In this document: piece after piece, positions 1 through 36,548 of the stretch
Position numbering within the stretch: position 1 is the first letter of the stretch
Layout of the letters: every line of letters starts with the position of its first letter
From: Actinomycetota bacterium
GTDB taxonomy: Bacteria; Actinomycetota; UBA4738; HRBIN12
Assembly: GCA_005885035.1 (NCBI GenBank)
Contig: VAXZ01000111.1
Location: 65,603 to 102,150, forward strand
Reading direction: 5' to 3'
DNA: 36,548 nt
The notes under the pieces: generated by a model
Databases searched by the model: none
What the model saw: only the letters and a program-made list of their open reading frames with translations
What the model was told of the DNA's origin: nothing
Translations under genes and position numbers: made by a program

Positions 1-92
1 AGCCTCGTCCACCCGATCCAACCGGTCCAGATCGCCGCGAACAGCATGACGATCGCGAGGGACTCATCCGTGCCGCCGGTGTGCGCGATCAT
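1..92 (-). CDS. Membrane protein, N-terminal fragment truncated by window edge
   Basis: Reverse complement from ATG at 92 reads MIAHTGGTDESLAIVMLFAAIWTGWIGWTR, hydrophobic; starts just after the stop of the upstream minus-strand gene (100..768). Confidence 0.5.
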   Translation of the reverse strand, partial: MIAHTGGTDESLAIVMLFAAIWTGWIGWTR

Positions 93-99
93 GCGGTGC

Positions 100-768
100 T
101 CACGACTCGCGTCGTCCCCTCCGCGTGCGCGCGAAGGCCGTGGCGCCCATCCCGAGGCCGATCGAACCGACGACCACGCCGATGATCGCGACCGTCGTGG
201 CGGAGCCGGCCGCGCTCTTCGCCGAGGCCGCCGCGGCGGTCGCGTCGGACAGCCGTCCGGCGTCCTGCTGGATCCGATCGGCGAGCTCCTGGTTCGTGGG
301 CGTGTTCACGGGCGGAAACGCCGCCTCGGCGGGATCTTGGACCTCGTCGAAGGTCTTGGGACCCGACGTGAGGGTTTCGTCGATCTTCGTGCCGCGCACC
401 GTGCCGGCGAGATGGAACGTGTACGGGCCCGGCTGCGATGGGATGAACCAGGCCCGGTAGTCCCCGGGCGTGCCGTCCCCTCCCACCTCGAAGTTGGGCT
501 CGAGCCGGAGGTCCGTCTGCTGCCCACCGAACGAGACCGTGACCTCCAACGCGTCCCCGAGTCCGACGATCGCGCGGCCGTGCTCCGTGAGGATGATCTG
601 CACGCTGTTGGGTTGCCCGACGTAGGCCGGCTCGGTGCCGAACCCGATCTCCATGTGGATCGGGCCGGCTTGCCGCTGCGCGTGCGCCAGCGCCTCGGGC
701 GCTCCGACGATCACCGTGAGTACGGCGAGCGCAGACGCCACGGCGAGCGCGCGCATGGAACGGTGCAT
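100..768 (-). CDS. Secreted/membrane-anchored protein of unknown function, YtkA/CopC-like beta-sandwich flavour
   Basis: 222-aa ORF with N-terminal signal peptide (MRALAVASALAVLTVIVGAPEALA), beta-rich middle and C-terminal TM (TTVAIIGVVVGSIGLGMGATAFA). Confidence 0.7.
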   Translation of the reverse strand: MHRSMRALAVASALAVLTVIVGAPEALAHAQRQAGPIHMEIGFGTEPAYVGQPNSVQIILTEHGRAIVGLGDALEVTVSFGGQQTDLRLEPNFEVGGDGTPGDYRAWFIPSQPGPYTFHLAGTVRGTKIDETLTSGPKTFDEVQDPAEAAFPPVNTPTNQELADRIQQDAGRLSDATAAAASAKSAAGSATTVAIIGVVVGSIGLGMGATAFARTRRGRRES

Positions 769-819
769 GGTCGAACTCCTTCGGTCGACGGCCGGGACGC
801 TCCTGACGGAGCCGGACGT

Positions 820-1389
820 CTACCGGGGAGGTCCGCGCTCGCCGAGGACGAGCCGGTCGGTGAACGCCGGGACTCCGGCGCGGAGGGAGAGCAACACCGG
901 AACGCTGCGACGGGGGGTCGGTGAAGCGGGCCCGAGGATCCCTGCGGCCGCGTCGGCTGCTCGAAGGACCAGCTTGATCACGGTCGCCATCAACACGCCG
1001 ACGGCCAGCTGCGCGACCGCGCCGACCGGCAGGACGTGCGTCAGGTCGTGCAGCGGCGCGCGCGCGGCGGATCGCTCGGCGACCTCGATCGCCGCGAAAG
1101 CCAGGAACTGGAAGGAGACGACCCGTGACGCGAGCGCGCGGAACGCCATCTCGCTCGCACCTCGTCCACGACCCAGCCGCCCGAGGAACGCCGTTGCGAG
1201 TCCGACCACGGTGGACACGAGCCCGGCGTGCACGGCGACGGGAAGGTACGCGTGTCCGGTGGAAGCCAGGAGCTGCGACCGAGTCTGGGCGAGGGGCGCG
1301 AGGATCGCGTACGTGAGCGCGTGACCGACGAACACACCGGTGAACGCGATCGACCAGACGATGCTGCGAGGGACGGGCAGCCGCGACAT
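820..1389 (-). CDS. Multi-pass integral membrane protein
   Basis: 189-aa ORF with several hydrophobic segments; same strand as 100..768. Confidence 0.65.
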   Translation of the reverse strand: MSRLPVPRSIVWSIAFTGVFVGHALTYAILAPLAQTRSQLLASTGHAYLPVAVHAGLVSTVVGLATAFLGRLGRGRGASEMAFRALASRVVSFQFLAFAAIEVAERSAARAPLHDLTHVLPVGAVAQLAVGVLMATVIKLVLRAADAAAGILGPASPTPRRSVPVLLSLRAGVPAFTDRLVLGERGPPR

Positions 1390-1430
1390 CGCCCCTATGC
1401 TACGTGCTCTCGATACGGGGGGAGCGGGTC

Positions 1431-2159
1431 GTGCTGGCGAAGGACGTGACGCGGGTCGGCGTGGTGGGTTTCGGTCTGATGGGTTCCGGGATCGCTCACG
1501 TCGTCGCTCGCGTCGGGATCGATGTCACCGTGGTGGAGCCCACCGAAGACCTCTTGGCGCGCGGACGCGAGCGGCTCGATGCGTCGACCGGCAGGGCGGT
1601 CGAGCGGGGCCGCGAGCTCGATCGCGTCGTCGGCCCTGACGCGGTGTTCGCGTCGAACACCTCGTCGATCCCGATCGCGACGCTCGCGTCGGCGACGTCT
1701 CGCCCGGACAGGGTCGTGGGCCTGCACTTCTTCAACCCCCCGCCGGCGATGGATCTGATCGAGGTCACGCCGTCGCTCATGACGAGCGCGGACACGGTCT
1801 CGTTCGCGCGCAGGTTCGGCGAGCGTCTGGGCAAGACGACGGTGCTCGCGAAGGACGAGGCGGGGTTCATCGTGAATCGGCTCCTCATCCCGTACCTGTG
1901 CGCCGCGATCCGGTTGCTCGACGAGGGGTTGGCCACTCGTGAGGACATCGACATGTCGATCGCGCTCGGGTTGAACCATCCGATGGGTCCGCTCCGCCTG
2001 GCCGACCTGATCGGACTCGACACCGTCCTGCAGATCGCCGACGTGCTCTTCGACGAGTTCCGCGAGCCGGCCTACGCGCCCCCGCCGCGACTGCGGCGGA
2101 TGGTCGCGGCCGGCCGGCTGGGGCGCAAGTCGGGTGCCGGTTTCTACGATTACGGCTGA
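1431..2159 (+). CDS. 3-hydroxyacyl-CoA (3-hydroxybutyryl-CoA) dehydrogenase family protein, internally shortened
   Basis: Rossmann motif VGVVGFGLMGSGIA, FASNTSSIPI, GLHFFNPPPAMDLIEV, GFIVNRLL, NHPMGPLRLADLIGLDT, GRKSGAGFYDYG. GTG start at 1431 preferred over 1404. Confidence 0.85.
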   Translation: MLAKDVTRVGVVGFGLMGSGIAHVVARVGIDVTVVEPTEDLLARGRERLDASTGRAVERGRELDRVVGPDAVFASNTSSIPIATLASATSRPDRVVGLHFFNPPPAMDLIEVTPSLMTSADTVSFARRFGERLGKTTVLAKDEAGFIVNRLLIPYLCAAIRLLDEGLATREDIDMSIALGLNHPMGPLRLADLIGLDTVLQIADVLFDEFREPAYAPPPRLRRMVAAGRLGRKSGAGFYDYG

Positions 2160-2166
2160 GCTCGGA

Positions 2167-2481
2167 TCACCGTTCCTCGGGCTCCGACGGCTTCGTCTCC
2201 TCCACGCACCGACATCCACGCGATCCGACGGTCGCCGCGTGCCTCGTCCTGGGCGCGAGGTCCAACCGATCTCCCGCGTGTAAGGCGACATCGCCATCCC
2301 CGGTATGGAAGACGATCGACCCTTCGAGGCAGAACAGGACCTTGTGATCGTCGTGCTCGTGCCAGCCGTAGCGATCCCGGGGATCGTTGCTCCAAGCGCG
2401 AGGCGCCGAGCATCCCTCTCGCCGCAGCGAGTCCGTCGCGTCGTCAGCCGTGGCCGCGCCGGGCGAGACGCGAGCGCGCAT
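2167..2481 (-). CDS. Cupin-domain protein
   Basis: 104 aa with cupin pattern WHEHDDHKVLFCLEGSIVFHTGDGDVALHAGDRLDLAPRTRHAA; ATG immediately follows the stop of the 2482..3111 gene. Confidence 0.75.
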   Translation of the reverse strand: MRARVSPGAATADDATDSLRREGCSAPRAWSNDPRDRYGWHEHDDHKVLFCLEGSIVFHTGDGDVALHAGDRLDLAPRTRHAATVGSRGCRCVEETKPSEPEER

Positions 2482-3111
2482 CTAGAGCGTGATCCCGAGG
2501 ACGGCACGAGCTCGCTCGAGATCGTCGCTCGGCACCATCAGCGCGCCGGTCGCGCGGCCCCGATCGTCGCTGGTCGCGGTCTCGACGTGGACCTCGATCC
2601 CCGCATCGCGGAGTCGCTCGAGCTGGGTCGCCATCCCGGCGAGCACGCCGGAGGCGACCTCGACGAAGGGGTCGTCGTCGTCCGTCGCATCGTCATCTCC
2701 GGCCTCCACGACGGCATCGATCAAACTCGGGTCACCCGTGTACTCGACCAGCACGGCCTGCGCCGCCGCGAGGTTCGTGTCATGGATCAGGACCTCGACA
2801 CCGCCGTCCTCCGTTCGCTCGCCCAGCCTCGTACCGATCCCCTCCGCTCCCAGGGCCTCGATCAGGCCCGGTGCGTCGTCTTCGACCATGACGGCGAGGA
2901 TCAACCGCTTGGGTGGACGTTCCTCACGGTCGAACAGATCGGACGACGACGCGTTTCCGCTCGCTTCATCGGTGTCCGCGCGGTAGGCGAAGCTCGCGGG
3001 AGCAACCCGGTGGGTCGGCCCATGCTCGAGCAGGCCGCCGCACTCGGTACAGATCGTGTATCCCGCTCGGTTCTCGGCACCGCAGTCGGGGCAATGGACG
3101 ACGTCGCTCAT
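2482..3111 (-). CDS. Zinc-ribbon protein with DUF2007-like repeats
   Basis: N-terminal CPDCGAENRAGYTICTECGG zinc ribbon, then alpha/beta repeats (RLILAVMVEDDAPGLIEALGAEGIGTRL..., AAQAVLVEYTGDPSLIDAV). Confidence 0.6.
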   Translation of the reverse strand: MSDVVHCPDCGAENRAGYTICTECGGLLEHGPTHRVAPASFAYRADTDEASGNASSSDLFDREERPPKRLILAVMVEDDAPGLIEALGAEGIGTRLGERTEDGGVEVLIHDTNLAAAQAVLVEYTGDPSLIDAVVEAGDDDATDDDDPFVEVASGVLAGMATQLERLRDAGIEVHVETATSDDRGRATGALMVPSDDLERARAVLGITL

Positions 3112-3121
3112 CCGATCGGCG

Positions 3122-3388
3122 TCAACGAACGTCGGCGCGCCCGTTCATGGGCGGCACGCCCTTGCGGGCGAACTCGACCCACTGCCCGTGCCACGGCTCG
3201 CGTGCGAACCGCCGCACCTGGAGCGCGCCGTACCCGGTCGCCTCGATCCGGCCCTGGAGCACCCACGGCGCGGGCTTCGGATCGTCCTCGACGAAGTAGC
3301 GCTCGAGCGCCATGAGGGCGGCGCGTTCCTCTTCCGGGGTCAACCCCTCCGGAAGGTCGAAGCGCCGTCCGCCCTCGGTTTCGAACAT
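3122..3388 (-). CDS. Small acyl-CoA carboxylase epsilon-like subunit
   Basis: 88 aa, directly downstream of the carboxyltransferase beta gene; pattern LTPEEERAALMALERYFVEDDPKPAPWVLQGRIEATG. Confidence 0.55.
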   Translation of the reverse strand: MFETEGGRRFDLPEGLTPEEERAALMALERYFVEDDPKPAPWVLQGRIEATGYGALQVRRFAREPWHGQWVEFARKGVPPMNGRADVR

Positions 3389-3398
3389 GCGGCTCCTC

Positions 3399-4985
3399 CT
3401 AGAGCGGGATGTTCCCGTGCTTGCGGGCGGGGACGGACTCCCGTTTCGTGGAGAGCATCCGGAGCGCCCGGATCAGGCGGGGCCGGGTCTCGGCGGGCTC
3501 GATCACCTCGTCCACGAACCCCCGCTCGGCGGCCGCATACGGGGTCGAGAACTTGTCTCGGTACTCGCGGATCAGCTCGGCGCGCTTCAGTCCTGGGTCG
3601 GCGGCCCGCTCGATCTCTCTCTTGAACACGATGTTGACCGCTCCCTCGGCCCCCATCACCGCGATCTCGGCCGTCGGCCAGGCGAACGAGACGTCCGCCC
3701 GAAGGTGCTTGGAGTTCATGACGAGGTAGGCGCCGCCGTACGCCTTACGCGTGATCACCGTCATCCGTGGCACGGTCGCCTCCGCGAACGCGTAGAGCAA
3801 CTTGGCTCCGTGCCGGATGATGCCGTTGTACTCCTGTTGCGTTCCCGGCAGGAACCCCGGCACGTCGACGAAGGTCAGGATCGGGATGTTGAACGCGTCG
3901 CAGAACCGAACGAACCGCGACGCCTTCTCGCTGGCGTCGATGTCGAGCGTCCCGGCTCGAACCTTCGGCTGATTCGCGACCACCCCGATGCTCCGTCCGT
4001 CGAGCCGCGCGAACCCGATCACGATGCTGTCGGCCCAGAGCGGGAAGACCTCGAGGAAGTCCCCGTCGTCCACCACGTAGCGGATCACCTCGTGCATGTC
4101 ATAGGGCTCTTGCGCCCGATCGGGGATCAGGTGCGTCAGCGCCTCGGCTCGACGCTCGGGGTCGTCGGTGCTCGCGTACCCGGGCGGATCTTCGAGGTTG
4201 TTCGATGGGAGGAACGACAGCAGGTACCGGACGCGCTGCAGGACGTCCTCGTCGTCCTCGCCCACGAACGAGGCGACGCCGGATTCGGTCGCGTGCGTCA
4301 TGGCACCGCCGAGCGCCTCCATCGTCACGTCTTCGCCCGTCACCGTCTTGATCACATCCGGGCCCGTGATGAACATATGCGACGTTTCCTTCACCATGAA
4401 GGTGAAGTCGGTGATCGCCGGTGAGTACACCGCGCCGCCGGCGCACGGGCCCATGATCACGCTGATCTGCGGGATCACGCCGGACGCGCGGACGTTCCGC
4501 TCGAAGATGTATCCATAGCCGGCGAGGCTGGCGGCGCCCTCCTGGATCCGTGCCCCGCCGGAGTCGTTGATCTGGATGAAGGGCGCACCGGTCTGCAAGG
4601 CGAGGTCCATGACCTTGCACACCTTCTGCGCGTGTACCTCGCCCATCGATCCACCGAACACGGTGAAGTCCTGCGACGCCACGAAGACCTTCCGTCCGTC
4701 GATCGTGCCGTAGCCCGTGATCGCTCCGTCGCCGGCCGGTCGACGCTTCTCCATCCCGAAGTCATGCGAGCGATGGACGGCGAAGGGATCGGTCTCCACG
4801 AAGGACCCGATGTCCATCAGGATGTCGAGCCGCTCGCGTGCGGTCAGCTTGCCCTTGTCGTGCTGTCGCTGAGCTGCCTCGCGTCCTCCCGGCTGGAGCG
4901 CGGACCTGCGGCGCTTGTGGAGCTCGTCGATCCGATCCTCGATCGTGCGGTCGGCGGGGGCGGCTGCCTTCTCGGTCTTCGCCAT
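3399..4985 (-). CDS. pccB: Acyl-CoA (propionyl-CoA-type) carboxylase, carboxyltransferase beta subunit
   Basis: 528 aa; [91 protein letters not shown]. Confidence 0.95.
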
Positions 4986-5010
4986 AGCGGGGAGTCTAGC
5001 GACGGCGCCG

Positions 5011-5463
5011 CTAGCAGGCCTTCACGGGCCAGCCGGCACGCCGCCAACCTCCGAGCGCACGCACCATCCGGACCGTCACGATCGCGTTCGAGCGACCGGA
5101 GAGCGCCGAGGACGACAGCATCCAACTCGGTTGCGTGTACGTCGTGAAACGCAACGGCCAGTAGGTCGCCGAGTGCTGGTAGAGGCCAAGGTACTTCCCC
5201 TTGGGCGAGCTGGCGGACGGGATGAGTCCGCTCTCGCGCCGAGCGATGCAGATCGCGCGTGCCGCCCCGCCCGTGATGGGACCGTACACGCCAACGGCGC
5301 ACCGGATCAGTCGTTCGGAGAAGTGCTGGATCGCCTCCCCGTCGCGGCGGGTGAGCTCGCAGGGGTGATGCGGATGTCGTCCCGCCGCCGCCGGGGATGG
5401 GAGGAGGAGGGTCGAGACGACGAGGACCGCGACCAGCAGGAGCGTGCGCACGCGTCGCTGCAC
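5011..5463 (-). CDS. Secreted transglycosylase/lysozyme-like protein
   Basis: GTG at 5463 gives 150 aa: signal peptide [27 protein letters not shown], then [11 protein letters not shown] and [10 protein letters not shown], resembling transglycosylase folds. Confidence 0.6.
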
Positions 5464-5528
5464 GGATCCGGACCCTAGCACGAGCGTTCCACGACGCCCC
5501 GCGCGCCGGTTGGCTTGCAGAGCACCCC

Positions 5529-6083
5529 TCAGCGCGCGTCCCCCGGTCCGCCGGCGCGCCAGTACTCGCCGTGGTCTCGACCGAGGAGGCCCTCGTCCAC
5601 GAGCGCTCGGCGGAGCGCGGCGTGATCGTTGAAGAACCGCGCGACGATGCCGTTGACCTCCTTCTCGTCGTAGCGCCGTCCCGGTTCGAACTCGATCGCG
5701 ATCCGTTCGAGGACCATCCGGCGCTTCGACCTCTTCGTCGGGATCTCGGTCAGGCGGCCGTTGCGGAAGAACGTCCGCAGGACCGACCTCTCGGTCGGGG
5801 TGACCGCTCCGAGCACCAGCCCGGTCTCGCGCGGCGGGCCGACCTGCTCCGCGGCCCACCGCAACGTGTCCCGGTCGAGCCAGTAGGAAGCGCGATCCTG
5901 GCTCACCCTCGCCACGCCGGCCGACGCGAGACGGTTGAGGTGGGTGCGGACCCGTTCGACCGGGAGGTCGAGCGCCTCGGCGAGCGTCCGTGCGCTCGCG
6001 GGCCCTCGAGCGAGGATGCCGGCGATCGCCAGGCGTTGGGGGTCGGCGAGCGCGCGCAGGATCTCGTCGGGCGTCTCGGCCAT
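5529..6083 (-). CDS. ArsR-like winged-HTH protein with DUF2087 domain
   Basis: 184 aa from ATG 6083: EILRALADPQRLAIAGILARGPASARTLAEALDLPVERVRTHLNRLASAGV, then DUF2087-like C-terminus (RTFFRNGRLTEIPTKRSKRRMVLERIA..F..GRRYDEKEVN). Confidence 0.8.
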   Translation of the reverse strand: MAETPDEILRALADPQRLAIAGILARGPASARTLAEALDLPVERVRTHLNRLASAGVARVSQDRASYWLDRDTLRWAAEQVGPPRETGLVLGAVTPTERSVLRTFFRNGRLTEIPTKRSKRRMVLERIAIEFEPGRRYDEKEVNGIVARFFNDHAALRRALVDEGLLGRDHGEYWRAGGPGDAR

Positions 6084-6110
6084 GTCGGTGCTCCCCCGTA
6101 GCATGCTCGC

Positions 6111-7076
6111 ATGCAGCTGACGGACCCGCAGCGTCGGACCCTCCAGCAGCTGATCGGCACCGGGGAGCGCCCGGTGTTCCCTGCGGACCTCGCGCAACGG
6201 CTCCGCGATCGGATCGAGGGAGCGGCCCGGAGCCTCGACCTGCCGGACGGGCTCTGGCTCGGCAAGGAGAAGCTGAACGATCTCGGCCGGTGCGAGGGCG
6301 CCTTCTCCTCCAAGATCGCGGGCGAAGCGCCGCCGTTCGAGCATGGACGCGCGAGCGCCACGGGCGTCCTCCAGCACCGCGCGATCGAGGTGGTGGTCGG
6401 CGCGCGCGAGGCCCTCGACCCCCATACCGCTGCCGAGCTCTCCGTCGAACGCACCGTGGAGAAGGAGGAGCGCTTCGCGGAGTACTGGGCGGGGCTGCCC
6501 GCTCCGGAGCGCGACGACATCCAGATGGAGGTCGTTCGGCGGACGATCCTGTTCGAGGCGTCGTTCCCGCCGCTCCGAGAGCTCCGTCGCGAGCTCTCGC
6601 CCGCGACGGAGCTCTCGGTGCGCGCCGAGCTGCTCGGCGGGGCGCTCGTGATCTCGGGCAAGCTCGATCTGCTCCTGGGGGCGCCGGACCGGCTGGAGCC
6701 CATGCGCGCCACGCGGATCGCGATCGACCTGAAGACGGGAAGCGCCTATCCCCAATACGCCGAGGACAACCGGCTCTACGCGCTGGTCCTCGCGTTGCGT
6801 TTCGGCGTCCCGCCGTTCCGGGTCGCCTCGTTCTTCCTCGAGGGCGGGACGTGGCAGGCCGAGGACGTCGATGAAGGCACCCTGTTCCATGCCGCCGATC
6901 GGGTCGTGGAGGCTGCTCGGTCCGCGGCCGCGATCCACAACGGTCGGGAGCCGGGCCTCACGCCAGGCCCGTGGTGTGGCTGGTGCCCGCGGGTGCAGGT
7001 GTGCCCCGCGGCCGACCCCGATGCCCGGTCATCGGTGGCGGAACCATCCGTTGTCGGCTCAGCCGACCGTCGCTAG
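6111..7076 (+). CDS. Standalone RecB/Cas4/AddB-like PD-(D/E)XK nuclease with putative Fe-S cysteine cluster
   Basis: ISGKLDLLLG...IAIDLKTGSAY nuclease core; one N-terminal Cys (DLGRCEG) plus C-terminal CGWCPRVQVC. Confidence 0.75.
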   Translation: MQLTDPQRRTLQQLIGTGERPVFPADLAQRLRDRIEGAARSLDLPDGLWLGKEKLNDLGRCEGAFSSKIAGEAPPFEHGRASATGVLQHRAIEVVVGAREALDPHTAAELSVERTVEKEERFAEYWAGLPAPERDDIQMEVVRRTILFEASFPPLRELRRELSPATELSVRAELLGGALVISGKLDLLLGAPDRLEPMRATRIAIDLKTGSAYPQYAEDNRLYALVLALRFGVPPFRVASFFLEGGTWQAEDVDEGTLFHAADRVVEAARSAAAIHNGREPGLTPGPWCGWCPRVQVCPAADPDARSSVAEPSVVGSADRR

Positions 7077-7120
7077 GGTTCCGCAACCCACTGGCGCGGC
7101 GTGAGCGAGGGGTTCGTTGC

Positions 7121-8362
7121 ATGGGCAAGGACGTCTACGACATCGGTGAGCTCCCGCCGCTCGGCGAGGTTCCACCCCGCATGCATGGGATGCTCGTCCG
7201 TCCCGACCGGCTCGGCGACCCCAGCGACGCCATACGGGACGAGGTGATCGACGTCCCCCAGGTCGGGCCGCACGACGTCCTGGTCGCCACCATGGCTGCG
7301 GGGGTCAACTTCAACAACGTCTGGGCCGCCCGGGGTGTCCCGATCGACGTCACGAAGGGTCAGTCGCGATGGGGTGAGCCCACCGACTTCCACATCGTCG
7401 GCTCGGACGCGAGTGGGGTCGTTTACGCCGTGGGCTCGGACGTGCGAGATGTCCAACCGGGAGATGAGGTGGTCGTTCACCCGGGGCAATGGAACCTCGA
7501 CGACCCCTGGGTCATGTCGGGCAAGGATCCGGGGCTCGCATCCAGCTTCCGCGTGTGGGGCTACGACACGTGCTGGGGATCCATGGCGCAGTTCACGAAG
7601 GTCCAGGAGCACCAGTGCTTGCCGAAGGCAGATCATCTGACGTGGGAGGAGGCCGCGGCTCCGACGCTCACGGGTGGCACCGCGTACCGGATGCTCTTCG
7701 GGTGGCCACCCCACACGGTTGAACAGGGTGACCTCGTCCTCGTCTGGGGCGGAGCGGGGGGATTGGGGTCACTGGCGATCCAGCTGGTCACCCACGCCGG
7801 CGGTCGGGCGGTCGCGGTGGTCGGCTCTCCGGAGAAGGCCGAGTACTGCCGGTCACTCGGCGCGGTCGGCTCCATCAACCGGAAGGACTTCAGCCATTGG
7901 GGCGTGCCCCCCAGGTGGGACGCGCCCGGATGGAAGGAGTGGCTGGAGGGTGCGAAGGCGTTCGGGAAGGCGATCTGGGAGGCGGTGGGCGAGAAGACCA
8001 ACCCTCGCATCGTCTTCGAGCATCCCGGGGAGGACACTATCCCCACATCGAACTTCGTGTGCGACCGGGGCGGGATGATCGTGATCTGCGCGGGAACCTC
8101 GGGATACGACACCCTGATCGACGTTCGCTACCTCTGGTACCTGCAGAAGCGATACCAGGGCTCCCACCTGATGAACACCGAGCAAGCGGCCGCGTTCAAC
8201 GACCTCGTGCGTGACGGGACGATCACTGCGACGCTCGGCACCGCGTACGCCTACGACCAGATCCCCGCCGTCCATCACCTGATGGAGGAAGGCGGGCTCC
8301 CGGAGGGGAACGTCAGCTGCCTCGTGAACGCGCCGCAGACGGGCCTCACGACCCTTCGCTGA
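7121..8362 (+). CDS. ccr: Crotonyl-CoA carboxylase/reductase
   Basis: GVNFNNVWAA, FHIVGSDASGVVYAVG, VWGYDTCWGSMAQF, LTWEEAAAPTLTGGTAYRMLFG, VLVWGGAGGLGSLAIQL, VFEHPGEDTIPTSNFVCDRGGMIVICAGTSGY, RYLWYLQKRYQGSH. ATG at 7121. Confidence 0.93.
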   Translation: MGKDVYDIGELPPLGEVPPRMHGMLVRPDRLGDPSDAIRDEVIDVPQVGPHDVLVATMAAGVNFNNVWAARGVPIDVTKGQSRWGEPTDFHIVGSDASGVVYAVGSDVRDVQPGDEVVVHPGQWNLDDPWVMSGKDPGLASSFRVWGYDTCWGSMAQFTKVQEHQCLPKADHLTWEEAAAPTLTGGTAYRMLFGWPPHTVEQGDLVLVWGGAGGLGSLAIQLVTHAGGRAVAVVGSPEKAEYCRSLGAVGSINRKDFSHWGVPPRWDAPGWKEWLEGAKAFGKAIWEAVGEKTNPRIVFEHPGEDTIPTSNFVCDRGGMIVICAGTSGYDTLIDVRYLWYLQKRYQGSHLMNTEQAAAFNDLVRDGTITATLGTAYAYDQIPAVHHLMEEGGLPEGNVSCLVNAPQTGLTTLR

Positions 8363-8386
8363 AGGCCTGAGGGCTGGCGGGTCGGT

Positions 8387-8797
8387 TCAGCCCGGCTGGA
8401 CGAGCTCGACCAAGACACCGCCCATCGATCTCGGATGCACGAACGCGATCAAGGTGTCCCTCGAGCCCTGCCGGGGCACACGGTCCACCAGACCCGCGCC
8501 CTGCGCGCTCAGGTCCTCCAGCGCGGCGGCGACGTCACGGACCCGATAGGCGACGTGGTGGAGACCCGGTCCACGCGTCGCGAGCGAGCGTCCCACCGAG
8601 GAGTCCGGCCCGATCGCCCCGAGCAGCTGGATGAACGAGGACCCGACCGCGAAGAGCACTTCGTCGACCCCTTGGTCCTCGACGCGTTCTCGGTGGACAG
8701 GCTCGATCCCCAGCAACGTGCGGTACCGCTCGACCGAACCCTCCAGATCCTCGACCGCGATCCCTACGTGGTCGATGTCCAAGAGATGGATCGTCAC
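8387..8797 (-). CDS. mce: Methylmalonyl-CoA epimerase (VOC/glyoxalase fold)
   Basis: 136 aa from GTG 8797: LDIDHVGIAVEDLEGSVERYRTLLGIEPVHRE...GPGLHHVAYRV...FVHPRSMGGVLVELVQ. Confidence 0.9.
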   Translation of the reverse strand: MTIHLLDIDHVGIAVEDLEGSVERYRTLLGIEPVHRERVEDQGVDEVLFAVGSSFIQLLGAIGPDSSVGRSLATRGPGLHHVAYRVRDVAAALEDLSAQGAGLVDRVPRQGSRDTLIAFVHPRSMGGVLVELVQPG

Positions 8798-8994
8798 GCT
8801 TCCCCCATCACGATCTCCTGCGCCGACCCATCGCGAAGAGACCCTATCCATCTTCCCTCGATGCTGCGGCCGAGGTTCCCCAGAGGTCTGGACATCCGGT
8901 CCCCCGACCGAGCCGAAGGTCCGATAGCCGGGTGAGGCCATCCGATGTACGGTGGATCGATCGGGAATCTCCCCACGACGAGGAGCACGCGCTC

Positions 8995-10815
8995 GTGAAC
9001 GACAGGACGCCAGCCAGCCCCGCCGCACTCCTCGAGGGGTCCCAGCTCATGCGCCAGGGGACAGCCGACGTCTTCCGTCATCGTGAACGCAGCCGTCTGA
9101 AGAAAGTGCTCCGCGCCATCGCGGTGGTGTTCCTGCTCGATGCGTTCCTCTACGACTGGTACACGACGGGACACCGGATCGGGTTGCCGTCGTTCGGGCC
9201 CGAGTTCATCTACTTCTTGCCGGTGATCGGCATCTTCGTCGCGATCGCTTTCATGGCGCTGATGCCTTTCATGTTCGGTCGCTCACCGCACCTCACCGTG
9301 TACCCGGAGCAGGTGGAGATCGGACTCACCGAGATCAAAGGTCTGGACACGCAGGTCGATGAAGTGATCCGGACCCTCGACGTCTTCCTGGGGTACGCGA
9401 CCTTCCGGGACGAGCTCGGCGGGACGCCACGGCGCGGCATCCTCTTCGAGGGGCCGCCGGGCACCGGGAAGACCTTCCTCGCCAAGGCGATGGCGAAGCA
9501 GGCGGGCGTGCCGTTCATGTTCATCCCCGCGCCGTCGTTCGTCTCCATGTGGCAGGGCATGACGGCCTGGCGGATCCGGGCCTTCTTCAAGAAGCTCCGA
9601 AAGGCGGCGCGCAAGGAAGGGGGCGCGATCGGCTTCATCGAGGAGATCGATGCGGTGGCGATGTCGCGTGGCGGTGTGTCCTCCGCCACGGCAGCGCCGA
9701 GCGACCTCGCGCGTACCACGTCCGCGTTCTTCGGCTCCGGCGAGGGGAGCATGGTGAACGAGCTGCTGATCCAGCTGCAGTCCTTCGACACCCCACCGTG
9801 GCGGGACCGGGTGCGGGGCAAGCTGATCGCGTGGGTGAACGGATACCTCCCGCCCAACCGCCAGTTCCACTCGATCCGGCCCGAGTACCACAACATCTTG
9901 CTGATCGCGGCGACCAACCGCGGCGACTCCCTCGATCCCGCCCTCCTTCGTCCGGGTCGGTTCGACCGCCGTCTGTACTTCGACCTTCCGACGAAGCAGG
10001 AGCGTCGAGACCTGATCGATTTCTTCCTGGCTCGGAAGTCCCACGACGAGCGATTGGACGTCGATGCCGATCGCGAACGGATCGCGCACGAGACGTTCGG
10101 CTACACCCCGGTCATGATCGAGCACCTGTTCGACGAAGCCTTGCTGGTGTCGCTCCGCGAGGGACGAAAGCGGATGAACTTCGAAGACGTGATGGAGGCG
10201 AAGTTCACGGAGGAGATCGGCACCAAGCAGGTGACCAACTACACGGAGACCGATCGAGACGCCGTCGCCACCCATGAGGCGGGGCACGCCACCGTCGCCT
10301 ACCTGGTCGGCGTCGGACGGCGGCTCGAGGTGTTGTCCATCATCAAGCGTCGCGGCGCGCTGGGACTGCTCGCGCACAGCGACGAGGAGGAGCGCCTCAC
10401 GCGAACGAAGACCGAGCTCGAGGCCGGGATCGCGATCGCACTCGGAGGTCTCGCCGCCGAGGAGATGTGCTTCGGTGAGTCGGGGACGGGCCCGGGCGCC
10501 GACCTCGCAGCGGCAACGTCACTCGCGGCGCAGATGGTGGGGTCCTTCGGGATGGCGGGATCCCTCATCAGCTACGAGGCCGTCGCCGACGGACCCCTGT
10601 CTCGCTCGAACCTCGTGGGCAAGGTGCTCGGGAACCCCGAGACGAAACAGCGGGTGGAGGACATCTTGGATGGCCAGCGCGAGCGCGTCCGCGAGGTGCT
10701 CGCCGAGAACCGCGACATCCACGCAGCGCTCCGCGACGCCTTGATGGAGCACGACGAGCTCGTCCGCGACGAGATCCTCGAGGTCATCGAGAAGGCGCTC
10801 GCGAACCGGCTCTGA
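8995..10815 (+). CDS. Atypical FtsH-like membrane AAA+ ATPase with M41 metallopeptidase domain
   Basis: Two TM segments; Walker A GPPGTGKT; Walker-B-like IGFIEEIDAVAMSRGG; SRH LLIAATNRGDSLDPALLRPGRFDRR; Zn motif ATHEAGHATVAYL; GTGPGADLAAATSLAAQMVGSFGM. GTG 8995 has an upstream acgaggag RBS. Confidence 0.85.
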   Translation: MNDRTPASPAALLEGSQLMRQGTADVFRHRERSRLKKVLRAIAVVFLLDAFLYDWYTTGHRIGLPSFGPEFIYFLPVIGIFVAIAFMALMPFMFGRSPHLTVYPEQVEIGLTEIKGLDTQVDEVIRTLDVFLGYATFRDELGGTPRRGILFEGPPGTGKTFLAKAMAKQAGVPFMFIPAPSFVSMWQGMTAWRIRAFFKKLRKAARKEGGAIGFIEEIDAVAMSRGGVSSATAAPSDLARTTSAFFGSGEGSMVNELLIQLQSFDTPPWRDRVRGKLIAWVNGYLPPNRQFHSIRPEYHNILLIAATNRGDSLDPALLRPGRFDRRLYFDLPTKQERRDLIDFFLARKSHDERLDVDADRERIAHETFGYTPVMIEHLFDEALLVSLREGRKRMNFEDVMEAKFTEEIGTKQVTNYTETDRDAVATHEAGHATVAYLVGVGRRLEVLSIIKRRGALGLLAHSDEEERLTRTKTELEAGIAIALGGLAAEEMCFGESGTGPGADLAAATSLAAQMVGSFGMAGSLISYEAVADGPLSRSNLVGKVLGNPETKQRVEDILDGQRERVREVLAENRDIHAALRDALMEHDELVRDEILEVIEKALANRL

Positions 10816-10850
10816 CCTCCCTCCAGGGGCCGCGCTCGTACACTCGGTGC

Positions 10851-12032
10851 ATGACCAGCTCGTTCATCGTCGCCGGGGCGCGAACGCCCATCGGGAGGTT
10901 CCGCGGCGGTCTCGCGCCGCTGCGCGCGGTGGACCTCGGAGGCGCCGCGATCCGCTCCGCGCTCGAGCGAGCAGGGATCGAGCCCGACCACGTGGAGTAC
11001 ACCGTCATGGGGCACGTCCTGCAGGCGGGGCAGGGCCAGATCACCGCGCGACAGGCCTCGATCGCCGCGGGGGTCCCGAAGGAGATCCCTGCGCTCACGG
11101 TCAACAAGGTGTGCCTGTCCGGCATGTCGGCCATCGCGATCGCCGATCAGATGATCCGTGCGGGCGAGCTCGAGATCGCCGTCGCGGGCGGCATGGAATC
11201 GATGACGAACGCCCCGTACCTCGCACCGACCGCCCGTGAGGGGGCGCGGCTGGGCGACGCACCGCTGATCGACGCCATGATCCACGACGGGCTCTGGTGC
11301 GCCTTCGACGACCGTCACATGGGCGCGGGGACCGACGCGATGAACGACGAGTACGGCGTCACGCGGGAAGCGCAGGACGCCTGGGCCGCCCGCTCGCATG
11401 TGCGCGCGGCAGCCGCCTGGGATCAGGGCCGGATGGAGGAAGAAGTGGTGGCCGTCTCCGTCCCCCAGCGAGGGGGCGAGGTCGTCGAGGTCGGGCGTGA
11501 CGAGGGGATCCGAGCGGACAGCACGCCGGAGGCGCTCGCGGGGTTGCGGCCGGCGTTCTCGCCGGACGGAACCGTGACCGCGGGCAACGCCTCGCAGATC
11601 AGCGACGGCGCGTGCGCCGTCGTGATCGCCTCGGACGCGGCGGTCGAGCGGCTCGGTATCGAGCCGCTCGCCGAGATCGTCTCCTACGGGATGTCGGCCG
11701 ATCGGTACGCGTCGCTGCACACGGTCCCGGCCCTCGCGATGGAGAAGGCACTCAAGAAGGCGGGCCGATCCACCGCGGACCTGGGGCTCGTCGAGATCAA
11801 CGAGGCGTTCGCCGGGGTCGCATCGCACGCGGCTCGCCTGCTCGAGCTCGATGAGGCGATCGTCAACGTCAACGGGGGAGCGGTCGCGCTCGGTCATCCG
11901 ATCGGTGCGAGCGGCGCGCGGATCGTCCTGACGCTCGCGCTCGAGATGTGTCGGCGGGGCGTCGCCCTGGGCGGCGCCGCTATCTGTGGCGGCGGCGGCC
12001 AGGGCGACGCCCTGGTCCTGCGCCTGGCGTGA
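10851..12032 (+). CDS. Acetyl-CoA acetyltransferase (thiolase)
   Basis: TVNKVCLSGMSAIAIADQMIRAGELEIAVAGGMESMTNAPYL, INEAFAGVASHAARLLELDEAIVNVNGGAVALGHPIGASGARI, CGGGGQGDA. Confidence 0.95.
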   Translation: MTSSFIVAGARTPIGRFRGGLAPLRAVDLGGAAIRSALERAGIEPDHVEYTVMGHVLQAGQGQITARQASIAAGVPKEIPALTVNKVCLSGMSAIAIADQMIRAGELEIAVAGGMESMTNAPYLAPTAREGARLGDAPLIDAMIHDGLWCAFDDRHMGAGTDAMNDEYGVTREAQDAWAARSHVRAAAAWDQGRMEEEVVAVSVPQRGGEVVEVGRDEGIRADSTPEALAGLRPAFSPDGTVTAGNASQISDGACAVVIASDAAVERLGIEPLAEIVSYGMSADRYASLHTVPALAMEKALKKAGRSTADLGLVEINEAFAGVASHAARLLELDEAIVNVNGGAVALGHPIGASGARIVLTLALEMCRRGVALGGAAICGGGGQGDALVLRLA

Positions 12033-12047
12033 TCCGGCGCGACCGGC

Positions 12048-15020
12048 TCAGCTCTCGAGCTCGGCGAGACGGCGGAGCTCGGCGGCCAGCTGCTGATGCG
12101 CGGCCTCGGCCTGCCACGGCTCGTCCTGTGGCTGCCCCGTGGCATCGTCGACGAGGATCTTGACCTCGGGCGCGATCGCGCCACCCGCCTGGACCTCCGG
12201 ATCGGGGAGGAAGACCCGGAACGCCGACCCGCCGCCATCGCGGCTCTCGGCCTTCACGGTGCCGCCGTGGGCCTCGGCGAGCCGTCGCACGACGGGGGAG
12301 ATGGAGGCGTCCGAGGACGGCTCCGGATCCTCGACCGACAGCATCGCGCCTCCCTCGACGTGCTGGAGCCGAACGACGATCGTCTTGCCGCTTTGGGTGC
12401 GCTCGCTCGAGGCACGGAGCAGGCCATTGAGGATCTGCTCCGTGCGGACCTGGTCGATCCGCACCTTGGTGGGCTCCGCGACGACGCGGATGTCGTGATC
12501 GGAGTCGGCCATCGCTTCTTCGACGACCCTGTTCACCAGGGACTCCATGTCGGTGCGCCGGATGTTGAGTTTGATCGCACCTGCGGCAAGCCGCTCGGCG
12601 TCGGCGATGTCGGCGACCAGGTTGTCCAGCCGCCGGGCGTGTCCAGTGAGCTGCTTGATCAGCTGCGCCTGGTCCTTCTGGTCCTTCTTGTGCTTGAGGA
12701 GCTGCGTGATCCCGTTGATCTTGGCGACCGACTTCTTGGCGTCGAGCGAGAGCTCCTTCATGAACGGCGTTGTCCCTCGACGATCCTCGACCGGTACCTC
12801 GACGACAGCGACCTGCTCGTCGCGGGCGACGGCGTCGGCCGTCTCTTGTTCCCGCGTCTCGCGGAGCGCATCAGACATCTGGTGCATCCGGAGATCGCCT
12901 TCGATGACCTCCAGACGGTTGCGGGCCGTGATCAGATCCGTCTCCAGCTCCTTCACGCGGTCCTCGGCCGCGATCAGCTTCTCGGTCTGACCGGCGAGCC
13001 GCTCTTGGGTCACCTGGAGCAGCTGGTCGATCTGAGCGCGGCCCTGGTCGTCGGCAAGCTCGAGCTGGCGGCGTGCCTCGAAGTCCTGGAGGCGCCGGTT
13101 GAGCTCCGCGTTCTCCGCGGCGGCGTCCTCGAGCTGACGCACCAGCTTCTCCGCCCGCGCCTGCTGGGACGCACGATCACGATCGGCCTTCAGCGAGACG
13201 TCCTCGGTCTCGGCGTTGCGGAGCCGCTCGGCCTCGAGCTCTGTCCGCATCTGCTCGATCGTTCCGTCCGCCCGAGCAAGATCCTCCTGCAACGCCGTGA
13301 GGGAGCGTCGCATCTCGTCGGCCTCCTTGCGCGCCTGGCCGACCGCCGCGGTGCGCTCCTTGACCTCGGAGGTGTGACCTTTGAGCTCGCCGCGGATCCG
13401 GGCGATCTCGTTGTGCGCCTCGAGGAGTTGCTGTTCGCGGCTGGCGGCCTCGGCCCGGGCGGCCGTGACCTCGTCGCGCACTCCCTGCAGATCGTGTACG
13501 GCCGTGCGCGCCGCCGTTTCGGCGTCGGTGACCCGCCCGTGCAGTTCCACCTCGCGCTGTTCCAGCTGGCTGCGGTAGGACGCCTCGATCTCCTCGAGCT
13601 GACGTTGGAACTCCTCGCGCGTCGCCCGGACCTTCTCCTCCAGCTCGGCCTCACGCTCAACGAGATCGGCACGATGCGAGGCCTGCCCGCTCTCGAGCTC
13701 GGCCTTCGCGGCCCGGAGCTCGTCCTCGAGCATCGCCGCGCGCTGCTCCTCGTTGCGGAGCGCGCGGAGCTCGGTGTGTGCATCCTCCAGCTCACGCTGC
13801 GCGGTGACGAGTTGCGATCCCGCGGTGGTCAGCGCGTCTCGCATCTGCACCATCTCCACGTTCGCCGCGTCCAGCTCCTCCTGGGTGTGTGAGGTGGTCC
13901 CGGTCGATGCCCGCATCGAGGCGAGCTCCCGCCGGGTGGCATCCAGCTGCTCCTTCGTCACGTCGAGCTCGGCGTTCAAGCCGATCGCTTCCAGCTCGGC
14001 TTCGCGCAGCCGCAGATCCTGCTCGTCGTCGTCAACGACCCGCATCGCCTCCTGGATCGTTTCCTGGAGCTGCGTCGCGAGACGCTCGCGCTCTTTCGTG
14101 ACGGTTCGCAGTTGCAGCTCGAGCTCCTGGACCTGCCCCTCCGCCCGCAAGGCCCGCTCCTCGATCCGCGGGTCCCCGGCGGGGACCGAGCGGGGCTCGC
14201 GAGCGAGCTGCTGGAACGACTGGAGCTCTTCCAACGTCTTGCGGTACTGATCCTGCAAGAGCCCGAGCCGCTCCTCGGCGGCTCGCGCCCGTTCCTCCGC
14301 GCGCCGTCTCGCCTCGCCTTCCTCTCTGAGCCCTGGGTGAGGAGCCGCTGCGCGCACGGGGCGGGGGATCACGACGGGTCGCGTCTCCACGCGACCGTCG
14401 GCGGTGTCGCTGACCACCGCGAGGACCCGAGCAACGCCGAAGACCGCGACGCCGAGGAGTACCAGCAATGCGAACAGGAACAGGGCGTTCGTCCGCCAGG
14501 GACCGGCCGCGCTCGCGATCGGCGCGTCGGGGTGCGTGAGCTCGACGACGGCCGGGCCGCCGACGCCCGAGCGGAAGCGCAGCGGGAGCTCGACGGACAA
14601 CCTGCCGTCGAACTCGCTCGTCAACGGGACCCCGCGGAGCGCCTCCTTGATCGAGTCTTTCTCACCGGGGAGCTGCGTGCCGATCCTGCTCGTCGCCGTC
14701 GAATACAGGATGGTGCCTTCGGGGGAGAACAGGGTGACCGAGTCGAAGTCGCTGGGATCGATCACGATCGACTGGATCTGAGCGGTGAGCTGGCTGGCGC
14801 GCGCCGCCGAAGCCGGGCCCGTGAGGTCGTCGGGGGTGAACGCGAGGGTGAGCGAGCTGTCGGTGATCGTCTGCGCCTGGTGGACGATCTGAGCCTGGGC
14901 CGCGTGACGTGCGTGGACGCCCATCAACAGCGATCCGATGATGCCGAGCACGAGGAGCGCCCCGAGCGCTGCCAGCAGCGTCCGCGCGATCCTCCCGTAC
15001 CCCTTCAACGAAGCGATCAT
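12048..15020 (-). CDS. Membrane sensor-like protein: two TMs with extracytoplasmic domain, ~500-residue coiled coil, degenerate histidine-kinase core
   Basis: 990 aa; TM1 near N-terminus, TM2 LFLFALLVLLGVAVFGVARVLAVV; long heptad-rich Glu/Arg/Gln segment; C-terminal HisKA/HATPase-like region with altered H, N and G1 boxes. Confidence 0.8.
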   Translation of the reverse strand: MIASLKGYGRIARTLLAALGALLVLGIIGSLLMGVHARHAAQAQIVHQAQTITDSSLTLAFTPDDLTGPASAARASQLTAQIQSIVIDPSDFDSVTLFSPEGTILYSTATSRIGTQLPGEKDSIKEALRGVPLTSEFDGRLSVELPLRFRSGVGGPAVVELTHPDAPIASAAGPWRTNALFLFALLVLLGVAVFGVARVLAVVSDTADGRVETRPVVIPRPVRAAAPHPGLREEGEARRRAEERARAAEERLGLLQDQYRKTLEELQSFQQLAREPRSVPAGDPRIEERALRAEGQVQELELQLRTVTKERERLATQLQETIQEAMRVVDDDEQDLRLREAELEAIGLNAELDVTKEQLDATRRELASMRASTGTTSHTQEELDAANVEMVQMRDALTTAGSQLVTAQRELEDAHTELRALRNEEQRAAMLEDELRAAKAELESGQASHRADLVEREAELEEKVRATREEFQRQLEEIEASYRSQLEQREVELHGRVTDAETAARTAVHDLQGVRDEVTAARAEAASREQQLLEAHNEIARIRGELKGHTSEVKERTAAVGQARKEADEMRRSLTALQEDLARADGTIEQMRTELEAERLRNAETEDVSLKADRDRASQQARAEKLVRQLEDAAAENAELNRRLQDFEARRQLELADDQGRAQIDQLLQVTQERLAGQTEKLIAAEDRVKELETDLITARNRLEVIEGDLRMHQMSDALRETREQETADAVARDEQVAVVEVPVEDRRGTTPFMKELSLDAKKSVAKINGITQLLKHKKDQKDQAQLIKQLTGHARRLDNLVADIADAERLAAGAIKLNIRRTDMESLVNRVVEEAMADSDHDIRVVAEPTKVRIDQVRTEQILNGLLRASSERTQSGKTIVVRLQHVEGGAMLSVEDPEPSSDASISPVVRRLAEAHGGTVKAESRDGGGSAFRVFLPDPEVQAGGAIAPEVKILVDDATGQPQDEPWQAEAAHQQLAAELRRLAELES

Positions 15021-15157
15021 CCCCGTCCCCTCACTGCCACCCGTCGTGTCGCAACCACTCGTTCGAACTGGTCTCCGAAGGTGGTTATCGGCAGGGTTCC
15101 GCGCGAGCTTCAGCGGCAGATCGGTGTAGGGCCATCGGCCGATATCGGAGGAAGGCC

Positions 15158-17689
15158 CTAGGCCGGGCCAGCGCCGGAGAGCACCCGGGTCTCACCCGTG
15201 CGGACGTCCTTGTCGAGCACGATCAGGTCCTCCATGAGCTGACGCATCTGCTCGACGTGGGAGACGACGACGACCAGGCGATCGACGTCACCGGCCACGA
15301 GGCGGCCGATCCCGTCCATCGCACGGTCGAGGTGTTCGGCATCGAGGCTCCCGAACCCTTCGTCGAGCAGGAAGCTGTCGAGGCGACCACCTCCCCGCGC
15401 GACCATCTCGGCGAGCGCGAGCGCGAGGGCGAGCGATGCGAGGAAGGTTTCGCCGCCCGAGAGCGAGTCCGCGGTCCGGTCGGCGGCCCCGGCGTTCATG
15501 TCGAGCACGTGGAAGGCATCGTCATCGCTGAACCGGTATGCCCCGTCGGTCAGCTCCTCGAGGTGCACGCTTCCCAGGTCCGCGAGTGCGGCTCGCTCCT
15601 CTTCCAGGAGGTACGCGAGGAACCGCGACGGTTGCAGATCGGCGACGAGCCGTCGCGCGACGTTCCGAGCTCCGGTCGCGACGACGAGGCGAGCCTCGAG
15701 ATCGGCGCCCGCCGCCAGGGTTTCCTCGATCGTTCGGACGCGCTCGGCCGATGCGGCGGCGGCGGCCGCGGCGTCGGCGACCACGCGGGCGACGTCCGCG
15801 TCGGGCGGAAGGTCGAAGGCCGCGAGCTCGGCGGCGACTGCCTCCGTCGCCGCGTGGGCCTCTGCCGCCGCCCGGTCGCCGGCTTCGGCAGCTTCAGTGA
15901 GCCGCTCCACGAGCGTCTCGCCGATCTCCACGTAGGAGCTGCGGACGTCGGCCGCAGCGGTGCCGACGGGGCGGGGCTGCCCCAGCAGTCCCCAGGCCGA
16001 CGCCAGCTGGTTCGCGAGGGTGGCGAGCCCGCGACCCGTCTCGTCCGCCTGGACACGGCAGGTCTCCAACTGGGTGCGGGCCGCGTCGGCGGCAGCCGAC
16101 GCGGCCCGAACCGCGGTCTCCGCCAGCTCGAGCTCGTGCTGGCGTTCGTCCAACAACGCCCGCGGATCGCCGTCGCCCAGCCGGTCGACGAGCTCGCTCT
16201 TCGTCGTGGCGAGTGCGGCTTCGGCGTCCCGGGCGGCGTCCTGACCTGCGACGAGTTGGATCGCGAGGGCCTCTGCCCGCTCGCTGCCGGCGGCCGACTG
16301 CTCGAGGGCGGTGGCGGCCCCCGCAGCCGCTTGCTCCTTGGTGTTGCGCGCCTTGGTCTCGACCGTCCGAGCCTTCGCGAGCGCACGGTCCGCCGCCGCG
16401 ACCTTGGGGGCGGCGCCGGCGCGCGGGACGCGTTCGACGACGCGGTCGCACACGGGGCAGGGCTCTCCGGCCGTCAGGTCACGTCGGAGCTCATGCGCCA
16501 TCTCGGCGTGCTGCGTGACGTGCAGCGCGGCCTCGGCCTCGGTGCTGGCGCTCTCCGCCGCTTCGAGGGCGGTCGTCGCGGCGTCGAGCGCTTCGCGCTT
16601 CTTCGTGGCGGCGCGCGCCAGGTCGTCCGCGGCGGCACGGGCCGCCTCCGCCTCCCGCGCGGCGACCTCCACCGCTCTAGCCGCCTGTTCAACGGCTCTC
16701 GCTTCGTGGTCCAGCTTCTCGACCAAGGCCGCGAAGGCCTGGAAGGCCGCGTGGCCGCCGATGCGTTCCGAGATCGCTTCGAGCTCGGCCTCGGCGACCT
16801 TCCTGGCTTCGTCCGCGGCGGTCACGTCCTCCTGCGCGATGCGCACGGCCTCAGTGGCTGCCGCCGCTGCTTCGGCCACCTCCTCGAGCCGTTCGGCCGT
16901 GGGCATGGCCGTCGCCGCCGCCTGGAGCTGCGCGGTCCGCGCCGACGCCTGGGCGGCATCGCGAAGCGCGGAATCTCGCGCTTGGGTGAGGCCGCCGAGC
17001 CTCTCACGCGCTGCGTCCAGGCTGGCGTGTCGCGCCGACGTCGCCGTGGCCTCCGCGCGTGCCTCGTCCAGGCGCGCACGCGCTTCGGCAAGCCGCGAGC
17101 CCTCCCGCTCGAGCTCGTCGAGCTCGAGCTCGGCGCCGCGGACCCGGTCCTTCGCCGCCGACAGCGCGGCATCGAAGCGTTCATAGCCGAACACGCCTTT
17201 CAGCACGGCGTTGCGATCGGTGGGGGTCGCCTTCAGGAACTCCGCGAACCGGTTCTGGGCGAGCAGGACCGACCGGCAGAACGCGTCGAAGGTCATCCCC
17301 AGCAAGCGCTCGACACGTTGACGCACCGGCTTCTCCTGCAGGACCGTCTCGAGCACCTCGGCGTCGTCCGCATCCTTCGCCAGGCGTTCGAGCCGATGCT
17401 GGCTCTGGCCCTTGCGTCGGAGCGCACGCTGCGCCCGCCAGATCTGACCGTCCACCTCGAACAGGAGCTCGACGTGGCAGCCGTCCTCGAGCTGGTGGAT
17501 CAGGGATCGCGTATCGCGCTCGAACGATGGCGTCTTGCCGTAGAGCGCGAAGACGACGGCGTCGAGGATCGTCGACTTGCCGGCGCCGATCGGTCCGACG
17601 ATGCCGACGAGCCGCCGGCCCCGGAGGTCGAAGGTCGTCCGGCCCCGGTACGACCGGAATCCTTGCACGGTCAGCTCACGCGGACGCAT
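15158..17689 (-). CDS. sbcC: SbcC/Rad50-family exonuclease ATPase
   Basis: MRPRELTVQGFRSYRGRTTFDLRGRRLVGIVGPIGAGKSTILDAVVFALYGKT; zinc hook EPCPVCDRV; SLSGGETFLASLALALALAE; LLDEGFGSLD. ATG 17689 overlaps sbcD end. Confidence 0.93.
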   Translation of the reverse strand: MRPRELTVQGFRSYRGRTTFDLRGRRLVGIVGPIGAGKSTILDAVVFALYGKTPSFERDTRSLIHQLEDGCHVELLFEVDGQIWRAQRALRRKGQSQHRLERLAKDADDAEVLETVLQEKPVRQRVERLLGMTFDAFCRSVLLAQNRFAEFLKATPTDRNAVLKGVFGYERFDAALSAAKDRVRGAELELDELEREGSRLAEARARLDEARAEATATSARHASLDAARERLGGLTQARDSALRDAAQASARTAQLQAAATAMPTAERLEEVAEAAAAATEAVRIAQEDVTAADEARKVAEAELEAISERIGGHAAFQAFAALVEKLDHEARAVEQAARAVEVAAREAEAARAAADDLARAATKKREALDAATTALEAAESASTEAEAALHVTQHAEMAHELRRDLTAGEPCPVCDRVVERVPRAGAAPKVAAADRALAKARTVETKARNTKEQAAAGAATALEQSAAGSERAEALAIQLVAGQDAARDAEAALATTKSELVDRLGDGDPRALLDERQHELELAETAVRAASAAADAARTQLETCRVQADETGRGLATLANQLASAWGLLGQPRPVGTAAADVRSSYVEIGETLVERLTEAAEAGDRAAAEAHAATEAVAAELAAFDLPPDADVARVVADAAAAAAASAERVRTIEETLAAGADLEARLVVATGARNVARRLVADLQPSRFLAYLLEEERAALADLGSVHLEELTDGAYRFSDDDAFHVLDMNAGAADRTADSLSGGETFLASLALALALAEMVARGGGRLDSFLLDEGFGSLDAEHLDRAMDGIGRLVAGDVDRLVVVVSHVEQMRQLMEDLIVLDKDVRTGETRVLSGAGPA

Positions 17690-18836
17690 CCGCCACCTCC
17701 TCGAGCACCTCGCGGAAGAGCTCGAGCAACCCCGGGGGCGGTTCTTCGCCCGTGTCTCGCCGATAGTAGTCGGCGTACTGCTCGTCGTCGCCCGGCCGTG
17801 GCCCCGTCGAGCGGGGACGGCGTTCACCGGCCGGTCGATACGGCCGGACGTTGACGAGGAAGGGGAAGGTGTCGGCGGCGCGCCGACCCAGGTCCGAGTC
17901 GATCCCGCCGACCCGCACCGTGATATCGAGGTAGGCGTTCCGCAGTTCGTCGATCCGCGCGTCGATCTGGTCCCACGTCCCTTCGGCGCGAACCAGCGGC
18001 CGCCCGGAGGCGAGCGGGATCGAGGCGACCGTAGCCAGCCGGCCGGGTTCGACGTCGACGATCACGACCCGCTTGGCCTCGCCTGCCTCGCCGAAGTCGA
18101 GGGGAAGGAGCGACCCGGCGTACTGGCCCGGCACCGGTGAACCGGGGATCGATTGTGGTGCGTGGATGTGGCCGAGCGCGACGTATTGAGGTCCCGGAGG
18201 GATGGCCTGCGCCGACGCGACGTATGCCCCGCCGACGTGCAGCTCGCGCTCGGAGCCGCCCACCTTCACGCCACCGACCATGAAGTGGGCGACGAGCAAC
18301 GGGACGAGGTTCGTTCCCGCTCGCGCGGCGAGCGCGGCGTCGAAGGCCGCGGTCAGGGCCGCGATGCGCTCGGCGTACTGGCCGTACCACTCACCCGCGT
18401 CGCGCATGAAGTCCACGACGCGACCCTCACGGAGGAACGGGATGCAGCCGACCAGCGCGGGGATGCCGAGCTGCTCGGGGCCGAGCACGCCGCCCTGATC
18501 GGGCCGGCGGATGGACCCGACCAGGTGGACGCCTCTGCCCTGATCGCGCACCAACGGCGCGAGCGCGTCGAACAGCTCGGGGGAATCATGATTCCCGGCA
18601 ACGGCGACAACCGGGCGATCCTTGGCGAGCCGCAGGAGACCCCCGAGCCCCAGCGCGAGCGCGTCGACGGGGGGGATCGGCCGGTCGAAGACGTCGCCAG
18701 CGACGAGGACCAGGTCCACCTGGTGCTCGGTCGCGATCCGAGCGACCTCCTCGAGTGCGGCCGCCGTCTCGGCGGCACGATCGTGCCGGCCGAGACGGCG
18801 GCCGACGTGCCAGTCGGCGGTATGCAGGATCCGCAT
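17676..18836 (-). CDS. sbcD: SbcD/Mre11-family nuclease
   Basis: MRILHTADWHVGRRLG, DLVLVAGDVFDRPIPP, VVAVAGNHDSPELF, YVALGHIHAPQ. Confidence 0.93.
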   Translation of the reverse strand: MRILHTADWHVGRRLGRHDRAAETAAALEEVARIATEHQVDLVLVAGDVFDRPIPPVDALALGLGGLLRLAKDRPVVAVAGNHDSPELFDALAPLVRDQGRGVHLVGSIRRPDQGGVLGPEQLGIPALVGCIPFLREGRVVDFMRDAGEWYGQYAERIAALTAAFDAALAARAGTNLVPLLVAHFMVGGVKVGGSERELHVGGAYVASAQAIPPGPQYVALGHIHAPQSIPGSPVPGQYAGSLLPLDFGEAGEAKRVVIVDVEPGRLATVASIPLASGRPLVRAEGTWDQIDARIDELRNAYLDITVRVGGIDSDLGRRAADTFPFLVNVRPYRPAGERRPRSTGPRPGDDEQYADYYRRDTGEEPPPGLLELFREVLEEVADASA

Positions 18837-18891
18837 CAGCTGGGGGGACGCCGTGGCGGAGGGAGGACGGCGCCGATCTGCGGCGCCCTCA

Positions 18892-20640
18892 TCACGTCAG
18901 CCCGGCGAACGGATCGTCACCGGCGTCCGCCACCTCCTCCTTCCTGGTCGCCCACGGCGGGAAGGGGAAGGTGACCACGAGCGGAACCGGGATCGCTGGC
19001 TGGCTGACGACCATCGTGCCGGGCTTCAACAGGCGTGCCCGAGACCGCGTGGACGGCAGCATCCATCCGTACTCGGCGCGCTCGGCCTCGGCCGAGTCCA
19101 GCCGGCCGGTGACGCGGATCGCGGCGTTCTCCAGAACCTCGGGAGCGACTCGGCTTGCCGTCTGCTGCGCGCCGACGAGCAACACGCCGAGAGAACGGCC
19201 GCGCTGGGCGATGTCGATGAGCATGTCCTTGAGCGGGCCGGTTCCGTCGCGTGGGGCGTACTTGTTGAGCTCATCGAGCACGATCACCGACAGCGGGAGC
19301 CGTTGGCCCGTGTCCTCCTTCTCCTTGAAGGTCTCGCGGAGGAGCGCGCCCACGACGAAGCGCTGGGCTTGCTCGTGCAGCGACTGGATCGCGACGACCG
19401 TGACGTTGGCGGCGCCGCGGTCGATCCGTCGATCCGCGTCCGCTCGGACCAGATGCCCGAGCCGGGCAGACGCTGCATGCAGCCGACGGAGGAAGGCTGC
19501 GATGGTGCCCGGCATCACGCGGGCCGTCCACGCGGGGTCGGCCTCCGAGCCGTCATCAGGCTCGAGGTGGATCTCGAGCGCGCGCACCATGGAGGGGAGA
19601 TCGGCGATCACGACATCGGCCTGCGCGGCCGGGACGCGGTCGTCCCGCGACCAGCCATGGCCGTCGGGCGCCTGGGACGGATCGCGGAGGGCGACGGCTC
19701 CCGGCATGCCATCGACGCCGACAGCCCACCGTTTGAGCTGGAGTTGCACCCGTTCGCGGATGAACGGGATCTGGTTCTTCGCGTCGCTCGCATCGGTGAA
19801 GCAGAACTCGAGCAGGTCCTGTTCGATGAACGCGCGAGGCGTCCAAGAGAACACCTGCACGCCGTCGAAACGTCCACCCGTATCGGGGACGACGACGTCG
19901 CCGCTCTGGCGTCGCGGTGGCGCCCAGAAGCGGACGCTCGGGAACGGGGCAGGGTCCACGCCCAGGGCCGACCATGCCTCCCGGGCCCCCTCGTGTGCGT
20001 CGAACAACCGGTTGGACCGATCGAGCCAGAGCAGGTCCTCACCCTTGACGTTGAACACGAGGACACGGAGGTTGGCGGCGCCCGAGCCCACCACGTCCGG
20101 CACCGAGGTCAGCATGCGCAGGAAGAACAGCGCGAACGAGGTCTTGGTGGCCACCCCCGAGATCCCGCTGATGGACATGTGGCCGCCCTTGCGACCGTCG
20201 AAGAAGTCGAGGTCGACATGGACGGGGGCGCCGTCGCGGCCGAGCCCGATGGGTAACGGCCGCTCCATCTCATCGGCGTACAGGGCCTTGCGGCGCTCCT
20301 CGCCGGTCGCGCGCGCGACCTCCTCGCCGGGGTCCGCCGACACCCACACCTCGGGATCGACCCGCGTGACGGCGACCCGAGCCGTTCGCACCTTTGCCGC
20401 AGGCATGATGCCGAGCTCTGCGATCCGGTGCGTGTCCGATTCGTATTGGGCACCCTCGTACACCGCTTCGGCTTCGGTGATGACGCCGTAGGTCCTGACC
20501 TCCCCGACCTTCGGCACCTCGGTCCGGACGACGATCAGGTCGTCGAGTTGGAGGTACTCCTCTTCTTCCAAGACAACGCGGAACTCCGCAGTCGTCGTGT
20601 GCTCGGATCCGAGTACACGGCCGACGCGATCGTGGATCAC
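18892..20640 (-). CDS. herA: HerA-type (HAS-barrel/FtsK-HerA) ATPase
   Basis: HAS-barrel-like N-terminus (VGRVLGSEHTTTAEFRVVL); non-canonical P-loop GGHMSISGISGVATKTSFALFFL; Walker B LSVIVLDELNKYAPRD; VGAQQTAS sensor region. GTG 20640 overlaps the nurA TGA by 4 nt. Confidence 0.82.
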   Translation of the reverse strand: MIHDRVGRVLGSEHTTTAEFRVVLEEEEYLQLDDLIVVRTEVPKVGEVRTYGVITEAEAVYEGAQYESDTHRIAELGIMPAAKVRTARVAVTRVDPEVWVSADPGEEVARATGEERRKALYADEMERPLPIGLGRDGAPVHVDLDFFDGRKGGHMSISGISGVATKTSFALFFLRMLTSVPDVVGSGAANLRVLVFNVKGEDLLWLDRSNRLFDAHEGAREAWSALGVDPAPFPSVRFWAPPRRQSGDVVVPDTGGRFDGVQVFSWTPRAFIEQDLLEFCFTDASDAKNQIPFIRERVQLQLKRWAVGVDGMPGAVALRDPSQAPDGHGWSRDDRVPAAQADVVIADLPSMVRALEIHLEPDDGSEADPAWTARVMPGTIAAFLRRLHAASARLGHLVRADADRRIDRGAANVTVVAIQSLHEQAQRFVVGALLRETFKEKEDTGQRLPLSVIVLDELNKYAPRDGTGPLKDMLIDIAQRGRSLGVLLVGAQQTASRVAPEVLENAAIRVTGRLDSAEAERAEYGWMLPSTRSRARLLKPGTMVVSQPAIPVPLVVTFPFPPWATRKEEVADAGDDPFAGLT

Positions 20641-21572
20641 GAGGCCATCCGTTCGTGCACCGCTTCTCGGAGCGCGCGGTACACGAGTCCGGGTTCGCCC
20701 ATGCGATGGCGGAGCTGCCGCTCGAGCGCAGCGATCGGAACGAGGTTCTGCGGCGCCCGTGGATCCAGATGGGACTCCGACGCCACGAGTGGCAGCACCG
20801 CGGCCGTCCGGTCGGCAAGACGGATCACCTCGGCTGCAGGGAGCTGCCCGCTTGCTTCGCACCGGACGATCCCGGACCAGGCATGGCCGCCTCGCACGTC
20901 TGCCAGCCGCACGTACCACGAGTATCGGCGGTACTCCGAGATGGTGAACAACGGGGTGCGTTGCCGCGGTCCGAGCGCGGCGACCACGGTATTGCGCTCG
21001 GGCGGCAGATACGTAACGCGGTGGCTCTTGATCGATCCCACCGCGGGCACCGGAGCCAACTCGTTCAGCGGTCCGTCGGCGATCACGAAGCTGTCCGTGG
21101 CAGCGGCGGTGGCGACATGGCCCTCGGCCGTCCGCATCTTCGTATGCAACGTCCTGATCAGGCCCGCGGGGTCCGTGTCCGGTGTCGTCGTCGTGTCGTA
21201 TGGCGGCTCGAGCGCCACGACGGGGAAGATCTCGGAACGCCCGCCCGCGAGCACCGCCCATCGGCCGATCCGCTCGTGCGCGATCGACGACCGGCACGCC
21301 TCTCGGTCCCAGACCGCCGCACCGACCGCGAACGTGCCGCAGATCCCGGCGACGGGACCGGACGGATCGTCGAGCGTGAGCCTCGCGTCGACACGCCGGA
21401 CGCCGTCGACGAAGGCGATCCGGGGGACGCCGTCGTCGACGCCGTCGCGCGGGATCCAGTCCTCGGTCTCGACCGAGGTGTCGACCGACCCCTCGGCCGG
21501 CGCCAGCGCCTCGTCCGGATCCAACGGAGCGCCGTACTCGGGCGACCAACCCTCGACGAAGATCCGTGCCAT
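20637..21572 (-). CDS. nurA: NurA-domain nuclease
   Basis: RIAFVDGVRRVDA, SFVIADGPLNEL, VGSIKSHRVTYL, WSGIVRCEA; adjacent to HerA and SbcDC. Confidence 0.8.
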   Translation of the reverse strand: MARIFVEGWSPEYGAPLDPDEALAPAEGSVDTSVETEDWIPRDGVDDGVPRIAFVDGVRRVDARLTLDDPSGPVAGICGTFAVGAAVWDREACRSSIAHERIGRWAVLAGGRSEIFPVVALEPPYDTTTTPDTDPAGLIRTLHTKMRTAEGHVATAAATDSFVIADGPLNELAPVPAVGSIKSHRVTYLPPERNTVVAALGPRQRTPLFTISEYRRYSWYVRLADVRGGHAWSGIVRCEASGQLPAAEVIRLADRTAAVLPLVASESHLDPRAPQNLVPIAALERQLRHRMGEPGLVYRALREAVHERMAS

Positions 21573-21608
21573 CCGCCGGATACTACCCACGGCCACCGAC
21601 GCTACCGC

Positions 21609-22325
21609 TCAAGCGGGCGTCGTCGTCCGCGACGACGTCGTCCACCGGTCGCCACCGGCGTAGGTGAGGACGCTTCTCCTCATGGCGCTCGGGCAGCAGT
21701 GCGGGTCACCGCGCGCGTAGACCGACTCCGTCAAGATCAGACCGACCGGATCCGTCGATGGGACGATGCGGGTGTCGCAGACGCTGCGATCGAACACCCG
21801 AGCACCGTCGGCGAGATCGATCGCGAGATAGACCCCACACCCTCCCGAGCCGCCCGTCTCGGCGAACACCAGCGCGTCGTCCGACGCGTCACCGGTGACG
21901 TCGCCGATCACCGCCGTGAGGCCGAATACCGGGTCCCGGTTCGCAGGGAACCCGACCGCGTCGATCGGGCGCCACGGCGACCCCGGATCGCCTCCGTGCA
22001 GCCATACCGCGATGCCTCGCTCGGTCCGGAAAGGATCGGCTCCGCGACGTTGCCAGGCGACCACGATCGCGTCGCCAGCGGAGGTACGCGCGTACCACGT
22101 CCCCGTGACCAGGTTCCCCTTGGGAACGAGGTCGCCGACCGGCACATCCCCGGCGGGCAGATCCGAGGGGTAGGCGGTGGGGAGCCCGCGGGGGAGTGAC
22201 GGGATCCCTGACGGGGTGCCCGAGGTCGGGGGCCCTGCCGGCGCTCCAACGTGACACGCAACGAGGCCCACCGCCACGAGGCACTTCAGGACCCCGGCGG
22301 GCACCAGCCGACGACGATCGATCAC
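21609..22325 (-). CDS. Putative lipoprotein, secreted, unknown function
   Basis: Lipobox-like VGLVACHVG; Pro/Ser/Gly linker; Cys-containing extracellular domain. Confidence 0.6.
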   Translation of the reverse strand: MIDRRRLVPAGVLKCLVAVGLVACHVGAPAGPPTSGTPSGIPSLPRGLPTAYPSDLPAGDVPVGDLVPKGNLVTGTWYARTSAGDAIVVAWQRRGADPFRTERGIAVWLHGGDPGSPWRPIDAVGFPANRDPVFGLTAVIGDVTGDASDDALVFAETGGSGGCGVYLAIDLADGARVFDRSVCDTRIVPSTDPVGLILTESVYARGDPHCCPSAMRRSVLTYAGGDRWTTSSRTTTPA

Positions 22326-22356
22326 GGGCCGATGGTCGCAGACGTTCGGGCGACCT

Positions 22357-25203
22357 GTGGGACTTCGCGGGTTCGGCGACCGACCCGCCTCGTTTTGGGA
22401 GGATGGAGGTGACCTCGGCGATCACGGCGGCCGGCCGGCGCGAGGCCCTGGCGACCGCGAAAGGAGCCCGACGACGCGATCGATCTCTGAGCTCGAAGGG
22501 GCCCGCTCGAGCCTCGCGCTCGCCGCGGGCAACGTGGCCATCTACCGGCTGGGCTGGTTGTCCGAGCAGGGGATCGGCGCGGTACAGGGGCTGCCGCATA
22601 CCCTCAAGATCCTCCTCGAGGACCTGCTTCGGCGGGCGGGGAGCCGGGACGTCGCCGACGCCGACGTCGCCGCGCTCGCCGCGTGGCCGGCGCCGGCGCT
22701 CGCGATCGCGTTCATGCCCGGACGCGTCCTCATGCAGGATTTCACCGGCGTGCCCGCGGTCGTCGACCTGGCGGCGATGCGGAGTGCGGTGGCGCGTGGG
22801 GGTGCCGATCCGGCGCGCGTGAACCCGCACGTTCCGGTCGACCTCATCATCGACCATTCCGTCCAGGTTGATCTGTTCCGGTCGCGCGATGCGTACGAAG
22901 CCAACATCGACTGGGAGTACCGGCGGAACGCGGAGCGCTACGCCCTGCTCCGGTGGGCGCAACAGGCCTTCGCCAACGTCCGCGTGGTTCCGCCGGGCGC
23001 GGGGATCTGCCATCAGGTGAACCTGGAGCATCTCGGACATGTGGTCGCGTCCAGGGACGGGGTCGTGTTCCCCGACACACTCGTGGGCACGGATTCCCAT
23101 ACGACCATGGTCAACGGGCTCGGCGTGCTCGGCTGGGGGGTGGGTGGCATCGAGGCCGAGGCGGCGATGCTCGGACAGCCGATCTTCCTTTCGCAACCGC
23201 TCGTGCTCGGGGTTCGTGTCGTGGGTTCCCTTCCTGCCGGTACCACGGCTACCGACCTGGTCCTGAGGCTGACGCAGATGCTCCGAGCACACGGAGTGGT
23301 CGGGACGTTCGTCGAGTTCTTCGGCGACGGGTTGTCTTCATTGTCGGTGGCCGACCGGGCGACGTTGTCGAACATGTGTCCCGAATACGGGGCCACTTCC
23401 GCATTCTTCCCGGTCGACCACGAGACCCTTCGCTACCTCACCTTCACGGGTCGCGGTGACCTGGTCGATCTGGTCGAGCGGTACACGAAGGAACAGGGGT
23501 TGTTCCGGACCGACGGGGACCCGGAGCCCCGCTTCTCGGAGGTCGTGGAGATGGACCTTGCGGCGATGGAACCCTCGGTCGCCGGCCCGAAGCGTCCGCA
23601 GGACCGCGTGCCTCTCCCCGAGGTCTGGGGATCGTTCGTGGCGGCGTTCCGCGACCACGACGAGCCCGATCCCCGCCCGAGCGACGTCGGCAGGTTCGAG
23701 GAGGAGGGCGGGAACGTCGACGTCGAGGTGGATACCGACGCGACGACCGAGCCGGGCGCGGAGACTCCGATGTCGGTCGACGGCGACGTCGTGAAGCACG
23801 GCTCGGTCGTGATCGCCGCGATCACCTCCTGCACGAACACGTCCAACCCGTCGGTGATGCTCGCCGCCGGCCTCCTCGCGAAGAAGGCCGTGGAGGCGGG
23901 ACTCGAGACGCGCTCGTGGGTCAAGACGTCGCTTGCACCGGGCTCGCGCGTCGTCACCGACTACCTCGACAGCGCGGGTCTGACGCCCTATCTCGAGAAG
24001 CTCGGGTTCGCGCTCGTCGGGTACGGCTGCACGACGTGCATCGGGAACTCCGGGCCACTGCCCGATCGCGTCGCGGCGGCGGTGGACGAGGGCGACCTCA
24101 ACGTCGTGGCGGTCCTTTCCGGCAACCGGAACTTCGAGGGTCGGATCCACCCGCAGGTACGGGCGAGCTACCTGGCCTCGCCGCCGCTCTGCGTGGCGTA
24201 CGCCCTTGCCGGTTCGGTCGAGGTCGATCTGACGAGCGAACCGCTCGGCGTGGGCACCGACGGACCCGTCTTCCTCCGGGATATCTGGCCGGCGCCCGCC
24301 GAGATCGCCTCCGCGATGGCAGCGGCGATCACGCAGGAGCAGTTCGTGCGTGAGTACGCCCACATCTGGGACGGCGACGAACGGTGGATGTCATTGCCGA
24401 CCCCGAGCGGACCGGTCTACGCCTGGGACCCCGCGTCGACCTACGTGCAGGAACCGCCATTCTTCCGCCAGGAGGAGGCGCGACCGATCGCGGATATCGA
24501 GGGGGCGAGGGTCCTCGTGCGCGTCGGCGATTCGATCACGACCGATCACATCTCCCCGGCGGGCTCGATCAAAGCTGATTCGCCGGCGGGGCGCTACCTG
24601 CAGGAGCATGGCGTCCCTCCGGGTGAGTTCAATTCCTACGGTTCCCGTCGCGGGAACCACGAAGTGATGATGCGCGGCACGTTCGCCAACATCCGGCTCC
24701 GCAACGAGCTCGCACCCGGGACCGAGGGCTCGTGGACGGCCCATCTCCCGAGCGGAGAGGTGCTCTCGATCTTCGACGCCGCCGAGCGGTACCGGGACGA
24801 GGGCGTCCCCCTGGCAGTGCTCGCGGGGAAGGAGTACGGCAGCGGGTCCAGCCGCGACTGGGCGGCAAAGGGGCCCGCGCTCCTCGGCGTCCGTTTCGTG
24901 ATCGCGGAGAGCTACGAGCGGATCCATCGCTCGAACCTGGTCGGGATGGGCGTCCTGCCGCTGCAGTACCTCGCAGGCACGTCCGCGGCGTCGTTCGGCC
25001 TGACCGGACGCGAGACGTACGCCGTCCGCGGGCTGACCGGCGGGATCGTGCCGGGGCAGGAGGTGGCCGTCGAAGCACTGGCTGAGGATGGACGGGTCAT
25101 CTCGTTCCCGGCGACGCTCCGCGTCGACGGTGCCGCCGAGCTCGACTACCTCCGGGCCGGCGGGGTCCTCAACCTGGTCCTCGCGGACATGCTTCGACCC
25201 TGA
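22357..25203 (+). CDS. acnA: Aconitate hydratase (AcnA/IRP family); exact start uncertain
   Basis: IAAITSCTNTSNPSVMLAAGLLA, YGCTTCIGNSG, GSSRDWAAKGPALLGVRFVIAESYERIHRSNLVGMGVLPL. Conserved homology begins near 22495. Confidence 0.93.
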   Translation: MGLRGFGDRPASFWEDGGDLGDHGGRPARGPGDRERSPTTRSISELEGARSSLALAAGNVAIYRLGWLSEQGIGAVQGLPHTLKILLEDLLRRAGSRDVADADVAALAAWPAPALAIAFMPGRVLMQDFTGVPAVVDLAAMRSAVARGGADPARVNPHVPVDLIIDHSVQVDLFRSRDAYEANIDWEYRRNAERYALLRWAQQAFANVRVVPPGAGICHQVNLEHLGHVVASRDGVVFPDTLVGTDSHTTMVNGLGVLGWGVGGIEAEAAMLGQPIFLSQPLVLGVRVVGSLPAGTTATDLVLRLTQMLRAHGVVGTFVEFFGDGLSSLSVADRATLSNMCPEYGATSAFFPVDHETLRYLTFTGRGDLVDLVERYTKEQGLFRTDGDPEPRFSEVVEMDLAAMEPSVAGPKRPQDRVPLPEVWGSFVAAFRDHDEPDPRPSDVGRFEEEGGNVDVEVDTDATTEPGAETPMSVDGDVVKHGSVVIAAITSCTNTSNPSVMLAAGLLAKKAVEAGLETRSWVKTSLAPGSRVVTDYLDSAGLTPYLEKLGFALVGYGCTTCIGNSGPLPDRVAAAVDEGDLNVVAVLSGNRNFEGRIHPQVRASYLASPPLCVAYALAGSVEVDLTSEPLGVGTDGPVFLRDIWPAPAEIASAMAAAITQEQFVREYAHIWDGDERWMSLPTPSGPVYAWDPASTYVQEPPFFRQEEARPIADIEGARVLVRVGDSITTDHISPAGSIKADSPAGRYLQEHGVPPGEFNSYGSRRGNHEVMMRGTFANIRLRNELAPGTEGSWTAHLPSGEVLSIFDAAERYRDEGVPLAVLAGKEYGSGSSRDWAAKGPALLGVRFVIAESYERIHRSNLVGMGVLPLQYLAGTSAASFGLTGRETYAVRGLTGGIVPGQEVAVEALAEDGRVISFPATLRVDGAAELDYLRAGGVLNLVLADMLRP

Positions 25204-25224
25204 AGCGGGCCATCCGGCAGGGGC

Positions 25225-25902
25225 TCACGCGAGCGTCGCGGTGTATACGGGTTGGGTCGTCGGAGCGGGTGGGCACGACCTGGGCTCGACCGTGACCGCC
25301 ATCAGGTCGCTCCTGCTGACGTCGGCGTCGGTGAACGCGGAGAGCTCTCCGTCCGTGGGCGAGGCGCATCCGGCGGAGACGGGCGCGCTGCCGGTGATCA
25401 TCCAGATCTCGTACGTCTTTCCCGCGCCGGGCGACGGGAGATCCTCCCCCCAGACGAGCGCCCCCGGCTGACCCGGTTCGTACAGCATCGCGAGGGTGCC
25501 TGCGCCGCCCTGGAACCGACGGACCTGTTGCGCGGCGCTCGCACCGGCGATCGGTTGCGTGCGCGGGCGGAGCGTCGCGACGCCCGCGATGACGACGACG
25601 AGCGCGGCGGCGACCACGACGAGCGCCGCGCGCCGTCGTGGTTGCCGCCCACGCGCCCGACCCGCCCCTCGCACCCCTTCGAGCACCCGGTCCGCGAGCT
25701 CCTCGCTGACCGGAACGGGGTCGAGCGCGAACGCAAGGAGAGCCGCCGTCTCCTCGAACCCGGTCTCGAGCCGGCGGCATTCCTCGCAGTCGCCATGTGC
25801 GGCCATCCCGGCGAGGAGGGCGGCATCGTCCTCGGGCTCCAGCCCGCCGAGCGCGCGCGCGGCGAGCAACTCTTCGATCGGTCCGTGGTCGCGCGCGCTC
25901 AT
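25225..25902 (-). CDS. Anti-sigma factor, RskA-like
   Basis: N-terminal zinc-finger-like HGDCEECRR, single TM (AALVVVAAALVVVIAGVATL), C-terminal RskA pattern (GKTYEIWMI...); 4-nt overlap with the upstream sigma factor. Confidence 0.85.
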   Translation of the reverse strand: MSARDHGPIEELLAARALGGLEPEDDAALLAGMAAHGDCEECRRLETGFEETAALLAFALDPVPVSEELADRVLEGVRGAGRARGRQPRRRAALVVVAAALVVVIAGVATLRPRTQPIAGASAAQQVRRFQGGAGTLAMLYEPGQPGALVWGEDLPSPGAGKTYEIWMITGSAPVSAGCASPTDGELSAFTDADVSRSDLMAVTVEPRSCPPAPTTQPVYTATLA

Positions 25903-26513
25903 CGGTCCGGCCTCCCGACCATCGAGCGCATCCTTCGCATGCCGAGCAGCGCCCGGGACTTGACCGTGCCGAGCGGGGCGCCGGTCTTCTGTGCGATCTG
26001 TGATTGCGACAGGCCGTCGAAGTACATGAGCTGCAACACCTCGCGCTGGTCGTCCGGGAGTGAGCGCAATGCGGTTCGGATCGCATCGCGCTCCGCCGGT
26101 GCCGCGACAGCCTCGACCACGGCTTCGGTCGGATCCTCGGTCTCCTCATGGATCCGCGCGACCATCTCGTGGGACCGCCGTCGCTGCGCTTCCTCGCGCC
26201 GGACCACGTCGACGGCACGATGGTGGACCATCGTCATCAACCAGGCCTTCACCGAGCCGCGTCGCTCGTCGAAGACGCCTGGATCCCGCCAGAGCGTCAG
26301 GAACGCTTCCTGCACGATCTCCTCCGCCAGCTGGGTCTGTCGAACCACACGAACGGCGAGTGCCATCGCGACGGGCGCATAGCTGGCGAACAGGCTGCGG
26401 AACGCCTCTTCGTCGCCTCCTTCGATGCGCCGAACGAGCTGGCGGTCGCGCGCGGCGGAGAGGTCCTCAACCATCCCCGACGCGACGCTCCTGCCCTGCA
26501 TCGCTGCGGTCAC
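25899..26513 (-). CDS. ECF-family RNA polymerase sigma factor (SigK-like)
   Basis: Sigma2 AEEIVQEAFLTLWRDPGVFDERRGSVKAWLMTMVHHRAVDVVRRE; sigma4 LPDDQREVLQLMYFDGLSQSQIAQKTGAPLGTVKSRALLGMRRMR. Confidence 0.92.
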   Translation of the reverse strand: MTAAMQGRSVASGMVEDLSAARDRQLVRRIEGGDEEAFRSLFASYAPVAMALAVRVVRQTQLAEEIVQEAFLTLWRDPGVFDERRGSVKAWLMTMVHHRAVDVVRREEAQRRRSHEMVARIHEETEDPTEAVVEAVAAPAERDAIRTALRSLPDDQREVLQLMYFDGLSQSQIAQKTGAPLGTVKSRALLGMRRMRSMVGRPDR

Positions 26514-26599
26514 CTGCGCGGGCGTCGATCCTCCACGTGAGCCCCGCCCGGTATCCGCCGCGGATGGCCGACCGGATGACCGATCCGCTCACCTCGCGC

Positions 26600-27424
26600 T
26601 CATGCTCCTCCGGCACGACCGAGCCGGCGGATCGCTCCCTCGAGCAGTTCCGCAAGGTGCAGGCCGCTGCCGGGCTCGTACCGGGCGGTGCCGACCGACA
26701 GCTTGAGGGCGCGCGGTCGATCGCGCCGGGCATCGTGCACGGCCATCGCCTCCACCAGGCGTGACAGGACGGTGGTCTCGGCGCCCTCCGCCTCACCGGT
26801 CAGCAGGATGCAGAACGTGTCGGGTGCGATCCTTCCCGGGACGTCGGAATCGCGGACGGAATCCAGCACCACTCCGGCGGCGTCGCGGGCGAGCTCGTCG
26901 GCCGCCTCCCTGCCGAGCGCAGCCTGGAGCGAGTCGTGCTCCTCGACCCGAACGAAGACGAAGACGACCGGGTTGCCCGCGCGATCGGCCATCCGCAGAT
27001 GATGCTCGGCGATGGGTGCGAACCCGCGGAGGGTGGGGAGCGACGTCACCTCGTCGTTCGCCGCGAGCTCGCGCCGCATGCGCCGGGTGGCGACCGCGTA
27101 CCGGATCGAGCGCGGCAGGAGCGGTCCGAGCAACTCGTCTCGCACGAGGTGGTCTTCCACACCCGCATGCATCGCGACTGCGCCGTCAGCCCTGCGGTCC
27201 GCCTGCGTGACGACGACCACCGCAGCGTCGGGCTCCACCGTGCGGACGCGACGGACGGCCTCCAAGGGAGCCTCGCTCTCGAGGGCGATCACGACGGCGT
27301 CGACGCCGGTCGGTGTTTCGATCACCGGAACGCGCTGAACGGCGAACCCATCCTCACGGGCGAGCGCGGCCACTTCGGCGTCGTCGAGACCGACGACGAG
27401 CACGCTCACCGGTTCCGTCAGCAT
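26600..27424 (-). CDS. Receiver-like plus degenerate GGDEF-domain protein
   Basis: ATG 27424: EPVSVLVVGLDDAEVAALARE... then EVTSLPTLRGFAPIAEHHLRMADRAGNPVVFVFVRVEEH...VPGRIAPDTFCILLTGE; APDTF occupies the GGDEF position. Confidence 0.7.
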   Translation of the reverse strand: MLTEPVSVLVVGLDDAEVAALAREDGFAVQRVPVIETPTGVDAVVIALESEAPLEAVRRVRTVEPDAAVVVVTQADRRADGAVAMHAGVEDHLVRDELLGPLLPRSIRYAVATRRMRRELAANDEVTSLPTLRGFAPIAEHHLRMADRAGNPVVFVFVRVEEHDSLQAALGREAADELARDAAGVVLDSVRDSDVPGRIAPDTFCILLTGEAEGAETTVLSRLVEAMAVHDARRDRPRALKLSVGTARYEPGSGLHLAELLEGAIRRLGRAGGA

Positions 27425-27500
27425 CTCCCCCGTCCCTCTCCGGTGGTCGTCGCGGAAGGCGCCGCGCATCATCGCACATCGGTAGGGCCGGCCACCGCCC

Positions 27501-27565
27501 CGAGCGCACCACTCGAGAGCGCCGGCCGAGAGCACCCGCCGAGAGCGGCGGCCGAGGGCGCGGCG
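27501..27565. repeat. Five imperfect 13-bp tandem repeats
   Basis: CGAGCGCACCACT / CGAGAGCGCCGGC / CGAGAGCACCCGC / CGAGAGCGGCGGC / CGAGGGCGCGGCG. Confidence 0.75.
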
Positions 27566-27626
27566 ACCGCCACAACCTCGCCACGGGAACGACACAGGGT
27601 GGCGGCCGCCGCGCCCTCGGCCGCCG
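27546..27626. promoter_or_regulatory. Long inverted repeat (28-bp arms, 27/28 pairing, 25-nt loop) in the leader of the LCP gene
   Basis: CGGCGGCCGAGGGCGCGGCGACCGCCAC (27546-27573) and GTGGCGGCCGCCGCGCCCTCGGCCGCCG (27599-27626). Confidence 0.75.
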
Positions 27627-27642
27627 ATACGCTAGGAAGCAC

Positions 27643-29085
27643 ATGGTGGATCCCGCTCCCGCCGCCAGGCGGCTGATCCGTGTCGCGATCGCCGTTTCCG
27701 CGTCGCTCTCCCTGGTCCTCGGCGTCGTCGGAGCGGCCAGCGCGGTCCGATGGGTGCAGCTGCGGGACGTCGGCATCGACCAAGGCTCGTTCAGCCCGGC
27801 GGTCCCTTCCGGCTCGTCGGCCCCGCCCACCGGCAGATGCTCGGAACACGTGTGCAACTACCTCCTCCTGGGCTCGGACTCGCGGGCCGGGCTGCCGATC
27901 GACGAGCAACACCAGTTCGGCACCAACAAGGACATCGGCGGCACGATCAGAACCGACACGATCATGCTCGTGCACACCGATCCGGCGCTCGAGAAGGCGA
28001 TCGTCCTTTCGTTCCCTCGCGACCTCTGGGTCGACATCCCCGGGCACGGCTGGAACAAGATCAACGCCGCGTTCGAGGGAGGTCTGCAGGGCGGTGGTCC
28101 GCAGCTCATGGCGAACACCGTCGCGAACCTGACCGGTCTGCCGGTCGACCACTACCTGTACGTGGACCTGGCCGGTTTCCAGCACGTGGTTGACACGCTC
28201 GGTGGCGTCGAGCTGTGCATCCCGCAATACGAGGTGAACACTCCCGGCTGGTTGATGCAGCACACGGGTGGAGGCGGCGAAACGAAGATCTACTACGGCG
28301 AGGTCGGCCACGTCGCCGACCCGAATACCGGCTTGGACGTCGTCCCGGGTTGCCACCATCTCGACGGCTACCAGTCGCTGGCCTACGTCCGGACGCGGAG
28401 CCTCCCCTGCGACGCGATCCCTGATTTCTCGCGGATCGGACGGCAGCAGCAGTTCATCCGGGCGGTGATCAACCAGATGCTCCGGCCGGCCGAGCTCGCG
28501 AAGGCACCCACCCTCGTCCAACCCGTGCTCGCGAACCTTCACCGCGATCGAGGGTTCCTGCCCGGTGATCTGGTGTACCTCGTCGGGCAGCTCCGCGGTC
28601 TCACGACGGGCAACGTCGAGTTCCGCACCGTGCCCGGTTCTGCGGGGATGGAGGGGACGCAGTCGGTCGTCCTCATGGACCCCGCCGCGCGACAGATCTT
28701 CGCCGCGATCCGTGACGGCAAGCAACTCGGGTCGCTCGGGACGCAGCTGGTCAACACGCCGCCCTCCGAGGCCAACACGACCGTGGAGGTCATCGACCAC
28801 GGTGCCGGGACTGCGGCGGACGACGTCGAGACGCTCCTCGCGAACTCGGGGTTCGACGTGTCGCCCGGGATCGTGAACGGTCCGGTGCCCGCGGGCGTCA
28901 CGCGGTCGGCGATCGTCTTCGCTCCGGGCCAGGATGCCTACGCCAACGTCGTCGGCGGCTACTTCCCGAGCCTTCCGCTCATCCAGTCGTCGAAGCTGCA
29001 GGGTCCCACCGTCGAGGTCGTGGTCACCGCGACGTACCACGCGGCACCGCCCACATCCGCCAGCACCTGCCCCGCTCCCGGATAG
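27643..29085 (+). CDS. LytR-CpsA-Psr (LCP) family protein with LytR_C-like C-terminal domain
   Basis: N-terminal TM; NYLLLGSDSRAGLP, GGTIRTDTIMLVHTDPALEKAIVLSFPRDLWVDIPGHGWNKINAAFEGG; C-terminal TTVEVIDHGAGTAADDVETLLANSGFDV. ATG 27643 preceded by aggaag. Confidence 0.9.
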   Translation: MVDPAPAARRLIRVAIAVSASLSLVLGVVGAASAVRWVQLRDVGIDQGSFSPAVPSGSSAPPTGRCSEHVCNYLLLGSDSRAGLPIDEQHQFGTNKDIGGTIRTDTIMLVHTDPALEKAIVLSFPRDLWVDIPGHGWNKINAAFEGGLQGGGPQLMANTVANLTGLPVDHYLYVDLAGFQHVVDTLGGVELCIPQYEVNTPGWLMQHTGGGGETKIYYGEVGHVADPNTGLDVVPGCHHLDGYQSLAYVRTRSLPCDAIPDFSRIGRQQQFIRAVINQMLRPAELAKAPTLVQPVLANLHRDRGFLPGDLVYLVGQLRGLTTGNVEFRTVPGSAGMEGTQSVVLMDPAARQIFAAIRDGKQLGSLGTQLVNTPPSEANTTVEVIDHGAGTAADDVETLLANSGFDVSPGIVNGPVPAGVTRSAIVFAPGQDAYANVVGGYFPSLPLIQSSKLQGPTVEVVVTATYHAAPPTSASTCPAPG

Positions 29086-29130
29086 CCCTCCGTCGCACGT
29101 GCGCCGCTCGGCGTGGGCTAGCCTTCGCCC

Positions 29131-30291
29131 GTGCGTGTCGTGGTCGACGCGAGATCCGCGGTCGATCCCCGCCGGACGGGGGTCGGGCAGTACACGCGGG
29201 CGGTGCTGCGCGCCCTGCCGCCCGCCGATCCCGACGCACGGTTCGTCGCGTGGTACCTCGATGTCCGCGGGATCGGGACACGACCTCGCCGCTTCGTCGG
29301 CTGGGCTCCGAACCTCTCCGAGCGGGCGTCGCGGCTGCCGACGCGACTCTACGGCCCGTTCAGTTCCCGGACGGGTCTCCCGAGACTCGAGTGGCTGGCG
29401 GGAACGTCCGACGTGGTCCTCGCGACGAACTTCATCCCCCCGCCCACATCTGCGCCGCGCGTCGTCATGGTCGTGCACGACCTGACGTTCGAGGTGATGC
29501 CGGAGACCGCCCCGCATAACGACATCCGGTGGCGGCGAGCGTTCGAGCGGTCCCTCGACCGCGCCGCGGCCGTGATCGTCCCGAGCGAAGCAACGAGGAA
29601 CGACCTCGACCGGTTCTACGGGACCGATGCTCGACGCGTGCACGTGATCCACCACGGCACCGACGCCGAGGCGTTCTCCCCGGCGATCCCCCCCCAGGTC
29701 GAACAGGTCCGCCACCGGTTCGGGATCAAGGGTCCGTACATCATCTTCCTGGGGGGTCTTGAACCACGGAAGAACCTCGGGTCGCTGGTACGAGCATTCG
29801 GCATGATCGAGGACCGGCGCAGCTCGTTGGTGCTCGCCGGAGGAACGGTCACCTGGGCGTCGGACTACTCGGAAGCGATCGATCGGGCGATCGCAGCGCT
29901 CCCGACGGACGTCCGTGCTCGGATCGTCCGGACGGGCTACGTGCCCGACGCCGACAGGCGAGCGCTCCTTTCGGGCGCGGAGATGCTCGCGTATCCATCT
30001 CTGTACGAGGGGTTCGGTTTCCCCATCCTCGAGGCATTCGCAGCGAACGTTCCGGTGCTGACGTCCAACCGCTCATCGATGCCGGAGGTCGCAGGGAACG
30101 CCGCGCTGCTCGTCGACCCCGACGATCCAGCCTCGATCGCGAAGGGGCTCGACGAACTGCTCGGCGACGATGACCTGCGGAACGTTCTCCGGGCGTCCGG
30201 CATGGCGAGGGTCGCGTCCTTCACGTGGGAACGTTGCGCGCGCCAGACGGCAACGGTGCTGGGACAGGCATACGCGTCGATCGGGGGGTAG
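29131..30291 (+). CDS. GT4-type glycosyltransferase
   Basis: DARSAVDPRRTGVGQYTRAVLRAL...IIFLGGLEPRKNLGSLVRAF...AYPSLYEGFGFPILEAFAANVPVLTSNRSSMPEVAGNAALLVDPDD. Confidence 0.9.
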   Translation: MRVVVDARSAVDPRRTGVGQYTRAVLRALPPADPDARFVAWYLDVRGIGTRPRRFVGWAPNLSERASRLPTRLYGPFSSRTGLPRLEWLAGTSDVVLATNFIPPPTSAPRVVMVVHDLTFEVMPETAPHNDIRWRRAFERSLDRAAAVIVPSEATRNDLDRFYGTDARRVHVIHHGTDAEAFSPAIPPQVEQVRHRFGIKGPYIIFLGGLEPRKNLGSLVRAFGMIEDRRSSLVLAGGTVTWASDYSEAIDRAIAALPTDVRARIVRTGYVPDADRRALLSGAEMLAYPSLYEGFGFPILEAFAANVPVLTSNRSSMPEVAGNAALLVDPDDPASIAKGLDELLGDDDLRNVLRASGMARVASFTWERCARQTATVLGQAYASIGG

Positions 30292-30306
30292 GTCCCGAGG
30301 CACGTG

Positions 30307-31062
30307 TCACGGGAGCGTTTCGGTGAAGCTCTGGTACAGGGCCGAGAGGCGCCGGCGGAGGGTCGCTGGCGCGCCGAGGTACCCCGCCCTGGCGCGAGAC
30401 GCGACGTCGTCGTGGAGCTCTTCGGAGGGTGGTCGTTCCGTCCGCCCGAGCAGAGGAAGCCCCGGCCCAACGCGGTCGCGCCAGTATCGCTCGATGAGCT
30501 CGTCCCTCGCCGAGCGGCCGCTGGCCGTGACATCGGGGGTGTCGAACGACGTCCCGAACCGTTGGTTGATCCGCTCGACCCAACCCTCGGATCCGTCGAT
30601 GACGTCCTCCGATCTGCTCACGACGATCCGGTCCCGGTACGCGAGGAGGGGTTCGTAGAAGCGGCGATAGCCGCGCATGGCCTGCCCCACGGTGAGGTCG
30701 GGCTTGATCATCACCAACCTCACGACGGCGTCCTCGGGCGCGCGTATCAGGACCAGAACCGGTATCCCCGCTTGGACGCCGGCGATCACGTTCGCGGGCG
30801 CGTGCGTGTGATGCGCGATCCTGATCGACTTCGACTGAGCCGCCAGGAGCGACGCGAAGGCCAACGAATTGCCCGAACGCGGGTACCCCTCGATCACGAT
30901 GTCGGTCGTCGGGGTGACCACCACACCGTGACCGCGTGCACGGGCCGCTCGAAGCGCGAGCCTCGGGAAGCGCGACGTCATGGTCATCACCTCGTACGCG
31001 GCCCGGCTCGCGAGTGAGCGAGCGGATGGAACGCTCAGGGTCCGCTCACGGACGCCGCTCAT
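30307..31062 (-). CDS. Sulfotransferase-like protein, paralog A
   Basis: DIVIEGYPRSGNSLA (PAPS-binding-like loop), HHTHAPANVIAG, VLVLIRAPEDAV, AMRGYRRFYEPLLAYRD; ATGA overlap with paralog B. Confidence 0.7.
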   Translation of the reverse strand: MSGVRERTLSVPSARSLASRAAYEVMTMTSRFPRLALRAARARGHGVVVTPTTDIVIEGYPRSGNSLAFASLLAAQSKSIRIAHHTHAPANVIAGVQAGIPVLVLIRAPEDAVVRLVMIKPDLTVGQAMRGYRRFYEPLLAYRDRIVVSRSEDVIDGSEGWVERINQRFGTSFDTPDVTASGRSARDELIERYWRDRVGPGLPLLGRTERPPSEELHDDVASRARAGYLGAPATLRRRLSALYQSFTETLP

Positions 31063-31820
31063 GCCCCTCGGCCCGCGATGGCCGCGTACACGGACTGGGC
31101 ACGCCGCCGTCCCCGTGTCAGCCGGGGGTCCCGGAATCGCTCGCGCAGGGCCTGCTTGATCCGCTCGCGCTCGTCCGAGGGCCGCGCGACGATCCGTTCG
31201 AACTCAGCACCCGTTCCGGCCCGCTCCCGGTAGTCGCCGGATATCCGGGCGAAACAGCGCTCCACGTTCTCAGGCGTGTGTCTGAACCGATCGAACGTCG
31301 ACCCGAACCGTTCGTTCACCTGTCGGACCACGAGCCCGAAGTCGGTCGTCACGTCCTCGAACGAGCTCACCACGAAGTCATCGCGGTAACGGAGCAACGG
31401 CGCGTAGAAGCGGACGTAGCCGCGCAGCGCCTGCCGCATGGACAGATGGGGGTGGCGGATGACGAAGGAGATGATCGTCGACTCGGGCTCGCGGACGAGG
31501 ACGAGCGCCGGGATGCATCGACGTGCCGCTTCGATCACCTGTGCGGGAGCATGGACGTGACACGCGACCTGGACCTGCCTTGTTTGTGTTATCTCGACGG
31601 CGACCACCGCGAACGTCATGCCGCTCCGTGGGAACGCTTCGATCACGAGCTCGGTGTCGTCGCCGACCGGGATCCCGTGGCGGCGACGGGCGATGGGAAG
31701 CGCCACACCGGGGTACTTGGCCACCACCGTCTTCGCCTCGAACACGGCTCGTCGGACCACGAGCAGCGGAAGAGACGGGCCCACCCTCCTCGTCGGCAAG
31801 GCGCGCTGGACGTCTTTCAC
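31059..31820 (-). CDS. Sulfotransferase-like protein, paralog B
   Basis: ELVIEAFPRSGMTFA, CHVHAPAQVIEA, ALVLVREPESTI, ALRGYVRFYAPLLRYRD; ATGA overlap with paralog C. Confidence 0.7.
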   Translation of the reverse strand: MKDVQRALPTRRVGPSLPLLVVRRAVFEAKTVVAKYPGVALPIARRRHGIPVGDDTELVIEAFPRSGMTFAVVAVEITQTRQVQVACHVHAPAQVIEAARRCIPALVLVREPESTIISFVIRHPHLSMRQALRGYVRFYAPLLRYRDDFVVSSFEDVTTDFGLVVRQVNERFGSTFDRFRHTPENVERCFARISGDYRERAGTGAEFERIVARPSDERERIKQALRERFRDPRLTRGRRRAQSVYAAIAGRGA

Positions 31821-32539
31821 GACGGTGATGAGACGAACGCGCCCAGGAGGCGTTCCGCTCGTTCGCGAAGGTCACTGAGGTCTCGGGCGCGGTACTCCTC
31901 ACCGAGCTCCTCCTTCAGGTCCTCACGGATCTTCGAAGGGCGTCCCACCTTGCGCTCGAAGGCCACGCCCGGGGGGAGGCGGGTAGCCCAGTCCGCTTCG
32001 ATCGCTGCGAAGGCCGAGCGCACGTTGTCATCGGTGTGATCGAACTCGAGGAAGCGGGTCCCGAACATGGCATTCACCTTCGCGATCACCTGCCCGAAGT
32101 CGGAGGTCACCTCGCGGAAGGGACCGACGACGACCTGGTCGCGGTAGGGCAGCAGCGCGCTGTAGAAGCGGAGGTATCCTCGCAACGCCTGTCGGACCGA
32201 GAGGTACCCCTTCGCGATCACGAATTCCAACACCGCATCCTCGGGTTCGCGGATGAGCGTTATCGCTGCGACGCGGGCCCGCACAGCAGCGATCACCTGA
32301 GCGGGGGCATGCAGGTGATGCGCGATCCTGACGGGCCGGTCCTGGGCCACGCGGAACGCGTGGACCGCGAAGCTGTTCGCCGACCGTGGGTATCCCTCGA
32401 TGACGATGTCGACGTGTGGATCGAATGGTTCGCCGTGTCCACGGAGCCGTGCGACGGGAAGTGCGAGTGTCGGCGATCGCGCCAGGAGGGTCTTCCCCTC
32501 ATACAGCAGACGGTTCGCAGCGTTCCGGACCGCGGGCAT
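31817..32539 (-). CDS. Sulfotransferase-like protein, paralog C
   Basis: DIVIEGYPRSANSFA, HHLHAPAQVIAA, AITLIREPEDAV, ALRGYLRFYSALLPYRD. Confidence 0.7.
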   Translation of the reverse strand: MPAVRNAANRLLYEGKTLLARSPTLALPVARLRGHGEPFDPHVDIVIEGYPRSANSFAVHAFRVAQDRPVRIAHHLHAPAQVIAAVRARVAAITLIREPEDAVLEFVIAKGYLSVRQALRGYLRFYSALLPYRDQVVVGPFREVTSDFGQVIAKVNAMFGTRFLEFDHTDDNVRSAFAAIEADWATRLPPGVAFERKVGRPSKIREDLKEELGEEYRARDLSDLRERAERLLGAFVSSPS

Positions 32540-32598
32540 CGCGGTGGAACCCTAGCGGCGACCAGCAGCGGCAACAACAGGATGCTCGCGCGCGGACG

Positions 32599-33723
32599 TC
32601 ACGCTTCGTCGATCGCCAACCGATACGCCGCAACCAATCGCCGGGCCGTCTCGTTCGGAGTCAGACCTCGCGTCCGCTCGCGACCGGCTGCGATCAAGCG
32701 CGCGCGGAGCGTGCCGTCGTCGAGCAGTCGCAGCATCGCGTCCGTCCACCCCGCGACGTCGTCGGGATCGACCAAGAGCCCGGCGTCTCCGACGACCTCG
32801 GGGAGCGCGGTGGCGGATGATGCGATGACGGGACAACCGACGGCCATCGCCTCGGCGAGCGGCAGACCGTATCCCTCGTATCGCGAGGGATACACGAGCC
32901 CCACGGCGCCAGCGAGCAGACGGTCGAGCTCACCATCGGAGATCCTCCCCAACCGGCGCACGCGCTCGCCTAGGCCGAGCCGACGGATCGACGTTTCGAC
33001 CTCCGTCTCGCCGTTGCCCGGGACGGCGGTCAGCACCAGCCGCACATCCGGGTCGTCGCCGGCCACGCCGGCGAACGCCTCCAACAGGACCGCGTGATTC
33101 TTGTGCCGGTGGGTCGTCGCGGGATAGACGAAGTACCGCCCCTCCACCGGTGCCGGACCGGAGCTGTTCGCGTGGTCGGGTCCCGGGAACACGGGCGCGC
33201 TCACGACCAGGACGCGGGCCGGATCGAGCCCGAAGCGATCGAGCACCTGCTGCCGAACGTGATCCGAGGGCGTCATCACGACGGCGGCGGCGCGGGCTGA
33301 CGACGGCACTCGGGCGCGGAGGTAGGCGGCATGCGACCGGTTGAGGACCTGACCGCCGGCCATCGAGCGCAGATCGTGGATCGTGAGCGCGCTCGGCCGG
33401 TTCCGGAACCATGGGATCACGTCGTTGGGGTGATGGACCAGCTGAAGGTTCCTGCGCGACGCCTCGCGGGCGAGCCAGGTGGACTCCGTCGCGATCCGCA
33501 GCGCGCGGGAGGAGCCGTCGATCGGCGCCACCGCCGTCGGGTGTCGGGCGGTGAGCTCACCATAGGCGGCCGGGAACCGGCGGTTGCAGAGGACCGTGAC
33601 GTCGACGTCACCGCGTGCATCGTCGGCCAGCGCCCGGAGGAGCCGGATCGCGTACCGCTCGGCGCCACCGGCCGCGCCTGGCAGGAGCCAGAGGAGGTTC
33701 ATCCCGACGCGGATGCGGCTCAC
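32599..33723 (-). CDS. GT4-type glycosyltransferase
   Basis: GMNLLWLLPGAAGGAERYAIRLLRAL...YFVYPATTHRHKNHAVLLEAF...LVYPSRYEGYGLPLAEAMAVGCPVIASSATALPEVVGDAGLLVDPDD; GTG 33723 overlaps the upstream TGA by 4 nt. Confidence 0.9.
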   Translation of the reverse strand: MSRIRVGMNLLWLLPGAAGGAERYAIRLLRALADDARGDVDVTVLCNRRFPAAYGELTARHPTAVAPIDGSSRALRIATESTWLAREASRRNLQLVHHPNDVIPWFRNRPSALTIHDLRSMAGGQVLNRSHAAYLRARVPSSARAAAVVMTPSDHVRQQVLDRFGLDPARVLVVSAPVFPGPDHANSSGPAPVEGRYFVYPATTHRHKNHAVLLEAFAGVAGDDPDVRLVLTAVPGNGETEVETSIRRLGLGERVRRLGRISDGELDRLLAGAVGLVYPSRYEGYGLPLAEAMAVGCPVIASSATALPEVVGDAGLLVDPDDVAGWTDAMLRLLDDGTLRARLIAAGRERTRGLTPNETARRLVAAYRLAIDEA

Positions 33724-34820
33724 CGCGATGCCTCGACCGCTTCCGCGTAGACCGCGACCGCGAGCTCGGCGGACCGGTCCCACGTGAAGGTGGACGCGCG
33801 CGCCCTCGCCGCCGCGCCGAGCGCGGCGGCGAGGGCGCGATCGTCGATCACCCGCTGCAACGCTTCGGCGATCGCGTCGACATCGAGCGGATCCACCAGG
33901 AGCGCGGCGTCGCCCGCGACCTCCTCCGTCGCCGTCCCCGCCGAGGTCACGACGGCAGCGCCGTTGGCCATCGCCTCGAGCACGGGCAGCCCGAACCCCT
34001 CTGCAAGGCTCGGATACACGACCGCCGCCGCCTGGGCGTAGAGAACGTCGAGCTCATCCCGCGGCAGGTAGCCGAGGGTTCTGGCGCGACCGCGCAAACC
34101 ATCGAGCGCGAAGCCGACGTCTTCCCTCCACCCCTTCGGGCCGACCAGGATCAACTCCGTCTCGGCGGCGTCGAGCTCGCGGAACGCTTCGATCACGCGA
34201 TGCAGGTTCTTGCGCGGCTCCACCGTCCCGACGAACAGCACGAAGGGGCGCTCGAGCCGGTATCGCCGGCGGACCCGTTCGCTGAGCTCGGGTCGGGGCG
34301 GCCGCACGCGGACGCCCAGCGGTACCACCCGCAGCCGTTGCGCTTCGATGCCTGCACCCTCACACGCCGCCTTCGTGGCGAGGGAGGGGCACATCACGAG
34401 GCGTGCGTGGCGGCGCGTGAGCTCCAACCCCCTCAAGAGCACCCGTCGCGAGTGCCACGTGTAGTGGTGGGGGTACGTGAGGAACGCGAGGTCGTGAACG
34501 GTCGTCACGAGCGGCGCCTTCGACGGCGGCACGACGTAGCCCGCGTCGTGCACCACGTCGACGCGACCCGTCGCGCGCTCGATGCTCGGCGTCCGGAGCC
34601 ATTGCCAGGACTCGTACAGGGCCCGGCGGGGCAATGGGAACCGACGGATCGGCACGGGGGGAGCGAGCCCGGCGGCGGGTGGCCGCCGGTGCCACGCGGA
34701 GACGCCCACGAGGTCCAACCCGTCGCGGGCGGTCAACGCCCGCAGCAGCTCGACGGTCGCGACCGCGATCCCGCCCGGCACGACGTGCCAGGATTGTTCG
34801 ACCGTGACGCCGACGCGCAT
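33720..34820 (-). CDS. GT4-type glycosyltransferase
   Basis: MRVGVTVEQSWHVVPGGIAVATVELLRAL...FVLFVGTVEPRKNLHRVIEAFREL...VYPSLAEGFGLPVLEAMANGAAVVTSAGTATEEVAGDAALLVDPLD. Confidence 0.9.
   Translation of the reverse strand: MRVGVTVEQSWHVVPGGIAVATVELLRALTARDGLDLVGVSAWHRRPPAAGLAPPVPIRRFPLPRRALYESWQWLRTPSIERATGRVDVVHDAGYVVPPSKAPLVTTVHDLAFLTYPHHYTWHSRRVLLRGLELTRRHARLVMCPSLATKAACEGAGIEAQRLRVVPLGVRVRPPRPELSERVRRRYRLERPFVLFVGTVEPRKNLHRVIEAFRELDAAETELILVGPKGWREDVGFALDGLRGRARTLGYLPRDELDVLYAQAAAVVYPSLAEGFGLPVLEAMANGAAVVTSAGTATEEVAGDAALLVDPLDVDAIAEALQRVIDDRALAAALGAAARARASTFTWDRSAELAVAVYAEAVEASR
33799..33839. repeat. Perfect palindrome: 18-bp arms, 5-nt loop, inside a glycosyltransferase CDS
   Basis: CGCGCCCTCGCCGCCGCG-ccgag-CGCGGCGGCGAGGGCGCG, 18/18 complementary. 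Confidence 0.9.
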
Positions 34821-34941
34821 CCCGGAGGTGCTAGCGGGCACGATCGCATGCGTCTTCCGGCCGGATCACGGTTGGTACTCTAGCGAGCGCCGCCGGGACC
34901 GCTTCTTCCGCGGCGCACGTCTGGTCGAACCAGGAGGTCCG

Positions 34942-36222
34942 GTGCGCGTTTGCTTCGTCAACCTCTTCTATCCGCCCGATGTCGCTCCTTCGGGTTCGTT
35001 CGTCAAGTCCGTGGCGGAGCACCGGGCCGCGATGGGCGATGAGGTGACCGTCATCTGTGGCAGCGGCGCGTACCTGGGACGTGCGGCGACGCGCGCGTCA
35101 ACGTCCGCAGCCAAGTCGGGGTTGTTGGTGGAGGGCCCACGCGTCATCCGGGTGTGGACGCCGGGCCTGGGGAAGGCGAGCACCGCACGTCGACTCGCCG
35201 ACTACCTCTCGTTCCTGGCGGGCGCCGTGATGCGGCTGGTCCTTTCGCCGCGACAGGATGTCGTCGTCGCGCTCACCAGCCCGCCGTACGCGTTGATCGC
35301 CGCCGTCGCCCATCGGTTGGTGCACCCGCGCGCGCGGGTCGTCTACTGGTCGCACGACGTCTACCCTGACGCCGCCGAGGAGTACGGAGCGGTCCGCGCC
35401 GGCGGAGCCGTGTCGCGGCTGTTGCGATCGGTCCAGCGCGGGCTGCTCCGGAAGACCGATCGCGTGATCGCCCTGGACGACGCCATGCTTCGACGCACGC
35501 TCGCGTACGCGCGCGACGGCCTCCCGGCGGGCTCGGTGATCCCGAACTGGGAGCCGATGTCGCTGTTCCCGCCCGGACAGCATCCGGCGGCGTGGGAAGG
35601 CTACGGAGCGCCGGAGCTGGCGGGGCGGTTCGTCGTCTTATACCTCGGCAACCTCGGCTACGGGCACCCGACGACCACGATCACGGGAGCGGCCGAAGCC
35701 CTGGCGAAGGACGGCGACGTGACCTTCCTTTTCGTCGGCGGTGGTGTTCGGTATCCGGAGCTCGCAGAAGAAGCGAGGCGTCGCGGTCTCGATGACGTCG
35801 TGCTGCGCGGCTACGTTCCCAAGGACGTGACGCCGAGCGTTCTCGCCGGCTCCGGGTGCGCCTTGATCTCGCTCGACGACGGATCGCGGGGGATCATGAG
35901 CCCGTGCAAGTTGCATGCGGCGCTCGCGAGCGCGCTTCCCGTCGTCTACGTCGGCCCCGTCGGAACCAACGTCGACGAGGCGATCGAGCGGTACGGATGC
36001 GGTTTCTCCCTCCGCCACGGTGACGTCGACGGTCTGGCCGACGCCGTTCGTCGGCTCCGCGACGATGCTGAGCTGGCGGCGGAGCTGTCGCGGAACGCAC
36101 GGCGCGCGTTCGAGGACGCGTACTGCGACGAGCGGACGCTCCCGCTGTTCGACGAGCTCTTCCAGCACCTGCGCGAGCCGAGGTCGCTCTGGTCCGTCCG
36201 GACGGATCGGGGCCGGGCGTGA
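34942..36222 (+). CDS. GT4-type (WbuB-like) glycosyltransferase
   Basis: GTG 34942 with aggagg RBS: VRVCFVNLFYPPDVAPSGSFVKSVAEHRAAMGDEVTVICG...VVYWSHDVYPDAAEEYG...FVVLYLGNLGYGHPTTTITGAAEAL. Confidence 0.9.
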   Translation: MRVCFVNLFYPPDVAPSGSFVKSVAEHRAAMGDEVTVICGSGAYLGRAATRASTSAAKSGLLVEGPRVIRVWTPGLGKASTARRLADYLSFLAGAVMRLVLSPRQDVVVALTSPPYALIAAVAHRLVHPRARVVYWSHDVYPDAAEEYGAVRAGGAVSRLLRSVQRGLLRKTDRVIALDDAMLRRTLAYARDGLPAGSVIPNWEPMSLFPPGQHPAAWEGYGAPELAGRFVVLYLGNLGYGHPTTTITGAAEALAKDGDVTFLFVGGGVRYPELAEEARRRGLDDVVLRGYVPKDVTPSVLAGSGCALISLDDGSRGIMSPCKLHAALASALPVVYVGPVGTNVDEAIERYGCGFSLRHGDVDGLADAVRRLRDDAELAAELSRNARRAFEDAYCDERTLPLFDELFQHLREPRSLWSVRTDRGRA

Positions 36223-36345
36223 TGGCTCGTGGAGAACATGAGGAGTTCCCTGACGGAGGAGCGGACCTGGCGGCTGCCCGAAGGACCCTTGTTACACTCG
36301 CGCTGACCTGCGCGTTCTTCCGTCCCACCGTCTGAGGAGCACCCG

Positions 36346-36548
36346 ATCGCGACCGCAGCCCGAACCACGGAACGGACCTCCGAGCCGCCCCACCTGCGGT
36401 TGCGGCAGCGTCTCCGCGAGCTGTGGGACTACCGGGAGGTTCTGCTCAACCTCGTCCGCAAGGAGCTCAAGGTCAAGTACATCGGCTCCGTGCTCGGGGC
36501 CGTCTGGTCGCTCCTCAATCCGGTGGTGTTCCTCGCGGTCTTCACCTT
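36346..36548 (+). CDS. ABC-2 type (polysaccharide/O-antigen export) permease, N-terminal fragment truncated by window edge
   Basis: In-frame LRLRQRLRELWDYREVLLNLVRKELKVKYIGSVLGAVWSLLNPVVFLAVFT; no ATG/GTG at the expected start; gaggag RBS precedes an in-frame ATC at 36346. Confidence 0.7.
   Translation, partial: MATAARTTERTSEPPHLRLRQRLRELWDYREVLLNLVRKELKVKYIGSVLGAVWSLLNPVVFLAVFT

Follow-up and report, generated by a model that had tools for sequence, protein, structure and literature searches.

The window, that is, the whole stretch of 36,548 nucleotides that was analysed, comes from the genome of a soil actinobacterium (assembly 86.8% complete) and carries three tandem sulfotransferase-like genes among genes for glycosyltransferases and a LytR-CpsA-Psr (LCP) protein. 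The features are as follows.

32539-31817, minus strand: gene 1, sulfotransferase-like, 240 aa, ATG start; PSB loop IEGYPRSANSF, HHLHAP, Arg97, and Glu105 at the PAPS 3'-phosphate serine position
32366..32395, minus strand: gene 1 PSB (5'-phosphosulfate) loop, residues 49-58, GYPRSANSFA
32225..32251, minus strand: gene 1 3'-phosphate motif, residues 97-105, REPEDAVLE
32225-32227, minus strand: gene 1 Glu105 codon
31820-31059, minus strand: gene 2 (middle), sulfotransferase-like, 253 aa, GTG start; canonical residues Arg110, Ser118 and His-x-His
31817..31820, minus strand: GTGA stop/start overlap of genes 1 and 2, 4 nt
31467..31469, minus strand: gene 2 Ser118 codon, canonical PB-helix serine
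31062-30307, minus strand: gene 3, sulfotransferase-like, 251 aa, ATG start; Arg115 at the serine position, C-terminal loop of low confidence in the model
31059..31062, minus strand: ATGA stop/start overlap of genes 2 and 3, 4 nt
30718..30720, minus strand: gene 3 Arg115 codon, replacing the PB-helix serine
32599..33783, minus strand: GT4 glycosyltransferase directly upstream of gene 1
33720..34841, minus strand: GT4 glycosyltransferase, upstream
34819..36222, plus strand: GT4 glycosyltransferase, start codon uncertain
29131..30291, plus strand: GT4 glycosyltransferase
27313..29085, plus strand: LCP protein, start codon probably further downstream

The initial annotation described three adjacent genes of 240, 253 and 251 amino acids with a common block order. 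The coordinates bear this out, all on the minus strand, as does the alignment: genes 2 and 3 are 46 and 43% identical, respectively, to gene 1 over their full length. Consecutive genes are coupled by overlaps that the annotation had read as ATGA in both cases; this is correct for the second overlap, but the first is GTGA. In same-genus comparisons, dN/dS is 0.09-0.19 for gene 1, the lowest of the three copies, 0.23-0.36 for gene 2 and 0.29-0.51 for gene 3, with 0.15-0.32 for the neighbouring glycosyltransferases as a comparison; the LCP gene, for which the alignment was out of frame, is left out. All three are real genes under purifying selection and, as their ratios are well below 1, open reading frames on the opposite strand are very unlikely to be real genes. 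The source genome, as far as it is assembled (86.8%), displays no copies of the family beyond these three.

The two upstream glycosyltransferases (a GT4 pair on the same strand as the triplet), the LCP protein and the further glycosyltransferases named in the annotation are all present. The window ends where the contig ends. In a locus of the same genus (L005) the sequence continues with an ABC-2 permease and then an ABC ATPase whose C-terminal domain is that of Wzt, and a Wzt-type ATPase also adjoins the triplet of L006. A separate glycan locus of the Wzx/Wzy type is situated at the far end of the same contig (L105:322-13041; positions 322-13041 of C113 in the window's genome); it has two Sulfotransfer_3/1 genes, one gene resembling Gal-3-O-sulfotransferase and an initiating sugar transferase.

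Searched against Pfam and NCBIfam up to an E-value of 10, the window proteins give no match, and the curated cut-offs of PF00685 and PF13469 are not reached. Among 76 relatives, 14 are weakly matched by Pfam Sulfotransfer_1 (PF00685), the best with an E-value of 0.0017. Relatives are found at 79 loci in Actinomycetota, Cyanobacteriota, Pseudomonadota, Planctomycetota, Chloroflexota, Bacteroidota and other phyla, and the family is present in 20 of the 61 genomes sampled around the window. A search of phage and plasmid records for relatives of gene 1 found none. A literature search short of most subscription journals found no paper on the family or on such a triplet. The family is broad, bacterial and uncatalogued.

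The structure of gene 1 was modelled by AlphaFold2 with the 76 relatives (pLDDT 96.2). Compared with the PDB, all 50 matches listed are PAPS sulfotransferases, with E-values from 2.8e-5 and a probability of ∼1.00; the gene 3 model (pLDDT 90.9) likewise has only PAPS sulfotransferases among the matches listed, also at a probability of ∼1.00. The TM-scores of the fold search are 0.36-0.48, mostly below 0.5, with rmsd values of ∼7-12 Å, and the structural match is therefore to a conserved core and not to the whole protein. Profile comparison by hhalign of the family with 29 canonical sulfotransferases of related genomes gives a probability of 90.1 (P 1.8e-7, 231 columns), and a control profile of APS kinases gives 0.0. 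In the hhalign register, the P-R-S loop coincides with the PSB loop, Arg97 with the 3'-phosphate arginine and position 105 with the PB serine. Searching the PDB by sequence returned only chance matches to influenza hemagglutinin stalk helices and weak sulfotransferase matches, and these results were set aside.

PAPS sulfotransferases have been described by a PSB lysine or arginine, a PB serine and the sheet architecture, with histidine or glutamate as the base (PMC11625862), and SULT-type enzymes bind the 3'-phosphate through Arg130 and Ser138 (PMC4199319). The PRS of the PSB loop, with its arginine, is found in all three window copies and in 99% of the family. Arg97, which belongs to the 3'-phosphate motif and aligns with the canonical arginine, is invariant across the family together with Asn156, and Pro51, Arg52, His75, His77 and Pro201 are conserved at ≥90%. 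His75 and His77 (97-99%) immediately follow a strand and are candidates for the base. Asn156 of gene 1 falls in a V-N-x-x-F-G block. The sulfotransferase-like character originally proposed is thus supported at the family level by the predicted fold, the profile comparison with its control and the weak Pfam matches; PAPS-making genes in the same genome, and sulfotransferases or PAPS-making genes that adjoin family members elsewhere, further back this reading. The annotation would have been contradicted by a structure with no PAPS pocket, for example one with an unrelated P-loop kinase fold. The fold is the right one, but in two of the three copies a defining residue of the PAPS site is replaced.

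A search of the genome for cysND/cysC had been proposed as a check on PAPS supply. APS kinase and ATP sulfurylase are encoded, at sites not adjacent to the triplet. For CysD (PF01507) the only find was a partial sequence where a contig ends; the genome has ATP sulfurylase in its place. The genes for APS kinase and a type I phosphodiesterase/nucleotide pyrophosphatase overlap (L106:1394-3843; C113:21394-23843), the kinase start lying 4 nt within the other gene, which suggests that this pair is translated together. Co-occurrence of APS kinase across the relatives was considered as evidence and rejected; with the enzyme present in almost every genome of the order, it has no power to discriminate.

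Of the 79 family loci, 43 have GT4 genes nearby and 17 have other sulfotransferases nearby. Within the order, a PF00685 gene lies ≤10 kb from 5 of 28 family loci, where a rough estimate assuming uniform density predicts 0.57. A Fisher test on these counts takes no account of relatedness and is given no weight here. Family and canonical sulfotransferase genes are found within ∼10 kb of each other in five relatives (G005:C112, G006:C14, G013:C29, G003:C127 and G011:C88). The strongest functional links come from two neighbourhoods. The cultured species Kribbella antiqua (L026:8777-13690) has, consecutively, a GT4 gene, a family member, ATP sulfurylase and an APS-kinase fusion. The family gene of Thermobacterium salinum is overlapped by one of the Sulfotransfer_2 type, with APS kinase at a distance of 7 kb. 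The family open reading frame as called in K. antiqua overlaps that of ATP sulfurylase.

The family shares with PAPS-dependent sulfotransferases (PF00685/PF13469, including SULT and StaL/Teg12) the order of the core fold, the PSB loop, the 3'-phosphate arginine and a histidine predicted to be near the active site, and their PB-helix serine is shared by gene 2 and most of the family. It differs in being shorter (∼240 aa) and below Pfam recognition, in having arginine for lysine in the PSB loop, a His-x-His-Ala-Pro block and RPSxxR in place of an RKG-type loop, and in outer paralogs without the serine. The mycobacterial trehalose sulfotransferase Stf0 is also actinobacterial with arginine for lysine in the PSB loop (PMC11625862), but its substrate is trehalose, for sulfolipid, and no sequence match between Stf0 and the family was found in this analysis. 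Sulfotransferases of different subfamilies, XssA and XssE, are present in the surface polysaccharide (synechan) xss cluster of Synechocystis (PMC8205485), a bacterial example that has been studied well; this is a Wzx/Wzy cluster without a tandem triplet, and its sulfated product has been isolated and analysed. A further comparison is the wps-1 glycan cluster of the actinobacterium Actinoplanes missouriensis (PMC13390465, 2026), which has predicted sulfotransferases and an adjoining sulfate-activation gene. These are, however, two sulfotransferases of known families in a Wzx/Wzy-type cluster, with no tandem triplet reported. As the sulfated exopolysaccharide of A. missouriensis has been predicted without chemical proof, the remark in the initial annotation that sulfated glycans are little documented in actinobacteria is fair.

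The three copies differ at the serine that contacts the 3'-phosphate in canonical enzymes. Position 105 is serine in 74 of 87 aligned family rows, and all 13 exceptions are in the tandem clade; the 29 canonical sulfotransferases from related genomes all have serine. Six triplets from four genera were checked (the window, L004, L005, L006, L007 and L008), and every one displays the order Glu, Ser, Arg/Gly/Glu. The middle copies also have a C-H-V-H-A-P block in common, and in the tree those of the window's genus, L006 and L008, representing three genera, form one group (99/92); resolution is poorer for the outer copies. The C-terminal RPSxxR loop is weakened or missing in third copies, and is of low confidence in the gene 3 model. 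A dispersed fourth copy (L011:41-766), related to the third copy of L008 and found in the same MAG as that triplet, has aspartate at the serine position and is without the RPS loop. The duplication and specialisation envisaged in the annotation are backed by this copy-by-copy pattern and by the tree; that the copies act at different positions of a sulfated glycan is a conjecture. With Ser118, gene 2 carries the defining sequence features of a PAPS sulfotransferase, and of the three it looks like the ordinary enzyme. Genes 1 and 3 each miss one such feature and are therefore classed as divergent paralogs, not as confirmed PAPS enzymes.

The favoured reading, to which a probability of about 0.72 is assigned, is that all three genes encode PAPS-type sulfotransferases of a bacterial family not catalogued so far, and that these modify a surface glycan. 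PAPS would come from ATP sulfurylase and APS kinase, GT4 enzymes would assemble the glycan in the cytoplasm, the sulfotransferases would place sulfate on it, and a Wzm/Wzt-type ABC transporter would export it; attachment to the wall may be the work of the LCP protein. In the enzyme, the arginine of the P-R-S loop (Arg52 in gene 1) would hold the 5'-phosphosulfate and Arg97 the 3'-phosphate, and the near-invariant His-x-His region would be the source of the catalytic base. Gene 2 would sulfate the exported glycan. Genes 1 and 3 would be old, retained, specialised duplicates with other acceptors, altered donor handling or partner roles, and their activity is less certain because their donor site is changed.

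How the outer copies function can be seen in several ways. It is quite possible, if short of an even chance, that all three are active sulfotransferases acting on different positions or sugars of one glycan, and that the serine is dispensable. The old duplication kept across genera and the presence of the PSB arginine, Arg97 and His-x-His in all three window copies are consistent with this; the near universality of the serine elsewhere, in the family and in canonical enzymes alike, argues against it. A more tentative proposal is that the standard PAPS donor site has been abandoned in the outer two paralogs, which use another donor (e.g. APS, which is without the 3'-phosphate) or serve as non-catalytic subunits. 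If so, the triplet would be a composite sulfotransferase of one standard and two altered members. Somewhat unlikely is that gene 2 alone is catalytic, with genes 1 and 3 encoding pseudoenzymes that form complexes with it or bind glycan. Retention of the serine in the middle copy only, loss or weakening of the RPSxxR loop in third copies and gene overlaps that favour co-translation point in this direction, but gene 1 keeps the PSB arginine, Arg97, His-x-His and the RPS loop, and its glutamate is constant in all six triplets. As gene 1 is the most constrained copy despite Glu105, changed function is favoured over decay.

Two further alternatives concern the nature of the family and of the duplication. 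The PRSGN motif resembles a P-loop, and with no Pfam sulfotransferase match to the window proteins a P-loop kinase or other phosphotransferase might be considered; this is very improbable, given that no kinase is among the fold matches listed, that the APS-kinase profile finds no similarity and that the family has genomic links to PAPS synthesis. A recent duplication that serves gene dosage only, which the single operon and identical block order might suggest, is scarcely credible when the copies are merely 43-46% identical, have residues specific to each copy, and have middle members that group across genera.

To return to the family of PAPS-type sulfotransferases, coupled paralogs that differ at the serine in the same manner across genera represent a natural experiment on the role of this residue in binding the PAPS 3'-phosphate. 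It has been pointed out that current Pfam profiles may overlook bacterial sulfotransferases (PMC11625862). The present family, found across many phyla, escapes the profiles used for counting these enzymes, and glycan sulfation in non-marine bacteria and in actinobacteria is therefore probably undercounted.
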